A DNA stretch of 64,000 bases, taken from Frigoriglobus tundricola (GTDB taxonomy: Bacteria > Planctomycetota > Planctomycetia > Gemmatales > Gemmataceae). Both the position numbers and the translations under genes were made by a program. The stretch covers positions 2,294,001 through 2,358,000 of the forward strand of contig NZ_CP053452.2 in assembly GCF_013128195.2 (NCBI RefSeq), read 5' to 3'. Shown one piece after another: positions 1-64,000 of this stretch. The notes below the pieces were generated by a model that worked only from the letters and a program-made list of their open reading frames with translations, was not told where the DNA came from and searched no databases. Each line of letters opens with the position of its first letter. Positions within the stretch are counted from its first letter, which is position 1.

Positions 1-29
1 GCACGAGCTGTTCTGCCTCTCATTCAAAA

Positions 30-75
30 GCGTAGTGCCGAAGGTTCCAAATAATCGGAGCCTTCGGCACTACGC
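30..75. repeat. 15-bp perfect hairpin
   Basis: Arms at 30-44 and 61-75 are perfect reverse complements (GCGTAGTGCCGAAGG), separated by a 16-nt loop. It lies just past the stop codon of the minus-strand gene that ends at 100, so it could act as a terminator or be an extragenic palindrome. There is no clear T-run on the minus strand. Confidence 0.7.
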
Positions 76-99
76 CTAACGAATTTACGACCTTCGCTC

Positions 100-1053
100 T
101 TACTTCTTGCCGGGCTTGGACGTGTGGTTCACCTTCGCCCCGCCGGTGGACTCGACGACGGCCTCTTCCTTCCGGACCGTGCCGCTGACGGTGCGGTTCT
201 CGCGCACCTTCCGCTTGCCCACCGTCACCTCTTCCGTGACGACCGGCTCCTTGGTCACCTTCACCCGCTCCTCCTTCACCGGGATGCGGATCTCTTCGGC
301 GCTCATGTTACCCGTCGCCTTCAGGCCGCCCTCGGCCGGGTGCCGCTCGATCACCACCTCTTCGCGCTCCACGGGAACGGTGAGCTGACGCTGTTCGGTG
401 TGAACTTCCTTGCGGACCTTCACTTCGCCCGCGCTCACCTGTTCCTTGTCGGCCCGCAACTGTTCCTCTTTCAACTGGATCACGCGGCCGTCTTCGGTGT
501 GGAACCCGCCTTCCGACAGAATGTTGGCGCGGTCGGCGCGAACGGCGGTCCAGCCCTGGCGGTCGAAGCCGCTGCGGCGGTGCAGGATGTCGCGTGCTTC
601 GAGCGCCCGGCCGTTGGCCTCGACCGTCACCAGGTAGCGGCCGCCCTGCACTTCCTGTTCGTAGAACTCGGCGTCCTCTTCCGGGATGCCCCAGCCGACC
701 AGGGCGCCGGTGATGCCGATCAGGGCCGCGCCGCCGGCCGCGTTCACCAGCACCGTGCCGAGCGTACCGAGTGCGAGAACCGGGCCGATCACCGGGATCA
801 CCCCGGCGAGGATGCCCGCACCCACCAGCGCCCCGCCCGCGGCGCCCGCGACGGCGCCGGCTACGGCCCCTTCTTCCGCGTACGTCTCGTCCGCGGCGCC
901 GGTCTTGACCGTCTTGCCGTCGGCGTCCCGGTACACCAGCCCGATTTTGGACTCATCGAACCCGGCGGCCCGCAGGTCGGCGACCGCCTGATCGGCCCGA
1001 GCTTTCGTTTCGAACACGGCGACAGTTGCGGTGTGTTTCTTGCGGTTTGGCAC
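100..1053 (-). CDS. glycine-zipper stress protein with C-terminal DUF2382
   Basis: This 317-residue protein has three parts. Residues about 8-60 resemble the general-stress YflT/GSP17M fold (ATVAVFETKARADQAV). Residues about 60-125 are Gly/Ala-rich and hydrophobic, a glycine-zipper likely to insert in or associate with a membrane. Residues about 205-305 are charged beta repeats typical of DUF2382 (YsnF/AvaK), with VPVEREEVVIE and IPVKEERVKV. The start is GTG at 1053 with a good ribosome site (GAGGAG) upstream. Related proteins in Bacillus and cyanobacteria are linked to general or oxidative stress, but no biochemical activity is established. The gene stands alone, followed by the 30-75 hairpin. 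The domain call is firm; the role is inferred. Confidence 0.85.
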   Translation of the reverse strand: MPNRKKHTATVAVFETKARADQAVADLRAAGFDESKIGLVYRDADGKTVKTGAADETYAEEGAVAGAVAGAAGGALVGAGILAGVIPVIGPVLALGTLGTVLVNAAGGAALIGITGALVGWGIPEEDAEFYEQEVQGGRYLVTVEANGRALEARDILHRRSGFDRQGWTAVRADRANILSEGGFHTEDGRVIQLKEEQLRADKEQVSAGEVKVRKEVHTEQRQLTVPVEREEVVIERHPAEGGLKATGNMSAEEIRIPVKEERVKVTKEPVVTEEVTVGKRKVRENRTVSGTVRKEEAVVESTGGAKVNHTSKPGKK

Positions 1054-1237
1054 GATGGATCTCCTCGGTGTCAGTCACGAGCTCGATCGAACCCGTGCCA
1101 TCGGGATTTGCACAGCGCGTGCCGTCGCCACCGGTGCGCCGCGCGTATGCGGTAGAACCCGACGCGGCGGCCCGACGGCACGACACGTGCTGCCCACTCG
1201 CCCCCGGCGTGCGAACGCCGTTCCATTAACAAGGCTA

Positions 1238-1546
1238 ATGAGGATGAACAACATGGCCGCTTCCATGACGCGCCCGCCGGGTCCGCAGCGAGATAACAGC
1301 CGGGAGGCTCAGCGGCACTCGGAGGGGTCTGTGGCCCGCGGGATCGAGCACTACACCGCGCAGATGCCGTCGGACTGGTTCCTGTGGGCGGCCGGTGGGT
1401 CGATCCTCGCTTCGCTGACCCTACACGCCGTGGGCCGAAAGGAAGACGCGCAGTTCGTGGGGCAGTGGGTCGCCCCCTTCATGCTGCTGGGCGTTTACAA
1501 CAAGATCGTCAAGGTGGCGGGCTCGGACCGGGTTCACGCCGAATAG
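1238..1546 (+). CDS. small membrane-anchored hypothetical protein
   Basis: About 102 residues. The N-terminal third is polar; one hydrophobic stretch follows (DWFLWAAGGSILASLTLHAV, about residues 45-65), then a second weaker one (WVAPFMLLGVYNKIV). I do not recognise a family. ATGs at 1238, 1244 and 1253 are all possible starts; the first is used because it is the most upstream ATG in the plausible reading. The gene is divergent from the DUF2382 stress gene and shares its 180-bp upstream region, so the two may be co-regulated. That is inference only. Confidence 0.55.
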   Translation: MRMNNMAASMTRPPGPQRDNSREAQRHSEGSVARGIEHYTAQMPSDWFLWAAGGSILASLTLHAVGRKEDAQFVGQWVAPFMLLGVYNKIVKVAGSDRVHAE

Positions 1547-1597
1547 CCGAAGCCGGACGGTCACTTCGTGGCGGCTCTCACAAAAGTCTTGAAGTCG

Positions 1598-1689
1598 AAA
1601 GTCATAAAGTCGCAAGTCATAAGGTCGAAAACCGGGACCCGCTTCGGTCCTTGGCTTTGTGACTTGACGACTTGCGACTCTATGACTTT
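1598..1689. repeat. imperfect inverted repeat, family A copy 1
   Basis: The left end (1598-1626, AAAGTCATAAAGTCGCAAGT...) is largely complementary to the right end (about 1661-1689), around a central CGGGACCCGCTTCGGTCC core. A shorter relative lies at 20897-20957. It fills the gap between the small membrane gene and the LptD-like gene. It looks like a dispersed extragenic palindrome. Confidence 0.7.
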
Positions 1690-1846
1690 CGACGTCATGA
1701 GGGGGAGCTTGCCCACCTTTCCCGAACTCCTTCTCTCTCCAGTTTCTGCGCCGATCGGCGCCGCGGCGAGTCCGCCTTGATTCGCTCCGATCGTTGCTCT
1801 ATAGCCCCCCGCCTTCAAGCGCTAGTAACAGCCGGGAGAATGCCGC

Positions 1847-4594
1847 GTGGGGAGCGGTCGGGTTCCAACCTGTTTCGGGCTGGTCGCAGTGCTGGCGGTA
1901 CTGACCGCTGCGCCGCACGCTTTCGCCCAACCCGTCCGGCGCGTGACCGGGCTGGACGATCCGTTCGGCGGGGTCACGGACCGCACGGACCCCGGGCTCC
2001 CGACCATGTCGCCGGTGCCCCCGCGGACCTCGCTCCAGCCCCAGCGCGACCCGGGCGGCGTTCCGTTCGAGCCGGACTTCACTCTGCCCAACGGCGAAGT
2101 GGTCCCGGTCCCGCAGTCGAAGTCGCTCCAGGTTCGCTTGGGGCGGCGGTACGGCGGGGTCCAGCCCAACATCGAGAGTAACCGCCTTCCCGACGGCACC
2201 CAGCGCACGATCCTGACCGGCGGCATTGTGGTGAACGTGGAGAGCGCCGACGGGAAAGACAACACCGAGTTCACCGCCGACGATGTGGTCATCTGGAGGC
2301 GCGGAGCGACGGCGCACGAGGGCGTACAGGGCGGGTTCAACACGGACCCGGAGGGGAGGGACCAGACCGAGGTGTACCTGACCGGTAACGTGATCATCCG
2401 CACCACGCGCGGGAAGCTCCTGAAGCAGCCGATCTCGCAGACGCTCCGGGCCGAGGAAGTGTACTACGACGTGGAGCGGAGCCGCGCCATCGCCCTCCGC
2501 GCCGATCTGGAGCTGTCGATCTCCCGGTTGCCCGACGCGTTCCACCTCACGGGCGAGGTCCGGCGGCTGGACCTGGAGAACTATGAGATCCTGAACGGGA
2601 CGGTGAGCGCCAGCAAGCTGCCCAGCGACCCCGGCCTGCGCATGGACTCCGAGCGGTACCTGCTGAGCCAGCGGAAGGTCGTCCGCCGGAACATCTTCGG
2701 CCTCCCGTTCCGCGACGTGCTGACCGGCGAGAAGGTGGAGATCCAGGAGCAGCTCCTGACCGGCCGGAACGTCGTCACCCGGCTCGACGGGGTCCCGGTC
2801 TTCTACACGCCGGTCCTGCGGATGAACGCGGAAGACCCGCTCGGCCCGTTGCAGTCCTTCGGGTTCGGCACGGCCCGGCAGTTCGGCCCCTCGCTCTACA
2901 CCAACTGGGACCTGTACGAGCTGCTGGCCCTGCGCCCGCCGCCGGGGCACACCTGGCGCCTCAACGTGGACGACATGAGCAAGCGCGGCGTCGCCGCCGG
3001 GTTCGACTACCTGTACAGCCTGCCCGGCGCCTCCCCGGGCGACCCGAACCGCGGCAACGGGATCATGACGCTGTACGGCCTCCAGGACCGCGGGGCCGAC
3101 ATCCTCGGCGGCGCCCGCGGCCCGGAGCCGACCCAGCCGTCGGACCGCGGCCGGTACATGTGGCGCCACCAGCAGGAGGTGATGGAGGGAGTGTACTTCC
3201 AGGGCCAGGTGGCCCTGCTGAGCGACAAGAACTTCCTCGAACAGTACTTCAAGAACGAGTTCGACCTGGGGCCGAACCAGGAGACGTTCCTGTACGGGAC
3301 CTATCAGCGCCGGAACTTCGAGGCGACCGGGCTGATCGAGGACCGGGTCGCCCGCCAGTGGGTGACGGAAACGAACCGCCTGCCGGACCTGCGGGCCAAC
3401 CTGATCGGCCAGACGTTCCTCGACGACCGGCTCGTGTACAACGCCCGCGGGTCGGCGACGTACGCGCAGCTCATGCCGACCAAGGACCCGCCCTACGCGC
3501 TGCTGCCCACCGAGCAGCGCGACAACACCGGCCGCTTCGACATCTGGCAGGAGCTGAACGTCCCGCTCTCGCTCGGCCCGGTGAAGGTCGTGCCCTACGG
3601 CATCGTCGACCTGACCGAGTACACGAGCGATCTGAACGGGAACGAGGTCGGCCGCGCGTACGGCGCCGCCGGGGCCCGGGGCAGCGTCCCGTTCTCCCGC
3701 CTGTACGAGGACGTGAGCAGCGAGCTCCTGAACGTGCGCGGGCTGTACCACAAGATCGTCTTCGGCGCCGACTACCGGTACGCCCGGACCAACGTGCCCT
3801 ACAGCCAGCTGCCGCTCCTCGACCGGTTGAACGACGACGCGACCGACCAGTCGTGGCGGAACATCACCCCGTACCAGTCGCAGTACGTGGCGGGGCCGAC
3901 CGGGTTGGCCCTGCAGAACGCGCCGGGGTACAGCGTGTACAACCCGCAACTGTACGCCATCCGCCGGCTGGTCGAGAACAGCATCGACACGCTCGACAAC
4001 GTCAACGTGCTCCAGGCCTCCGTGCAGCAGCGGTTCCAGACCAAGCGCGGGTACCCGGGCATGGAGCACACGGTGGACGTGCTCTCGTTCGACGTGTCGG
4101 CGTCGTACTTCCCGCAAGCCAACCGGGACAACTTCGGGCACCCGTTCTCGTTCCTGGAGTACGCCGGCACGTGGAACCTGGGGGACCGCACGGCGCTCGT
4201 GTCCAGCGGGTGGTTCGAGCCCTACGAGGGCGGCAGCCGGTACTGGAACGCGGGCGTGTACGTGAACCGCACCGACCGCACCAGCCTGTACCTCGGGTAC
4301 CGCCAGACCGACCCGCTGAGCAGCAAGGCGGTGACGGCCAGCCTGGGGTACCAGCTGAGCCGCCGGTACTTCCTGACGACGAGCGCCAGCTACGACTTCG
4401 GCATCCAGGCGGCGCTGTCCAACTCGCTCACGCTGACCCGGGTCGGCACCGACCTGACGATCTCGCTCGGGTTCTCGTACACCGCGTTCGTGAACAGCTT
4501 CGGGTTCCAGTTCAACATCGTGCCGAACCTGGCGACCGCCCTCGGCGGCAAGTACGCTCAGGGCTTCGGCAGCCAGAGCCTCCCCACCCGGTAG
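1847..4594 (+). CDS. LptD/OstA-like outer-membrane LPS assembly protein
   Basis: A 915-residue protein with a signal peptide ending near AAPHAFA-Q (residue about 27). Residues about 80-250 look like the OstA/LptA beta-jellyroll (ILTGGIVVNVE, VYLTGNVIIRT, LRAEEVYYDV). Around residue 310 is GVPVFYTPVL, matching the LptD junction motif, followed by a long Tyr/Arg-rich beta-barrel with alternating hydrophobic strands that runs to the C-terminus. LptD inserts lipopolysaccharide into the outer leaflet of the outer membrane. The start is GTG 1847; in-frame stops at 1823 and 1826 exclude an upstream start, and GGGAG lies about 8 nt before it. A DgkA-type gene follows 78 bp downstream. The barrel is divergent, so the family assignment is good but the substrate is inferred. 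Confidence 0.75.
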   Translation: MGSGRVPTCFGLVAVLAVLTAAPHAFAQPVRRVTGLDDPFGGVTDRTDPGLPTMSPVPPRTSLQPQRDPGGVPFEPDFTLPNGEVVPVPQSKSLQVRLGRRYGGVQPNIESNRLPDGTQRTILTGGIVVNVESADGKDNTEFTADDVVIWRRGATAHEGVQGGFNTDPEGRDQTEVYLTGNVIIRTTRGKLLKQPISQTLRAEEVYYDVERSRAIALRADLELSISRLPDAFHLTGEVRRLDLENYEILNGTVSASKLPSDPGLRMDSERYLLSQRKVVRRNIFGLPFRDVLTGEKVEIQEQLLTGRNVVTRLDGVPVFYTPVLRMNAEDPLGPLQSFGFGTARQFGPSLYTNWDLYELLALRPPPGHTWRLNVDDMSKRGVAAGFDYLYSLPGASPGDPNRGNGIMTLYGLQDRGADILGGARGPEPTQPSDRGRYMWRHQQEVMEGVYFQGQVALLSDKNFLEQYFKNEFDLGPNQETFLYGTYQRRNFEATGLIEDRVARQWVTETNRLPDLRANLIGQTFLDDRLVYNARGSATYAQLMPTKDPPYALLPTEQRDNTGRFDIWQELNVPLSLGPVKVVPYGIVDLTEYTSDLNGNEVGRAYGAAGARGSVPFSRLYEDVSSELLNVRGLYHKIVFGADYRYARTNVPYSQLPLLDRLNDDATDQSWRNITPYQSQYVAGPTGLALQNAPGYSVYNPQLYAIRRLVENSIDTLDNVNVLQASVQQRFQTKRGYPGMEHTVDVLSFDVSASYFPQANRDNFGHPFSFLEYAGTWNLGDRTALVSSGWFEPYEGGSRYWNAGVYVNRTDRTSLYLGYRQTDPLSSKAVTASLGYQLSRRYFLTTSASYDFGIQAALSNSLTLTRVGTDLTISLGFSYTAFVNSFGFQFNIVPNLATALGGKYAQGFGSQSLPTR

Positions 4595-4672
4595 CGCGGC
4601 CCGCGCGGTGGGGCGCCCCGTCCGATGCGCCGTCGCCCCGCCCCGGCGGGGCACCTTCTCCGGAGAGCGGTC

Positions 4673-5095
4673 ATGCCCGCGGACCACTGGGATGCGACCG
4701 GCGAGCGGCCCGCGCGGAAGAAGCCGCGGCAGTGGCGGGACAAGTTCCGCGAAGCGGTCCGCGGGGTGAAGCGGGGCGTCCGCGGGCACTCCAGCTTTTC
4801 GGTCCACTTCTTCTGTGCGGCCGGCGCGATCGCGGCGGCCGGGGCGCTGGAGTGCGACCACCGGGAGTGGTGCCTCGTGCTCGGGTGCGTCGGGATGGTG
4901 CTGACGGCGGAGCTGTTCAACAGTTCGATCGAGACGCTGTTCCGCGGGCTGGAGCAGGAGGCGCGGGACCGCGTGTACGGGTGCCTGGACATCGCCGCCG
5001 GCGCGGTGCTGGTCGCCGGGCTGACCGCCGCCGCCATCGGCACGATCGTCTTCGGCCGCAAGCTGCTCATCCTGTTCCACTGGTGGCCCGCGTAG
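4673..5095 (+). CDS. dgkA: diacylglycerol/undecaprenol kinase (DgkA family)
   Basis: About 140 residues, close to the usual 120-140. The N-terminal part is basic and amphipathic, followed by three hydrophobic segments. The active-site signature appears as ELFNSSIETLFRGLEQEARD, the family's E-x-x-NSxIE...D pattern, then CLDIAAGAVLV. The enzyme phosphorylates diacylglycerol or undecaprenol at the inner membrane, recycling lipids released by envelope synthesis. ATG 4673 is chosen over 4625 because it has GGAGAG 7 nt upstream and gives a normal-length protein. It follows the LptD-like gene by 78 bp on the same strand and may share its transcript, both serving the envelope. Confidence 0.85.
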   Translation: MPADHWDATGERPARKKPRQWRDKFREAVRGVKRGVRGHSSFSVHFFCAAGAIAAAGALECDHREWCLVLGCVGMVLTAELFNSSIETLFRGLEQEARDRVYGCLDIAAGAVLVAGLTAAAIGTIVFGRKLLILFHWWPA

Positions 5096-5168
5096 CGCGC
5101 CGTGGGTCCGCAGCCGGCACGACGCGTGCGCGCCGCCACCGGCGCGGTTCAGAAATCCAGATCGCGCT

Positions 5169-5546
5169 TCAAACGCGACTCGCGCAAGATGTCTTTCTCG
5201 TCCCGGCTCCCGGCGTCAGCCAGTCAGACGCGCACCCCCGCAAATATCTGGGCCTCGCGCACGCATCTTCTGTCCGCGCGACCGGCCGCTCCCACCCCGA
5301 GTGGCACCGCGCCACATGGTCCACCAGATCCCAGACCGTCTCCAGGCCGTCGGGGAGGAACCAGTGCCCCTGTGTGACCGTTAGCCCCGGAAGCACGCAT
5401 TCGAGGCGCCGTTCCATCACGGCCCACTCCCGCGCGGTGACCGGCCGGTCGAACTGAGCGTCCAGTCCGAACGCGGACACAACGCGTTGCGGCGTGCGTC
5501 CACAGGCGCGGCGGATCGCCGCGGCCACTTCGTCGAGAACGCGCAT
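5169..5546 (-). CDS. hypothetical protein, 125 residues
   Basis: I do not recognise the family. It is a soluble, Arg-rich protein with an N-terminal helix (MRVLDEVAAAIRRACG) and a central segment LPDGLETVWDLVDHVARC. This loosely recalls the helix III/IV region of acyl-carrier-like folds, but no phosphopantetheine serine is visible. The start ATG has GAGAGGGGTG upstream. It is convergent with dgkA and divergent from the membrane-protein gene at 5716. The tail after about residue 95 is low in recognisable structure. Confidence 0.5.
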   Translation of the reverse strand: MRVLDEVAAAIRRACGRTPQRVVSAFGLDAQFDRPVTAREWAVMERRLECVLPGLTVTQGHWFLPDGLETVWDLVDHVARCHSGWERPVARTEDACARPRYLRGCASDWLTPGAGTRKTSCASRV

Positions 5547-5715
5547 TTCGTCACCCCTCTCGGAACGTCGGCGGGGCGCGTTGTGATTCTCCCAGCGTCC
5601 GGCGCCGGGTCAAGTGCGCGGCACCCGTCACGGTCGACTGTCCGGTTTCTCGCGGCGCGTCCGTTTGTCGCTTCGAGTCGGTGAACTCGAACAGTAGACA
5701 CGAGAGGACAATCCA

Positions 5716-6462
5716 ATGGCGACGAGCCAGATAAACGCGGTGCCATCTGCGCATGTAGAGGCCGCACCGGTCACGGTCGATCGCGATATCCGCACTCACA
5801 TGCTGGCCACATACGCGTCCCTTCGGCGGCTGATCGCGGTGGCGACGGCCGCGTTCCTGATCACACTGGCCGGTTACCGGTATGTCGGCCATGACCCGGT
5901 TCACCGGGACTCGATCAGCGCGTATTACTACCACCACAATGGCGACGTTCGGATGAAGGATCTGTTCATCGCGGCCCTGTCGTCGGTGGGACTGCTCCTG
6001 GTAGCCTACCAGGGGTACACGGACCGCGAAAACTGGGCCCTCAACACCGGCGGCGTGGCCCTTTTGGGCGTGGTCGCGTTCCCGATGGACTGGGACCTGG
6101 CAACGGATTCTTCGGGCGAATTAACGATCCGCGGTGGGGTTCACTACACGTGTGCGGTGACCTTTTTTCTTTCACTCGGCTACGTCTGCCTGTACCGGGC
6201 CCAGGACACACTCGGTCTGATTCCGGTTCAGGCGCAACGGACCTACAGAAATTTGTACCGGATCACCGGCTTCTTCATGTGGACCGTGCCCGCGGTCGCG
6301 TTACTGCTCCGCTGGATCGGGTATGACGGATGGGTGTACGTGGTCGAGTACTTCGGGGTTTCTGTTTTCCTTATCTATTGGATCGTCAAGAGCGTCGAGA
6401 TGCGGGTCAGCCTGACCGAGACGCCGCAGGGCCTGGCGGAAGCCGAGGCTCGGGCACAATAG
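5716..6462 (+). CDS. polytopic membrane protein of unknown function
   Basis: A 248-residue protein with about six hydrophobic segments (near residues 38-56, 84-103, 113-130, 143-162, 180-200 and 208-226). Between the first two is DSISAYYYHHNGD, followed by FIAALSSVGLLLVAYQGY and GGVALLGVVAFPMDWD. The pattern SISxYYY, then a Y-x-G-Y helix, then an FPM helix is one I associate with uncharacterised bacterial integral membrane proteins (DUF998-like), but I cannot name it with confidence. It stands alone; a strong hairpin at 6625-6666 separates it from the convergent BBP7 gene. Confidence 0.7.
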   Translation: MATSQINAVPSAHVEAAPVTVDRDIRTHMLATYASLRRLIAVATAAFLITLAGYRYVGHDPVHRDSISAYYYHHNGDVRMKDLFIAALSSVGLLLVAYQGYTDRENWALNTGGVALLGVVAFPMDWDLATDSSGELTIRGGVHYTCAVTFFLSLGYVCLYRAQDTLGLIPVQAQRTYRNLYRITGFFMWTVPAVALLLRWIGYDGWVYVVEYFGVSVFLIYWIVKSVEMRVSLTETPQGLAEAEARAQ

Positions 6463-6624
6463 GGCCGGGACGGGCGGAACACAGGAAAAGCGATACCCGA
6501 GCCCGCCGCTGGACCGGGCCACCATAGAGCCGCGAACGCTGTCCGGTCCGGCGGATCGGTTTCGTCTTGCTCGCTGGTTGATACTCTCTCGCTGACGGCA
6601 CAAAAGCGATTGGCGCTTAATGAA

Positions 6625-6666
6625 ACGCTCGGGGCGGACACTCTATGAAGTGCCCGCCCCGAGCGT
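6625..6666. terminator. bidirectional hairpin between convergent genes
   Basis: Arms 6625-6642 and 6649-6666 form an 18-bp stem with one mismatch (ACGCTCGGGGCGG...) and a 6-nt loop. It sits between the stops of two convergent genes, where a shared terminator is expected. Only a short T-run follows on either strand. Confidence 0.6.
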
Positions 6667-6684
6667 GAACATCTCCCCGGCGTG

Positions 6685-8295
6685 TTACCACCGATAGATC
6701 AAACCGAAGTTGATGCCCTGAATGAAGTACCCGCTCGTGGCCAGTTGGGGGGTCGGGTGCGGGGACACCGGCGTGGCGGAGCCGGCCGGCAGGAAGTTCG
6801 GGATGCGGGCCGCGTCGACGTTCTGATCGATCGTCGTACCGGGCCGCACGGCGCTGCTCAGGTACAGGAAGTTGTACCCGACGAACACCTTCATCCGCGA
6901 CGTGACCTGGTAGCCGACGTTCAGGCCCACCTCTGGGACCACCGCGAACCGGGCCTGCGAGTAGTGCCCGATGTTGCTCGGCAGCGCGAGCAGGCCGCCC
7001 GAGGTCGATTGCACCGTGCCGTTGGCGAACGTCAGCGCCTGTCCGCCGGAGATGTCGGCCGACTGGAACACGGTGCCCAGCGCCACCGTGGCCCGCCCGT
7101 CCAACGACCACCGGCCGCGCTGGATCGTCCCCGCGAAGCCGACCTGTCCGCCGTGGAAGTGGTTCTCGGTGCGGAACCGGTCGAAGACGACGCCCGACGT
7201 CGCCGCCGTGCCCACGTTCAGGTCGGAGCTGGGCACGCGGGTGAACGACTCGGTGATGGTGAGCGATTCCGCGAGGTCCAGGTAGCGGTACCCGACGAGC
7301 AGGTCGAGCCGCGTGGTGGTCCCGTTGCCCGCGAGGAACCGGCGGTAGTTCGCTTCCGCCCCCCACACCGTACTCTTCATTACCGCCGTCACGGCGCCGG
7401 TCGCGACGCCGGGACCGGCCACCACTTCGGACGACGGCCCGGCCGGGACGCTGGGCGTCAGGATGTTCGGGTTCACGTTCACGAACGGCCGGGCCAGGAG
7501 CGCGTAGGGCGGATCGGTCGCCGTGAACGTCGACGAGGACGGGGCGACCCAGAACACCCGCCAGTCGAGCCCGCGGCACCCGTTGTCATCGAACCAGTAG
7601 CCGCCGCCGACCCGCGCGCCGACGTGGAACGTGCTGCCGAACGAGCCGCCGAGCAGCACCTGCGTGTCGCCCTGACCGACGATGCCGTTGTACTGCGGCG
7701 AGCTGGTCGTGATGAGCGCGGGCACCTGCGTGCCCCGGTTCCACCACAGCAGCGTCTCGGCGCTCACCCAGGTCCGCCCGCAGCCGCGGAGCCGGCCGAG
7801 ACCGACGCGGCCCAGGCTCGACCCGTCGTTGTACAGCGGGTCGTCGAGTCCCGGGTCGGGGCACACCAGCCCGTCCGGCACCACGGACGGGACGACCGTG
7901 CCCGTGGGGATGCGGCCGGTCGGGTCGCGCGTCTCGATCACCATCGGCGGCGCGCCGGCCGCCGGTCCGGGCGCCCCCGGCGCCGTGTCGGAGCCGACCA
8001 GGGCGGGGTAGCCGGTGGGCGCCGGGGCCGCGGAGGCGGGCGGCTGGGTGACCACGGGGGTCGGGGTGCCGAAACCGCCCGGGGCGTAGCTCACGGTCGA
8101 TTGCGCCGGTCCGGACCCGAACAGTCCGGCCGGTTGAACCGGGGAAGCGGCGGGTGCGGGGCCGGACGGAATCGCCGAGGGGCGTCCGAACTTGGCCGCG
8201 CGGGCCGGTGGGGTCGGGGCGGGTTGCTGCGCGAGTAGGGGGGGCGTGAACACGCCCAGCGCGATCCCCAACCCGCCGAGCAGAATGCGGCGCAT
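6685..8295 (-). CDS. BBP7-family outer-membrane beta-barrel protein
   Basis: 536 residues. A signal peptide (MRRILLGGLGIALGVFTPPL, cleavage near LLAQQ) precedes a Pro/Ala-rich linker to about residue 150. Then comes the barrel region, opening with TWVSAETLLWWNRGTQVPAL and GARVGGGYWFDDNGCRGLDW, typical of the planctomycete BBP7 family (PF07585). The C-terminus ends in an aromatic strand (GINFGLIYRW), as expected for BAM-dependent outer-membrane insertion. The start ATG 8295 is fixed by AGGAGG 10 nt upstream; the longer reading frame to 8661 lacks a signal peptide. The cargo or function of this family is unknown to me. It is divergent from the PEP-CTERM gene at 8648. Confidence 0.85.
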   Translation of the reverse strand: MRRILLGGLGIALGVFTPPLLAQQPAPTPPARAAKFGRPSAIPSGPAPAASPVQPAGLFGSGPAQSTVSYAPGGFGTPTPVVTQPPASAAPAPTGYPALVGSDTAPGAPGPAAGAPPMVIETRDPTGRIPTGTVVPSVVPDGLVCPDPGLDDPLYNDGSSLGRVGLGRLRGCGRTWVSAETLLWWNRGTQVPALITTSSPQYNGIVGQGDTQVLLGGSFGSTFHVGARVGGGYWFDDNGCRGLDWRVFWVAPSSSTFTATDPPYALLARPFVNVNPNILTPSVPAGPSSEVVAGPGVATGAVTAVMKSTVWGAEANYRRFLAGNGTTTRLDLLVGYRYLDLAESLTITESFTRVPSSDLNVGTAATSGVVFDRFRTENHFHGGQVGFAGTIQRGRWSLDGRATVALGTVFQSADISGGQALTFANGTVQSTSGGLLALPSNIGHYSQARFAVVPEVGLNVGYQVTSRMKVFVGYNFLYLSSAVRPGTTIDQNVDAARIPNFLPAGSATPVSPHPTPQLATSGYFIQGINFGLIYRW

Positions 8296-8647
8296 GTGAA
8301 GCGGTCCTCCTGACACGCTCGCCGGGGAGCTTTCGGCCACCCGACACGTCACGTCACATCCCTTCTTCGGTCGCGCCGCACGGCCCCCGCAACCAAACCT
8401 CGCGCTCCGGACGCCGCTTCTTTCCGGGCGCGCCCGCTCTCGCCGGCTTATCAGGAACGGCCCCACCCCCCGGGGCGGCCCGTACCGGGGCCGGAGCCAA
8501 TACAACCGGCACCTTTGGAGCGACCGGGAGGTCCGGGCAGCGGGGGGAAGCGGCGCGAAATGCTCAAGCGGCGTGAACGGGCGAGCCGAAGTAACCGGCA
8601 CAAGCCGCGAACGCACGAGCCGGGTCACCCACGCAACGGAGGGCGTT
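8296..8647. other. intergenic region between divergent surface-protein genes
   Basis: 352 bp of GC-rich DNA between the BBP7 start and the PEP-CTERM start. It must carry promoters for both genes. I see no clear sigma-70 boxes, operator or RNA element in it. Confidence 0.5.
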
Positions 8648-9061
8648 ATGACGCGCCGCAATCAGTTGAAGAAGAAGCTGAAAAAGATGATCCCGGCCGC
8701 CACCGTTTCGCTGACGGTCTTCCCGTTCGCGGCGTGGGCGCCGGCCGCACACGCGTTCTTCCCGCCGGTGTGGCCGGTCAGCCCGCCGACGGTGGTCGTC
8801 ACCCCGCCGATCGATCCGCCGCCGGTGGTCGTGCCGCCGATCTCCCCGCCCCCGTTCGCCCCGCCCCCCCCGCCGCCGGTGATCGTGGTGCCGCCGTATT
8901 CCCCGCCGCCGATTACGGTGCCCCCGGTGTCCCCGCCCTGCCACTGCCAGTGCACCACGCCGGAGCCGGCGACGCTGGTGAGCGGGCTCATCGGGCTGGC
9001 GACGGTTGCGGGTTACGGCCTGAAGCGCCGCGGCCAGAAGGACGCGCCGAAAGCGGAGTGA
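8648..9061 (+). CDS. proline-rich PEP-CTERM sorting-domain protein
   Basis: 137 residues. The signal peptide is MTRRNQLKKKLKKMIPAATV... ending near AAHA-F (about residue 37). Then come about 65 residues of PP, PPP and VVPP repeats, a short Cys cluster (CHCQC), and a C-terminal PEP-CTERM tail: TPEPATLVSGLIGLATVAGY followed by basic residues. PEP-CTERM proteins are cleaved by exosortase and sent to the cell surface or extracellular matrix. The polyproline rod suggests a surface linker or stalk. ATG 8648 is chosen because the signal peptide starts there. No exosortase gene lies in the window. The XrtA-type deacetylase downstream (9314-10270) fits the same surface pathway. Confidence 0.8.
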   Translation: MTRRNQLKKKLKKMIPAATVSLTVFPFAAWAPAAHAFFPPVWPVSPPTVVVTPPIDPPPVVVPPISPPPFAPPPPPPVIVVPPYSPPPITVPPVSPPCHCQCTTPEPATLVSGLIGLATVAGYGLKRRGQKDAPKAE

Positions 9062-9206
9062 GGGCGCGTGCCGCGCTTCGTCCGGACCCGTCCGCACCTC
9101 ACGGTGGGCCGGTGCTATCCCCCCAGTAGCACCGGTTCCGCCGCGGGCGGCCCGGGACGCCGGGAGCCGGGTTCACGATCCGTTTGCGGCAGTCGGAAGT
9201 TTATGA

Positions 9207-9260
9207 CACAGGCTTTCGAGCCTGTGCTTCAATGCACACAGGTTTTCGAGCCTGTGCCAC
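9207..9260. repeat. CACAGGCTTTCxAGCCTGTG repeat, family C copy 1
   Basis: Two tandem hairpin units (CACAGGCTTTCGAGCCTGTG, then a near copy ending CCTGTGCCAC) lie in the gap between convergent genes. Close relatives occur at 23059-23119 and 40357-40418, and a looser one at 38772-38870. Confidence 0.75.
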
Positions 9261-9313
9261 GTCCCAGAAAACAGAGCCCACCAACCGGACCGTGAATGAG
9301 AACGGCCCGTCAG

Positions 9314-10270
9314 TCAGGCGGAACCCGTAGGCGACTCTCCCTCACAGGCGGGAAGCGGGTGGACCGCGTGCGCCCCCTCGACGAGTCGGAAGCGTGGCAA
9401 CTGGGCACCGCTGGCGCGGATCGCGCGTGCCACATCGATCGCGCGGCGGAACCGGAACTCCGCCAATAGCCGGGCGAGCCGCTCCGTCGTGTGGCCGATG
9501 CCGACATAGGTGCGCCACCGGGCGAGCCACTTCAGCGGCAGGCGCGGCTGGTCGGGGTCGAACTCCCACGGGTGGAAGTACAGCATCCCGACTTGCGGGA
9601 CCGCCGCTGTCGCGCCCGTGCGGGCCGCCTGGCGCAGCCCGGCCTTCATCACCGCGAGCGGGAACAGGCGGAAGTAGCCGCCGCCCGCGACCGGCAGGTT
9701 CAGCCCCGCGACGCGGTACGTGAGTGGCGGGAGTTCCAGGAGCTCCCGCTCGTGCCCGACAGCAAGGAATGGCCCGCGCGGCGCGTCCGGGATGCCGTAC
9801 CGGTCGTGCTGAACGGGGAAGATCGAGCTGTCGTACTCGAACCCGCACTCGGCCAGCACGTCGATCGCCCAGCCCGTCTCCCGCGTCACGCTGAACGTCG
9901 GGGCGCGGAAGCCCACGACGGCGGCGCCAGTCGCCTGTTCGAGCGCGTCTTTACTGGTGCGGAGGTCGGCGCGGAAGGTCGCCGGCGTGAAGCGGTGGAC
10001 GCGGCGGTGGTCCCAACTGTGCGACCCGATTTCGTGGCCGGCGGCGTGAATGTCGCGGACGAGGTGCGGCCGGGCGCGGGCGATCTCGGCGACGACGTAG
10101 AACGTGGCGAGGACCCCGGCCGCCGCGAGCTGGTCGAGCAGCCGGCGCGTGACCGCTTCCATTCGGGCCGAGTACTCCGTCACCACTTCGGCCGAGCACG
10201 TCAGGCCGACGGCCGCCTCAATGCGGTGGTGCTCCTCGACATCGAAGCTGACGATGTTCGCCGCGCTCAC
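9314..10270 (-). CDS. XrtA-type polysaccharide deacetylase (DUF3473)
   Basis: About 318 residues. NodB-like deacetylase motifs are present: IVSFDVEEHH near the N-terminus (motif 1 Asp), HEIGSHSWDHRRVH (metal-binding H-x3-H), and GFRAPTFS. The C-terminal part, including MLYFHPWEFDPDQPRLP, matches the DUF3473 extension of deacetylases found in PEP-CTERM/exosortase loci. The enzyme should remove N-acetyl groups from a surface or exopolysaccharide. I place the start at GTG 10270 (GGAGG 11 nt upstream), where the family normally begins; the frame stays open to 10354 but those residues look non-homologous. It is convergent with the PEP-CTERM gene 250 bp away. Confidence 0.85.
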   Translation of the reverse strand: MSAANIVSFDVEEHHRIEAAVGLTCSAEVVTEYSARMEAVTRRLLDQLAAAGVLATFYVVAEIARARPHLVRDIHAAGHEIGSHSWDHRRVHRFTPATFRADLRTSKDALEQATGAAVVGFRAPTFSVTRETGWAIDVLAECGFEYDSSIFPVQHDRYGIPDAPRGPFLAVGHERELLELPPLTYRVAGLNLPVAGGGYFRLFPLAVMKAGLRQAARTGATAAVPQVGMLYFHPWEFDPDQPRLPLKWLARWRTYVGIGHTTERLARLLAEFRFRRAIDVARAIRASGAQLPRFRLVEGAHAVHPLPACEGESPTGSA

Positions 10271-10552
10271 GGGACTCAGATCCTCCGCCCTGGCCGGGCT
10301 CGCCAAGAGGAATTTAGTATCGAAATTGCGAGCGAGCCACAAGACGGCCCTCACGTTCCGACGCCGGTTTCGCCCGGCCGCTTCGTCTCCATCAGGGCAA
10401 TTTCAGTGCCGCGGGGCGGTCGGCGCGGCCCGATCGCGACACGCCCCCTGGTGTCAGATGTGTAGCGCGGCTATTTTGGGTGCGGGGGGTAGCACGTCGG
10501 CGGCCACGACCACAGCACCGAACCGTTCCGTTTCCGTTGCGGATTTACTCCC

Positions 10553-11479
10553 ATGACGACACTCGACCGCTACCGCGGGTGCCTGCTCGGTCTCGCCACG
10601 GGCGACGCCCTCGGCACCACCCTGGAGTTCGAGGAGCCCGGCTCGTTCGAGCCGCTCACGGACATGGTGGGGGGCGGCCCCTTCAACCTGAAGCCGGGCG
10701 AGTGGACCGACGACACCTCGATGGCGCTGTGCCTCGCGGAGAGCCTCGTCACCAGGCGCGATTTCGACCCGGTTCACCAGTTGGAACTGTACTGCCGCTG
10801 GTGGCTCGATGGGCACCTGAGCGTAAAGGGGCGGTGCTTCGACATCGGCAACGCCACCCGCGGCGCCCTGGCACGATTCAAGCAAAAGCGAGAGCCGTTC
10901 TGCGGCGATATCAGCCCCCACTCGGCCGGGAACGGGTCGCTCATGCGCCTCGCGCCCGCGCCACTCGCGTACGCCGGCAAGCCCGAAACCGCGATTTACA
11001 TGGCCGGGCAAAGTTCCCGCACCACGCACGGCGCGGGCGAGTGCGTCGAGGCGTGCTGTTACTTCGCGGGGCTCTTGCTCGCGGCGCTCAGCGGCATGTC
11101 GAAGGGGCAGATCCTCAACAACAACTACGAGCCGGCGATGACACACTTCCTCGCCCACCCGCTCACGGGAAAGGTGGCGGCGATCGCACGCGGGTCGTTC
11201 GCGGTGAAGGACCCGCCGCAGATCCGCGGCAGCGGGTACGTGATCCACACGCTCGAAGCGGCGCTGTGGGCGTTCCACTCCACGGACACCTTCCGCGCCG
11301 GCGCGCTCAAGGTGGTGAACCTCGGCGAGGACGCCGACACCACCGGGGCCGTCTACGGCCAGATCGCGGGCGCGTATTACGGCGCCGAAGGCATCCCCGC
11401 GGAATGGCGCGACAAGCTCGCGATGCGGGAGCTGATCGAACAGCGTGCCGCGGCACTTCACGCGATGAGTGGGCTGTGA
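10553..11479 (+). CDS. ADP-ribosylglycohydrolase family protein
   Basis: 308 residues with all hallmarks of the DraG/ARH fold: RGCLLGLATGDALGT at the N-terminus, EWTDDTSMALCLAESL (metal ligands), and NLGEDADTTGAVYGQIAGAY near the C-terminus (the second Asp pair binding the binuclear Mg site). Such enzymes remove ADP-ribose from proteins or small molecules in the cytoplasm. There is no nitrogenase or ADP-ribosyltransferase nearby, so the target is unknown. The Shine-Dalgarno sequence before ATG 10553 is weak. The gene stands alone; an inverted repeat follows it at 11491-11597. Confidence 0.9.
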   Translation: MTTLDRYRGCLLGLATGDALGTTLEFEEPGSFEPLTDMVGGGPFNLKPGEWTDDTSMALCLAESLVTRRDFDPVHQLELYCRWWLDGHLSVKGRCFDIGNATRGALARFKQKREPFCGDISPHSAGNGSLMRLAPAPLAYAGKPETAIYMAGQSSRTTHGAGECVEACCYFAGLLLAALSGMSKGQILNNNYEPAMTHFLAHPLTGKVAAIARGSFAVKDPPQIRGSGYVIHTLEAALWAFHSTDTFRAGALKVVNLGEDADTTGAVYGQIAGAYYGAEGIPAEWRDKLAMRELIEQRAAALHAMSGL

Positions 11480-11490
11480 AGGCAAAGGGT

Positions 11491-11597
11491 GTTATCCGCA
11501 AATTACGCAGATGACACAGATTTAAAAACAAGAGATTAATTCAGTGGTTAATTATTTTCTATTCCAATCTGTTTAATCTGTGTAATCTGCGGCTAAC
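11491..11597. repeat. 32-bp imperfect inverted repeat, AT-rich centre
   Basis: Arms 11491-11522 and 11566-11597 (GTTATCCGCAAATTACGCAG... and its complement) agree at about 27 of 32 positions. The 43-bp centre is AT-rich. It lies between convergent genes and may double as a transcription terminator. The arm pattern, CCGCAGAT followed by CACAGAT, resembles the arm of the 22245-22351 repeat. Confidence 0.75.
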
Positions 11598-11604
11598 ACT
11601 CTAC

Positions 11605-12825
11605 TTACTTTGCCGCTTTCACCCCGGGCGGGTGGGTGAACGCTTCGGCCATCGCGTTGCACTGCTCCACGGTCATTTCCCCTTCTTGCACCCACACGCG
11701 GTACTTCAGTTTCAGCGGCTTGTCCGGCGTCAGGTCGTACTCGAAGTAGTCACCGAACCGGCCGTAGTCGCGTTCGCTGCCGCGGGTCTCCTTCGGGTTG
11801 TCCGGGTGGCCGATGCGGAGGACGGTATACCGCTTGCCGCCGGTCACGAAGCTGCACGCGTTCCACGGCAGGTTGATGGTGCGCGGGTCTTTCGCCACGG
11901 CCGCCTTCGGGCTCGGGTCCCAGTTGCGCGTCTCGCCGACCTTACCCTTCCCGTCCGGCCGCAGGTAATACGTGTTGTCCTTGCCGGTCTTCGCGACCTC
12001 CTGGTTGGCCCGGAAGTGGACCCCCGCGTGCTGCGGGTCGCCGTCCAGCCGCACCTTGTCGAGCTTCGTGGAGAGGACCGTGCCCCAGTCGATGAGCGTG
12101 CCGCCGGGCACGGCGTAGACCGTGACCGCGCGCTCTTCGGTGGCGAACACCGCACCGTCCTTGCCGTGCCAGGAGATCGCCGACCGCTGCCGACCGAACA
12201 CTTCGCCGGCCTCGGTCGCGAGAACCGCGTCGTGCTGGCTGAAGACGTTGTTCGTGCCGTGCCAGATGTCGGCCGTCTGTTTGTCGCCGTACGCGATCCG
12301 GTTGAACCCGAAGAACAGCCCGCGGTGGTGTGGGAAGAGACCGTCCTTGTCGGTCTTCGCGGACGAGTTGGTGAGGACCGTCTCACCCTTCGCCGGGTCG
12401 TAGACGTTGTGGAACGGCTTGAACGTGTAGAAGTGGTCCTTCGGGTCGTGCTTCGGCCGGAAGTATTGCAGCACCTTCCGCCCGTCGAAGAGGAGATCCG
12501 AGGTGCCGTCCTTCTCCTCGGCGAACGTGAAGTGCGGCGGCGCTTTGACGTAGTTGAGCGTCGTCGGCGTGACGGTGACCGTTTCGCCGGCTTTGAGTTT
12601 CGGCAGCACGAACACCAGCTCTTTACCGGCGCCGGTGACCTGCGCGGGGGCGTGGAGCCCGCTGGGGAGGGTGACGGCGTTCGGCGCCTCGGCGCCGGCC
12701 GGGAGCGGAGCGGTAACGACCACGTTGGCCTGGTCGGTCGTTCCGGCGGTGACGGCGATCTTTTGCGCCGGCGCGGGCGGCGCGAGTGCGAGCAGCAGCG
12801 CGAGTGACGGCAGCGTGCGGGTCAT
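11605..12825 (-). CDS. secreted PmoA-like (DUF6807) protein
   Basis: 406 residues with a signal peptide (MTRTLPSLALLLALAPPAPA-QK). The body matches the PmoA/DUF6807 family (PF14100): LLFDGRKVLQYFRPKHDPKD, LFPHHRGLFFGFNRI, DIWHGTNN, and near the end WNACSFVTGGKRYTVLRIGH. The family is abundant in planctomycetes, where it usually lies near sugar or sulfatase loci; no enzymatic activity has been shown that I know of, and the methane-oxygenase name is historical. ATG 12825 has AAGGTG upstream. It forms no obvious operon with its divergent neighbour. Confidence 0.85.
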   Translation of the reverse strand: MTRTLPSLALLLALAPPAPAQKIAVTAGTTDQANVVVTAPLPAGAEAPNAVTLPSGLHAPAQVTGAGKELVFVLPKLKAGETVTVTPTTLNYVKAPPHFTFAEEKDGTSDLLFDGRKVLQYFRPKHDPKDHFYTFKPFHNVYDPAKGETVLTNSSAKTDKDGLFPHHRGLFFGFNRIAYGDKQTADIWHGTNNVFSQHDAVLATEAGEVFGRQRSAISWHGKDGAVFATEERAVTVYAVPGGTLIDWGTVLSTKLDKVRLDGDPQHAGVHFRANQEVAKTGKDNTYYLRPDGKGKVGETRNWDPSPKAAVAKDPRTINLPWNACSFVTGGKRYTVLRIGHPDNPKETRGSERDYGRFGDYFEYDLTPDKPLKLKYRVWVQEGEMTVEQCNAMAEAFTHPPGVKAAK

Positions 12826-12934
12826 GGCGGTTCACCTTCGCGGGAGGGGCACGTAGAATGGCAACGCCCGGCCTGGGATCGCGACCTGTTGCAGCGCCGC
12901 TGCCACACGGCCGCACTGTGCGGGGGAGACACCC

Positions 12935-13282
12935 ATGAGCATATCCGCAGCCGAGTTGACCGCCAAGAAGTGTACGGCGTGCGAGGGCAACACGCCCGCG
13001 TTTACGAGCGAGCAGATCGCGGCCCACCTGCCGGCGGTGCCGGAGTGGACGCTCGCGGACGACGGCAAGCTGATCCGCCGGAAGTACAAGTTTAAGGACT
13101 TCGTCACCGCGATGGCGTTCCTTCAGCGGGTCGCGGTCCTGGCCGAAGAGGAAGACCACCACCCGGACCTGCACCTGACGGGGTACCGGAACGTCGCCAT
13201 CGAACTGAGCACGCACGCGATCGGCGGGCTGTCCGCGAACGACTTCATCGTCGCCGCGAAGATCGATAAGTTGGGTTCGTAA
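12935..13282 (+). CDS. 4a-hydroxytetrahydrobiopterin dehydratase (PCD/DCoH)
   Basis: 115 residues. The family signature EEEDHHPDLHLTGYRNVAIE and the downstream THAIGGLSANDFIVA are intact, including the catalytic His pair. The enzyme dehydrates 4a-hydroxytetrahydrobiopterin, recycling the pterin cofactor of aromatic amino-acid hydroxylases. It also carries a Cys pair near the N-terminus (KKCTACEG), common in the bacterial long form. ATG 12935 has GGGGGAG upstream. No hydroxylase gene is adjacent. It is followed by the 13296-13369 hairpin, then pyrE. Confidence 0.93.
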   Translation: MSISAAELTAKKCTACEGNTPAFTSEQIAAHLPAVPEWTLADDGKLIRRKYKFKDFVTAMAFLQRVAVLAEEEDHHPDLHLTGYRNVAIELSTHAIGGLSANDFIVAAKIDKLGS

Positions 13283-13295
13283 CGCGATCCCCGTA

Positions 13296-13369
13296 GGGTG
13301 GGACGAGGCTCGGCGCCGTCCCACCGTCTTCGGTGAAGTGGCGGGACGGCGCCGAGCCTCGTCCCGCCC
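13296..13369. repeat. 27-bp near-perfect inverted repeat
   Basis: Arms 13296-13322 and 13343-13369 (GGACGAGGCTCGGCGCCGTC core) match at 26 of 27 positions with a 20-nt loop. It lies between the pterin dehydratase and pyrE, ending 20 nt before the pyrE start. It can fold in the RNA and could terminate upstream transcription or mask pyrE translation. Confidence 0.8.
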
Positions 13370-13389
13370 CACAAGAGGTAATCTCCTCC

Positions 13390-13938
13390 ATGTCCGCCCG
13401 TGACCGGTTGAAAGAGCTGTTCCGCGCCCGCGCCTTGCAGTTCGGTGACTTCACGCTCGCGTCCGGCAAGAAGAGCACTTACTACGTGAATTCGAAGAAG
13501 GTGCTCTTCCACGCGGAAGCGATCACGCTCCTCGGCGACCTGCTGTACGACGCGACGAGCGACCTCGATTTCCAGGCCATCGGCGGGCTGGAGGTGGGCG
13601 CGATCCCGATGGCGGCGGCGGCGCTGACCGCGTTCCACCGCCACGGCCGGCACCTGGAGGGCTTCTTCGTTCGCAAGAAGACGAAGGAGCACGGGGCGAA
13701 GGAGCTAGTTGAGGGGCAGGTGGGCGCGGGCGATAAAGTGGTCGTGATCGACGACGTGCTGACCACCGGCGGGAGCGTGGTTCAGGCGATCGAGGCTGTG
13801 GAAGCGAAGGGGGCGACGGTCCTCCGCGTGGTGTGCATCTGCGACCGGTTGCAGGGCGCGCGGGAGGCGCTGGCGAAGTACGACTTCCGCCCGCTGTTCA
13901 CCATCCGCGACTTCGGTATCGAACCGCCGAAGGAGTGA
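13390..13938 (+). CDS. pyrE: orotate phosphoribosyltransferase
   Basis: 182 residues. OPRTase converts orotate and PRPP to OMP in pyrimidine synthesis. Visible motifs: FTLASGKKSTYYVNSKK (orotate/PRPP contact), AIGGLEVGAIPMAAA, FVRKKTKEHG (catalytic-loop lysines), and the PRPP-binding VVVIDDVLTTGGSV. Length is typical. ATG 13390 begins the conserved N-terminus; its ribosome site (GAGGTAATCTCC) is close to the preceding hairpin. The gene ends 3 nt before the stop of the convergent HNH gene. Confidence 0.95.
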   Translation: MSARDRLKELFRARALQFGDFTLASGKKSTYYVNSKKVLFHAEAITLLGDLLYDATSDLDFQAIGGLEVGAIPMAAAALTAFHRHGRHLEGFFVRKKTKEHGAKELVEGQVGAGDKVVVIDDVLTTGGSVVQAIEAVEAKGATVLRVVCICDRLQGAREALAKYDFRPLFTIRDFGIEPPKE

Positions 13939-13941
13939 CGG

Positions 13942-14679
13942 TCACAGCCATTGCTCAACCCAGGTGTCGATCTCGGGGAGCCTGGCGCGGGCGGCATCAT
14001 ATAAGGCTTGATCTTCTGCGTTCAGGTTGCGGAGCCAGAAGCGGACAATGCCCAGATATTCGCTCTCTGGCCTGAGCATAAGTTCTGCGGCTTCCCGTGT
14101 TCGCGGTCGCAGAACGGGTTCGCGGACGATGAGGTTGAAGACGGCCCGCAAGAGGACAACCTTCTCGCGCCGTTGATCCGGCAAGGACTGGGCATTCAGG
14201 CGGAGTTGATCGCGAGTGAATTCTGCACGCGGTGTTCGGGCCGGATCGTTCACCGCAAACACGTTTCCCGTCGCCAAATCCCACTCGAAGAACTCTGCCG
14301 GATCGTCGCGGACCGGATCGATCAACACCGGGCGACGATTGAGGTGAGGGAAACGACTCCCCTTCGCGGTGTTGCAATCCCAACAGCACACGAGCAAGTT
14401 CGACAAGCGAAACATCCGCTTCGGGTAACGGCTCTTGGGGTAATAATGATCGACGGAGCGGGGGTTCACACGCTCGCAGAAGACACATTTCGTGTGCGCT
14501 GTGGTTGTGAGTACCCGGCGAACGTCCTGTCCCGCCACGGTACGAATGAAGTTGTTCCAGGCGGATTCGATTCGGGGGTCGTTTCGTGTGAAATTGGTTG
14601 CGGTGGCGTGCTGACTCGCGAGCGAGCTGTGGGTGGCCGGGGCGAAATCACCTGCAACCGGGCGACGCACTCGAATCAT
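13942..14679 (-). CDS. HNH endonuclease, PtuB-like (Septu defence)
   Basis: 245 residues. The HNH core is at residues about 65-110: CVFC (65-68), VDHYYPKSRYP (78 is the catalytic His), N94, then CCWDCNTAKGSRFP. This is a zinc-bound HNH nuclease of the retron/Septu-associated type (TIGR02646-like). Its ATG overlaps the stop of the ATPase gene by ATGA, so the two are translationally coupled. In Septu, PtuA (ATPase) and PtuB (HNH) form a complex that cuts nucleic acid during phage infection. No reverse transcriptase or retron ncRNA is visible nearby, which favours Septu over a retron effector. The C-terminal 130 residues are helical and less conserved. Confidence 0.8.
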   Translation of the reverse strand: MIRVRRPVAGDFAPATHSSLASQHATATNFTRNDPRIESAWNNFIRTVAGQDVRRVLTTTAHTKCVFCERVNPRSVDHYYPKSRYPKRMFRLSNLLVCCWDCNTAKGSRFPHLNRRPVLIDPVRDDPAEFFEWDLATGNVFAVNDPARTPRAEFTRDQLRLNAQSLPDQRREKVVLLRAVFNLIVREPVLRPRTREAAELMLRPESEYLGIVRFWLRNLNAEDQALYDAARARLPEIDTWVEQWL

Positions 14680-16028
14680 GACTTCCCGTTCTTGAGTGCC
14701 TTCAGGCTCTCTTCCACGTACTGCTGAATGTCTCTGTGGCGGTTCATCTCTTCATACGTTTCGCCGGGTGCGGAGAGGCGCGTTTCCAGCACGGCCTTGA
14801 TCTCGTTCAACTCGCGCTTCTCGGCTGCGGTTAATTTGCCGCCGCTCTGCTTACCAAGCAGTTCGGTGTTTCGTTGAACAAGGCTCTCCGTTTCCACCGA
14901 GCGCGTGCTGTGCAACCCGAACAGCGGGCTGGTCAGGATTTGCGTAGCAGTCCACCCGCGTACCGATTCGCGGAACGTCTCAACCTCAACCGTTCCCTTG
15001 TCGTTGCGGCGCAGCACGAACAGCCCTCCGTCAGTCGCCTCCTGTGCGATGAATGGGCTGTGCGTTGTCACGATGAACTGAATCTTGGGGAAGACTTGCC
15101 GCAACCGCTCGCCAAGTTCCCGCTGCCAGCTCGGGTGCAAGTGCGCGTCGGCTTCGTCGATCAGCACGATGCCTTCGGCGAGAATGCTGATCGTACCGTG
15201 TTTCTTGTCTTCTGCAACGTAGTCGAGAAAGCGTGATGTCGCGTTGTAGGCGTGCATCAATAAATCGAGAACGAGCGCGAGGAAGCTGCGAAAACCATCG
15301 CTGAGTTGTAACGAATCGAGTTCCACGCCCTCAATTGATTCAAACGTGACGCGTTCAGTCGAAACATCCTTAAGACGGACACGCGAAGGGAGAAGCTGAT
15401 TGATTATCTTTATAAATAGAGGGAATACCCGATGTAGCATCTCACTGCCGTGTACTTTTTTGTCAAGCGAGCGTGCGTAGACAGATTTCAACCATGCGAT
15501 CGGCTCAATAATCCCCACAGTGTCATTGATCAGTGTCAAAAATGGGAGTTGAACGGATCTTAATCGAAAAGTAGGCGACTGCCAGTCGAGCCGGCGAAAC
15601 GGGCCGTATCCACATGCAAACCACCCTGGAGTATTGACCTTCTTGACGCGGTCCTCTGCCTTCTCCCATGCGATTGCTAACCTCTCAATACCTATATCCA
15701 TCAGAAGTCTTTTTTTACTTCCAACTGTGGGCTGACGTTCGGCTCCGCCCTCATGCAACCCTCGCTCATCAAACGAAGTTGCTAAAATCACTGCCTTCAT
15801 TTGGCCCTGGTCAGCACGAGCCGCCACCCAGGCGTCATCACTGATCCAACTGGATTCGTGTAACTCCATCACGAGTTCTGCGATCGCCCTCACGAGCGTG
15901 CTTTTCCCGCAGGCGTTGTCCCCCAGAATGACGTTCCACCCGCTGTAGTCCCCGTCGGTGTGCGGAAACTCCAGCGTCACGTCCTCGAAGCACTTGATGT
16001 TCTGGAGGCGGATCTTCTTCAGGTACAC
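14676..16028 (-). CDS. AAA/SMC-like ATPase, PtuA-like (Septu defence)
   Basis: 450 residues from GTG 16028. The N-terminus is VYLKKIRLQNIKCFEDVTLE, then Walker A GDNACGKS at 36-43, an ABC-type signature LSDGFRSF, Walker B LIDEADAHLHP (about 289-299) and the H-loop TTHSPF (about 321-326). This is the SMC/RecF-like OLD-type ATPase layout used by PtuA. GTG is preferred because GGAG lies 8 nt upstream and residues beyond it, though open, are the antisense of the next gene. Codon use in 15350-15750 is clearly more AT-rich than in the neighbours, a sign of transfer. It lies 47 bp downstream of the DUF697-like gene and overlaps the HNH gene. Confidence 0.82.
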   Translation of the reverse strand: MYLKKIRLQNIKCFEDVTLEFPHTDGDYSGWNVILGDNACGKSTLVRAIAELVMELHESSWISDDAWVAARADQGQMKAVILATSFDERGLHEGGAERQPTVGSKKRLLMDIGIERLAIAWEKAEDRVKKVNTPGWFACGYGPFRRLDWQSPTFRLRSVQLPFLTLINDTVGIIEPIAWLKSVYARSLDKKVHGSEMLHRVFPLFIKIINQLLPSRVRLKDVSTERVTFESIEGVELDSLQLSDGFRSFLALVLDLLMHAYNATSRFLDYVAEDKKHGTISILAEGIVLIDEADAHLHPSWQRELGERLRQVFPKIQFIVTTHSPFIAQEATDGGLFVLRRNDKGTVEVETFRESVRGWTATQILTSPLFGLHSTRSVETESLVQRNTELLGKQSGGKLTAAEKRELNEIKAVLETRLSAPGETYEEMNRHRDIQQYVEESLKALKNGKS

Positions 16029-16075
16029 GGCACGCTCCGGCTTGGATTCGCCCTCATTGTACCACGCCAGATGCC

Positions 16076-17314
16076 TCAGTCCTTGGTCACCGGGCGCAGC
16101 AGCCGGGCGGCGTAGCGGCCGAGGCGGATGAGCAGCACGCGGTTCAGGTACCCCGTCGTCACCTTCGCGCCCACCTTGCCCACCACCTTCCCGACCAGGT
16201 TCGCGCTCACGCCCACGCCCACGGTGTTCATCGCCTCGTGGAAGAGCTGGTCGTACTGGTCCTCGGCCAGTTTCTCCCACTCGGTCCCCTGCCCCGCCAG
16301 GTACGCGTTGAAGAACGTGCGGCCCATCAGCACGGCGGTGCCGGCCTTGCCCGCACGCAGGTTGTAGAGCTGACACAGGTCCGAGAGCATCGAGAACGTG
16401 TAGAACAGCGTCGCGCCGGAGTCGATCACCGCGTTCGGGGCCACCGCGGTCACCACCCAGATGCGGCTCGCCCAGTACTTGGTGCGCGTGTCGGCGGCGG
16501 CGTCGATCACGCTCTGGAAGCCGTCGCGGAACCGGGCGAACCACTGGTCCGTGGACGCGAACTTGTCGTGGTCGAGGAGTTCCGCCCGCACCACCCGGAG
16601 TTGGGCAATCGCCTCGTCCGTCAGTCCGAGGGTCCTCAGCCCGCGGCGGTCCTTCTCCGTTTCGATCGGGTACGTTTTCAGGTACGTCTCGATTTGCATC
16701 CGCGCCTCGGCGGATTTCAACGCGGCCAGCCAGCGGAGGCGCGTGCGGTTCGACAGCTCCTTGATCCCCTTGATGCGCAACTGCCGGTTCTCGCGCATGC
16801 GAACGTAGATCACCACGAACCGGACGAACGAGTACAGCACGCACAGCCCGAACAGCCCGAGGCCCGCGTAGCCGGTGTAGCGCAACCAGTCGTCTTGAAT
16901 GGCCGCGAGCGTCGTCAGCAGGGACGCGGTCTGGTTGAACAGGAACACGCCGAGCACGCCGGTGGTGCCCATCAGGAGCGCAAACGCCAGCGGCGACCCG
17001 AACCAGCCGAGCCAGCCCAGGCCGGTCGGGTCGGCGGCGAGCAGCATCTCCGCTTCGGCCACGTCGCGGGCCGCCTGCTCGTCGTCGAGCAACTTGAGCG
17101 CCGCGCGGTCGTCGAGCGAGAGGGCCGCGAGGTCCGACGGTACCTGCGGCGGGCGCCCGAGTTCCGTCTCGCCCGGCCGCAGTTCCGGCTCGTGCGCGTC
17201 CGGGCGAGCCGGGGGCGTAAGCCCCCCGAGTGGGGGAACCGGCGCGGCGGGCGCAAGCGCGGACCGGCCCGCGCCCGGCACGCCGATACGAAAGTCGTCG
17301 TCATCGGAGTTCAT
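16076..17314 (-). CDS. DUF697/YcjF-like membrane protein
   Basis: 412 residues. Residues 1-95 are acidic and Pro-rich. Two transmembrane helices follow (about 107-132 and 146-170). After a helical cytoplasmic region comes a block resembling YcjF/TIGR01620: AVAPNAVIDSGATLFYTFSM, QLYNLRAGKAGTAVLMGRTF, then LLIRLGRYAARLLRPV at the C-terminus. YcjF-like proteins are inner-membrane proteins usually partnered by a GTPase (YcjX) and linked to envelope stress; no such partner is here. ATG 17314 has GAGGG upstream. Its stop is 47 bp before the PtuA-like start on the same strand, so co-transcription is possible. Codon use is host-like, unlike the ATPase. Confidence 0.7.
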   Translation of the reverse strand: MNSDDDDFRIGVPGAGRSALAPAAPVPPLGGLTPPARPDAHEPELRPGETELGRPPQVPSDLAALSLDDRAALKLLDDEQAARDVAEAEMLLAADPTGLGWLGWFGSPLAFALLMGTTGVLGVFLFNQTASLLTTLAAIQDDWLRYTGYAGLGLFGLCVLYSFVRFVVIYVRMRENRQLRIKGIKELSNRTRLRWLAALKSAEARMQIETYLKTYPIETEKDRRGLRTLGLTDEAIAQLRVVRAELLDHDKFASTDQWFARFRDGFQSVIDAAADTRTKYWASRIWVVTAVAPNAVIDSGATLFYTFSMLSDLCQLYNLRAGKAGTAVLMGRTFFNAYLAGQGTEWEKLAEDQYDQLFHEAMNTVGVGVSANLVGKVVGKVGAKVTTGYLNRVLLIRLGRYAARLLRPVTKD

Positions 17315-17427
17315 GGTCGAGCCCTCGCGGAAGAACGGAGCCTACGGGGTACCGTCATTCTATCCGCCTTGCGGGCGGAGCGAACCGCACCTACATTGAG
17401 GCCAATCAACGCATTGGAGACCGTGTC

Positions 17428-18021
17428 ATGGATTCGCAGCCCCACAAGCCGATGACGCTCGCACTCGCGGGGGTGGCGCTGGCACTCGTCGTCGCGCAGA
17501 CGGTACTGTTTGCACAACTGCCACCCGAGTACCGCGTGTGGAACGCATCGGTGATCGGGGCGCTGGCCCTCTTTACCGCCGCTCGGCTCGGGTTCTGGCA
17601 CGGCGTCGGGCTCACCGCAGCCGCCATCGCGTTGAAAGATCTTTGCCTCTATCTGACAACGGACTGGTGGCAGCCGTACCCGCTCTCATGGGTCTACTTC
17701 ACCGTGTACGTTTTGATCGGTTGGGCCTTCCTGCGTCACTCCGCATCGGTCGGTCGGGCCGTCGCCACGGGTTTCGGTGCCGGGCTCGTCTTCTTCTTCG
17801 TCAGCAACTTCGTGAGCTGGCTGGAACAGGCCCTCCCCCAATACGAGCATTCGTTCCGCGGGCTCGTAGATTGCTACGTCGCGGCGATTCCGTTCTACCG
17901 CGGCACGTTCATCGGAGACACGGCGTTCAGCGCGGCCCTGTTCGGCGCGCACGCCGTGCTGAGCCGGGCGTACTTCCCGGCCGAACGGGCGGCCGCCGTT
18001 GCCGCGAACCGGTCGGAGTGA
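17428..18021 (+). CDS. DUF6580 family membrane protein
   Basis: 197 residues with five or six hydrophobic segments. The pattern ALALFTAARLGFWHG, LSWVYFTVYVLIGWAF, VFFFVSNFVSWLEQALPQYE and GLVDCYVAAIPFYRGTFIGD matches DUF6580, proposed to be a small transport protein. It is typical of ECF-type S-component-like folds, but substrate and function are unknown. ATG 17428 has GGAGA 8 nt upstream. It is divergent from the DUF697-like gene and is followed after 67 bp by the CoA-transferase subunit gene. Confidence 0.8.
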   Translation: MDSQPHKPMTLALAGVALALVVAQTVLFAQLPPEYRVWNASVIGALALFTAARLGFWHGVGLTAAAIALKDLCLYLTTDWWQPYPLSWVYFTVYVLIGWAFLRHSASVGRAVATGFGAGLVFFFVSNFVSWLEQALPQYEHSFRGLVDCYVAAIPFYRGTFIGDTAFSAALFGAHAVLSRAYFPAERAAAVAANRSE

Positions 18022-18088
18022 GCCGCCGGGCCGCGTCCGGAGGCCGCCCGCGCCGCTCCACTGCGGACAGTACGCCGGGGTACCCGTC

Positions 18089-18859
18089 ATGTCGTTCAGC
18101 CCGATCGAGCTGATGATCTGTTGTGCGGCCCGCGAACTCGACGACGGCAAGACCGTGGCCGTCGGCACCGGGCTGCCCTGCGCCGCGGCCATGCTCGCGC
18201 AGCGGACCCACGCGCCGAACCTGGTCGTCCTGTTCGAGGCCGGCGGCGTCGCCCCGCTGCTGCCGACGATGCCGGTCAGCGTCGGCGACAGCACCACGTT
18301 CCACCGGGCCGTGATGGCCACGTCGATGGCCGACGTGATGCAGTTCTGCCAGCGCGGGATGGTGGACTACACGTTCCTCTCGGGCGCGCAGATCGACCCG
18401 TTCGGCAACCTGAACTCGACGGTGATCGGGCCGCACGCGAAGCCCCAGGTGCGGCTCCCGGGGAGCGGCGGCGCGAACGATCTCGCGTCGTTCTGCTGGC
18501 GCACGCTGATCGTGATGAAGCACGACCCGAAAAAGTTCGTCGAGAAGCTCGATTTCCTGACGTCCCCCGGCTACCTGACCGGCCCCGGCGCGCGTGAGGC
18601 CGCCGGCCTGCCGTCGAAGACGGGGCCGCACCGCGTCATCACCGATTTGTGCGTGTTCGACTTCGCCCCGGACACAAAGCGAATGCGGGTGAAGAGCCTG
18701 CACCCCGGCAAGACGCTGGACCGGGTGCGGGCCGCGACCGGCTTCGCCCTCGAAACGTGCGACCCGCTCGGCACGACCGTCGAACCGAACGCGGAACAGC
18801 TCCACATCTTGCGGACCGAAGTCGATCCGGGGCGGTACATCCTGGGCCGCGCCTCGTAG
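18089..18859 (+). CDS. CoA-transferase beta subunit (GctB-like)
   Basis: 256 residues. The sequence resembles family I CoA-transferase beta subunits such as glutaconate CoA-transferase B: FSPIELMICCAARELDDGKT, LVVLFEAGGVAPLLPTMPVS, DYTFLSGAQIDPFGNLNSTV and LPGSGGANDLAS. The catalytic Glu of this class normally sits in a beta-subunit ExG loop; the equivalent here appears to be FEAGG. Such enzymes need an alpha subunit, usually encoded just upstream, but here the upstream gene is the DUF6580 protein, so the partner must be elsewhere. ATG 18089 is chosen because the conserved N-terminus begins there. Confidence 0.85.
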   Translation: MSFSPIELMICCAARELDDGKTVAVGTGLPCAAAMLAQRTHAPNLVVLFEAGGVAPLLPTMPVSVGDSTTFHRAVMATSMADVMQFCQRGMVDYTFLSGAQIDPFGNLNSTVIGPHAKPQVRLPGSGGANDLASFCWRTLIVMKHDPKKFVEKLDFLTSPGYLTGPGAREAAGLPSKTGPHRVITDLCVFDFAPDTKRMRVKSLHPGKTLDRVRAATGFALETCDPLGTTVEPNAEQLHILRTEVDPGRYILGRAS

Positions 18860-18885
18860 CGCGGTACGGGCCGATCCGTATGCGG

Positions 18886-20694
18886 TTATCGGTCGTCGTT
18901 CAACTCGCCCGCGCGGGCGGGGCGACGGGGCTCGGCCGCGGCCGACGGGCGCTCGCGGTTGTCCGCCGCGGTTTCTCCGAACAGGTCCGCCCGGACCCGT
19001 TCCCGTTCCCGATCGATCTGCTCGGGCGGCGCGCCGAGCGCCCGCAGGATCGATTCGGTCATGGCCAGGGCCACCTCCCCCTCGCCGGCGTACACCTCGT
19101 CGGCCCCCGCGCCGCGCAGCCGCGAACGCTCGCGCAGGTAAGCCGATCGGGCCAGCACCCGGACGCGCGGGTTCAGTTCCCGCGCCAGGCGCACCACTTC
19201 CTCGGCCCCGGTCAGCCCGGACGCGCTCAGCACCAGCGTATCGGCCTTATGGCCCCCCGCTGCCGCCAGCGTGTCCGGGTGGGCCGCGTCGCCGTACACG
19301 GCGACGGTCCCTTCGGTCCTCAAGCGCTCGACGGTGCCCAGGTTCATCTCGACCACCGTCGGCTCGATCCCGTTCTCGCGGAGCAACCGGCACACGGTCT
19401 GTCCGACCGGGCCGTACCCGACCACCACCGCCCGGAACCGCGGATCGGCCTCTTCGGCGGTCCCGGCTGATGCGGCGGTTCGGTTGCGTTCCGCGCGGAG
19501 ACGCGCCAGGCGCGGGCTGCCGGCGATCCAGCGGTCAATCGGTCCCGCCAGACGATAGAGCAGCGGGTTGATCGAGATCGACACAATGGCGACCGCGACG
19601 ACGGCGTGCAGACCGTCGTCGGGCAGCGCGCCGAGGGCCTTCCCCAGACCGGCCACGATGAACGAGAACTCCCCGATCTGGCCCAGGGCGAGCCCCAGCC
19701 CGACCGCGGTCCGGACCGGCCGACCGAGAAGGAGTACGGCCCCGGCCGTGACCACCGGCGTGCCGATCACGACGACCGCCAGGGCGGCGAGAACGAGCCC
19801 CGGGCTCCGCACCAGGAACGCCGGGTCCAGGAGCATCCCGACCGAGACGAAGAACAGAACGGCGAACGCGTCCCGCATCGGGAGGGCGTCCGCGGTCGCG
19901 CGGAGGGAGAAGTCCGTGCGCGCGACCACCATCCCGGCGAGGAACGCCCCAAGGGCCATCGACACGCCGAACAGTTCGGCCGAGCCGACCGCGATCCCCA
20001 GGGCGACGACCAGTACCGTCAGAGTGAACAGCTCGCGCGAGTGCGACGCCGCGCCGTGCCGCAACAGCCACGGGACGACCCGCCCACCGACCACCAGCAC
20101 GGCGACCGCCAGAGCGGCGATCTTGGCCGCCGCCAGCCCGACCAGAACCGCCAGCCGCCCGGCGTCGGCCCCACCCGCCCCGAGGAGCGGGGGCAGGAGA
20201 ACGAGGACGAACACCGCGAACAGATCTTGTACGACGAGCCACCCGACCGCGATGTGGCCGAGCGGCGTGTGCAGTTCGTGCCGGTCACCGAGCACGCGGG
20301 TCAGGACGACGGTACTGGCGACCGACACGGACAGCCCGAACACGACCGCCGCCGGCCAGGCCCAACCGAATGCGGCGGCGGCACCGGTCCCGAGGGCCGC
20401 GGTCCCCAGGATCTGTGCCGCGGCCCCGGGCACGGCCAGCCGGCGGACGGCCAACAGCTCCCCGACGTGGAAGTGGAGCCCCACGCCGAACATGAGCAGG
20501 ATCACCCCGACTTCGGCAAACTGCTCGGCGATGTGCGGATCGGCCACGAACCCCGGAGTGTGGGGGCCGACCGCGACCCCGGCCAGCAGGTATCCGACGA
20601 TCGGCGAGAGCCCGAGCCGGTGGGTCGTGTACCCGAAGGCCAGCGCCGCGGCCAGGCCGCAGGTGAGTGTGGTGATCAGCTCGGCCCCGTGCAT
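18886..20694 (-). CDS. Kef/YbaL-type cation:proton antiporter with RCK domain
   Basis: 602 residues. Residues about 5-375 form the CPA2 Na/H-exchanger domain with about 12 transmembrane helices (LSPIVGYLLAGVAVGPHTPG, VGVILLMFGVGLHF, SVASTVVLTRVLGDRHELHT). Residues about 420-530 are a TrkA-N/RCK nucleotide-binding domain with VVVGYGPVGQTVCRLL (GxGxxG), ending in a charged tail. Such proteins export K+ or Na+ in exchange for protons and are gated by the RCK domain. Start ATG 20694 has AGGAGA upstream. It is convergent with the CoA-transferase gene, and a repeat-rich gap lies upstream. Confidence 0.9.
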   Translation of the reverse strand: MHGAELITTLTCGLAAALAFGYTTHRLGLSPIVGYLLAGVAVGPHTPGFVADPHIAEQFAEVGVILLMFGVGLHFHVGELLAVRRLAVPGAAAQILGTAALGTGAAAAFGWAWPAAVVFGLSVSVASTVVLTRVLGDRHELHTPLGHIAVGWLVVQDLFAVFVLVLLPPLLGAGGADAGRLAVLVGLAAAKIAALAVAVLVVGGRVVPWLLRHGAASHSRELFTLTVLVVALGIAVGSAELFGVSMALGAFLAGMVVARTDFSLRATADALPMRDAFAVLFFVSVGMLLDPAFLVRSPGLVLAALAVVVIGTPVVTAGAVLLLGRPVRTAVGLGLALGQIGEFSFIVAGLGKALGALPDDGLHAVVAVAIVSISINPLLYRLAGPIDRWIAGSPRLARLRAERNRTAASAGTAEEADPRFRAVVVGYGPVGQTVCRLLRENGIEPTVVEMNLGTVERLRTEGTVAVYGDAAHPDTLAAAGGHKADTLVLSASGLTGAEEVVRLARELNPRVRVLARSAYLRERSRLRGAGADEVYAGEGEVALAMTESILRALGAPPEQIDRERERVRADLFGETAADNRERPSAAAEPRRPARAGELNDDR

Positions 20695-20896
20695 GGGATC
20701 GGGTCTCCTGGGCGTTTCGCTCGGTTCGGGTCTCGATCATCGCGTCCGCGCGGGCCGAATTCCAGAGGGCCAGAAGGCACAGCGCCACAGATGACGCCGG
20801 CAGCGCGGGCACCAACACATTCACTTCTTCTAATCTGCGCGGTCGGCGTCATCTGCGGCTCGTACCGTCTCGTGGGGTCCCAAGTTATGAAGGCCC

Positions 20897-20957
20897 AGGT
20901 CGTAAAGTCGAAAGCCCAGATCCGCTCCGGTCCTGGGCTTTACGACTCGCGACCTTA
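20897..20957. repeat. inverted repeat, family A copy 2
   Basis: AGGTCGTAAAGTCGAAAGCC and its partial complement flank a GATCCGCTCCGGTCCTGGGC core. The core and the GTCGAAA/GGCTTT pairing match the repeat at 1598-1689. Confidence 0.65.
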
Positions 20958-20973
20958 GGACGTGAGACTCCAG

Positions 20974-21114
20974 GTTGCTTTGTTGAAAGGGTCCGTGCGT
21001 TTTCAGCCCGAAGGGCTGGGACAGCATAGCCCCGGGCAACGCCCGGGCTGTGAGCCATCATATTTTTCAGACTGAAGGGCTGACACGCGGTGGTGTCCCA
21101 GCCCTTCGGGCTGA
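20974..21114. repeat. dispersed repeat, family B copy 1
   Basis: Contains GTTGCTTTGTTGAAAGGGTC, then TTTTCAGCCCGAAGGGCTGG at 21001-21020, whose complement recurs at about 21096-21114, making a large hairpin with a GC-rich internal stem (CCCCGGGCAACGCCCGGG). A second copy is at 46885-47079. Confidence 0.8.
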
Positions 21115-21171
21115 GGAGAGCAGACCGCGGAGCAACGTGCGCGGGGTTTCAACTGAGCAACTCCAGGTGGC

Positions 21172-21669
21172 TCACAGTTCACCCGGCGGGAAATCGATCA
21201 CGAGCGGCGGTCCGCCGACCCCGAAGATCGACGCCACCCGCTGCCAGAACGTCATTCCCACTTTCCACCGCCACACGGCATCGTCGAGGCGGGTGACGGC
21301 CGGGTGGCTCCGGTCGCGAACGCTGCTCAGGATGCCGTGGAACCCGTCGGGGTTCCCGTCCAGCAGTAGGGCCGTGGCGTAGTTCGCCGCGAAGACCGGG
21401 TGGACGTTCGGACGGACGGAGAGACCGTGCCGAGCGAACACCAGGCCCCGCAGGACTTCGACCGCCTGAGCGGGGCGGCCGAGTCGCAGCAGGCAGACGC
21501 CGCGGGCGTTACGGACCCACGGGGAACGAGACTCGGGCAGGGCCGCAAGCGCGCTCTCCGCAGCGCCCGTGCCCAGGAGGTGAGCGATCCGCGAAAGCAG
21601 ATCTCTTTCGCCCGGGGGCCAGGCGGGGTTTACGTGCGCAGTAAGGCCCGGGAACAGAACACTGGACAT
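21172..21669 (-). CDS. hypothetical TPR-like protein
   Basis: 165 residues, mostly helical. Residues about 60-130 show a repeat-like pattern (NARGVCLLRLGRPAQAVEVL, then PVFAANYATALLLDGNPDGF), consistent with two tetratricopeptide-like units. There is no signal peptide or catalytic motif. I do not recognise a named family. Start ATG 21669 has GGAGG 8 nt upstream; the frame extends to 21717 but without a good ribosome site. It lies downstream of the small secreted-protein gene on the same strand (about 100 bp gap), so they may be co-transcribed. Confidence 0.6.
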   Translation of the reverse strand: MSSVLFPGLTAHVNPAWPPGERDLLSRIAHLLGTGAAESALAALPESRSPWVRNARGVCLLRLGRPAQAVEVLRGLVFARHGLSVRPNVHPVFAANYATALLLDGNPDGFHGILSSVRDRSHPAVTRLDDAVWRWKVGMTFWQRVASIFGVGGPPLVIDFPPGEL

Positions 21670-21770
21670 GCGATAGCCTCCGGTGACCGGAATTCGTGCC
21701 GGGGCGCGACGCCGCACCTCGGGGCGAACCCCGTCGGGTTGTGGGAAGAAGACCGGGGATCGGCCGGAGG

Positions 21771-22136
21771 CTAAATCAGCCAGGTGCAGAAGAGGACGCG
21801 AAGGGGGGGACGGTTCTCGCCCGCGTGGGCCAGGAGCGCTGTCGCCGCCCGCCCTTCCGTGCGGGAGGCGATAACGGGCGCGCCCGCGAACGGGACTCCG
21901 CCGTCCGACGGAGAGGGCCGGAGGGCGAGCCCGCCGGGAGTCGTCGTGACGTGGTGGAGCGCGGATTGGTGCGGATCGGTGTCGCGATCGAACGCCGTCG
22001 GAACAGTCCGGCGGGGCGGTTGCTCGGCCCCCGCCGCGGTGCCCGAACGACCGCCCAAAAAGACGACCGCCGAAACGATCGCGACCGCGCCCAGAAGGGC
22101 GACGATCGGATTTCGGGTTCGCGCGGTCGTCGGCAT
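21771..22136 (-). CDS. small exported or membrane-anchored hypothetical protein
   Basis: 121 residues from ATG 22136 (GGAG about 12 nt upstream). One N-terminal hydrophobic helix (IVALLGAVAIVSAVVFLGG, about residues 10-28) follows a basic start, so the protein is anchored in the inner membrane or exported. The remainder is polar with no recognisable motif. It is the upstream partner of the TPR-like gene. Confidence 0.5.
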   Translation of the reverse strand: MPTTARTRNPIVALLGAVAIVSAVVFLGGRSGTAAGAEQPPRRTVPTAFDRDTDPHQSALHHVTTTPGGLALRPSPSDGGVPFAGAPVIASRTEGRAATALLAHAGENRPPLRVLFCTWLI

Positions 22137-22244
22137 GGGGTGATCGTCTCCAGGTCCGTTCACGCTACCGGCCGCACCGGACCGCGTCAACCGGAGCCGA
22201 CCGTGCCGGCCGGTGATTCGTGAGCGCTGGAATTATTTTCAACG

Positions 22245-22351
22245 AGCCGCAGATCCACGCGGAGAGACGCCGATCCGAGACGACCGAAGACGGCGTGTTG
22301 GAACCAAACTCTTCCTCTCGGATCGGCGTCCTTCTGCGTTGATCTGTGGCT
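22245..22351. repeat. 36-bp imperfect inverted repeat
   Basis: Arms 22245-22280 and 22316-22351 match at 31 of 36 positions (GACGCCGATCCGAGA is identical in both), around a 35-bp centre. It lies in the region upstream of the ECF sigma gene and occupies about a third of the 303-bp gap 22137-22439. Nothing else is recognised in that gap. Confidence 0.8.
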
Positions 22352-22439
22352 TCTTTTTAGCCTTCTGTCGAGTCGTTGATTATTTTCTGTTTCGGCGCGC
22401 GCCGCGGCAGGCAATAGCGTCTCAACTGCCGGAGGACGC

Positions 22440-23012
22440 ATGCACGAGACCGATACTGCCCTGGTCGTGCGGGCGCGCGGCGGGGACCGCGGCGCGTTCG
22501 AGGAACTGGTCCGCCGGACCTCCCGGTTGGTCTACGCGCGCCTGTACCTCGATGTCGGTCGGCCCGACCGGGCGGAAGATCTGTTGCAGGAAACGTTCCT
22601 GCTCGCGTTCCGCTCGCTCCACAGCCTCCAGGACGCGGCCGGCTTCCGCCCCTGGCTCCTGACCATCGCCCACAACGTCCTCATCGACGACGCCCGGCGC
22701 GCAATGCGTCAAAAACGGCTCGCCCCGGTCGCCGAGACACATGCAACGCTGGTGCCATCAGCCGAGTTGCGGCCGGACGAACACGCCGAGCGCGCCGAAC
22801 TGCACCGGCGGGTACTCGCCGCGCTACGGGCGCTGCCGCAGGAGTACCGCCTTCCTCTGACGCTCCGGTACGTCACCGGGGCCGACTACGAGAGCATTAG
22901 CGAGCAACTCGGGCTGACCAACGGCTCGTTACGGGGCCTGTTGCACCGCGGCCTGAAAATGCTTCGCGACCGCCTGCCGCCCGATCTTGCTGACGACGTC
23001 GGGCGAGAGTGA
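22440..23012 (+). CDS. ECF-type RNA polymerase sigma factor
   Basis: 190 residues. Region 2 spans about 20-90 (GAFEELVRRTSRLVYARLYL, AEDLLQETFLLAFRSLHSL) and region 4 about 120-175 (LPQEYRLPLTLRYVTGADYE, then NGSLRGLLHRGLKMLRDRL). It directs RNA polymerase to a specific promoter set, probably controlled by the membrane-anchored protein encoded next. GGAGG lies 5 nt before ATG 22440. The anti-sigma gene follows after 144 bp that contain a family C repeat. The sigma-factor class is sure; the regulon is unknown. Confidence 0.92.
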   Translation: MHETDTALVVRARGGDRGAFEELVRRTSRLVYARLYLDVGRPDRAEDLLQETFLLAFRSLHSLQDAAGFRPWLLTIAHNVLIDDARRAMRQKRLAPVAETHATLVPSAELRPDEHAERAELHRRVLAALRALPQEYRLPLTLRYVTGADYESISEQLGLTNGSLRGLLHRGLKMLRDRLPPDLADDVGRE

Positions 23013-23058
23013 ACCGAAGAGATGCACGATCCGGTCGAGGTTGTCTGTTTTCATTGTT

Positions 23059-23119
23059 TTGTGGCACAGGCTTTCCAGCCTGTGCCACAAGCACACAGGC
23101 TAGAAAGCCTGTGCCACAA
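23059..23119. repeat. repeat family C copy 2
   Basis: Two back-to-back GTGGCACAGGCTTTCCAGCC / AAGCCTGTGCCAC hairpin units. It separates the sigma gene from its likely anti-sigma gene, where it could attenuate transcription. Confidence 0.8.
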
Positions 23120-23156
23120 AATCAGACACCTCGGCCTCACCGTGAGTGAGGGAACC

Positions 23157-25748
23157 ATGTCCGAACACGTCTGGGTTCAGGAACACGCCGCCGCGTACCT
23201 CGCGGGCGGCCTCGACGCTCAGGAAGCGGAGCGCCTGGAGGCTCACGCCCGCGACTGCCCCGCGTGCAGTTCCGCCCTGGCCGCGGCCCAGCAACTCGAC
23301 GGCGTGCTGAGCGAGTTGTTCACCACGGCCCGCCCCGATCCGGAGTTGGGGGACCGGGCCGTCGCCCGGCTGAGGGCCGTACCCCAACGGAAGGCGCTGC
23401 GCCGCGCAGCACGGTGGGCGGCGGCCGTCGCGGCTGTGCTGTTGCTCGCGAGCGTTGGCGCGGTCGCCGGCTCGCTCGCAGCTGCCAACGGCCTGCGGAT
23501 GCCGGGTGGCACCGATGCGGCTCTGTTTCGCAAGGACGAGGAGGAGCTAGCAGAGGATAAAAGGAAGATAGCCTCAAAAAGCTCCCCGCGAGAGCGCTCA
23601 CTAACAGAGCCGGCGACCGCTGATGGAAATGCAAGATCCATTGACGGATTTTCCGAAACGTCGCTGGCCTATGATCCGACCAATCCGAAAAAGTCGATCA
23701 GTGGGGACTTTTCGAGGCGTAGCGGGCAAGGGCAAGGTGGTGCGAATTTCGACGGCACATACACAGGTAATTTCTCTAATTATAATAGACCCTTTAATGG
23801 ATACTATTCAAGTCAGCCTTTAAACGATCTCTTCATCAAAGAGCTGAAGATCAAACCGCCAGCGGCCGCGCCAGGCCTGTCCGGCCCGCCGGCCGGAGCC
23901 GGATCAGCCACTGGCATGACACCCGCCGACTCCGCCGCTGGTGTGCCCGGAATCAAGCAGATTCTCAACTTCTCTTACGGAGTGAAACCGGGCACGCCTG
24001 GTCATGACCCGAAAGATACCGTTCAGAAGAACCCGGAACCCAACCCAGAGCCGATGCGGCGGATCGTCCTCCGGTCCGGCGATATCGAGTTCGAGATCGA
24101 GTCGTTCGACGCGGCCAGCGCGACCGTCACCAAGCTGGTTCTGGGCGTGAAGGGGGCGTTCATCGCCACGGTCAACAGCGACAAGTTGACCAACGGGAAG
24201 GTGAAGGGCGCGATCACGGTCCGCGTCCCGCCCGAACACCTCGACGGGCTCGTCCTCGACCTGCGCCGCGAACTCGGCAAGGGCGGCGAACTGAAGGGCG
24301 TCAAGCTCGCCAGCCAGGACGTGACCAAGGCGTACACCGACCTGGAGAGCCGGCTGAAGGCCGCCCGCACGATGGAACAGCGGCTCCTTCAGATCATCAA
24401 GGACGGCAAGGGCGAGATCAAACAGCTCCTCGAGGCCGAAAAGGAACTCGGCATGTGGCGCACGAAGATCGAGGAACTCGAGGGCGAGATCCGGTACTAC
24501 GCGAACCTCGCCGCGCTCAGCACGCTGACGATCACCCTGACCGAGCGCGAGATCAAGGCCGCCGCGACGATCACCGAGCGCGAAGTGGTTCAGGCCGGGG
24601 TCGAGGTGGAGGACGTGGACAAAGCCTACCAGCAGTTGCTGGCCGCTATCGCGGACCTGAAGGGGCGGATCATCAAGTCCGAACTGAAGCAACTGGCGGC
24701 GGGTCAGTTCAACGCCGCGCTGGCCTTCGAGTTGGCGGCCGAGTCGAGCGGGCCGATCCGCGACCGGCTCCGCATGCTGGGCCGCGTCGCCCGGCTGGAA
24801 ATCGACCGCACCGTGCAGACCGAGGGCGGCACGCTCCCGAGCGGCGCGAAGGCGAAGCGCGGCGAAACGGGGTTCGTGGTGCAGCTCTACAACCTCGCCA
24901 ACGTCACCCCGCGCGAAACGGTCACGCTTCAAGTCGCCGCGCCCGACGTCCCCGCCGCGTACCAGGCGCTCCGGGACGCCGTGGCGAAGACGACCGGCCG
25001 CGTGCTGGTCGCGCAACTGAACCAGTCCGACCGGCAGAACGTTGGCGCCCAGTTCGATTTCGAGGTCCGCCGGACCGATGAGGGGACCGTTCGCGCGACC
25101 CTGGACGCCGCGGGCGAAGAACTCACGCGCCAGGTGGCCCGCGCCGCCGAGACCGACAGCGTGACCGACACGAAGGTGCTGTACCGCGTAACGCTCGTGT
25201 CGGCGGGGCGCCTCAAGCCCCGCGAGACGATCACGCTGACCGTGGAGGTCGCGGACGTGGACGGCACGGCCACCCTGTTCGCCGCGCAGGTCGCCGAAGC
25301 CAGGGGCCGGCAGGTGGACGCGAAACTCGACCGCGACAGCAGCGGCCGGACGACGGCGACGCTGGTGTTCGAGGTGCCGCTGACGGCGGCGGACGGGCTG
25401 GTGGGACGCTTCAAGGGTGCGGGCACCGTGCGGGCGGCCCAATCCGCACGCGACCCGCAGGCGCCCGAGGGCCGGTACGCCACGGCCCGGCTGCTGGTAA
25501 CGGTGACCAACGCCGAGGCCATCGTGCCGGACGGCGACGGGCTGTGGCCGAAGGTGCGGCGGGGGCTATCGGTCAGCGCCGCGGTGCTGCTGACATCGGT
25601 CACGTGGGTGGTGTTCGGGCTGTGCGTGGTGCTGCCGTGGGCGGTGATCGGGCTCGGCGGCTACCGACTCGTCCGCCGCTTCGTGGCCCCGGCTCCGACC
25701 ACACCGGCGCCGGCCGCACCGCCCGCGCCCCCACCGGCACCGGCGTGA
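23157..25748 (+). CDS. anti-sigma factor fused to DUF4349-like repeats
   Basis: 863 residues. Residues 1-50 carry a zinc-finger anti-sigma motif (EAHARDCPACSSAL). A transmembrane helix follows (about 75-105). Then comes an AT-rich, low-complexity linker (about 120-250, Asn/Tyr/Ser-rich), a DUF4349 domain with coiled-coil (about 300-460: VLRSGDIEFEIESFDAA, LESRLKAARTMEQRLLQII), and three more degenerate units each beginning near (R)ETVTLQV or a similar strand. A second helix (about 800-830) and a Pro/Ala tail close the protein. The layout suggests a large extracytoplasmic sensor that holds the upstream sigma factor. Start ATG 23157 has GAGGGA close by; an in-frame GTG at 23142 is also possible. 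Confidence 0.82.
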   Translation: MSEHVWVQEHAAAYLAGGLDAQEAERLEAHARDCPACSSALAAAQQLDGVLSELFTTARPDPELGDRAVARLRAVPQRKALRRAARWAAAVAAVLLLASVGAVAGSLAAANGLRMPGGTDAALFRKDEEELAEDKRKIASKSSPRERSLTEPATADGNARSIDGFSETSLAYDPTNPKKSISGDFSRRSGQGQGGANFDGTYTGNFSNYNRPFNGYYSSQPLNDLFIKELKIKPPAAAPGLSGPPAGAGSATGMTPADSAAGVPGIKQILNFSYGVKPGTPGHDPKDTVQKNPEPNPEPMRRIVLRSGDIEFEIESFDAASATVTKLVLGVKGAFIATVNSDKLTNGKVKGAITVRVPPEHLDGLVLDLRRELGKGGELKGVKLASQDVTKAYTDLESRLKAARTMEQRLLQIIKDGKGEIKQLLEAEKELGMWRTKIEELEGEIRYYANLAALSTLTITLTEREIKAAATITEREVVQAGVEVEDVDKAYQQLLAAIADLKGRIIKSELKQLAAGQFNAALAFELAAESSGPIRDRLRMLGRVARLEIDRTVQTEGGTLPSGAKAKRGETGFVVQLYNLANVTPRETVTLQVAAPDVPAAYQALRDAVAKTTGRVLVAQLNQSDRQNVGAQFDFEVRRTDEGTVRATLDAAGEELTRQVARAAETDSVTDTKVLYRVTLVSAGRLKPRETITLTVEVADVDGTATLFAAQVAEARGRQVDAKLDRDSSGRTTATLVFEVPLTAADGLVGRFKGAGTVRAAQSARDPQAPEGRYATARLLVTVTNAEAIVPDGDGLWPKVRRGLSVSAAVLLTSVTWVVFGLCVVLPWAVIGLGGYRLVRRFVAPAPTTPAPAAPPAPPPAPA

Positions 25749-25756
25749 GTTGGCGA

Positions 25757-25821
25757 GCGGCGCGGGGTTCGCCCGCCGGTGATGGGCAACTCGAACCACC
25801 GGCGGGCGAACCCCGCGCCGC
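25757..25821. terminator. perfect 25-bp hairpin between convergent genes
   Basis: Arms 25757-25781 and 25797-25821 are exact complements (GCGGCGCGGGGTTCGCCCGC...), with a 15-nt loop. It is centred in the 94-bp gap between two convergent genes and probably terminates both transcripts, although no T-run follows. Confidence 0.75.
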
Positions 25822-25842
25822 CCGTCTTGTCGGCTCCGCTTG

Positions 25843-27723
25843 TTACGGCTTGGCGGCCGGGTCGAGCGGCTTGAAGATCTCACCGAGGAGGTCCGGTCCC
25901 GTGCCGCGTTCCAGCCGCGGGTACTTCAGCCCGCCCTTGTAGTCGATCGTGAGCGTCTTGTAGAAGTCCCCGGTCTTGGTCAACAATTCGAGTTTCCCGC
26001 CGTCCTTCGTCGCGGCGACCGCGGCCTTCATCCCGGCGTCGGTGTACTCCCGACCGTTCACCGCCATCACCTTCACCCCGGGCGCCAGCCCGGCCTTGAA
26101 CGCGGGACCGTCCGGCAACACGTCCGCGACCTTTCCGCCGGAGATCGAGACCCCGATCGACGGGAACAGGTTCAGCGACTTCGACATCCCCTCACTCGCT
26201 TCGGCGAGCGCGGTCGGCTTGTCGCCGTAGGTCAGCGTCCAGCCGCCGCCGGTGATCCCTTCGAGCGGCGGGGTTTCGTTCGCGACGCTCACGCGGCGGG
26301 TGAGGTGCCCCTTCCAGTCGTGCTTCACCACCTCGTTCAGCGCCGCGGCCACGTCGTCGAGGGCGTAGCCCTTCACGGCGGGCTTGCCGCCCGGGCCGCC
26401 GTGGAACCGCCGGCAGAAGTCGTCGAGCGACTTCTCCCCCTTCGTCTTCGTGCGGATCATCACGTCGATCTCCAGCCACACGAGCGTCCCCTCCGGGTAG
26501 TAGTCGAGCGACCGGCGGTAGGACGTCCAGCCCCGGGGCGCGGAGAGGAGCACCCAGTTGACCGCCGCCGTGTCGTCGAGCGGCCGCCACGCCCGCCCGC
26601 GGGAGTGCGCCATCTGGTCGGCGGTGGCGGCGAGAACGTCGCGGCCGTCCTCCGCCGTGAGCAGGCCGCTCCGCACCGCCAGGATTTCGCCGAGGTAGTT
26701 CGTCAGCCCCTCGTACACCCACAGGAGGCGCGTCTTCTGGGCCTGCTGGTAGTCGGCCACGATCATGTCGGCCGGGCGGCGGAACTTGCCGTTCCACGAG
26801 TGAACGAACTCGTGCGGGAGCAGCGCCGCCGCCGTCCGCCGAACCGGCGGCGTGGTGAGCGCCAGTTCCGGCAGCCGGTTGTCGCTGGACTCGTGGTGTT
26901 CGAGCCCGAAGGACGGCACCTGGTCGCTGAGCGCCAGGAGGAACGTGTACGCCCGGTAGTGCCGCGCGCCGAACAGCTTGCCGGTCTCGGCCACGAGCCG
27001 GTCCCAGCTCGCCTTCGTCTCCGGCGCCACGTCGAGCCCGGCCTCGCTGTCGCACGCCAGAACGACCCGGTGCCTCGGCCCGTCCTTCGGCCCGATCGCG
27101 ACCTCCTTAACGTGTTCCCCGCACAGCACGGGCGAATCGACCAGTTCTTCGAGCGGAACGGCCGCGAACAGGACGCGGTCGCCGTCGGTTTTGTCGGCGG
27201 TCAGTGCGGTGCCGTACTTCCAGCCGCTCGGGAACTTCACGCTCGCGTGGACCGACCGGGCCATTGCCCCGTCGGCCTTCGGGTACACGAGCACCTCGTT
27301 CCAGTTCAGGACCGCCAGCTTCGGGCTCGCCGCGGTGAGCGTGCTGCCGAGCCCCGCGCCGGTGCCGGGCGGTTGCAGGAGCAGATCGAACGTCACCTCA
27401 ACAGTGCCCGCCCCTTCGGGAACGGTGACGTGGTAGGCGTGGGAGTCCACGTCGTCGCGTTTCCACTCCAGCGTCTTCCCGCCGGCCCTCACGCGGAACC
27501 CGGCTTGCTCGCTGACGGGTCCGATGGGGCTGTGGGTGCCGGGCACCCAGCGCGGGTAGTTCAGGGTGAGCGGGCCGGGCGCGGCCGCGAACGAGACCTT
27601 GTTGTGAACGATCCGGCGCCCGAGGTTCGACAGGTCCACTTCGACCGTGACGGGCGCGGGCGGGTCGGCCGCGGGCGCCGGCGCGGCGCACAACAGGACG
27701 GCGAACACGGCATAACGTCGCAT
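25843..27723 (-). CDS. M61-family metallopeptidase with PDZ domain
   Basis: 626 residues with a signal peptide (MRRYAVFAVLLCAAPAPAA). Residues about 20-170 form the M61 N-terminal beta domain. The catalytic zinc motif HEFVHSW (HExxH) is at about 304-310, with VYEGLTNYLGE downstream supplying the third ligand. A PDZ-like domain lies at about 500-590 (SIGVSISGGKVADVLPDGPA). M61 enzymes are glycyl aminopeptidases or related periplasmic peptidases. Length is typical for the family. ATG 27723 has GGAG upstream. The gene follows a repeat-free 298-bp gap and stands alone. Confidence 0.88.
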   Translation of the reverse strand: MRRYAVFAVLLCAAPAPAADPPAPVTVEVDLSNLGRRIVHNKVSFAAAPGPLTLNYPRWVPGTHSPIGPVSEQAGFRVRAGGKTLEWKRDDVDSHAYHVTVPEGAGTVEVTFDLLLQPPGTGAGLGSTLTAASPKLAVLNWNEVLVYPKADGAMARSVHASVKFPSGWKYGTALTADKTDGDRVLFAAVPLEELVDSPVLCGEHVKEVAIGPKDGPRHRVVLACDSEAGLDVAPETKASWDRLVAETGKLFGARHYRAYTFLLALSDQVPSFGLEHHESSDNRLPELALTTPPVRRTAAALLPHEFVHSWNGKFRRPADMIVADYQQAQKTRLLWVYEGLTNYLGEILAVRSGLLTAEDGRDVLAATADQMAHSRGRAWRPLDDTAAVNWVLLSAPRGWTSYRRSLDYYPEGTLVWLEIDVMIRTKTKGEKSLDDFCRRFHGGPGGKPAVKGYALDDVAAALNEVVKHDWKGHLTRRVSVANETPPLEGITGGGWTLTYGDKPTALAEASEGMSKSLNLFPSIGVSISGGKVADVLPDGPAFKAGLAPGVKVMAVNGREYTDAGMKAAVAATKDGGKLELLTKTGDFYKTLTIDYKGGLKYPRLERGTGPDLLGEIFKPLDPAAKP

Positions 27724-27978
27724 GGGGAAGCTCCGGAAAGATGACGGCGGTCGGAGAGAGGTGTGAGAATGTTACCGAGCGGCGCGGCGCGGGGCAACCG
27801 ACCTGGCGGCTGATGGCGTCGTTCGGTTCGCGTTCTCGCGCACGTCAACCGGTTGAGCACTCGAAGGGGTGCGGCTTTGGTCTGTTCTGGCGGAAGCGGT
27901 TTCTCCTACGCCCTGGCGGGCGGGTGCGCGTAAGCCCTTCAGGCAACAAGAACCCCGCGCACCACCCGAAACGCGGAC

Positions 27979-28000
27979 AGCCGACCCTGATGGGTCGGCT
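27979..28000 (-). terminator. small hairpin after the sigma-fusion gene
   Basis: AGCCGACCC-TGAT-GGGTCGGCT, a 9-bp stem with a tetraloop, 22 nt beyond the minus-strand stop at 28022. It lacks a T-run on that strand. Confidence 0.4.
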
Positions 28001-28021
28001 TTCGCAAAAAACCGTTCACCG

Positions 28022-30204
28022 CTACGGCTTGGCGGGCGCGGGCTTTGGCGCGGGCGGTTCGGTCACCACCATCACTCCGATCGGCGCCGGCTTCACTTTC
28101 GCGCCCTCGAGCGACCGGGCCACCGCCAGCCACGCGGCCTTGCGGTCGGACGTCGCGGCGGTGCTCGCCACCACCCGTTTTTTCTCACTGTCGGTCGGCA
28201 GCCGGCTCAGGGTCGCGAGCGTGACCGCGTCCATCATCGCCTCGTCCGATTCGTTCGCGGCGATCAACGTCACGACGAGTTTCTCGTACTTGTCGGGCTC
28301 GACCGCGGCTCGGTTCGGAACGGGCGGGCTCGGTTTGACCGCCTGGGGAGACGGCACCGGCGGCTTCGCTCCGCCCGGTTGCACCCAGACGATGAGCCGA
28401 TCGGCGGTCGGCTCCTTGATCTGGTGGAGCGTGACCACCCGCGGTTCGAGCATCTTCGCTTTCCAGGCGGCGCCGAGTTTCTTCTGCACGGCCGGGTCCT
28501 TCAGCAGCGTGTCGAGCAGCCTCTCGCGCTTCTTCGGGTCCGGGTCCTCGGTAAAGTACTTCGTTTCCAGCGCGGTCGGGGCGTTCCCGCGCACTTCGGC
28601 CAGCGCCCGCTTGAGGAACTCGGCGTCGGAATCGACGGACGCCTCCATCGAGAAGGTCAGTTCGTTGGTGCCAACGATGCGCGGGGCGGCACCGAGGACC
28701 GCGAGACCGATCGGGTCCGGACCGACCACGTGGGAGTTGGCGACGATTTTCCAATCGGTGACGGCTGTGAGCGGGTTCAACGCGGCCTTCCGTCCGCTCG
28801 CGGCCCTCGCGGGCTTCGCCTCGGTCGTGTCCCGAGCGCCCAGATAGAGATCGATTTCGTGCGCCCCCTCGCCGTGGGAGACCACGCGGCCGAACACATC
28901 GGTCGAGGTGTACATCGTCGCGATGCCGCTCGACGCCTGTACCGACCCCGTGGCGGGGGCCGGCTTCACGTGCCGCGCGTCGCCGGCTTCGAGGACCAGT
29001 TCGACGAACTGTTTGTCCGCCGAGAACCGCGCGTGCAGCACTCTGACATCGGCCGGCAGGCCGAGCTTCTTCGCGAGTGCCGCGCGCGTCGCCTCGTCGT
29101 TCGCCATCCAGCCCACCACCTTGGTGCGCTTCTCGGCGTCGGCGTCGGTCACGAAGAACCACGTCTCCACGTCGGTCGGCGGCGTGCCGCGGGCGTCCAG
29201 ACACAGGCGCCGGAGGAAGGCCGCGTCGTCCGCTTTCGGGTCGGGCAGTCCTTTCAGACGGGCCGCGGGGCGGGCGGCGGGTTCGGGCGCGGCCCCCGCG
29301 ACCTTCGTCTGGGCGGGGGCGCGCCGGGGCCGGGCCCGTCGCCGGCGGCGGGCACGAGCCCCAGGCCGAGGCCGGTCGTCAGCGCGAGCGCGGTCACGGC
29401 GAGGAACGCGACCGCTTTCAACTTGGCGAGCAGCATCGTCCGCAGGACGCCTTCCGAGAGTTGGGCGCGGTTGCGGACACGAGCGCGTTCGCGGCGGCCC
29501 CCGCTTCGACCGCGCACCACCCGGGCGGCCAGTGCGGCCGGCACGGCCGCGGCGGACGCGTGAACCCCGAGCAGCCCCGCCAGCGCCCCGCCGGAGAGCG
29601 TGACGCCGCGGCGGGTGAGCCGCTGCGCCAGCGTGCGCCGGGCGGCCGCGAGCCGCGTCGCGAGCGTGGCCGGGGCCACGTTCAGGTGCTTCGCCACCTC
29701 GCGCTGCGGGCGGCCCTCCAGGTCGCACAGCACGACCGGGAGCCGGAGCTTGTCCGGCAGGCGGGCGAGTTCCTCGTCGATCACCGGTTGCAGGTCGGTC
29801 CAGGGGCGCCGGGGCCGGCGCGATCGACTCGGGCATGACGTCCACCTGCTTCTCGCGGGACCGGCGGCGGGCCAGAACCGTTCGCGCCTTCAGCGCCGTG
29901 CGGTACGCGACCCCGTACAGCCAGTTGCCGACCCGCTCCCGCGGGCGGACCGACGCGCGCGCCGGGCCAGCACCAGGAACGCCGCCTGGAACGCGTCGTC
30001 CGCGGTGGTTCGGTCGCCCACCACGCGGCGGCACACGCCCAGCACCATCGGCCCGTGCCGGCGCACCAGTTCCGCGAACGCCTCCGCGTCGCGCGCGAGT
30101 ACGAACGCGCCGAGCAGGTCGCCGTCGGACCGGGCCGCCGACTGGCGGGCGAGAACGACCCGCCGCAGGGTCGGCATCAGACGATCGGCTTGCCCGAGGG
30201 GCAT
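28022..30204 (-). pseudogene. ECF sigma factor fused to DUF1549/DUF1553-like modules, frameshifted
   Basis: From ATG 30204 the frame encodes sigma region 2 (AFAELVRRHGPMVLGVCRRV, AFQAAFLVLARRA), then jumps near 29960 to another frame for VRPRERVGNWLYGVAYRTAL, back near 29810 for region 4 (IDEELARLPDKLRLPVVLCD, QREVAKHLNVAPATLATRLA) and a transmembrane helix, and again near 29325 for the long C-terminal part. That part has two DUF1549-like units (FLRRLCLDARGTPPTDVETW; FLKRALAEVRGNAPTALETK) and a DUF1553-like end (TLATLSRLPTDSEKKRVV). Each jump lies in a GC-rich run. If intact, the product would be about 728 residues: a sigma factor tethered to the membrane with an external domain. It may be a decayed gene or carry sequence errors. 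Confidence 0.7.
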
Positions 30205-30482
30205 AGGGGCCTCTGGTTCACGCGCTCGCCCGGCCGCCGCGTTGGCTCCGCGCGCGTCGGGACCGGGCGCCTCCGTCACGGTATATTGCCCGCGGGGCGC
30301 GCCGCGCTCGGAACAAATTTTCCCGCGGCCGGCGGCCCGACGCGGCGCACTCAGCATACCGCGAGCGGGACCGGAGACCAAACCTTCGCCAGTTGCACGC
30401 GGGGCCGTGCATTTTTCGCACACCTTCGCCCGAGTGAGCTAGAGTTGCGGCACCTCACACCTGCGACTCGGGAACGGGAAAA

Positions 30483-31523
30483 ATGAGCAACACGAGCGAC
30501 ACGGCCGCCCGGCTGCGCGCGACGCTGGGCCCGGCGCTGGTCGGGGCCATCGGCGGTCTCGCGGTGGGGCTGGGCGGACTGGCCACTCTCGATACCGTCT
30601 GCCGCAACGCGCTGGCGACTTACACCAAATTCCCCTCGCTGGCGCACCCGCCGCTCCCGTTTCTCGACCTCCCCGGTTGGGTCGTCGCGGTCGCCGCCGC
30701 GCTCGGGTACGTGCTCCTCTTCGTCACCGGCATTCCGGTCGCGCGGCTGGCCCGCGGTCGGGACACCGTGGACGACCTCGCGGCCGGGACCACCGCCGGA
30801 CTGACCGCGGCGCTCGCGGCGCTCGCGATCGGGGGCGGGGCGGTCCTGGTCGTCGCGTGCGTGATTGTCCCGTCGATCGCGGACCTGACGCTCCTGTCGC
30901 GCCCCCAACCCGCTCAGCCCGGGGCCGAGCCGACGCAGGCACTGGTCGATCGCTATCCCGACCTCGGCGCGGTACCGGCGGAGGAGCGCGGCCCGTTGGT
31001 GATGTCCAAAATCGTGTCCGATCAAATTTCCGGCTCCGTCCAGGCGGGGGCGGGCGTGGGGACGTTTGCGCTCCTGGGCGTCGGTGCCCCGGTCCTGGCC
31101 GGAACGCTGGCCGCGGGCTACTTGCGGCGGCGGCAGTACCGGCTCCGGATCGCGGTTCTCACGTACCTGGAGCTGACCCTCGTTTCCGCGCTCACGGCCG
31201 AACTGGTGGGTATGGCCGTGCTGAATCCGCTAAGAGCGGAACTGGCGGGCGGAAAGGGCACGGTGTTCGCGGTGCTCGCCCTGGTCGGCCTAATCGCCGC
31301 CGCGTTTCTGTCCGCGACCGCGGCCGTGAAACGGTGGCCGGCGCTGGCCCGGGTGGGGCTGGTTCTCGTCTGGATAACGGTCGCTCCGCTGGCGTGGTCC
31401 GGCACGGTCTGGTGGCCCGGGGCCGCGGTCGCCGCCGCGGCACTGGTCGTCTCCTGGTACCGAACGCACCCACCGCGTACCGAACCGTCGGGACGAGCCG
31501 AATTGACGGCCGGCGCTCAGTAG
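30483..31523 (+). CDS. polytopic membrane protein, Ala/Gly-rich
   Basis: 346 residues with about eight hydrophobic helices and no motif I recognise. Helices lie near residues 18-38, 62-82, 100-130, 185-210, 220-245, 255-275 and 285-320. A hydrophilic loop (about 145-175) contains PAEERGPLVMSKIVSDQISG. There is a weak ribosome site (GGGAAC) before ATG 30483. It is divergent from the sigma fusion, sharing a 278-bp control region, which hints at, but does not prove, joint regulation. Confidence 0.65.
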   Translation: MSNTSDTAARLRATLGPALVGAIGGLAVGLGGLATLDTVCRNALATYTKFPSLAHPPLPFLDLPGWVVAVAAALGYVLLFVTGIPVARLARGRDTVDDLAAGTTAGLTAALAALAIGGGAVLVVACVIVPSIADLTLLSRPQPAQPGAEPTQALVDRYPDLGAVPAEERGPLVMSKIVSDQISGSVQAGAGVGTFALLGVGAPVLAGTLAAGYLRRRQYRLRIAVLTYLELTLVSALTAELVGMAVLNPLRAELAGGKGTVFAVLALVGLIAAAFLSATAAVKRWPALARVGLVLVWITVAPLAWSGTVWWPGAAVAAAALVVSWYRTHPPRTEPSGRAELTAGAQ

Positions 31524-31598
31524 CCCCACACGGAAATCGGGCTGTGCCTCCACCGTGCCGGTTCGCACAGCCGTGAGACAGGACCGCACATCATCCAC

Positions 31599-31616
31599 CG
31601 CCCCGAATTCGGGGCG
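31599..31616. promoter_or_regulatory. 18-nt perfect palindrome upstream of the ABC exporter
   Basis: CGCCCCGAATTCGGGGCG is its own reverse complement. It lies 200 bp before the permease start in a 294-bp gap that holds no other recognised element. It could be an operator for a dimeric repressor or the end hairpin of the preceding gene; the sequence alone cannot decide. Confidence 0.4.
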
Positions 31617-31817
31617 ACAGGTCTCGCCACTCATCTGGCGCAAATCCGCTCACCTCCACGGCCTGAAAAACACGTTCTCCAAGACCGATCGCCGGGCGGA
31701 CCGCTCGGCTTGGCCTGCGAGTTGCTTTGAGAGCCCGCGCCCCCCTGCCACTGCGGAATCGCAGTCCTCACGCCGTTGAGGGCCGCGCCCCTGCGCCGAC
31801 GGGAGAAAGGACCGCCC

Positions 31818-32969
31818 GTGACCTGGATCGCTCTGAAGATGCTGATGGGGGACCGGAGCAAGTACTTCGCCATCGTCTTCGGTGTTAGTTTCGCCTGCTT
31901 CCTGATCGCCGAGCAGAGCGCCATCTTTTGCGGCGTCATGCTCCGCACCGTCAGCCCGATCCGCGACACCCACGGGATCGATATCTGGGTCATGAATTCG
32001 AACGTCCGTTACGTCGACGACCTGAAGCCCATCTCCGACGACGACCTCTACCGCGTGCGCAGCGTTCCCGGCGTGGACTGGGCCGTCAGCCTCTACCGCG
32101 GGCAGGGGCAGGTCCAGCTCGCCAGCGGGGTCTACCAGGGCGTGATCCTGATGGGCCTGGACGACGCCAGCTTGACGGGCGCCCCGGTTCACATGCTCAT
32201 GGGGCGGATCGGCGACCTGCAAATCCCCGATTCGATCCTGGTCGATGAGGCCGGCTTTCACCAAATGTGGCCGGGCGAGCCCGTGCGGACCGGGAAGGTC
32301 ATCGAGATGAACCAGCGCCGGGCCGTGGTCGTCGGCGTGTACCGGGCCGCCCAGACCTTCATGACCATGCCGATCATCTACACGCGCTTCAGCCAGGCCA
32401 CGCTCTTCGTGCCGCCCACCCCGACCGGGCGGCTCACGCCCTTCGTGCTGGCCAAGGCGCGGCCCGGGACCGACCCCGAGGACCTGGCCCGGCGCATCCA
32501 GGCCCGGACCGGGCTGAAGGCGCTGACCAACGAGGGGTTCGCCAACCTGACGATGGGCTACTACCTGGGGCACACGGGCATCCCCCTCAACTTCGGAACC
32601 ACGGTGGTCCTCGCGTTCCTCGTCGGGACCGCCATCGCGGGCCAGACGTTCTACCTGTTCACGGTGGAGAACCTCAAGCAGTTCGGCACCCTGAAGGCGA
32701 TGGGCATGAGCGACCGCCGGGTCGTCGTCATGATCCTGACCCAGGGGCTGGTGGTGGGCGGCATCGGCTACGGGATCGGGGTCGGGCTGGCGACGGTCTA
32801 CGGCATCTTCGCCCAGCGGGCGCTGCCGCTCCTGGCGTTCTTCCTGCCGTGGCAGGTGCTGGCCCTGACGGCCGCGGCCATGATCGTCATCGTGCTGCTC
32901 GCCAGCCTGGTGAGCATCCGGCGGGCGCTGGTTCTCGAACCGGCCGTCGTCTTCCAGGGGGGCGCATGA
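31818..32969 (+). CDS. ABC transporter permease, DevC/MacB-like
   Basis: 383 residues from GTG 31818 (AAAGGA 7 nt upstream). One transmembrane helix near residues 15-35 is followed by a large extracytoplasmic domain (about 40-245: GIDIWVMNSNVRYVDDLKPI, VPGVDWAVSLYRGQGQVQLA) and three C-terminal helices (about 250-275, 300-330, 340-365), with VENLKQFGTLKAMGMSDRRV between them. This is the FtsX-like DevC layout. It exports lipids or small molecules together with the ATPase and adaptor that follow. Its stop overlaps the ATPase start by ATGA. Confidence 0.88.
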   Translation: MTWIALKMLMGDRSKYFAIVFGVSFACFLIAEQSAIFCGVMLRTVSPIRDTHGIDIWVMNSNVRYVDDLKPISDDDLYRVRSVPGVDWAVSLYRGQGQVQLASGVYQGVILMGLDDASLTGAPVHMLMGRIGDLQIPDSILVDEAGFHQMWPGEPVRTGKVIEMNQRRAVVVGVYRAAQTFMTMPIIYTRFSQATLFVPPTPTGRLTPFVLAKARPGTDPEDLARRIQARTGLKALTNEGFANLTMGYYLGHTGIPLNFGTTVVLAFLVGTAIAGQTFYLFTVENLKQFGTLKAMGMSDRRVVVMILTQGLVVGGIGYGIGVGLATVYGIFAQRALPLLAFFLPWQVLALTAAAMIVIVLLASLVSIRRALVLEPAVVFQGGA

Positions 32970-33706
32970 ATTCGACCGCTCAGACCGCCCGGGGCGTGCG
33001 GTGCCGGAACCTGACCAAGGAGTACGGCCGGGGCGAATCGCGGGTGCCGGCGCTGCGCGGGGTCGATGTGGACGTCGCGCCGGGCGAGCTGACCCTGCTC
33101 GTCGGCCCCAGCGGGTGCGGCAAGACCACCCTCATCTCGATCATCGCGGGCACCCTCGACCCGACCGCCGGAGAGGTGTCGGTCCTCGGGGCCGACCTGA
33201 ACCGCCTGTCGAAGCGCGAGCGGACCGCGTTCCGGGCGAAGAACGTCGGGTTCGTGTTCCAGCAGTTCAACTTGCTCCCGGCCCTGACGGCCGCCGAGAA
33301 CGTCGCGGTGCCGCTGGTGATCAACGGCTACGCGCGGGCGGCGGCCGTGGCGCGGGCCGCCGAGGTGCTGAGATCCGTGGGGCTCGGGGACCGGTGCGAG
33401 TCGCTGCCGTCGCAGCTCTCCGGCGGGCAGCAGCAGCGGGTGGCCATCGCCCGGGCGCTGGTTCACCGGCCGCGCCTGCTCGTGGCCGACGAGCCGACCT
33501 CGGCGGTCGACGCGCGGGCGGGGCAGGCGGTCATGGAACTGATCCGCGAGGTGGCGCTCCAACCGGACCGCGTGGCGATCGTGGTGACCCACGACCCGCG
33601 GGTGTACAGCTTCGCGGACCGGATCATCACGCTCGAAGACGGCCGCGTGTCGGACACCAAGCACGTGGACCACGAGATCAAGAACCCCCAACTGGTTCCC
33701 GCGTGA
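32966..33706 (+). CDS. ABC transporter ATP-binding protein, DevA/MacB-like
   Basis: 246 residues. Walker A is [10 protein letters not shown]-loop [12 protein letters not shown], signature [15 protein letters not shown], Walker B LLVADEP and the H-loop VTHDPR; all key residues are present. Instead of the usual TSALD after Walker B it has TSAVD, a conservative change. It powers the permease encoded upstream. The start overlaps the permease stop (ATGA), showing tight coupling. The adaptor gene starts 54 bp downstream. Confidence 0.93.
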
Positions 33707-33760
33707 CGCGCGTCGCGCGGGGCGGTGCCGGGGGCGAACGCCACCCGCCAGGGAGAAGCC

Positions 33761-34789
33761 GTGAAGCTCAAGATCTCGATATTCAAATACGTGCTCCCGC
33801 TGCTCGCGGCGGGGCTCGTGGTTTTTGCCGTTTCGCACGCGCTCGTCGCCCAGCGCGCGGAGCCCCAGACGCCGCCCGTGCCGCCGCCCCGGAGCCCGTT
33901 CGGCGACACGGTGGCCGGGGCCGGCATGGTCGAGCCGTCCACCGAAGCCAGCGGCACCGGCAACATCGCCGTCGGCGCGCAACTGCCGGGCATCATCACC
34001 AAGGTCGCCGTCCGCATCGGCCAGGACGTCCAGGGGCCGGTGAGAGTCTTCGGCACGACCGTTCGGGAGGGCGACCTGCTCTTTGAAGTGGACCCGCGGC
34101 TGACGGAGGCGGACCTGAAGGTCCGGGAGGCCACCGTGGCCGTCAACGAGGCCCAGGTGGGCGTCGCCGAGGCGACCCTGAGAACGACGCGGGACCAGTT
34201 CGAGCGGGCGCGGCTGTCCCGCGAGAGCGGGGTCGTCTCCGAACAGGACTACGTGACCGCCGAGCAGGCCTACCTGTCGGCCCAGGCGGCGCTGGCCCAG
34301 TCGCGGGCGAACGTCCTCCAGGCCCGCGCCCAGGCCGATCAGGACCGGACCCAGCTCAAGCTCTTGCGGGTCCGGGCGCCGGTGACCGGCACGATCCTTC
34401 AGGTGAACGTCCGGCCCGGCGAGTACGTCGCGTCGGCCCCCGGGCAGTCGCTCGTCTTGATGGGCAACCTGCGGCCGATGCACGTCCGGGTGAGTGTGGA
34501 CGAGGAGGACCTGCCGCGGCTGATACTGCACGCGCCGGCGCGGGCCAAGATCCGGGGCGACGTCAACCAGGCGGAGGTGCCGTTGACCTTCGTGCGGCTG
34601 GAGCCCTACGTGGTTCCCAAAACGTCGCTGACCGGTGTGAACACCGAGCGGGTGGACACCCGCGTGGTTCAGGTGCTGTTCGCGGTCGATCCCGAGCACC
34701 CGTTGGTCAGGGACAAGAAGGTTCTGGTGGGCCAGTTACTGGACGTGTTCATCGAGGCCCGCCCGGGCGACAAGCCCAACCGGAACTGA
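33761..34789 (+). CDS. HlyD-family membrane-fusion (adaptor) protein
   Basis: 342 residues from GTG 33761 (AGGGAG upstream). One N-terminal helix (YVLPLLAAGLVVFAVSHALV), a biotinyl-lipoyl-like hairpin half (GTGNIAVGAQLPGIITKVAV), a long coiled-coil (about 115-190: LKVREATVAVNEAQVGVAEA, AQAALAQSRANVLQARAQAD), the second lipoyl half (VRAPVTGTILQVNVRPGEYV) and a beta-barrel domain. It links the inner-membrane ABC pump to an outer-membrane exit. No TolC-like gene is in the window. Confidence 0.9.
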   Translation: MKLKISIFKYVLPLLAAGLVVFAVSHALVAQRAEPQTPPVPPPRSPFGDTVAGAGMVEPSTEASGTGNIAVGAQLPGIITKVAVRIGQDVQGPVRVFGTTVREGDLLFEVDPRLTEADLKVREATVAVNEAQVGVAEATLRTTRDQFERARLSRESGVVSEQDYVTAEQAYLSAQAALAQSRANVLQARAQADQDRTQLKLLRVRAPVTGTILQVNVRPGEYVASAPGQSLVLMGNLRPMHVRVSVDEEDLPRLILHAPARAKIRGDVNQAEVPLTFVRLEPYVVPKTSLTGVNTERVDTRVVQVLFAVDPEHPLVRDKKVLVGQLLDVFIEARPGDKPNRN

Positions 34790-34820
34790 CGCGGCGGTGG
34801 CGTACGGTTGCGAAGAACGA

Positions 34821-35004
34821 AGATTGCACCACATAGACACAAAGACGCGCACAAAGGGGCACAAAGAAAACCGGACGTCGAGCCCTGGCGAGAACACAAA
34901 GGGAACAAAAATCGGGGCCGCGCGATCGGCTCTTGATCTCACCGTGTTGACCGGCTTTCTTTGTGGCCCTTTGTGCGCGCCTTTGTGTCTTTGTGGTGAA
35001 ATCT
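34821..35004. repeat. 184-bp element with 54-bp imperfect terminal inverted repeats
   Basis: Arms 34821-34874 and 34951-35004 agree at 49 of 54 positions (CACAAAGACGCGCACAAAGG in one arm). The 76-bp centre has no gene. The shape is that of a MITE-like or dispersed palindromic element, sitting between the adaptor gene and the CE15 esterase gene and filling most of the 256-bp gap. Confidence 0.8.
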
Positions 35005-35045
35005 TCGGACCGGCGGGCCGCTGAGTTCGCCGGGTTACGCCCGCG

Positions 35046-36356
35046 TCATTTCAGCCACTTATCGGCGTACCGCGTGAACACCTTCCAGTCGTCGGGCGTC
35101 ATGCTGTGCTTGCCGGCGCGGACGAAGTAGCCGAGCCGCTCGTCCGCCAGCGTGCCGGTTTCGGGCAACTTCGCCGCAACCGGTCGGGCGTCGCCGTACA
35201 GCCGGTACACCGGCGCGGCGGCGGTCAAGACGTCGAACTGACCCGGCGGGTTCGCCCACTGGTCGTCGTCCGCGTTCGTGGCCAGCACCGGCCGCGGGGC
35301 ACAGATCGCGACGAGGCTGTGTTGGTCGAACGGGATCTTCGTGGTGTCGTCCCCGAACGCGCGGAAGTTCGCACAGAACCAGTGCGGAAACACGGTCGTG
35401 ATGCGCTTCACCGGCTCCGCCTTCGGGTTCTTGGACCGGCTCGGCCCGGCCCCGCCGCACCCGGACTGGTGGGGGATCACCACGGCGATGCGGTCGTCGA
35501 ACGCGCCCGCGAGGAGCGCCGTCTTGCCCAGGCGCGAGTGCCCGACCACCGCCAGCCGCTTCGCGTCGGTGCGGGGATCGGTCACGAGGAAATCGACGGC
35601 GCGGTGACAGCCCCACGCCCACCACATGACGGTCGCGGTTTCGTCGGCCGGCGGCGCGTCCTTCGCGGCCGGGAGCGTCGCCCGCATGCCCTCGCTCACG
35701 CCCGGCCGGTCGGGTTGGACGTCGCCGCAGTAGAACGTCGCGACCGCGTACCCGCTCTCGACGATCTGCTGGAGCGGCCAGGTGTCGGCCTGCTTTCCCC
35801 GGCCCTCAGCGGTGGCCCTATTCGTGCCTTTCTCGACGCCGGGGTAACCGCCGGGCACCCATACGGTCGGCACGCGAACCTGCTCGTGAGCGGTCAGCAG
35901 GTGATTGCCTCCGAAGTTGGGGCCGACGAAGCACGCGACCGGCGGCGTTCCGTTCGGCGCCGCGATCAGGAGGTAAAGCTTCGGCCACTCCGGTGGGCCG
36001 AAGGTGAGTTCCACTTCCCGGAGCGTGCCCTTCCCGCCGAGCGCCTTCGTGTCCTCGAACAGCACTTTCGCGGTGACCTTCTCCGGCTTCGCGGGGAAGC
36101 GCCCGTACATGTAGTGCTGGAACAGCTCCTTGAGTTCGGGCCGGCGCTTTTCCTCCCAGTCCTTTTTGGTGGCGATCTTCGTCCCGTCGCGCATCACGAG
36201 CGGGTCCGGGAACTCCGCGGTCGACGGCAGCGTGTCCGGGGGTGGAAAGGCGGGAAGGGGTACGGGGGAACCCGCGGGGGGTGCCCCCGCCGGAAAGGCG
36301 GATGGCGCGGCGACGGTCACGGCGAGGACTCCGATTGCGGCGAGGGAGAGGCGCAT
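35046..36356 (-). CDS. CE15-like glucuronoyl esterase family protein
   Basis: 436 residues with a signal peptide (MRLSLAAIGVLAVTVAAPSA). The catalytic serine is in VVGHSRLGKTALLAGAF (GxSRxGK, a CE15 hallmark), followed by IPHQSGCGGAGPSRSK and FPHWFCANFRAFGDD, and a likely catalytic His in GKHSMTPDDWKVF. CE15 enzymes hydrolyse ester bonds between glucuronic acid and lignin alcohols, though many bacterial members have other or unknown substrates. Start ATG 36356 has GGAG upstream. No glycoside hydrolase lies beside it, so the substrate is unclear. Confidence 0.83.
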   Translation of the reverse strand: MRLSLAAIGVLAVTVAAPSAFPAGAPPAGSPVPLPAFPPPDTLPSTAEFPDPLVMRDGTKIATKKDWEEKRRPELKELFQHYMYGRFPAKPEKVTAKVLFEDTKALGGKGTLREVELTFGPPEWPKLYLLIAAPNGTPPVACFVGPNFGGNHLLTAHEQVRVPTVWVPGGYPGVEKGTNRATAEGRGKQADTWPLQQIVESGYAVATFYCGDVQPDRPGVSEGMRATLPAAKDAPPADETATVMWWAWGCHRAVDFLVTDPRTDAKRLAVVGHSRLGKTALLAGAFDDRIAVVIPHQSGCGGAGPSRSKNPKAEPVKRITTVFPHWFCANFRAFGDDTTKIPFDQHSLVAICAPRPVLATNADDDQWANPPGQFDVLTAAAPVYRLYGDARPVAAKLPETGTLADERLGYFVRAGKHSMTPDDWKVFTRYADKWLK

Positions 36357-36409
36357 GGTCGGCTCCAGTAATTGACGAGGAAGCGCGGGCAGCGGGCGGC
36401 TTTTGTTCT

Positions 36410-36566
36410 GGCCCCCTCCCCTTGCGGGAGAGGGTGGCGAGGCTCGGCGAGCCGGGTGAGGGGGCGCTCCGTTATGAGGAGAACGCGAAGCGGCTTTCCG
36501 CGCGTCGCTGCCCCCCCACCCGGCCGGCGAAGCGCCGGCCACCCTCGCCCGCAAGGGGAGAGGGCC
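36410..36566. repeat. 55-bp imperfect inverted repeat
   Basis: Arms 36410-36464 and 36512-36566 (CCCCTTGCGGGAGAGGGTGG versus its complement) are clearly related, with most differences in the GC-rich inner half. It occupies about half of the 306-bp gap 36357-36662; nothing else is recognised there. Similar CTCCCCTTGCGGG elements are widespread in bacteria. Confidence 0.75.
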
Positions 36567-36662
36567 AAGGCAATTTACGGCGCCGACGCCTCGAGTTCGG
36601 CACACAACGGCAGCGGGTCGGGCAAACGCCCGACCCGCGCGCGGTCCGCTCGGCGGCGCCTG

Positions 36663-38702
36663 TCAGAACGCGGCCGTCAGGAGGGCGAACGCGAACGGCT
36701 CCGCGCCGACCGCTTCCAGCGGCAGGCTGAACGACTCGTTCACCTCGATGCGGATCGTCTTGCCGTCGTCGCGGGTGATCGTGAGGTTCGGGAACAGGTG
36801 CCGGCCCAGTTCGTGAGCGTTGGGCACCACTCCCATATCGATCGGGTTGAAGTCGGTTTCGTTCTGCTCGGTGAACTGGTTCCGCAAGCCGAGCGTGCCG
36901 AGGGCCAGCGGCCCGATGCAACACAGGTTGCCGATCGAGGATTTCGGGTCGCAGTACTGGAGGCCGCACCCGTCGGTCGGCATCTTGGCGAGCCGCTTCG
37001 CGGTCGCGGCGTCCGGCGCCCACTTCTCCAGATCGCCCTTGGACCGGAGAATCACGCCCTGCACCATTTGCGGGTGCCCGGCGACCACCAGCCAGTCGCC
37101 CACGACCGCGTAGGTGGGCGTGATGAAACCGAACCCGCGGGAGTAGAACTCGCGGTACTCCACCCCCTTGAGCGTCTTCTTCCGCACCTTGACCGGGCTG
37201 CTCGCGATCGCCTCGATCGCCCGCTGAACGCGGTCGGCCGCGATCCGCACCTTGTCCGCGTCCTTGACCGAAATGCACACCACCGTGCCGAACACCTGGA
37301 GCCCCTCCGTCGGGCTCTGGAACGTCACCACCCGGTCGCCGAGGTACGGGAGCAGGTCGTCGGTCACCGAGATGCCGAGGAACTTGTCCGTCTCGCGCAT
37401 CAGGTACGCTTTCCGGGCCTTGATGGCCGCCGCAACGTTCTTCTTGGCGTCGTCTTCCACGCCGAACTCCGCGTTCATGGCGAGCAGATCGATGACGCCG
37501 AGGCCGGCGTCGTAGGTGGCGGCGGGGTCGACCCGCAGCGCGGAGAAGCGGCTCACGTCCGGCGGCATGGGCGGCAGGTCGGCCACGCCGAGCGGTACGT
37601 TCTTGAGCACCTTCGTGAGGCCCTTGCGCTCGCCCGGCACATCGATCTCGTAGAGGGCGCGCGACTCCTTGCCGTCGAAGCCGGACGCGAACACGACCGC
37701 CTTCACCCCGGCGAGGCCGGTGCCGTCGAGGCGCTCCTTCAGCCCCGGGACGAACGGACCGGCGAGGCCCTTCGCGAGGTCCATCATCTTGCCGGTGTCC
37801 ACGAACCCGCGCGTGACGCTCTCGAACTCGCCGGTCCGGATGCACCGCTGGAACAGCGGGTGCCCGGTGAGCCCGCCCTTCGTCGCGTTCGTCGCCATTT
37901 CCGCGATGACGTCCGCGGGTTTGCGGGTGCCGGTGTAGAAGACGAAGTGCTTCCCCTCGACCCACCACGCGACGTGCGGGTGCACCGGGCCGTCGGACGG
38001 CAGGTTCAACCGGAAGCCCTTCCGGCCGCCGGCCTCGAACGGCTCGATCTTCTCCTCGACCTTCCGGAAGAGGAGGCGGAGGCTCCCGTAGATCACGTCG
38101 GCCCTGTCGCCCACATCGGGCACAATGACCGTCATTTGCGCGTCGGGGATGATCGCCTCCGCGCCCGGCAGCTTGCCGCCGACCAACCCGCCGAGCGCCT
38201 GCCCGACGCCCTTGAGGGTCGGCGCCGGCTCGCGGACTTCGGCCGCGACCAGCGCGCCCTTATCAGTGAGCAGCCCGATCAGCTTCTCGGTCGCCTTCAG
38301 ATCGGTGAGGTTGGCCTTCAGTTCCGCCGGGGACTTGCCATCGAGCAGCGGGTCCGCGAGGACCGACGCGCCAAGCAGCTTCGGCGCCCTGGCGACCAGC
38401 GCGCGGATGTTGTCGCCCGTCGGCCCGGCCATGATGCCGCCCCAGATCGACTTCTGGTACGCGTCGGGGTGCGCCGTCAGGCCGTCCCACCGCAGGTAGA
38501 GTTGCGTGGACGGGGGCAGGAGCCGTTCCGGAGCCTCGGCCCACGCGCCGCCCGCACCGCCCGGCTTTGCGGGCGCCTGGTCGCGAGGAGCGGCCGTGAA
38601 GCCCGGCTTTGCGGGCGGGTCGCGAGGAACGGGTGGGGCCGCAACGAACGCGGGAGAGGCCAGGGCCAGCGCCACGAGCGCCAGCGCGAACGAGCGGGGC
38701 AT
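36663..38702 (-). CDS. large secreted protein of unknown function
   Basis: 679 residues with a signal peptide (MPRSFALALVALALASPAFV-AA) and a Pro/Lys-rich linker. The remainder is an alpha/beta protein without transmembrane helices: LLPPSTQLYLRWDGLTAHPD near the start, then several repeating strands such as KHFVFYTGTRKPADVIAEMA and VVGDWLVVAGHPQMVQGVIL. The general style (a 'price of being wrong' beta-alpha pattern around KLPG and VVFASG) recalls DUF3352-like bacterial surface proteins, but I cannot assign it. ATG 38702 has GAGGAA upstream. Confidence 0.6.
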   Translation of the reverse strand: MPRSFALALVALALASPAFVAAPPVPRDPPAKPGFTAAPRDQAPAKPGGAGGAWAEAPERLLPPSTQLYLRWDGLTAHPDAYQKSIWGGIMAGPTGDNIRALVARAPKLLGASVLADPLLDGKSPAELKANLTDLKATEKLIGLLTDKGALVAAEVREPAPTLKGVGQALGGLVGGKLPGAEAIIPDAQMTVIVPDVGDRADVIYGSLRLLFRKVEEKIEPFEAGGRKGFRLNLPSDGPVHPHVAWWVEGKHFVFYTGTRKPADVIAEMATNATKGGLTGHPLFQRCIRTGEFESVTRGFVDTGKMMDLAKGLAGPFVPGLKERLDGTGLAGVKAVVFASGFDGKESRALYEIDVPGERKGLTKVLKNVPLGVADLPPMPPDVSRFSALRVDPAATYDAGLGVIDLLAMNAEFGVEDDAKKNVAAAIKARKAYLMRETDKFLGISVTDDLLPYLGDRVVTFQSPTEGLQVFGTVVCISVKDADKVRIAADRVQRAIEAIASSPVKVRKKTLKGVEYREFYSRGFGFITPTYAVVGDWLVVAGHPQMVQGVILRSKGDLEKWAPDAATAKRLAKMPTDGCGLQYCDPKSSIGNLCCIGPLALGTLGLRNQFTEQNETDFNPIDMGVVPNAHELGRHLFPNLTITRDDGKTIRIEVNESFSLPLEAVGAEPFAFALLTAAF

Positions 38703-38771
38703 GAGCGTTCCTCGGATTGGACGTGAGGGCGTGACGCGGTGCGTGAGGGTGTTACGTTGGTCGTTTTCGGT

Positions 38772-38870
38772 TTGTGGCACAGGAAGGCACAGGGTAACCG
38801 CCCCGTGCCTTCTTGGTCTTCGCCCCGGAGGGGCCGGCTTGCGTAGCACAGGGCGGAAGCCCTGTGCCAC
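38772..38870. repeat. repeat related to family C
   Basis: TTGTGGCACAGG at the left and CCTGTGCCAC at the right flank a second nested hairpin (AAGGCACAGGG/CCCGTGCCTT). It lies in the 178-bp gap between the unknown secreted protein and the DUF1501 gene, and is the loosest member of the family. Confidence 0.55.
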
Positions 38871-38880
38871 ATAGTGCCTT

Positions 38881-40275
38881 CTACTCCTTTTCGATCACCG
38901 TCTCCTCGGCCGCCTCGGGCAGTGTGACTGTCCCGTTCGGCGCCTTGGCCGGGACGGGCGTCCCGCCCGTCCCGGCGGGTGCCTTCTTTTTGCGGTCGAT
39001 CAGCGCGAGCTTCTCGAACGAGTCGCCCAGCACGCCCTTGCTGTCCACGCCGAGCCAGTCGTCCAGCAGCGTCGCGTACACGCGGCGGAAGTCCGTGTGG
39101 TAGCGGATGTCGCCGTCGGTCAGGTCGGACAGGCTCGGGTGCTTGCCGACGAGCCCGCCGACGACCTGCGTGCCGGCCACGAACATGCACGACCCGCTGC
39201 CGTGGTCGGTGCCGCGGCTGCCGTTCTCCTTCACCCGCCGACCGAACTCCGAATAGGTCATCAGCGCGACGCGTTCCGAATGTTCGCCCTGCAGCGACGA
39301 GAAGAAGTTCCCGATCGCGCTCGACAGCTCCCCGAGTAACTTTCCGTGCATCTCGGCCTGGCCGGAGTGCGTGTCGAAGCCGTCGAGCTGCACGTAATAG
39401 AGGCGCGTGCCGAGGTTCTTCTGGATGAGCCGGCCGATGAGGCCGAGCTTGCCGCTCAGGGTGTTCAGGTCGTCCGGGTCGCGGCGCACGAACCGGCCGT
39501 TGACGAACTCGTTGGTCTGCCCGCGGCCGCTGCCGCCGGCCTCGCGGAGCGCGTCCTCGATCTTCTGGAGGCTCGTGTACGTCTGGAGCTGGCGCTTGCG
39601 GACGAACGCGGCCAGGTCGGCCTTCGCCGGGTCGTCGGTGCCGCCGTTGAGGTTCTCAATCAGCGACTTGCGGGCGGAGGCGTTTCCGGACAGTTGGAGG
39701 CGGAAGCTGGCGCGGTCGGCGAGGCTGATGACGCCGCCGTCGGCGCCCTGCATGGCGACCGGCAGGCGGTCGGTGCCGATGTACATGCCGGGCACGCCGG
39801 CGTCCTTCACCGTCATGCCGGGCACGGTGCGGGCCAGCCAGCCGCTCGTGTGGGCGCGGGTCGGGTCGGCGAGCTGCCAGATGTCCATGCTCTCGAAGTG
39901 CGACCGGTCCGGGTTCGGGTAGCCGACGCCCTGGATCACGGCGAGCCGCTTCTCGTCGTAGAGGCGCTTCATCTCGGCCATCTTCGGGTGCAGGCCGTGG
40001 TAGTCGTCGAGCTTCTGCACTTCTTTCTTGGCGAAGGCGAGCGTGGGCCGGGCCTTCTGGTACAGGTCGTCGCCGTAGGGGGCGACGGTGTTCAGCCCGT
40101 CGTTCCCGCCCGCCAGCTCGATCACCACGAGGACGGTGTCCTTCTGGCCTTTCGTGTCCTTCTTCTCGTCCGCGGCCCGCGCGGTGCTGGCAAGGAACTC
40201 GGGGACCGCCCCGCCGACGGCCAGCAGGCTGGACGCGCCGAGCGTGGTCTTCAGGAAGTCGCGGCGGTTGGACAT
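38881..40275 (-). CDS. DUF1501 protein with Tat signal
   Basis: 464 residues. A twin-arginine signal (SNRRDFLKTTLGASSLLAV) targets it across the membrane folded. The body has the DUF1501 pattern: VLVVIELAGGNDGLNTVAPY, RSHFESMDIWQLADPT, GFDTHSGQAEMHGKLLGELS and FGRRVKENGSRGTDHGSGSC. These proteins resemble the alkaline-phosphatase/sulfatase superfamily and are always found with DUF1800 partners, which follow here at 40448-42106. The function is unknown. ATG 40275 has AGAGGTT upstream. A short acidic tail (VTLPEAAEETVIEKE) is unusual. Confidence 0.88.
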   Translation of the reverse strand: MSNRRDFLKTTLGASSLLAVGGAVPEFLASTARAADEKKDTKGQKDTVLVVIELAGGNDGLNTVAPYGDDLYQKARPTLAFAKKEVQKLDDYHGLHPKMAEMKRLYDEKRLAVIQGVGYPNPDRSHFESMDIWQLADPTRAHTSGWLARTVPGMTVKDAGVPGMYIGTDRLPVAMQGADGGVISLADRASFRLQLSGNASARKSLIENLNGGTDDPAKADLAAFVRKRQLQTYTSLQKIEDALREAGGSGRGQTNEFVNGRFVRRDPDDLNTLSGKLGLIGRLIQKNLGTRLYYVQLDGFDTHSGQAEMHGKLLGELSSAIGNFFSSLQGEHSERVALMTYSEFGRRVKENGSRGTDHGSGSCMFVAGTQVVGGLVGKHPSLSDLTDGDIRYHTDFRRVYATLLDDWLGVDSKGVLGDSFEKLALIDRKKKAPAGTGGTPVPAKAPNGTVTLPEAAEETVIEKE

Positions 40276-40356
40276 GGGGAACCTCTGTGTGGTGTCGGCG
40301 AGGGGGGGGCGCACGCCGACCGGTGGAACCTCTGTGGACCTGTCTGTGCTCTGTGT

Positions 40357-40418
40357 TTGTGGCACAGGCTTTCCAGCCTGTGTGCCCGAAAGCACAGGCT
40401 GGAAAGCCTGTGCCACAA
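40357..40418. repeat. repeat family C copy 3
   Basis: TTGTGGCACAGGCTTTCCAG / GGAAAGCCTGTGCCACAA, almost identical to the copy at 23059-23119. It lies between the DUF1501 gene and the DUF1800 gene that precedes it in transcription order. Confidence 0.8.
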
Positions 40419-40447
40419 TAATCAAGTGCCCTCAACCGGACCGTGCA

Positions 40448-42106
40448 TCAGTCCAGTTGGTATTCCGGCAGGCACATCATGGCGTGGACGGCCTCGCGCA
40501 CGCGGGCCTTGAACTCCGGCGACTCGAGCTTCACGTCCTTCGGGTCGAGCGGCTTCGGCGGCTCCTGCTTCGGCTCGTCTTTCTTCGCTTCCGCTTTCTT
40601 TGCTCCCCCCTTCTTCGGCGGGGGCGCGGGTTCGGGCGGTTTCGCCGGCGCACCGCCCGGCGCGCCCGGCGGAGCGGCGGGCGCCTCTTTCCCGCTTGCG
40701 GGGGCCGCAACGGGCGTGAGCAGGAACGTTTCGAGCTTCTTCGCCACCGGCGCGGGGACCGTGTCGCCGTAGAGCAACGCGCCGAGCTGCTTCACGACCG
40801 CGGCCACGTCCTTCGGTTTCGCGGCGTAGACGAACTCGCACACGTCGAACTTGGAGTCCGGCGGCGGCGGGGCGTTGGCCGACGGGCTCTCGACCTTCGC
40901 CGGTTCGGCGACGAACGCGAAGGTGGCGTTCCGCGGGGGCCGACCGCCCTTGCCCCAGGTGCCGAGCGCCACCCGCTCCGCGAAGTTGTTCCGCGCCAGC
41001 AGCGTGGCGCTGTTGAGCCAGTCGGTGCCCGTGCGCCAGCCCTTCACGTTCGGCGGCGCGAACAGCGCCTGGCCCATCTTCGCCAGCGGATCGGTCACGT
41101 CCTGGAGCGGCACGCGGCCCGGCACCGCGGCGTTGATCGCGCCCAGCGCGCACTCCACGGGCCATTTCACCCGCTTGCGGTACGCGTGTTCGCTGAAGAA
41201 CAGGTTCGAGCCGAGCACCGCCTTGACCAGCGCCGCGATGTCGTAGCCGGAGGCGCGGAACTCGGTTTCCAGTGGCGCGAGCAGCCCCTTGGGCGGCGGC
41301 GTTTCGCTCACGAGGAAGGTGTACAGCTTCGCGACCAGGAACCGGGCGCACGCGTCCCGCTCGCAGCACAGGCGCACCACGTCCTCGCCGGTCCACTTCC
41401 CCGTTTTGCCGAAGATCGTTTTCTCGCCCGGGTCGTGGAGGTCGCGGTTGAACTCGAACCGGGTGACCTCGGTGTCGTGGTGCCAGCCGGTGAGCGCGCG
41501 GGCGGCTTCCTGGATGTCCTTCTCGGTGTAATTGCCGACGCCGAGCGAGAACAGCTCCATCACCTCGCGGGCGTAGTTCTCGTTCGGCGCGCCCTTCACG
41601 TTGCGGTTGGAGTCGAGCCACACGAGCATCGCCGTGTCCTTGCTCATGTCGAGCAGGAACGCGGGGAACCGGCCCAGTGCGTGCTTGCGCAGGGTGACGT
41701 TCTGTTCGTACATGAGCTTCGTGCTGCGGACCTTCGCGTAGCTCGTGGCGAAGTGGTTGTGCCAGAACAGGGTGAGCTTCTCGCGGAGCGGGTGCCCGCC
41801 CTCGATCATCGCGTAGAGCCACCACGTGCGGAGGCTGGTGGTGTCGGTGTAGTACTTGCCGGATTCGGTCAAGAGGTCGAGGCGGTCGGCCGCGTCCGGT
41901 TCGCCCGCGAGCAGCCCGTCGAGCGTTTTGGGCAGGCCGATCGCGAGCGCCTTTTCGGTCTCCTGCGGCGTCGGCCCGAACGCGGCGCGGCGGTACAGGT
42001 GCGCCACCCACTTCGGGGTCCACGCACCGGCGGCGGGGCGCCACGGCTTCCAGGCGTCGGCCGGATCGACTTTGCTCAGGTCCGGGGAGAGGGGCGCATC
42101 GGCCAT
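40448..42106 (-). CDS. DUF1800 family protein
   Basis: 552 residues. DUF1800 hallmarks: VAHLYRRAAFGPTPQETEKA, TLFWHNHFATSYAKVRSTKL, NENYAREVMELFSLGVGNYT and PPNVKGWRTGTDWLNSATLL. The C-terminal 130 residues are Pro/Ala/Lys-rich with coiled-coil (PPKKGGAKKAEAKKDE), ending in a helical segment. DUF1800/DUF1501 pairs are widespread in planctomycetes and exported, function unknown. This gene precedes its DUF1501 partner on the minus strand (172 bp apart). ATG 42106 has GGAGG 7 nt upstream. Confidence 0.88.
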   Translation of the reverse strand: MADAPLSPDLSKVDPADAWKPWRPAAGAWTPKWVAHLYRRAAFGPTPQETEKALAIGLPKTLDGLLAGEPDAADRLDLLTESGKYYTDTTSLRTWWLYAMIEGGHPLREKLTLFWHNHFATSYAKVRSTKLMYEQNVTLRKHALGRFPAFLLDMSKDTAMLVWLDSNRNVKGAPNENYAREVMELFSLGVGNYTEKDIQEAARALTGWHHDTEVTRFEFNRDLHDPGEKTIFGKTGKWTGEDVVRLCCERDACARFLVAKLYTFLVSETPPPKGLLAPLETEFRASGYDIAALVKAVLGSNLFFSEHAYRKRVKWPVECALGAINAAVPGRVPLQDVTDPLAKMGQALFAPPNVKGWRTGTDWLNSATLLARNNFAERVALGTWGKGGRPPRNATFAFVAEPAKVESPSANAPPPPDSKFDVCEFVYAAKPKDVAAVVKQLGALLYGDTVPAPVAKKLETFLLTPVAAPASGKEAPAAPPGAPGGAPAKPPEPAPPPKKGGAKKAEAKKDEPKQEPPKPLDPKDVKLESPEFKARVREAVHAMMCLPEYQLD

Positions 42107-42247
42107 GACCGACCTCCAGTGACCGTCCGGCAGAACGCCGGGCAAAAAATCAGACGAGTGACCGCATTATCGCTTTGTCCGCCGACAATGCAAGAAATTA
42201 CCGCCAAGAAGCGCCGAGGTATCAGAAGGAGCTGGGGTTCGGGCCAG

Positions 42248-42287
42248 GGTGCCAGGGGTTTCAACCCCTGACTTCCTTACTGGCACC
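42248..42287. repeat. nested small hairpin
   Basis: GGTGCCAG...CTGGCACC encloses a second hairpin CAGGGGTT-TC-AACCCCTG at 42253-42270. It lies about 20 bp before the stop side of the minus-strand DUF1579/YHS gene. Confidence 0.55.
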
Positions 42288-42308
42288 CCAACGAGTGCCG
42301 GCAGCGCG

Positions 42309-43064
42309 TCACTTCTTCTCTTTCGCTTTCGCTTCGGCGAGCTTGATGTATTTTTCCGGATCGGCTTTAAATTCGTCGCGACAGCCGGAGCAGCACACGT
42401 AGTAGTCCTTGCCCTTGTGCGTCACTTTCATGGTGCCGAGCCCGCCGCTGACGATGCACTCCGGCCCCTTCGTCGCGTCGGCGAACGCCACCCCTTCCTT
42501 CGTCGCGCCGACCTGGTACTTCTTCGCGAACGCGACGGCGGTGTTGGCGGGTCGGGTCTCGAACCGGTACAGGTGGCGGTTGTGGTGCAACAGACTGAAG
42601 ACCAGTCGGTGCTCTTCGGCCGCAGGGCCGTCGGTGCGGACGAGCGTCAGCACTTTGTCCTTATCGCTCAGGCCGCCGACGAACGTTGCGGTGGATTTGT
42701 CCGCGCCGGTCAGCACGAGCGTGAACTGGGGCGCACCGTCTTTCCCCGGCGTGTAACGGAGTTCGCCTTTCGTGAAGTGCTTGCTCTTGGTAAACGCGAC
42801 CGCGAGCCACGCGTCCTGGTCCTTGAACTTCCACTCCCAGGCGACTGTCTCCTCCCATGCCCCCGCGGCGCGTTCGTCCTTCGTCCCCTCCGGTGTCCCG
42901 CTCCCCTTCCACGAACCGACCAGCACGTTGAACGGTTGCAGGGCCTCTTTCGGTGTGACCGTTTTGGGTGTGTCAATGTGACAAAATGGCAGCGGGATGT
43001 GCGTCTCGGATGCGCCGGGATCGTTAGACGCCGAGAGGAGCGCAAGCAGGAAAACGCCGATCAT
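42309..43064 (-). CDS. DUF1579-like protein with C-terminal YHS/TRASH-type cysteine motif
   Basis: 251 residues with a short hydrophobic start (MIGVFLLALLSASND). Residues about 40-170 resemble the DUF1579 beta-barrel (FNVLVGSWKGSGTPEG, EWKFKDQDAWLAVAFTKSKH). Residues about 195-245 hold PECIVSGGLGTMKVTHKGKD then YYVCCSGCRDEFKADPEKYI, a YHS/TRASH-like metal-binding motif. This suggests a metal- or lipid-handling periplasmic protein. ATG 43064 is the first in the frame; the ribosome site is weak. It lies downstream of csrA on the same strand, separated by the csrA terminator. Confidence 0.7.
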   Translation of the reverse strand: MIGVFLLALLSASNDPGASETHIPLPFCHIDTPKTVTPKEALQPFNVLVGSWKGSGTPEGTKDERAAGAWEETVAWEWKFKDQDAWLAVAFTKSKHFTKGELRYTPGKDGAPQFTLVLTGADKSTATFVGGLSDKDKVLTLVRTDGPAAEEHRLVFSLLHHNRHLYRFETRPANTAVAFAKKYQVGATKEGVAFADATKGPECIVSGGLGTMKVTHKGKDYYVCCSGCRDEFKADPEKYIKLAEAKAKEKK

Positions 43065-43161
43065 GGCCGGTCCCTCACGAAACTCGTTGTGGAGTCCCGG
43101 TGTGGTTCTCCGGAATGACGACGCGAACGGCTACCGGTTTCAAACAAACGTAATCAATGAC

Positions 43162-43194
43162 AAAAAGCCCCTGCGCATGGGCGCAGAGGCTTTT
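43162..43194 (-). terminator. rho-independent terminator of csrA
   Basis: On the minus strand, AAAAGCCTCTGCGC-CCAT-GCGCAGGGGCTTTTT: a 14-bp stem with one G-U pair and a run of five T. It lies 33 nt after the csrA stop. Confidence 0.85.
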
Positions 43195-43227
43195 CAAGCT
43201 ATCCACCGTGTGGTGAAGGCGGCGCGT

Positions 43228-43641
43228 CTAGCGCGGCTTACGGGGCAGACGGTATTTGCTCAGTTTGTTCGAGAGCGGGAGCGGCGGAACGGCCGGTGCC
43301 GAGGAACTACCGGCGTTCGCGGTAACCGGAACCGCACTCGGTGCGTCGCTCGGGGCCGCATTCGGAGTCGCCGTCGGGTTGCTCGACACGATCAATGCCG
43401 TGTCCGGACCGGCCCCGATCATGGTGTTGTGAGCGTCGGCGGTGTGTTCCGAAACTCCAACGGTGGCCAGCACATCGGCGGACAGCTCGATCTTGTCGTG
43501 TATCTCCTGGCGATCGACCCGGACGTTCGGCGGGGCTTCGATACCCAGCTTCACGCGGCCAGGGCCGACGCTCACGACAGTGATCTTGATGTTGTTGGCG
43601 ATGACGATAGATTCGTTCGGGCGGCGGGTGAGAACCAGCAT
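43228..43641 (-). CDS. csrA: carbon storage regulator CsrA with C-terminal extension
   Basis: 137 residues. Residues 1-55 are a full CsrA core: MLVLTRRPNESIVIANNIKI, GPGRVKLGIEAPPNVRVDRQ, EIHDKIEL; the RNA-contact Arg in VRVDRQEI is present. CsrA binds GGA motifs in mRNA leaders and represses translation. Unlike normal CsrA (about 60-70 residues), about 70 more residues follow, rich in Ala, Pro, Ser and Thr (NAAPSDAPSAVPVTANAG), ending in a basic KYRLPRKPR. ATG 43641 has AGGAGGG 8 nt upstream, itself a plausible CsrA target. A terminator follows at 43162-43194. Confidence 0.9.
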   Translation of the reverse strand: MLVLTRRPNESIVIANNIKITVVSVGPGRVKLGIEAPPNVRVDRQEIHDKIELSADVLATVGVSEHTADAHNTMIGAGPDTALIVSSNPTATPNAAPSDAPSAVPVTANAGSSSAPAVPPLPLSNKLSKYRLPRKPR

Positions 43642-43911
43642 GAGATGTCCCTCCTGGATGGTGCTTTGGGGAAAATGAAGTGACCCCTCGGCGCTCCTGT
43701 TACAAGATTCTACGTCACAAACCACTCGACCTTGCAGAAACAACTTAAATTTTTCTCAAGTTTGCCGCCGCAAGTGATAGGGAGGCTACTCGAGGTCCAT
43801 CCGCAGGCCGATGTCGGTTGCGAACGGAATATTCATAAGCAATTCTCGGTCCGATTCAAAAAAAACGATCCGACGCGGCCATGACCCCTTGCCAACCACC
43901 AATAACTCAAG

Positions 43912-43944
43912 CCGTTTGGGTGAACTTGCACCCAAACGGTTTTT
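43912..43944 (+). terminator. rho-independent-terminator-like hairpin without an upstream gene
   Basis: CCGTTTGGGTG-AACTTG-CACCCAAACGG followed by TTTTT: an 11-bp perfect stem and U-run on the plus strand. No plus-strand gene precedes it for over 9 kb, so it could end a small RNA. Confidence 0.5.
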
Positions 43945-44123
43945 GGTCTTGTGGATTTTGAAAGAGTTTACCGACCCGAGATTACAGACGTCAAGCACAC
44001 CTTGCCGTCGCGCGAACCGTGAACTGCGCGGCGTTGCGAACACCTCTGCGCAACAATGGGGGCAAGTCCGTTTGCCTCCACCGTCCTATCTTGTGTAGGC
44101 ACCTGAGCTTCTGTTTCTCCTGA

Positions 44124-44155
44124 CACGCTACTCACGCCCAGGAGTGAGTAGCGTG
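44124..44155. repeat. 12-bp perfect hairpin
   Basis: CACGCTACTCAC-8 nt-GTGAGTAGCGTG. It lies downstream of the HAD hydrolase gene (minus strand) and may be its terminator. Confidence 0.6.
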
Positions 44156-44321
44156 CCGTTGGTGGTCGCGGCGGCTTGGCGACGAGACCCGACGGCCATT
44201 GGCTCCGCGGGTCTCGCGTGCGTCGGTAGCTTCGCAGAACCGCATTATGGTCCGTCGTCGGGCCTCGCGGGCAAAGCCACACTCCGCCGCGACCGACAAC
44301 ACGGCGTGCGATCGGTCGCCA

Positions 44322-45158
44322 TCAGACGGGCACCGCCACCCGCGGCCGGACCGGGCGCCACGGCGGCTGCCAGTCGGTGCGGTCGAGGAGGTCGGCCAGT
44401 TCCGACAGCGACGGCACCACCGTCTCCGGGCGGTAGGCGTACCGGGGCAGGTCTTCGGCCCGCGTCCCGCCGCTCAGGACGAGAACCGTGTGGAACCCGA
44501 GCTGCACGCCGCCGAGGATGTCCGTCTCCATCGTGTCGCCGATCATGGTCGTCTCGTCGGTCGCCAGACCGAGTTCCTTCCGGGCCGCCCGCATCATCAC
44601 CGGGCTGGGCTTGCCGACGCTGAACGCCTTCACGCCGGTGGCCGTTTCCAGCAGCGCCACGAACGCGCCGCAGCCGGGCCGCAGGCCGTTCTGCGTCGGG
44701 CAGTTGGGGTCCATGTTGGTGGCGATCAGTTTCGCCCCGCCCAGGATCATCCGCACGGCCGCCTCGACCATCTCCAGGTTGAACGTCCGGCCCTCGCCGA
44801 CGACCACGTAATCCGGATCGTGATCGACGACGGCGTAGCCGTGCTGGTGCAGGGCCGTGAGCAGCCCGCCCTCGCCGATGACGTACGCGGTGCCGCCGGG
44901 CTTCTGCTGCGCGAGGAACCGGGCGGTCGCCATCGCGCTGGTGAAGACGTGTTCCTCCTCCACGTCCAGGCCGAGCCGCACGAGCCGGGCGACCACGTCG
45001 CGCCGGGTGCGCTGGCTGTTGTTCGTCAGAAACCGGAAGGGGATGTCGCGGTCGCGCAGTTCGCGCACGAACCGCTCGGCCCCGGGAATGAGATCCGTAC
45101 CGCGGTAGAGAACGCCGTCCATGTCGATCAAAAACCCGAACTTCGGTGCGTGATGCAC
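44322..45158 (-). CDS. HAD-IIA family phosphatase (NagD-like)
   Basis: 278 residues from GTG 45158. HAD motifs: FLIDMDGVLYRG (nucleophile Asp), FLTNNSQRTRRDV (motif II Thr), GKPSPVMMRAA (motif III Lys) and TMIGDTMETDILGGVQLGF (motif IV). The cap region matches the IIA/NagD subclass, which acts on sugar phosphates or nucleotides. The start uses CGGAGT about 11 nt upstream; the longer frame to 45464 adds non-homologous residues. It stands alone with hairpins downstream. Confidence 0.88.
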   Translation of the reverse strand: MHHAPKFGFLIDMDGVLYRGTDLIPGAERFVRELRDRDIPFRFLTNNSQRTRRDVVARLVRLGLDVEEEHVFTSAMATARFLAQQKPGGTAYVIGEGGLLTALHQHGYAVVDHDPDYVVVGEGRTFNLEMVEAAVRMILGGAKLIATNMDPNCPTQNGLRPGCGAFVALLETATGVKAFSVGKPSPVMMRAARKELGLATDETTMIGDTMETDILGGVQLGFHTVLVLSGGTRAEDLPRYAYRPETVVPSLSELADLLDRTDWQPPWRPVRPRVAVPV

Positions 45159-45583
45159 TGTGTGTATACTCCGAGAATCAACGAATACGCCACGAACGAC
45201 TGCGCTCGTGGTCGGTGGCGAGAGGGAGATCGGTCGGAACCGCGAGAGGTGCGGCCATCGGGAGGTTATGGGGAGGGCAGCAGAGCGCGTGCCGTGAAGC
45301 GAAGCTCGCCCGGCACTTTTTTGTAAAGCATTACCGAGATTTGAGTTCGACCAGATGTGGAGAAGCGATGATGGGCCGCGTGGTGCCCACATACCGGGCA
45401 TTCGGATTGAATTGAGATTGAAAACAGTCTCGCCGGAACCGAAGTTTCCGAGCCGACGTGACACACGCCTCCCGACCTCGGCGCCGTCCCGGGCTTTGCA
45501 TCCCGCTCGCCTTCACGTTCGGTTCGCGATACACTTGGACTACCGCACCCGCCATCCCGCACCTCCACGCCGAGCCCCGCCCC
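45159..45583. other. intergenic region between divergent genes
   Basis: 425 bp with no credible gene. It carries the promoters of the HAD phosphatase and the PQQ-propeller gene. I see no repeat or clear regulatory box. Confidence 0.45.
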
Positions 45584-46837
45584 ATGCACCGGTTCGTCCT
45601 CTGCATCGCCCTCGTGCCGGGACCCGCGTGCGCACTCGCCGCGGCCGACTGGTACCAGTTCCGCGGCCCGGACGGACAGGGCCACTCGGACGCCACACTC
45701 GCGACCGAATGGGGACCGCGCAAGAACGTCACGTGGCGCAAAGAACTGCCGGGCCTCGGCTGGTCGTCGCCGACGGCCGTGGGTGGGAAGATCTACCTCA
45801 CGACCGCCGTCCCACGCGGCGACACCAACCCGCCGGACCACGCCCTCCGGGTGCTGTGCCTGGACGCCGGGACCGGCGCGATCCTGTGGGACCAGGAGGT
45901 GTTCGTCGAGGACGGCAAAACGGCCCCGAAGCCGCACGGCAAGAACAGCCACGCCAGCCCGACGCCGGTGGTCGCGGACGGAATGGTGTACGCGCACTTC
46001 GGCCACCTGGGCACGGCGTGCCTGAAAGCCGCCGACGGCTCCGTGGTGTGGGCCAACAAGGAGCTGAAGTACAACTCGGTTCACGGCAACGGCGGCTCGC
46101 CGGTTCTCGCGGGCAAGTTCCTCGTCTTCAGCATCGACGGCACCGATAAGCAGGCGGTGGTCGCACTCGATAAGGCGACCGGCAAGGTCGCTTGGCAGAC
46201 CCCGCGGGAGAACAAGACCGGGGCGAACCCGTTCTCCTTCAGCACGCCGCTCGTCGTCTCCGCCGCCGGCCGCACGCAACTGATCTCCGCCGGCAGCGGC
46301 GTGGTGATGGCGCTCGACCCGACGACGGGCAAGGAGTTCTGGCGCGTGAGCTACGGCAGCGGCTACTCGGTGGTGCCCAAACCGGTGTTCGCGAACGGCC
46401 TCGTTTACGTCTGCACGGGCTACAACTCGCCGACCCTGCTCGCGATCAAACCGGACGGCACGGGCGACGTGACCAAGACGCACGTCGCGTTCACGGTGAA
46501 GAAGAACGCGCCGCTCAACCCGTCGCTGCTGGCGGTGGACGACGCCCTCTACATGGTGTCCGATACCGGCGTGCTGAGCTGCCTGGACGCGAAGACCGGC
46601 GCGGAGCGCTGGAACGAGCGCGTGGAGAAGGCGTACTCCGCGTCGCCGCTGTACGCCGGCGGCCGGATCTACCTGTTGTCGGAAGACGGCACCGCGACCG
46701 TGTTCAAGCCGGGCGCGACGTTCGACGAGGTGGCGAAGAACAAGCTGGGCGAGAAGGCCCTCGCGAGCTTCGGCGTCGCGGGCACCGCGCTCCTGCTGCG
46801 CACCGAGAAGGCGCTGTACCGCATCGAGACGAAGTGA
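45584..46837 (+). CDS. exported PQQ-like beta-propeller protein
   Basis: 417 residues with a signal peptide (MHRFVLCIALVPGPACALAA-AD). The body is a PQQ-dehydrogenase-like eight-bladed propeller (YQFRGPDGQGHSDATLATEW, LCLDAGTGAILWDQEV, ALDKATGKVAWQTPREN, CLDAKTGAERWNERVEKAY). It lacks the disulfide and catalytic Asp motif of true PQQ alcohol dehydrogenases, so it is better read as a PQQ-like repeat protein of the planctomycete type, role unknown. ATG 45584 begins the signal peptide. A family B repeat follows. Confidence 0.82.
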   Translation: MHRFVLCIALVPGPACALAAADWYQFRGPDGQGHSDATLATEWGPRKNVTWRKELPGLGWSSPTAVGGKIYLTTAVPRGDTNPPDHALRVLCLDAGTGAILWDQEVFVEDGKTAPKPHGKNSHASPTPVVADGMVYAHFGHLGTACLKAADGSVVWANKELKYNSVHGNGGSPVLAGKFLVFSIDGTDKQAVVALDKATGKVAWQTPRENKTGANPFSFSTPLVVSAAGRTQLISAGSGVVMALDPTTGKEFWRVSYGSGYSVVPKPVFANGLVYVCTGYNSPTLLAIKPDGTGDVTKTHVAFTVKKNAPLNPSLLAVDDALYMVSDTGVLSCLDAKTGAERWNERVEKAYSASPLYAGGRIYLLSEDGTATVFKPGATFDEVAKNKLGEKALASFGVAGTALLLRTEKALYRIETK

Positions 46838-46884
46838 CACACAAACAGTCGATCGTGCCGCGTTGCAATCTTCGATGTGGCTCA

Positions 46885-47079
46885 GTTTTCAGCCCGCAGG
46901 GCTGGGACAGCATAGCCCCGGGCATCGCCCGGGGTAGCGGTTGTAATGTTTTTCAGGCTGAAGGCCTGACACACGCGGGGATGTCCCAGGCTTTCAGCCT
47001 GGAAGGGGTTCCCGATCCCCCCACTGTGCTGTCCCAGCCCTGCGGGCTGAAAACACACGGACCTTTTCAGCATAGCAAC
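46885..47079. repeat. dispersed repeat, family B copy 2
   Basis: GTTTTCAGCCCGCAGGGCTG at the left and its complement at the right (TGCGGGCTGAAAAC), plus an internal AGGCTGAAGGCCTGA block. The end CACGGACCTTTTCAGCATAG is the complement of the start of copy 1 (20974-21114). It fills the gap before the cytochrome gene. Confidence 0.8.
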
Positions 47080-47108
47080 CCGCTCTCACACCGCCTGGGG
47101 GACTTCGC

Positions 47109-49436
47109 GTGAAACCGTTCGGGCTTCTGCTCGCGCTCGCTTGGGTTGTGGCGGCGGGGCCGGTGTGTGCGGCGCCCGCGGTGCCCGGCCTCGCCGGCAA
47201 ACACCCGCTGTCCGACCTTCAAGTCGGTCAGGTGCTCATCAACGAGTTGCGGTGTACCGCCTGCCACGCGCACACCAACCCCCTCGCACTCCCCGAACGA
47301 GCCGCACCGGACCTCGCCGACATCGGCGCGCGGGTGTCGCCCGAATACCTGAAGAGGTTCATCGCGGCGCCGGCGAAGGGGCACCCGGGCACGACCATGC
47401 CGGACCTGCTGGCTTCCGAACCGGCCCCGCAGCGCGACGCCACCGCCGAGGCGATCGCCCACTTCCTTGTTTCGCAGTCGAAACGCCGCTTCGAACCGTC
47501 GCCCGTTCGTGACGCCGATGCGGCGGTTGGGAAGGGGCTGTTCCACTCGCTCGGGTGCGTCGCGTGTCACCCCGCGCGCGACGAGGACAACAACAAGGAG
47601 GTCGAGCGGGCCGGCGCCGTGAGCCTGGAACACGTCCCGACGAAGTACGGCCTCACCTCGCTCAGCGGGTTCCTGTTGCAACCGGCCGCGAGCCGCCCCG
47701 CGGGGCGCATGCCGGACATGAAGCTCACCCGCGACGAGGCCCGGGTCCTCGCGAGTTTCCTGCTCGGGACATCCCCAACAAAGGCGGCCGCCCTCGAACC
47801 GCACGAGAAGCAGATCGCGCGGGGCAAAGAGCACTTCCGGCGGTTGAACTGTGCGGCGTGCCACGCGCTAGACGGAATCCCGCCCGCGAAGTCCGCCGGC
47901 CCACTGGAAGGGGCCGATCCGGCCCGCGGGTGCCTTTCGGCCGAACCGGGAAAGGGCGTGCGGTTCGACCTGAACGAAGCTCAGGTGAAGGCGATCCGGG
48001 CGGCACTCGCCAAAATGCCCGAACCGCCCGGCGCCAAGGACCGGCTGGCCGCGACGCTCGTGGCGTTCAACTGCATCGCGTGCCACACCCGCGGCGACTA
48101 CGGCGGCGTGCCGACCGATATCAACGAGTTCTTCCGAACGAGCGAGAAGGAACTGGGCGACGACGGGCGCATCCCGCCCCCGCTCGCGCGCGTCGGCGCG
48201 AAGCTCCCGCGCGTGGCGCTCAAGAAGGTGCTGTTCGACGGCGACGGCGTGCGGCCCTACATGCTCGCACGCATGCCCCAGTTCGGCGAACCGAACCTGC
48301 GCCACCTCCCGGACCTGTTCGCGGCCGTTGACGCGAACGCGGTCGCCCCGATCACCTTTTCGTTGCCGAAGTCCGAGGGCGGGGATCAAAAAGAGCAGGC
48401 CCGCGAACGGGCGATGCGGGCCGCCGGGCGGGAACTGGTCGGCGATCAGGGGCTCAACTGCGTCGCCTGCCACAGCTTCAACGGGAAGGCGTCCGGCAAG
48501 GCCGGCATCGAACTGCTGTCCGTGACCGACCGCGTTCAACCGGCGTGGTTCTATCACTTCCTGCGCGACCCGAACGCGTTCCGGCCGCGCACCATCATGC
48601 CGACCTCGTGGCCCGGCGGTCAGGCGGTTCAGAAGAAGGTTCTCGACGGCAATACGGATCGGCAGATCGAAGCCATCTGGTACTACCTGTCGCTGGGCAC
48701 GTCGGCCCCGGAACCGTCCGGGGTGCGCACCGCCGACACGCTCCTGACCGTTACGGACGCTGCCCGGACGTACCGCGGGCGGAGCAGCGTCGCGGGGTAC
48801 CGCGGGATCGCGGTCGGGTTCCCCGAGAAGCTCAGTTACGCCTTCAACGCCGAGACCGGTACGCTCTCGGCGCTGTGGCGCGGCGATTTCGTGCGCGTGA
48901 ACCGCAGCGGCCAGGGGTCGGGCGGGTTCAACCCGGCCGGCCGGTACGTGCAGCTCGCGCAGGACGTCTCGTTCTGGACCCTGCCGGACGAAAAGGCCGC
49001 GTGGCCGCTGCGCCCGGTGATGACCAAGGACGCCCCGGTCAATCCGGACCCACTGTACCCCAAGAACCGCGGCTACCAGTTCAAGGGCTACCAGTTGGAC
49101 GACGCCTCGGTCCCGACCTTCCGGTACCGGAGCGGGGACGTCGAAATCGAAGACCGCCCGGTGGCGGAAACCGCCGGCCGGTCCGTGCGCCTCGTGCGGA
49201 AACTGACGTTCGACGCGCCCCGGGCCCAGACGCTCTGGTTCCGTGCCCTGCCGGGCAATGTCGCGAGCGAGTCCGAGACCCGGTTCAAGACGCCCGAGCT
49301 ACAGTTGACCGTACCGGCCGTGCCGACGCTCACGCGGCCCGTCGGGGCCGACGCGAAGGCGTCGGAACTGCTCCTGAAGTTCGAACTCCCCAAGGGCCAA
49401 TCGACCCGGACCATCACCTATGAACTCGCTCCGTAA
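47109..49436 (+). CDS. five-haem c-type cytochrome
   Basis: 775 residues from GTG 47109 with a signal peptide (MKPFGLLLALAWVVAAGPVC). Five CxxCH haem-binding motifs are visible near residues 49 (CTACH), 150 (CVACH), 248 (CAACH), 321 (CIACH) and 451 (CVACH). The C-terminal 300 residues form a beta-rich domain (YRGRSSVAGYRGIAVGFPEK, GGFNPAGRYVQLAQDVSFWT). It should carry electrons in the periplasm. Its stop overlaps the next gene by 17 bp, so the propeller protein there is its likely partner. No catalytic cofactor beyond haem is seen. Confidence 0.87.
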   Translation: MKPFGLLLALAWVVAAGPVCAAPAVPGLAGKHPLSDLQVGQVLINELRCTACHAHTNPLALPERAAPDLADIGARVSPEYLKRFIAAPAKGHPGTTMPDLLASEPAPQRDATAEAIAHFLVSQSKRRFEPSPVRDADAAVGKGLFHSLGCVACHPARDEDNNKEVERAGAVSLEHVPTKYGLTSLSGFLLQPAASRPAGRMPDMKLTRDEARVLASFLLGTSPTKAAALEPHEKQIARGKEHFRRLNCAACHALDGIPPAKSAGPLEGADPARGCLSAEPGKGVRFDLNEAQVKAIRAALAKMPEPPGAKDRLAATLVAFNCIACHTRGDYGGVPTDINEFFRTSEKELGDDGRIPPPLARVGAKLPRVALKKVLFDGDGVRPYMLARMPQFGEPNLRHLPDLFAAVDANAVAPITFSLPKSEGGDQKEQARERAMRAAGRELVGDQGLNCVACHSFNGKASGKAGIELLSVTDRVQPAWFYHFLRDPNAFRPRTIMPTSWPGGQAVQKKVLDGNTDRQIEAIWYYLSLGTSAPEPSGVRTADTLLTVTDAARTYRGRSSVAGYRGIAVGFPEKLSYAFNAETGTLSALWRGDFVRVNRSGQGSGGFNPAGRYVQLAQDVSFWTLPDEKAAWPLRPVMTKDAPVNPDPLYPKNRGYQFKGYQLDDASVPTFRYRSGDVEIEDRPVAETAGRSVRLVRKLTFDAPRAQTLWFRALPGNVASESETRFKTPELQLTVPAVPTLTRPVGADAKASELLLKFELPKGQSTRTITYELAP

Positions 49437-50913
49437 CCGACTCGCGGTTCTCGTTCTGATCGCCGTGCCGGTCTCCCCGACCCGGGCCGAGGACGTCGGC
49501 GGGCGGTGGGGCACCGAGGAGCGCGAGCGCGCGTACTACCCGATCGTCAACGTCCCGATCCCCAAGGACCTGGTGGTCGAGGCGGGCGCGTTCTGCCCGC
49601 TGCCGGACGGCCGCATTGCGGTCGGCACGCGGCACGGCGAAATCTACCTCCTCGGCGGGATCGACGAGAAGCGGCCGAACCCGACGTTCCACCGGTACGC
49701 GACCGGGCTCGACGAGATCTTCGGGCTGGCCTATCGGGACGGCGCGTTTTACGTCACGCAGAGCTGCGAGCTGACCCGCGTCACCGACACGAAGCGCGAC
49801 GGCCGGGCCGACCGGTTCGAGACCGTCTCCGACGCCTGGGGCTACGCGAACTATCACGAGTACGCCTTCGGCTCGAAGTTCGACAAGGCCGGGAACCTGT
49901 ACGTCGCTCTGGGGCTGTCGAACTCGTACGACTCCTACGCCCTGTTCCGCGGGTTCGCGCTGAAGGTCACCCCGGAAGGTAAGACGCAGGCGCTCGCCAG
50001 TGGGCTGCGGAGCCCGGGGGGCATCGGCTTCAACGAGCACGGCGACCTGTTCTACGTCGAGAGCCAGGGGCCGTGGAACTGTTCGTGCAGCCTGAAGGCG
50101 GTGGCGGCGGGCAGCTTCCAGGGGCACCCGGCGAGCTTCAACTGGTACAAGTACGCCCCGGAACTCGGTCCCGTTCCGGCCGCGCCGAAGTCCGGCTCCC
50201 GGATCGTCACCGAGAAGGAGCGGGTGAAACAGCTCACGCCCTACGCGGTGATCTTCCCCTACATCCGGATGGGCCGCTCGGTCACCGGTTTCACGGTGAA
50301 CCGCACGCGGGGGAAGTTCGGGCCGTTCGAGGACCAGATCTTCGTCGGCGACTACACGCTCTCGGTCATCATGCGGGCGACCACCGAGAAGGTGAACGGC
50401 GTGTGGCAGGGCGCGTGCTACCCGTTCCGCGAGGGGCTCTCGACCGGCATCCTGAACGTCGAGTTCACGAGCGGCGGCAGCCTGGTCTGCGGCGGGACCA
50501 ACCGCGGCTGGCCGGTGCGCGGCCCGAAAGCGTTCGCGCTGGAGCGCCTCGACTGGAGCGGGAAGGTGCCGTTCGAGATCGAGCGGATCGGCATCGAGCC
50601 GGCGGGGTTCCGGGTCGCGTTCACCAAGCCGGTCGATGCCGCGACGGGCGGGGACCCGAAGAGCTACCGCGTGAGCACGTTCACGCACCCGTACCACGGC
50701 GGCTACGGCGGGCCGGAGATCGAGCGCGCGGAACCGACCGTGACGGCGGTCCGGCTCGCGCCCGACGGCCGGTCCGCGGTCCTCACGGTGGACCGGCTCG
50801 CCCGCGGGCACGTGTACGAGTTCGACCTCGGCGCGCTGCGCTCGCGCGACAAGGACGACCTCCTGCACCGGAACGCCTACTATACCGTCAACGAGGTCCC
50901 CGCGGGCAAGTAG
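49420..50913 (+). CDS. sugar-dehydrogenase-like beta-propeller protein
   Basis: 497 residues with a signal peptide ([22 protein letters not shown]). The propeller shows [60 protein letters not shown] and [20 protein letters not shown], typical of the PVC dehydrogenase/NHL-like family, followed by a beta-sandwich end ([20 protein letters not shown]). Such proteins often form membrane-bound dehydrogenases with c-type cytochromes. ATG 49420 overlaps the cytochrome stop by 17 bp, strong evidence for a joint complex. The substrate is unknown. Confidence 0.82.
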
Positions 50914-50916
50914 CCC

Positions 50917-53131
50917 TCACGGCTTGTTCCGCAGGGCGTCGATCTTCTCTTGTATCCGTGCCGCGTCGGCTTCGGCGGTCCCGAGCGGTCCGGGCTTCAC
51001 GGTCTTTTCGCGGGTGTAGCCGGTGTGCTTCATCCACGCGGCGGACCGCAGCTCGCGCTTCTGCTCGACGAGTTTGAAGAGCGGGTCGGCCTTGATCGTC
51101 GCAACGCTCTCGTCGGGCGCCGGAGCCCCGAGCGCCGCGAGGACCGTTCGGGCCATCAGCAGGTGCCCGTCGTCGCCGGGGTGGACCTTGTCTCCGGAGA
51201 AGGGCGCCGGGCGGGCGTCGCGCGCCTTCCGCATCGCGGTGTGCAGGTCGATCACGGTCACGCCGGGCACCTTCAGCTCCGCCTCCCACCGCGCGTACGC
51301 ACCGAGGACCGCGTCGTAGTCGGTTTCGCCCGCTTTGGCCCGGGAGTCGTAGATCGGCGGCGTGACGAGGAAGATCCGCTTCACACCGGCGCCCCTGCAC
51401 TGCTCGATCAGCTTCGTGACGCCCTTCTGGAACGCGGCGAACCGGTCCGTGTCGAGCGGCAGGTAGATGCCGTCGTTCATCCCGTAGCACGCAAAAACGA
51501 TCTCCGGCTTGGCCCTCTCCAGCACGCGGCCGAGGCGCTCGAACAGGCACGGGCGGGGAAACTGCCCCGCGGCGTGACCGTCCTCGCTCAGCCCCGAGAG
51601 CGTTTCGCTCGCGAGCCCGAGGCCGAGGACGTCGAACGCCTTCTCCGGGTGCGCCCGTTCGAGGTAGTAAGTCGTGAACCCGATGTACCCGCCGGCCTGT
51701 GTGATGCTGTCGCCGAGGAACACGATCCGCTTGCCGGCGAGCGCATCGATCTCGCCGGCCGTCGGCGCGACGACCGGCACCGCGTCCGCGCTGGACTTCG
51801 ACTTCAGCCCCACAGTGTTGACGGCAATGACGCGGTAGGTGTGCGTCTTGCCGGCTTCGACCGTCGCGTCGGTGAACCGCATCGGGACGAGCGGTTGCGT
51901 GGGCGTGTCGCTGTACTGGAGGTTCTGGAACACCGGTCGGCCGAACGGGTTCTTGCCCTTTTCGGGCACGTGGGCGAGGACCCGGCCGTCGCGTTCGATG
52001 ATGAAGCCCGCGAGCCCGCTCTCGAGATCGGCTTCGGCCTCCCAGGTCACTTCGGTGCCCCGCACGCGCACGTTCGTCGGTGCGGGCGGGGCGGTGGGGT
52101 CGGTCACCTTCGTGTCCTTGACGTACTCCATCCACGCCTTCGCCACCGCCGCGTTCGGCAGCCACGCGGCCTTGAGCGGCTCGCCGGCGAACTTCGCGGC
52201 CGGGGCCGCTTCCGTACCGATCGGCGGCGCGAGCCACGCCGGGTCCGTCGGCGCGCGCCGAGCGGATCACCGGCGGCCTTCGGCAGCGCGCGCGGAGGCA
52301 GGCGTCGAGCCACGGGATCGCGAGGTAGCGCTGGTTGCCGCAGTCGTGACTCGACAGCGGATCGACGGCCACGCCGACGAGTCCGCCCCGCCCGCGGACC
52401 GCGGTGAAGAACACCTCGTTGGCGGGCCAGACGCCGGCGAACGGCGGGGCCTTTTCGGTCACGCCCTCTTTCGTGCCCAGGTTGCACATCAGCGGCACCC
52501 GGAGCGCGGCGTCGGGCAGTTTGTGTGCCTTGATTCCCTTACGCGCCGGGTCGTCGCTCAAAAGCGGGACGCCCGAGCGCAGCCACGCCGCCGCGACCCG
52601 ATCGGGGTGCAGCATCACCATCCCGCCGGCCCAGTGCCCGCCGCCGCTGTGCCCCCACAGCGCCCAGGGCACCTTTGCCAGTTCGGGGTGGCCCGACTTC
52701 GCGCCGAGATCGGCGAGCGCCTTCTGGAACGCCGCGTCGGAGCCGTTCCGCGGGTCGCACCACATCTGGCAGTCGGCCTTCTCCGGTTGCTCGTAGGCCG
52801 GGGAGAGGAGCGCGCAACCGTGTTCCTTCGCCAGCGCCTGCCAGTGCAAGTCGTACGCGCCGGTGAGGCCCGACCGGCACGACCCCTCGCCGCACCCGTG
52901 CTGGTGGACGATCACCCCGCGGAGCGCCTTCACGCCCGGGGGAACCCAGACCGTGTAGTTCGCCCCGAAGATCAGTTCTCCCGGTTTGTCGGACGCCTCG
53001 TAACGCACGCGGTAGTACGGCGCTTCGGCGGCCGGGAAGACGTCGTAGGGCGGCTTCTGGGCGTAGAGGTCGGTCGCCCACGCGGCGAGGAGGATCACGA
53101 CCGCGCCATAGCGTTTCGCTGTTCCGAGCAT
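50917..53131 (-). pseudogene. alpha/beta-hydrolase-Fn3-SGNH hydrolase fusion, frameshifted
   Basis: From ATG 53131 (AGGAGA upstream) a signal peptide and alpha/beta-hydrolase-like half ([40 protein letters not shown]) are followed, after two frame changes near 52280 and 52255, by an Fn3-like region and an SGNH/GDSL hydrolase: [35 protein letters not shown], and [15 protein letters not shown]. All three SGNH blocks are intact. Both shifts are in CGCGCG runs, so they may be sequence errors. If intact, the product is about 737 residues, secreted, with two hydrolase domains, probably acting on esterified carbohydrate. Confidence 0.72.
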
Positions 53132-53331
53132 GGTGAGTTCTCCTGTTGCCGACGATTGTCTCATCTGGCTCGGGATGGGCAAGACGCATTCGGCCCGGCC
53201 TCTCGCAGGGGGCGGGACGGGCGCGTGGGAAAGTCAAAGTGCTTGTTGCGATTCCCCCGTCGTATGGGTACCTTCTATATTCGCACTCCTACCACCCCGC
53301 CACAGTGCCTCCGGCCGCCCGGAACGCGTCA

Positions 53332-56241
53332 ATGATTTCTCACGGACCCGCACTCGCGCTTTGCTTCGTGCTATTGGTACCGGTGGCCGTTAGCGCCGCC
53401 GACCCGCTCGAAGCCGCGTTCGACCGCGACGTGAAGCCGTTCCTCAAGCAGTACTGCACGCGCTGTCACAACGCGGACAATCAGACCTCGGGCGTCCGCG
53501 TCGATTACCTCGATGGCAAACTGGAGGACCGTCACCTGAAGTTGTGGGACCACGTCCTGAACCAGTCGAAGGCCGGCACGATGCCGCCGGAGGAGGCCAA
53601 ACAGCCACCGGCCGAGGAGCGCAAGCGGGCAGTGGAGTGGATGGAACGCGCGATCAAAGCGGCCCGCCTGCGGCCCGTGCCGAAGAACGGCAGCGTCCGC
53701 CGGCTCACCGGCGCGCAGTACCGCACCACGCTCCGCGAACTGCTGCTGCTCGAAGACAACGTGGCCGAGGCGCTGCCGCCGGACGCGATCTCGCGGGACG
53801 GGTTCGTCAACAACCAGGACACGCTCCAGATCTCCCCGCTGCTTCTGGAAGCCTACCTCGACCTCGCGGACCGGGCGCTCGCCCGCTGCATCGTCGATCC
53901 GAAAACCAAACCGGTGGTTCAGAACTTCCGCGTCGATCTCGGGGCGGGGATCAACCCGGCGCCGGTCCCGGACGCCCTCATCCTCGGCGCGGACAGCCTG
54001 CTGCTCGACAAGCGCGACTTCGTGGTCGAACAGCTCAAGCCGACGAAGCCGTTCGCGTACGAGCCGTTCGTCATGCGGACCAAGTACCGCTTCATCGAGG
54101 GCTATCAGGGGAACGACACGGTCCGCGGCTGGCGCGACTACGACAGCATCTACCACGCGGTGTACGCGTGCGTGCGCGGCACCCCCGGCTACCCGAAGGG
54201 CCGCGCGTACAGCACGGTGCCCGAAGGGCTGCTCCTGCGCCCGGCGATCCCGAGTTCGGAGATCTTCGGCCAGGAGAACACCTACGGCCCGCGGGCCAAC
54301 TTCAAGATCGCCCTGCGCGAGCTTCCGCAACACGGCCGCTTTCGCGTCACCGTTCAGGCCGCGAAATACGACGACGGCTTGCTCCTCGATCCGGGCGCCA
54401 AACCCGCCGAGACGGAATCGAGCCTCGTGTGCCCCGATTTGAAGGAACCGAAAACGGTGACCATCGCGCACGCGGGCGTGTATCAGGTGGACGTGTTCGC
54501 GGCGAAAGGGGCGAAGCCGGCCGAACTGACGCTCGTTCTCGGAGACCGGCACTTCACCGCGACGCCCCGGCAGCCGGCGTTTCTGGTGGTGCGGTTGCCG
54601 GCCGGGGCGGTATCGGTGAGCGCGAAAGGCGCGGTGCCGGAACGCATCGTGCTGACGCCACTGACCGCGGATCATGAAGAGGCGAAGCGGTTCGCGGCCT
54701 TTGAAAAGCGTGTTCCGAACCTCGGCGTTCACATGGGGTTCCGCCGCGACTGCGGTAGCACGCTGGCCCCCGTCGGCGAGCCGCAACCGGTGCGCGACAC
54801 GAAGCTCACCCGCTTCGTCTTCGAGGGCGCGATCCACAACTACCCGGACCCGAACGTCGAGAAGGACAACGTCAACTACCTCGCCGGCGTCCGCGAGATC
54901 GGCGTGCGGAGCGAATACACCGACGGCCGCGACATGCCGCGGTTGCTCATCCGCTCGGTCGAGTTCGAAGGACCGCTATACGACGCGTGGCCGCCCGCGT
55001 CGCACCGCGCCGTCTTCCCGACCGAAGAAGAAACGCCGGCTGCCGCCCGCACGGTGATCCGCGCCTTCGCGACCCGCGCGTTCCGCCGGCCGATCACGGC
55101 TGACGAAGAGGCGGCGTTCGTGGCAGTATTCGAGAGGGCAGTTAAAGGCGGCGCGCGGTTTCACGACGCCGTGAAGGACGCGCTCCAAGTCATTTTGACC
55201 TCACCGCAGTTCTTGTTCCTGATCGAGGTGAGCCAGACGCCGGACGCCGAACCGCTCGACGGGTACGAACTGGCGTCCAAGCTGTCGTACTTCCTGTGGA
55301 ACGGGCCGCCGGACGCGGCGACCCTGAAACTGGCCGCGTCCGGCGAGCTGGCGAAAAAGCTGAACGCCGAGGTCGCCCGCATGATCGACGACCCGCGGTT
55401 CGGGCGGTTCACGAACGAGTTCGTCTCCCAGTGGCTGGCGCTCGACAAGTTTGCCGTACTCGAACCGGACCGCAAACGGTTCCCCAGACTCACCCGCGAC
55501 ACGCGCACGGAACTCCGCAAGGAGCCCGTGCGGTTCTTCGAGTACCTGGTCCGGAACAACCTCCCGGCGCGGAACCTGATCGCGTCGGACTTCGTCGTCG
55601 CGAACGAGGTCGTCGCGAGCTACTACGGGCTCGGCGACCGGACCGAGACCGGGTTCCGGTTCGAGCCGATCCGGCACGGTCGGCGCGACCTCGGGGGCGT
55701 CCTCACGCAGCCGGCGATTCTCGCGGGGCTGTCCGACGGGCGCGAGTCGAACCCGGTGAAGCGCGGCGCGTGGCTGGCACGCAAGATCGTCGCTGATCCG
55801 CCGGACGATCCGCCGCCGAACGTGCCCGCGCTGAAAGACGACACCCGCGTGCTGCCGCTCCGGGAGCGCCTCGAACGGCACCGGAACCAGCCGGGGTGCG
55901 TGCAGTGCCACTCCAAGGTCGACCCGTGGGGCGTGCCGCTGGAAGAGTTCGACGCCGGCGGGCTCTTCAAGAAAGAGAAGGTGGACGCCCGCTCGAAGCT
56001 GCCGGACAAGACCGAGGTTGCGGATTTCGCCGCGCTCCAGAAGTACCTCGCGGACGATCACATGGACGACGTCGCGTTCAGCGTGCTGAAGCACCTGGCG
56101 ACCTACGCCACGGGCCGAAATTTGACCTACGGCGAACTCGAATTCCTGCGCCGGGACGCGCCGAGCCTGAGGGCCAACGGTTACCGGATGCGGGACCTGA
56201 TCGGCTACATCGTGACGAGCAAGATGTTCCTCGAAAAGTGA
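53332..56241 (+). CDS. PSCyt1/DUF1587/DUF1592/DUF1588 planctomycete cytochrome
   Basis: 969 residues with a signal peptide ([21 protein letters not shown]). An N-terminal haem motif (QYCTRCHN, about residue 42) is followed by DUF1587 ([20 protein letters not shown]), a beta domain, DUF1592/DUF1595 ([37 protein letters not shown]) and DUF1588 with a second haem motif ([20 protein letters not shown]), then DUF1585 at the end. These proteins are a planctomycete hallmark, exported, and always paired with a DUF1552 protein, as here (33 bp downstream). The pair is thought to handle electron transfer or large polymers; the true role is unknown. Confidence 0.9.
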
Positions 56242-56274
56242 CCCCGCCCCACCCACCCCGGACGCGAGCCCTTC

Positions 56275-57615
56275 ATGCCCCCGACACCGCTCCTCGACCG
56301 CCGCGCCTTTCTCGTTGGCGCCGGCGGGGTCGCGCTCGCCCTGCCCGTTCTCGAAGCAATGGGCGCCGAGGTCACCGAGCGGGTGCCGAGCCGCTTTTGT
56401 GCGGTTTATACCGCGAACGGCATGGCGCTGCCGCAGAAGGCCCACGGCATCGACGAGTGGAGCTGGTTCCCGACGGCCGAGAAGGACGGGGCGTTCGTGT
56501 TCGGCAAATCGACCGAACCGCTCGCCCCGTTCCGCAAGCAGCTCAGCTTCATGGGCGGCCTGCACCACCCGAACGGGCCGAAGGCCGACCCGCACGTGTG
56601 TTCGGACATGTGGCTCACCGGGGCGCCGCTGCACAACCCGAAGCCGGGCACGTACAACACCGCGGGCCTCGATCAGGTCGTCGCCCGGCACACGAAGAAG
56701 TACTGCCGGCAGCCCTCGCTGGTTCTATCTGTTGACGCCGGCACCGGGTTCCTCTCGCGCACGGGTACGATCTCGTACAGCCTCGAGGGCCGGCCGATCC
56801 CGGCGGAGAACAACCCGCGCCGCATCTTCAACCGGCTGTTCCGCGGGGACCGCGAGTCGCTGAAAACCGAGCGCGCCCGGCTCCAGCGGCAGTTGAAACT
56901 TGTGGACGCCGTGGCCGCCAGCGCGAAGGCGCTCGACAAGCAGCTCGGCAAGTCGGACCGCGAGCGGATGGAGCAGTACCTCACGTCGCTGACCGAGGTG
57001 GAGGCGCGGCTGGTCGCCGCGGAGAAGTGGGCCGACGTGCCGCTGAAGAAGCAGGACCACGCGCACCTGAAGCTGGACGCGCACAACGAGGGCGCCCCCG
57101 CGGAGTTCTACCGCACGATGTTCGACCTGATCGCGCTGGCGTTCGACGCGGACATCACGCGGTCCGTGGTGTTCATGCTCAACCGCGAGGACGGGATGGG
57201 CATCAGTGACACGTTCCCGATCAAGCTCGGGCTCGGCAACACGCACCACTGGCTCTCGCACGCGACCGATAAGGCCGGGCAGTTGGCGTTCGCGAAGTAC
57301 GACCTGTTCCTGAGCGAGCAGCTCGCGTACTTCCTCGACCGGCTCGCGAAGTACCGGGACCGCACCGGCACCGTCCTGGACAACACGATCGTGCTCTTCG
57401 GCAGCGGGGCGAGTACGACGCACACCCCGAAGAACCTGCCGACGCTCGTGGCCGGCGGCTCGGGGATGGGCCTGAAGCACGGCGCCTACTGGCGGAAGGA
57501 CGACGCCCGCATGTCGAACATGTACCTGAGCGTCCTGCGGGCGATGGGGATCGAAGAGGAGTCGTTCGCCGACAGCACCGGGACGCTGAGCGGGTCCATC
57601 TTCACGCGCTCGTGA
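56275..57615 (+). CDS. DUF1552 protein with Tat signal
   Basis: 446 residues. A twin-arginine-type start ([20 protein letters not shown]) is followed by the DUF1552 body: [60 protein letters not shown] and [20 protein letters not shown]. It is co-transcribed with the DUF1592 gene 33 bp upstream, the usual arrangement. Function unknown; the family shares features with DUF1501. The gene ends 25 bp from the stop of the convergent MFS gene. Confidence 0.9.
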
Positions 57616-57640
57616 GCGGATGCGACCGGTTACCCGGCGC

Positions 57641-58900
57641 CTACCCCGCTGTTTCGGTCCCTCGTGGCCACAGCCAGACCATCAGCACAAGTGCGGCGAG
57701 CGGACCGACGCCGATGCCGCCCAGTACCCATTCGTAAGATTTCGTCTCGTCGCAGATCCACCCCTCCACGGGAATGATCAGCGCGAGGGACAGGTGCGCC
57801 GCGGCGCCGAGCGTGCCCGTCACCTTCCCCTGGTGCTGCGCGGACAGCTCCTGGCTGAGCGCGAAGTACGTCGGGAACAGCCCCAGCGCGCCGAACGCCA
57901 CCGCCAGTAACCCGAATTCGAGCGGCCACCCGCCGGGCAGGAACGGGACCGCCGCCGTGCCGAGCGCGAGAGCCGCGCACCCGCCGAACATGAGCACCCG
58001 GCTCGTGTGGACACCCATCCCGCGCCGGCACAGGACCAGTGTCGCCAGCCCGACCGTCCACGAGCCGACGTCCGCCACCAGATAGTACGCGGTGGTGAAC
58101 GCGCTCATCTCCTCGCGCGTGTACCCGCGCTGCTCCTGAAGGTACAGCGGCAGCCAGGACCGGTACCCGTGCCAGGTGACGTTGATGGCTATGACCGCGA
58201 CGAACAGCACCCAGAACCGCGGGTCGCGGAAGATCGCACGGAACCGGGTTTCACCCCGGGCCCCGTCCGAGGCCGCTCCGGGCGTGGCGAGCAGGCGCTT
58301 CGGCACGGCGAGGAACCACAGCGCCACCCACACGAGCCCCAAGCAGCCGATGACGCGGAACGGCACCCGCCAGGTGTCGGGTCCGCCGTTCGCCTCGGCC
58401 CTCCGGACGATGACCAGCACCATCATCGGCGTGACCAGCGCGCCGAGCGCGGTGCCGCTCTGGAAGAGCGAGTTGCCGAACGACCGCTCCTCCGGGCGCA
58501 ACACGGCACGCGTGGTGCGGAGCCCGCACGGCCAGTTCCCCGCCTCGAAGAGGCCCAGCGCGAACCGGCAGGTGAGGAGCGCCCCGAACGAACCGGCGAA
58601 CCCGGTCGCGATGCCCGCGCCCGACCACCCGACCACCATGAGCGGGTACACCCACCGCACGCTGACGCGGTCCACCACGTACCCGGTGCCGAGCGCCCCG
58701 AGCGCGAACGCGAGCGAGAACGCGCCTTCCAGTTGACCGTACTGTGCGTTGCTCAGACCGAAGGCCACCTTGATTTCCCGGGCCATTTGGTTGAGGGCCA
58801 TGCGGTCCATATAGTTGATGACGGTGGCTTGCATGAGCAGCACGCACACCACCCATCGCCACGGGGACACGGTCGGAACGCGCTGCGGGGCGGTAGTCAT
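57641..58900 (-). CDS. MFS transporter, ACS-like
   Basis: 419 residues with twelve predicted helices. The N-terminal motif NYMDRMALNQMAREIKVAFG and FGLSNAQYGQLEGAFSLAFA, and the DRVSVRWVYPLMVVGWSGAG signature of the first loop, match the anion:cation symporter (ACS/hexuronate) family. It should import sugar acids or similar anions with protons. ATG 58900 begins the conserved N-terminus, but no Shine-Dalgarno sequence is visible; an in-frame GTG at 58948 is an alternative. It is convergent with the DUF1552 gene. Confidence 0.85.
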   Translation of the reverse strand: MTTAPQRVPTVSPWRWVVCVLLMQATVINYMDRMALNQMAREIKVAFGLSNAQYGQLEGAFSLAFALGALGTGYVVDRVSVRWVYPLMVVGWSGAGIATGFAGSFGALLTCRFALGLFEAGNWPCGLRTTRAVLRPEERSFGNSLFQSGTALGALVTPMMVLVIVRRAEANGGPDTWRVPFRVIGCLGLVWVALWFLAVPKRLLATPGAASDGARGETRFRAIFRDPRFWVLFVAVIAINVTWHGYRSWLPLYLQEQRGYTREEMSAFTTAYYLVADVGSWTVGLATLVLCRRGMGVHTSRVLMFGGCAALALGTAAVPFLPGGWPLEFGLLAVAFGALGLFPTYFALSQELSAQHQGKVTGTLGAAAHLSLALIIPVEGWICDETKSYEWVLGGIGVGPLAALVLMVWLWPRGTETAG

Positions 58901-59050
58901 ACGGCGGAGAGGGAGCGTGGCGGGTGGGAGAGGGGCGATTCCGCACACCTTACCCGACCCGCCCCCCGCAAGCTAGTTGTTACCGCGGGCCGCTCCGGTG
59001 CGGTTCCTCACACGTGGGCACAGTGGCAGTCGACATTCTGGGGACGAACG

Positions 59051-59557
59051 ATGGTGACGGGATCGACTCGCACGGCGCCGGTTCACTTCATGTCGTGGGC
59101 CGGGATCGTGATGGCGGTACTCGCGGGCGTACTCGGTTTGTACGGGGCGATGCACGCCGAAAAGCACCTCGCCGGGAGCCCGCTGCGCGAGGCCCGCGGG
59201 TCGTCCGGGCTGCCGGCGCAGCCGGGCCCCTGGTACGAGCGCCTCTGGGTGCGGGGGGAGACGAGCGTGTTCGGCGCGCGCGTCGACGCCAAGGTCCTGG
59301 CCCTGACGGAGCGCTCGAAGTTCGCGAACTACTCGCTCCACGTCGTCGCTTACGTGTTCCCGTTCTGGCTCGGCCTGGCCGCGGCGCTGACGGGCGGGTG
59401 GGCGATGAAGGCGGTGCAGCAGTCCGACGGCAAATACGTCGGCAACACGCTGGCGGTGTTCTCGATGCTGATCGGCGGGCTGGCCGCCGTCCTGGCCGGG
59501 TGCATGATGGTCAGCCTGTACCTGTGGCCGCGGCTACCGTCGCTCTACACGACGTGA
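59051..59557 (+). CDS. small membrane protein of unknown function
   Basis: 168 residues with three hydrophobic helices (about residues 15-32, 95-115 and 130-158) and a charged loop (EKHLAGSPLREARGSSGLPA) between the first two. No family recognised. GGGGAC lies upstream of ATG 59051. A perfect 23-bp hairpin follows at 59603-59650. Confidence 0.6.
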   Translation: MVTGSTRTAPVHFMSWAGIVMAVLAGVLGLYGAMHAEKHLAGSPLREARGSSGLPAQPGPWYERLWVRGETSVFGARVDAKVLALTERSKFANYSLHVVAYVFPFWLGLAAALTGGWAMKAVQQSDGKYVGNTLAVFSMLIGGLAAVLAGCMMVSLYLWPRLPSLYTT

Positions 59558-59602
59558 CGGCCGGTGCCCCAGCGCGAGCAAGGGCTCGCGGGACCGAACG
59601 AG

Positions 59603-59650
59603 GCCCTGAACCGAGGGGCCAACCATGTGGTTGGCCCCTCGGTTCAGGGC
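59603..59650. terminator. perfect 23-bp hairpin
   Basis: Arms 59603-59625 and 59628-59650 are exact complements (GCCCTGAACCGAGGGGCCAA...) with a 2-nt loop, the longest perfect stem in the window. It lies 46 nt after the stop of the small membrane gene and probably ends its transcript. Confidence 0.7.
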
Positions 59651-59699
59651 TTCTGACGTTGAACACCCAATCGCGGGGCCGCCGGGTGCGGACCTCCGG

Positions 59700-59741
59700 C
59701 GGGCGAACCGCGTGGTATTTCACTTGCACGCGGTTCGCCCG
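59700..59741. repeat. 15-bp perfect inverted repeat upstream of the DUF418 gene
   Basis: CGGGCGAACCGCGTG at 59700-59714 and its complement at 59727-59741, with a 12-nt loop. It lies 70 bp before the DUF418 start and could be an operator or a leader hairpin. Confidence 0.55.
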
Positions 59742-59809
59742 TTGAGTACGTTCCCTTCAATCGCTTGAACACATCGATCAGGTTCCGAATTTCCCCGAGT
59801 TGAAGCCGT

Positions 59810-61009
59810 ATGCAAGCCCCCCCCGTCGTGGACGCGCCCGTTGTGGCCGCGGCTCCCGTGTCCGAGTCCCAGAGGAACCGACTCATTGACGCCCTCCGCG
59901 GCGTCGCGCTGCTCGGCATCCTGCTGATGAACATCCCGGGCTTCGCCATGCCCAACCTGTTCTCCGAGTCGTTCCGGAACGACCCGACGAACGTCAACTT
60001 CTGGGTGAACGCGGTCGTGACGGTCGTGTTCGAGGGGAAGATGCGGGCGCTGTTCGGCATGATCTTCGGGGCGGGCGTGGTGCTGTTCGTGTGCAAGAAG
60101 GAGCGGACCGGCAAATCGGTTACCGGCCTGTTCTACCGCCGCATGTTCTGGCTCGCCGTCTTCGGCCTGATCCACGCCCACCTGATCCTGTGGGTCGGGG
60201 ACATCCTGTACCTGTACGGCGTGTGCGGCATGATCGTGTACCTCTTCCGCAACGTCCGCCCGGTCTATCTGGCGCTGGGGGTGCCGCTGGTCGCGGTGTT
60301 CGACTTCGGCGCCGGGACGCTGTTCTACCAGCACGTCCGGTCCCAGCGCCTCGCCTACGTCGAGGCCCGCGATGCGGAAGCGGCGAACCGGCCGCTCTCC
60401 GCGGCCCAGACGGAGGCCCTGGCGCAGTGGCGCGAACTCGAGCAGACGTTCATCCCGAACCGGGAAGAGGCCCGGGAGAACACGCGCAAGATGAAATCGG
60501 ACTACGCGACCGTGGCGGCGTACGTTCGCCGCCTGGCGCTCAAAATCGAGACAGTGTTCTTACCGCTCATGGTCTGGGACTCGATCGCGCTCATGTTGCT
60601 CGGGATCGCGTTGTACCGGTGGGGGTTCCTGACCGGCGAGTGGTCCAACCGCGCCTACCTGCGGACCCTGTTGATCGGCTACGGGACGGGACTGCCGCTC
60701 GTGACGTTCAGCTTCTACCACGGCTACGTGACCGCTCCGGACCACGAGGCCAGCCTGCGGCGCATGGAACTGGTGGCGGTCGATTGGGTCGGGCTGATCT
60801 ACCCGTTCCAGCGCATTCTACTGGTCCTGGCCCACGTCTCCGCACTCGTGCTTCTGTACAAGTCGGGCCGCGCCGCGCGGTTGTTCCGGCGCCTGGAAGC
60901 GGTCGGGCAAATGGCGTTCACGAACTACATCACGCACTCGGTCCTCTGCACGCTGATCTTCTTCGGGTACGGATTAAACTATTACCTCGGCAAACAAGAT
61001 TGTCATTAA
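59810..61009 (+). pseudogene. DUF418 membrane protein, 5' part, interrupted by an IS
   Basis: The first 391 codons of a DUF418 protein: N-terminal LRGVALLGILLMNIPGFAMP, about nine transmembrane helices, and FTNYITHSVLCTLIFFGYGL before the break. At 60981 an IS630-type element begins; the frame then reads a few residues of insertion DNA and stops at 61009. Joining 60981 to 62143 restores the frame (NYFAELEFYQIYF), giving a normal 449-residue protein. DUF418 proteins are membrane proteins of unknown, possibly transport-related, function. The insertion removes the last 58 residues, which include the conserved LSPLWLRYFRFGPLEWLWRS motif, so the product is probably inactive. Confidence 0.85.
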
Positions 61010-62140
61010 TCTGATGAGCAATAGCTGATCTTGGGGTGGAGGAAGTAGCTCATCACGTGTTTGGGGAGCATGAGGAGCTTGTGCATGAAGCGTTGGACGC
61101 GCGATCGCAAGGTCTTGCTGGTGTCGGGCAAGCCGGCGTCATGCACGTTCCCCTTCAGGTCGTTGTTGAGATATTCGTCGGGGTTCAATTCGGGGCTGTA
61201 CCGGGGCAGATAAAACACGGCCACGCGTTCCTCATGCTCTTGTACCCACGTGGCGACCGTCTCCGTGGTGTGGGCCGACAAGCTATCCACGATCACAAAG
61301 ATCGCGCCCGGCACGGTCGCCAGCAGCTGCTTCAGGAACGCGATGAACCGTTCGGCGGTCATCGTCCCCGCGTACGTCATGAACCGCACCTCGCCCGTGT
61401 TGCTGATCCCGGACACCATGTTGATCCGGATGTGCGGATCGGGAACCTGGATCGTCGCCCGTTCGCCCGCGCGGGCGTACCCGTAACCGGGATACGCGTC
61501 GGCGGCGACCCCCGTTTCATCGCACCAGAAGATGGTGGCCCGTTCCACCCGGGCCAGCTTCTCAATGGCCGGGTACGTCTGCTCGAGCCACTCCCGCACT
61601 TCGTCGGGGTCTTGTTTGCGGGCGTGGCGGGACGGCTTCTTGGCCGTGTAGCCCCAGCGCCGCAGGTATTCCCCCACGGTGCGGATCGGCATCCGGAGCC
61701 CGTACTCCTTGAGGATCAGATCGCGAACCGCGCGACGGTTCCACACCGGCGCGGCGATCCCCAGATCCGCCGGGCTCTTTGTGTCCAGGAGCTGTTGCAG
61801 ATGAGCACACTGTGTGTCGGAAAGGGTGCGCCCGGTTCCGACCGGGCGCCCGGTGCGATCCTGGGGCAGGGCGTCCAACCCGCCGGTCGTGTACGCCGTC
61901 CACCAACGCGACACCGTTTCACCCGCCACACCCAGCACGCGGGCCACATCGGCTTGCGAGAACCCGGACTCGATCGCGTGCAACGCGCGCACGCGCAACG
62001 CCTGCATGACGTCGTCGGACAGCCCACGAGAATCCGGCAAGGTGATCGCCATGACACAGCAACCTATCGGACGATGGCAAGACCCATCAGGGCCTCAATG
62101 TGGACTCGTCTAGTTTTGAGCAACTTCCTTGCCGAAGTAA
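60982..62140. mobile_element. IS630-family insertion sequence, intact
   Basis: A 1159-bp element flanked by TA direct repeats (60980-60981 and 62141-62142), the target duplication of the IS630/Tc1-mariner group. Terminal inverted repeats are TTACCTCGGCAAACAAG at the left and, inverted, TTACTTCGGCAAGGAAG at the right, with weaker matching further in. It encodes one full-length transposase on the minus strand. Removing it and one TA restores the DUF418 frame, so the insertion is recent enough that the host gene shows no further decay. Confidence 0.92.
61006..62052 (-). CDS. IS630-family transposase
   Basis: 348 residues, full length. A helix-turn-helix region (about 30-70: SQADVARVLGVAGETVSRWW) binds the ends. 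The DDE catalytic triad is present: CDETGVAADAYPGYGYARAG (first Asp), FVIVDSLSAHTTETVATWVQ (second Asp) and LPRYSPELNPDEYLNNDLKG (catalytic Glu). The second block has VDSLSAH where VDNASIH-like forms are common, but the Asp is kept. ATG 62052 starts the conserved N-terminus. It should be active. Confidence 0.93.
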   Translation of the reverse strand: MAITLPDSRGLSDDVMQALRVRALHAIESGFSQADVARVLGVAGETVSRWWTAYTTGGLDALPQDRTGRPVGTGRTLSDTQCAHLQQLLDTKSPADLGIAAPVWNRRAVRDLILKEYGLRMPIRTVGEYLRRWGYTAKKPSRHARKQDPDEVREWLEQTYPAIEKLARVERATIFWCDETGVAADAYPGYGYARAGERATIQVPDPHIRINMVSGISNTGEVRFMTYAGTMTAERFIAFLKQLLATVPGAIFVIVDSLSAHTTETVATWVQEHEERVAVFYLPRYSPELNPDEYLNNDLKGNVHDAGLPDTSKTLRSRVQRFMHKLLMLPKHVMSYFLHPKISYCSSD

Positions 62141-62142
62141 TA

Positions 62143-62320
62143 TTTCGCGGAGCTGGAGTTCTATCAGATCTATTTCGTCGTCGCCGCGGTCTGGGCGCTC
62201 CAGTTGATTCTGAGCCCCCTCTGGCTGCGTTACTTCCGCTTCGGCCCTTTGGAGTGGCTGTGGCGCAGTCTCACCTACTGGCAGACTCAACCGTTCCGGC
62301 GATCGACCGCGCCATCCTAA
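62143..62320 (+). pseudogene. DUF418 membrane protein, 3' remnant
   Basis: The 58-codon end of the gene split by the IS: FAELEFYQIYFVVAAVWALQ, then LILSPLWLRYFRFGPLEWLW and RSLTYWQTQPFRRSTAPS, ending at TAA 62318-62320. It keeps the DUF418 C-terminal signature and an undamaged frame. Confidence 0.85.
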
Positions 62321-62441
62321 CCGCACGATGGGAGCCGGGTCCGAGTCGGCCCGGCGGCGCGCCGTTTGCATTTCTTCGCAACGGTCTGCTGTCGCTCCTT
62401 GCCGAGCTCCTCCCGTGCCGTCATCCTCGACTCACGAACCC

Positions 62442-62705
62442 GTGCCCGTGCGGCTCTCGCTGTTTCGGTGCGATCGCTGTGGCGGCGTGATCCCGGTCAC
62501 TCCGACCGAAGTCCGGGCGTGTGCGCGGGAGGCATGGCCCCAGTGTTGTGGGGCCGACCTGACCCTTTACATTGAGGCCGAGCGGCCGGCCCGGGACGCG
62601 ACCGAGGTGATCGCGTTACCGCTCGCGCTGCCGGGCGGCAACCCGGGTACCGATACGGTCATTCTGGCGCCGCCCGCGGCCCGCAAGCTCACTCACGGAC
62701 CATGA
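62442..62705 (+). CDS. small Cys-rich protein, first of two paralogs
   Basis: About 87 residues from GTG 62442. The pattern RLSLFRCDRCGGVIPVTPTE then VRACAREAWPQCCGADLTLY places a CxxC, a single Cys and a CC pair as likely zinc ligands. The next gene encodes a clear paralog. The frame extends to 62328, but the paralog's start supports 62442. Its stop overlaps the next start (ATGA). I do not recognise a named family. It lies between the IS-disrupted DUF418 gene and tRNA-Asp. Confidence 0.65.
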   Translation: MPVRLSLFRCDRCGGVIPVTPTEVRACAREAWPQCCGADLTLYIEAERPARDATEVIALPLALPGGNPGTDTVILAPPAARKLTHGP

Positions 62706-62974
62706 CCACGACGCGTTTGTCCCTGTTCCGGTGCCGGCGCTGCGGTCGAACGCTCGCGGCTTCGCCCGACGAGGTGCGGGGCTGCGTCCGCGCCCGCTGG
62801 CCCCGTTGTTGCAACGCGGACATGGCACTGCTCATCGCTGCCCCACGCCCGGCGACCGGCGTTACGGAAGTGAGCGCGCCGCCGTTTCCGCTACCGCTCG
62901 ACGATCCCAACGCGGGAACCACCGTCCTCCCCACGCTGCCGGCCCCGCCGCCGCGGCCCAACCCCGTTCAGTAA
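62702..62974 (+). CDS. small Cys-rich protein, second of two paralogs
   Basis: 90 residues. TTTRLSLFRCRRCGRTLAAS, then VRGCVRARWPRCCNADMALL, repeats the Cys pattern of the previous protein, and the C-terminal half is Pro-rich (TLPAPPPRPNPVQ). Its ATG overlaps the first gene's stop, so both are made together, perhaps as a heterodimer. The fold is probably a zinc ribbon, inferred from the Cys spacing only. Confidence 0.68.
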   Translation: MTTTRLSLFRCRRCGRTLAASPDEVRGCVRARWPRCCNADMALLIAAPRPATGVTEVSAPPFPLPLDDPNAGTTVLPTLPAPPPRPNPVQ

Positions 62975-63249
62975 CAACCGCGGAGCGAGCGGGCCGTCTC
63001 GTGCGCGAAGGTGTGTGCCTGTTCGGCCGCAGCGCGTTGCCGCAGTCAGCAGCTTTTCCTGTTTGACGACGAGAGGACGTCCGGATTCGGTTTGATGGGC
63101 TTGCCACCCGTAGAAGCGACAGTAGAATTTGCTACAGACAACGCAACTGCCGCTCCACGAAGTCGGTTTCGCGACGAGTCGTTCGCACGGCCAACTTCAC
63201 AACACGACAGTTACAGATTGTCAAAGGCCAAAAATAACGGCCCGATTTT

Positions 63250-63323
<74 letters not shown>

Positions 63324-63443
63324 CTAGACAGAAGTAGTTGGCCGAACAGCACTTAAGTGTACCCTCCCGGCGGTCGGGAGGTGCGGCCCGCAGAAGCTCT
63401 AATCCGGTAATCTACCGGGTTCCGCTTTTTCGGTGCCACACCC

Positions 63444-64000
63444 ATGACCCCGCGCAAGTCCCCGCCCGCGCTCCGTCGTCACAAGCCCAGCAAACAAGGT
63501 GTGGTCACGCTCAACGGGCGCGACCATTACCTCGGTTACTGGCCGGACGGGCAGAAAAAAGCTCCATCGGATCTCCAAGCCGCCTACGACGCCCTCGTCG
63601 CCGAGTGGCTGGCCAACGGCCGCCGACCGACCGTCGAAGCCCCTCCTCCCCTCACCATCGCCGAACTGATTCTGCAATTCTGGGAGCGGTACGCGACCGT
63701 TTATTACCGCCACACCGACGGCACGCCTACCAGCGAGCAGGAGAACTATAAGCTGTCGCTCCGGCCGCTCCGCAAGCTGTTCGGTAAACTGCCGGCGGCC
63801 GAGTTCTCGCCCCTCAAGCTGAAGGCCGTCCGCCAGACGCTCATCGCCGCCGACGTCAGCCGCGGGGTCATCAACCAGCGGATCGGGCGGGTCAAGCGTT
63901 TGTTCAAGTGGGCCGTGGCCGAAGAGCTGGTTGGCGAACCCGTCCACCGCGCCCTGATGGCCGTTGAGGGGCTCAAGGCCGGCCGGTCCGAGGCTCGGGA
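63444..64000 (+). CDS. tyrosine-type site-specific integrase, partial
   Basis: The gene starts at ATG 63444 and runs off the window after 185 codons. Residues about 10-50 resemble the AP2-like or arm-binding start of phage integrases (KQGVVTLNGRDHYLGYWPDG). Residues about 85-180 form the SAM-like core-binding domain (AELILQFWERYATVYYRHTD, VINQRIGRVKRLFKWAVAEE). The catalytic domain lies beyond 64000. Its position next to tRNA-Asp on the same strand is typical of an integrative element inserted at the tRNA 3' end. The type is clear; activity cannot be judged. Confidence 0.85.
   Translation, partial: MTPRKSPPALRRHKPSKQGVVTLNGRDHYLGYWPDGQKKAPSDLQAAYDALVAEWLANGRRPTVEAPPPLTIAELILQFWERYATVYYRHTDGTPTSEQENYKLSLRPLRKLFGKLPAAEFSPLKLKAVRQTLIAADVSRGVINQRIGRVKRLFKWAVAEELVGEPVHRALMAVEGLKAGRSEAR

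What the first reader, a model, noticed from the sequence alone, without database searches (positions are those of the whole stretch)
28022..30204. Sigma factor fused to DUF1549/DUF1553-like modules, with three frame changes
Reading in three segments gives sigma regions 2 and 4, a transmembrane helix, two DUF1549-like units and a DUF1553-like end. A sigma factor physically tied to an extracytoplasmic domain would be a direct sensor-regulator without an anti-sigma factor. All three shifts fall in GC-rich runs (near 29960, 29810 and 29325).
Basis: partly seen in the sequence, partly recalled or inferred. Interest (0 to 1): 0.58.

Follow-up and report, generated by a model that had tools for sequence, protein, structure and literature searches.

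The report
Membrane-anchored sigma factor with DUF1549/DUF1553 pieces
A transcription switch (sigma factor) of a Gemmata-type bacterium is built in one piece with a membrane anchor and an outer part made of pieces of two planctomycete protein families; relatives carry it whole, so the broken copy here is probably a sequencing fault or a very recent break.

Summary
The fusion is real. Window 28022-30204 (-) encodes an ECF sigma factor (regions 2 and 4), one hydrophobic membrane segment, two short units matching the start of DUF1549/PSCyt2 and one matching the end of DUF1553/PSD1. Three net frame changes are confirmed; comparison with relatives points to five frame-changing indels, two of which cancel. 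Homologs with sigma factor and all three units in one open frame exist in 16 of the 18 Gemmataceae genomes that carry the gene (95 searched, three genera); of the other two, one is cut by a contig end and one is this window. The 16 sigma domains group together against 31 other sigma rows. The breaks lie in 77% GC sequence, conserved sigma positions are kept, and sigma paralogs of this genome are broken far more often (18 of 108) than in two relatives (3 of 173): consensus error, or very recent decay, is likelier than an old pseudogene. Membrane segments behind the sigma part are usual here (26 of the 29 nearest paralogs), and Gemmataceae sigma factors with WD40 extensions are published, so this is a new variant of a known kind. 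Best mechanism (inferred): a tethered sigma factor freed by proteolysis when its outer part senses a signal, without a separate anti-sigma factor.

The parts
28022..30204 (-). whole broken gene, ATG at 30204 to TAG at 28022; intact same-genus relatives encode 706-809 aa
29884..30069 (-). sigma-70 region 2 (broken once near 29960); lower end placed by homology to L050
   Evidence: Pfam PF04542 in segment 1; full region in 9 of 9 relatives
29629..29781 (-). sigma-70 region 4
   Evidence: Pfam PF08281 E 3.4e-10
29347..29436 (-). single hydrophobic (transmembrane) segment with K-L-K at its head; in fusions it ends in P-A-x-A in 13 of 17 rows (the window itself is one residue shorter there)
   Evidence: hydropathy, flank charges, motif, invariant P290 A291 A293 in A1
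29051..29245 (-). unit 1, DUF1549-start-like
   Evidence: profile u1 112.6 bits, Pfam PSCyt2, four helices in the model of a relative
28439..28639 (-). unit 2, DUF1549-start-like, homologous to unit 1
   Evidence: profile u2 120.2 bits, u1-u2 hhalign probability 98.6, Pfam PSCyt2
28100..28300 (-). unit 3, DUF1553-end-like
   Evidence: profile u3 86.2 bits, hits near the C-end of free-standing DUF1549-DUF1553 proteins
29957..29965 (-). frame change 1
29798..29806 (-). frame change 2
29315..29330 (-). third net frame change, in the linker behind the membrane segment

Best explanation
SHOWN: the locus holds one gene of a conserved Gemmataceae family: an ECF sigma factor (regions 2 and 4), a conserved stretch ending in one hydrophobic segment, then an extension of three small units (two DUF1549-start-like, one DUF1553-end-like) joined by variable, partly proline-rich linkers. 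The copy read here is broken by several small indels in very GC-rich DNA while its sigma part stays as conserved as in intact relatives. INFERRED: the protein sits in the cytoplasmic membrane with the sigma domains inside and the units outside, and is its own tether. While whole it is held at the membrane; when the outer units meet their ligand or partner, the outer part is cut off (perhaps at the P-A-x-A end of the membrane segment) and a site-2 protease frees the sigma domains to load RNA polymerase. The breaks are most likely consensus errors of the assembly in GC-rich sequence, so the living organism probably has the gene whole.
For: Same order of parts in one frame in 9 same-genus relatives and in 16 of 18 gene-bearing genomes of 95 Gemmataceae. 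The sigma domains of the 16 fusions are one side of a branch, support 100/95, against 29 paralogs of this genome and 2 sigma-WD40 rows. One strong hydrophobic segment; K/R exceed D/E in front of it in 9 of 9 relatives, D/E exceed K/R behind it in 5 of 9. 26 of the 29 nearest paralogs have such a segment at that place. P-A-x-A at its end in 13 of 17 fusion rows. No flanking frame of the window shared with eleven relatives. Breaks: 18 of 108 sigma loci of this genome carry split pieces or stops against 3 of 173 in G002 and G003, Fisher p 5e-6; shifts sit at high GC; the window departs from 4 of 137 otherwise invariant sigma columns, relatives 0-7.
Against: No experiment or read data. The charge rule is weak on the outer side (5 of 9). 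The first unit weakly resembles helix-turn-helix models in several relatives (L054 PF13518 27.3 bits, cut-off 25, but no single stretch passes), which would suit a cytoplasmic part. The P-A-x-A motif lies in alanine-rich sequence. Nothing shows proteolysis; site-2 protease genes exist but ring in all 14 control genomes too. Against the error reading: the sampled frame-shift rate is only 7.6 per 100 kb coding against 3.2 and 5.3 in two relatives (24 against 25 shifts, p 0.03); four or five indels in one gene are more than such a rate predicts; the C-terminal part departs from 13 of 87 invariant columns (relatives 0-10); pairwise dN/dS with the window is mostly somewhat higher; the gene is not found in 9 of 18 same-genus relatives.
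Confidence: 0.5

Rival explanations
1. The window copy is a genuine, recent pseudogene: the fusion is real in relatives but has been inactivated in this strain, as other sigma paralogs of the expanded family may have been.
For: Several frame-changing indels in one gene; 18 of 108 sigma loci broken while the sampled genome-wide excess of frame shifts is small; gene not found in 9 of 18 same-genus relatives; 13 of 87 invariant C-terminal columns changed, the highest of the ten rows.
Against: All the sites lie in the GC-rich 5' 40% of the gene and none was seen in the 1.3 kb behind it; each reading segment is open over its matched length; sigma positions as conserved as in relatives; third-position GC 0.907 within the relatives' range 0.76-0.98.
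Confidence: 0.33
2. The extension is cytoplasmic and works like the soluble C-terminal extensions of ECF41/ECF42, by contact with the sigma domains; the hydrophobic segment only packs or attaches peripherally.
For: ECF41 and ECF42 factors carry fused C-terminal domains with regulatory roles (PMC8103513 passages; PMC4598750 passages); helix-turn-helix-like scores of unit 1.
Against: Hydropathy 1.85-2.22 over 19 residues in nine relatives with K-L-K at its head; a similar segment in 26 of 29 near paralogs; DUF1549/DUF1553 proteins are usually regarded as exported (recalled).
Confidence: 0.15
3. The protein stays in the membrane and acts there: it recruits RNA polymerase at the membrane, and the extension fixes its place by binding wall or DUF1549-DUF1553 proteins rather than sensing.
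For: In the related Tuwongella five ECF sigma factors were recovered only from the Triton- or SDS-soluble fractions, three of them in a single experiment (PMC8567305 passages).
Against: Fractionation does not tell tethered from aggregated protein; no direct evidence.
Confidence: 0.2
4. Programmed frame-shifting or recoding makes the protein from the broken frame.
For: Protein similarity continues on both sides of the sites.
Against: Several sites without an evident common motif (by eye); intact relatives need none.
Confidence: 0.01

Closest known systems
ECF sigma factors of Gemmataceae with WD40 or other large C-terminal extensions (group name ECF01-Gob is recalled; Jogler 2012 and Mahajan 2020 are not held here)
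   Same: Sigma regions 2 and 4, then a membrane segment, then a large variable extension; the 30 best rows of this genome are 41-55% identical over the sigma query, own gene left out
   Different: Extension made of DUF1549-start and DUF1553-end pieces; no WD40 model below E 0.01 in the nine relatives (one at 0.08)
PSCyt2-PSD1 (DUF1549-DUF1553) proteins
   Same: Units 1-2 match the first part of DUF1549, unit 3 the last part of DUF1553 and just behind it
   Different: About 60-70 of 209 DUF1549 positions only; the long middle is missing; a sigma factor in front
ECF41 / ECF42 (SnoaL_2 / TPR extensions)
   Same: Domain fused behind sigma region 4 as a regulator (PMC8103513 passages)
   Different: Those extensions are soluble (recalled); here a membrane segment lies between
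pro-sigma-K of Bacillus
   Same: A sigma factor that is itself the substrate of an intramembrane protease (PMC6242693 passages)
   Different: N-terminal pro-sequence and not an ECF factor (recalled); here release is only inferred
RseA-type anti-sigma factors
   Same: One membrane span couples an outer domain to an inner sigma factor (PMC4598750 passages)
   Different: There two proteins, here one

Membership tests
ECF (group 4) sigma-70 factor | sigma region 2 and region 4, no region 3 | tested here: met
   PF04542 and PF08281 over cut-off in 9 of 9 relatives and in the window segments, no region-3 model among the matches; best solved relatives by sequence are ECF SigE chains
Gemmataceae ECF with membrane-anchored C-terminal extension | transmembrane segment behind the sigma part | tested here: met
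   hydropathy only
Gemmataceae ECF-WD40 | WD40/beta-propeller extension | tested here: not met
   no WD40 model below E 0.01 in 9 relatives; present in other sigma paralogs
named ECF group (ECF classification) | match to the group's own model | not testable with these tools
   group models not on hand
PSCyt2 / DUF1549 | match over the Pfam cut-off | tested here: met
   58.1 bits, cut-off 29.8, two stretches together
PSCyt2 / DUF1549 | full-length domain (209 positions) | tested here: not met
   best stretches cover about positions 14-81
PSD1 / DUF1553 | match of PF07587 | tested here: not met
   not among matches to E 1 or 0.1; similarity to the family's end only by profile u3
sigma factor released by regulated intramembrane proteolysis | cleavage and release of the sigma part | not testable with these tools
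   needs bench work
pseudogene | confirmed inactivating indels | tested here: inconclusive
   breaks seen in the assembly, no reads available

The most novel reading that the evidence does not exclude
A one-protein transmembrane signalling system: an ECF sigma factor that is its own membrane tether and own sensor, its outer part assembled from the end pieces of DUF1549-DUF1553 proteins so that it competes with or watches those abundant planctomycete proteins (PF07583 has 45 matches in this genome, two of them in this gene), and is freed by cleavage at a signal-peptide-like P-A-x-A site followed by intramembrane proteolysis. The DUF1553-end-like unit would be a shared outer docking cap, since it also stands at the end of two other sigma factors of this genome, one match strong and one weak.
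Probability: 0.25. Interest if true: 0.65.

Novelty: new variant of a known kind. Interest (0 to 1): 0.42.

Why it matters
This Gemmata-type genome carries about a hundred sigma factors related to this one, and how they are controlled is not known to me. A family whose outer part is made from recognisable pieces of two very common planctomycete families of unknown function gives a testable handle on both questions: what such sigma factors sense, and what DUF1549/DUF1553 proteins do. It also warns that frame breaks in GC-rich sigma genes of this assembly should not be read as gene loss without checking.

Tried and rejected
Programmed frame-shifting: rejected, several sites and none needed in relatives. 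A conserved partner (anti-sigma factor) beside the gene: none of the window's flanking frames of 100 aa or more (17001-43000) matches a flank of eleven relative loci at E 1e-15 (some flanks are short because the contigs end); four of these relatives (L055, L056, L094, L097) share an upstream gene with each other, which is TruD in L056 and was read as unrelated. A solved relative of the extension: none by sequence (best E 0.37). The fold search with units 2-3 gave no Foldseek match at E 0.001 or better; the second look reached Z 5.4 at most, with phycobilisome linker and EF-hand domains over unit 3, too weak to use. Full-length model poor (mean pLDDT 51); the blocks over units 2 and 3 score about 80, unit 1 about 62. 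The first named-genome scan with the window protein found nothing; the scan with an alignment worked. Literature searches for DUF1549 or DUF1553 with ECF/sigma factor and Planctomycetes, C-terminal extension or membrane anchor with Planctomycetes, Gemmata or Gemmataceae with WD40 and the term ECF01-Gob (no paper): nothing seen in their listings, or in the passages read, describes a sigma-DUF1549 fusion, but key papers are not held.

Full report
WHAT IS THERE. On the minus strand, ATG at 30204 to TAG at 28022, three reading segments give an ECF sigma factor, a hydrophobic segment and a C-terminal extension. An HMM of codon usage trained on 400 kb of the same genome outside the window finds three frame changes by itself at 29965, 29798 and 29322; elsewhere in the 64 kb it sees one more shift not explained by a stop codon, at 52247, and four that look like ordinary gene overlaps. 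Alignment with five relatives shows four frame-changing gaps in the window, near 29960, 29803, 29510 and 29468; the last two cancel, and the third is drawn as an 11-base gap in a poorly conserved stretch, so its true size is open. The change near 29325 lies in a linker that cannot be aligned.

INTACT RELATIVES. A same-genus search (19 genomes with the own one) gave strong homologs in 9 of 18 relatives. Each encodes sigma region 2, region 4, a membrane segment and units 1-3 in one frame of 706-809 aa. In the family, 18 of 95 genomes have the extension at E 1e-20 or better: 10 of 19 in the own genus, 6 of 6 in genus g37, 2 of 4 in g20, none in the other 36 genera; only 16 candidates per genome were scored in that search. 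In 16 of the 18 the sigma factor is in the same frame; G092 is cut by a contig end, and the window is broken. All three units are found by profile in all eight rows of the two other genera that I tested, G092's included. Named records include Gemmata sp. IIL30 and several MAGs; of the nine strong ones (L089-L097) eight have the sigma factor in the same frame and L095 is cut. The gene is not found in 9 of 18 same-genus relatives (7 of them 93% complete or more, two 65-68%), so the genus can do without it. In a tree of 47 sigma domains (9 own-genus fusions, 5 of g37, 2 of g20, 29 nearest paralogs of this genome, 2 sigma-WD40 rows) the 16 fusions are one side of a branch, 100/95, in all 200 bootstrap trees; apart from one sigma-WD40 row the outside rows are all from this genome, so a single origin is supported, not proved. 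The broken window copy is not in that tree.

THE MODULES. Units 1 and 2 are homologous to each other (hhalign 98.6). The unit 2 profile hits 32 of 32 other loci brought in (L098-L129), near the start of DUF1549 where Pfam placed it in the six that I scanned. The unit 3 profile hits 24 of these 32 loci at E 0.01 or better, mostly near the C-end; in L100, for example, PSD1/DUF1553 spans 607-834 and unit 3 matches 797-853 of 863. These loci were found with an alignment that contained the units, so this is not an independent sample. Unit 3 does not align with units 1-2 beyond a short motif (3-15% probability). So the extension looks like a DUF1549-DUF1553 protein whose middle is missing and whose first part is doubled. 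The model of one relative shows four helices in units 1 and 3 and four or five in unit 2. In this genome unit 3 also rings in two other sigma genes: C1:510009-510185 (E 6.6e-9; 813-aa frame with sigma regions and a WD40-like part) and, weakly, C1:7720538-7720657 (E 7.5e-5; 735-aa frame whose sigma part is itself split). G003 has a counterpart of the first.

SURROUNDINGS AND PARALOGS. The sigma query has 130 matches in this genome (150 of 216 candidates scored); after joining 14 second pieces and dropping 8 rows above E 1e-9 I count 108 loci. Of the 29 nearest paralogs fetched, the hydropathy peak behind the sigma part is 1.70 or more in 26; L077 has 1.46, L078 1.41 (a broken frame) and L081 0.54 (a short frame). 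Fourteen of these were scanned with Pfam: all 14 have both sigma regions, three match PD40 and two or fewer match each of the other propeller models shown (list cut at 25 of 48 families). The direct neighbours in the window are an M61 peptidase with a sub-threshold PDZ match and a protein with no Pfam match.

BROKEN OR MISREAD? For error: 18 of 108 sigma loci of this genome have split pieces (14, the present gene included) or stops inside the match (4), against 1 of 68 in G003 and 2 of 105 in G002, counted by hand in the same way (p 5e-6). In two of the four stop cases (L204, L205) the HMM saw no shift, so these may be true gene ends or nonsense changes. Shifts in the sigma loci fetched (24 in 15 loci, a more permissive HMM setting) sit at mean GC 79%, 15 of 24 at 80% or more, while 6% of sampled coding positions are that GC-rich; shifts in the two control genomes also lean to higher GC, so part of this is the method. 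The 5' part of the gene has 32% of its 60-mers at 80% GC or more, the rest 4%. In the sigma part 4 of 137 otherwise invariant columns are changed, relatives 0-7; GC by codon position is within the relatives' range. For decay: the sampled shift rate is only 7.6 per 100 kb coding against 3.2 and 5.3 (p 0.03); the indels in this gene exceed any such rate; the C-terminal part departs at 13 of 87 columns (relatives 0-10); the window branch is longer than its nearest neighbours (0.48 against 0.30-0.37) though shorter than the longest (0.58). I put error at about 0.65 and recent decay at about 0.33.

HOW IT PROBABLY WORKS. One hydrophobic span with K-L-K at its head suggests sigma inside, units outside. 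The span ends in P-A-x-A in 13 of 17 fusion rows and in a similar small-x-Ala pattern in 3 more, and the sequence behind it is variable; this resembles a signal-peptidase site, but the region is alanine-rich, no test against chance was made, and the window copy itself is one residue shorter there. Together with the absence of a shared neighbour this fits a sigma factor held at the membrane and freed by proteolysis. Steps shown: architecture, conservation, single span by hydropathy. Steps inferred: topology, sensing, cleavage, release, target genes.

WHAT IS KNOWN. The review PMC8103513 (passages) lists ECF42, metal-responsive and SnoaL_2-bearing ECFs as factors with C-terminal extensions and notes that more exist; PMC4598750 (passages) mentions ECF41 and groups with unusually large C-terminal extensions, citing Jogler 2012; PMC8567305 (abstract and passages) and PMC11032199 (one passage) describe ECF-WD40 proteins as innovations of this lineage. 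None of the passages seen names DUF1549 or DUF1553 in a sigma factor; the two terms do not occur in PMC8567305. So: a new variant of a known kind, not a new kind.

Noticed in passing
G000:C1:510009-512237 (L227) and G000:C1:7720538-7722698 (L189): Two further sigma factors of this genome end in a DUF1553-end-like unit behind a WD40-like part (the second match is weak, and its sigma part is frame-broken).
   Followed up: partly
G000, 18 sigma loci (e.g. L188-L203): Sigma paralogs of this assembly are broken about ten times as often as in two relatives, often at very high GC; a warning for any reading of gene loss in this genome.
   Followed up: partly
window 52247 (-): One more frame change without a stop codon seen by the codon HMM.
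   Followed up: no
unit 3, window 28100-28300: The predicted fold of unit 3 in a relative resembles phycobilisome linker domains weakly (Z 5.4, 66 residues, rmsd 2.7), tied with EF-hand domains; may be chance for a small helical unit.
   Followed up: partly
unit 1 in L051, L054, L057, L058: Weak helix-turn-helix Pfam scores over unit 1, odd for an outer domain.
   Followed up: no
whole assembly: Its sizes (C1 9,832,702 bases; 24,691 in the other contig by subtraction) recall Frigoriglobus tundricola PL17; from memory, not verified by any search.
   Followed up: no
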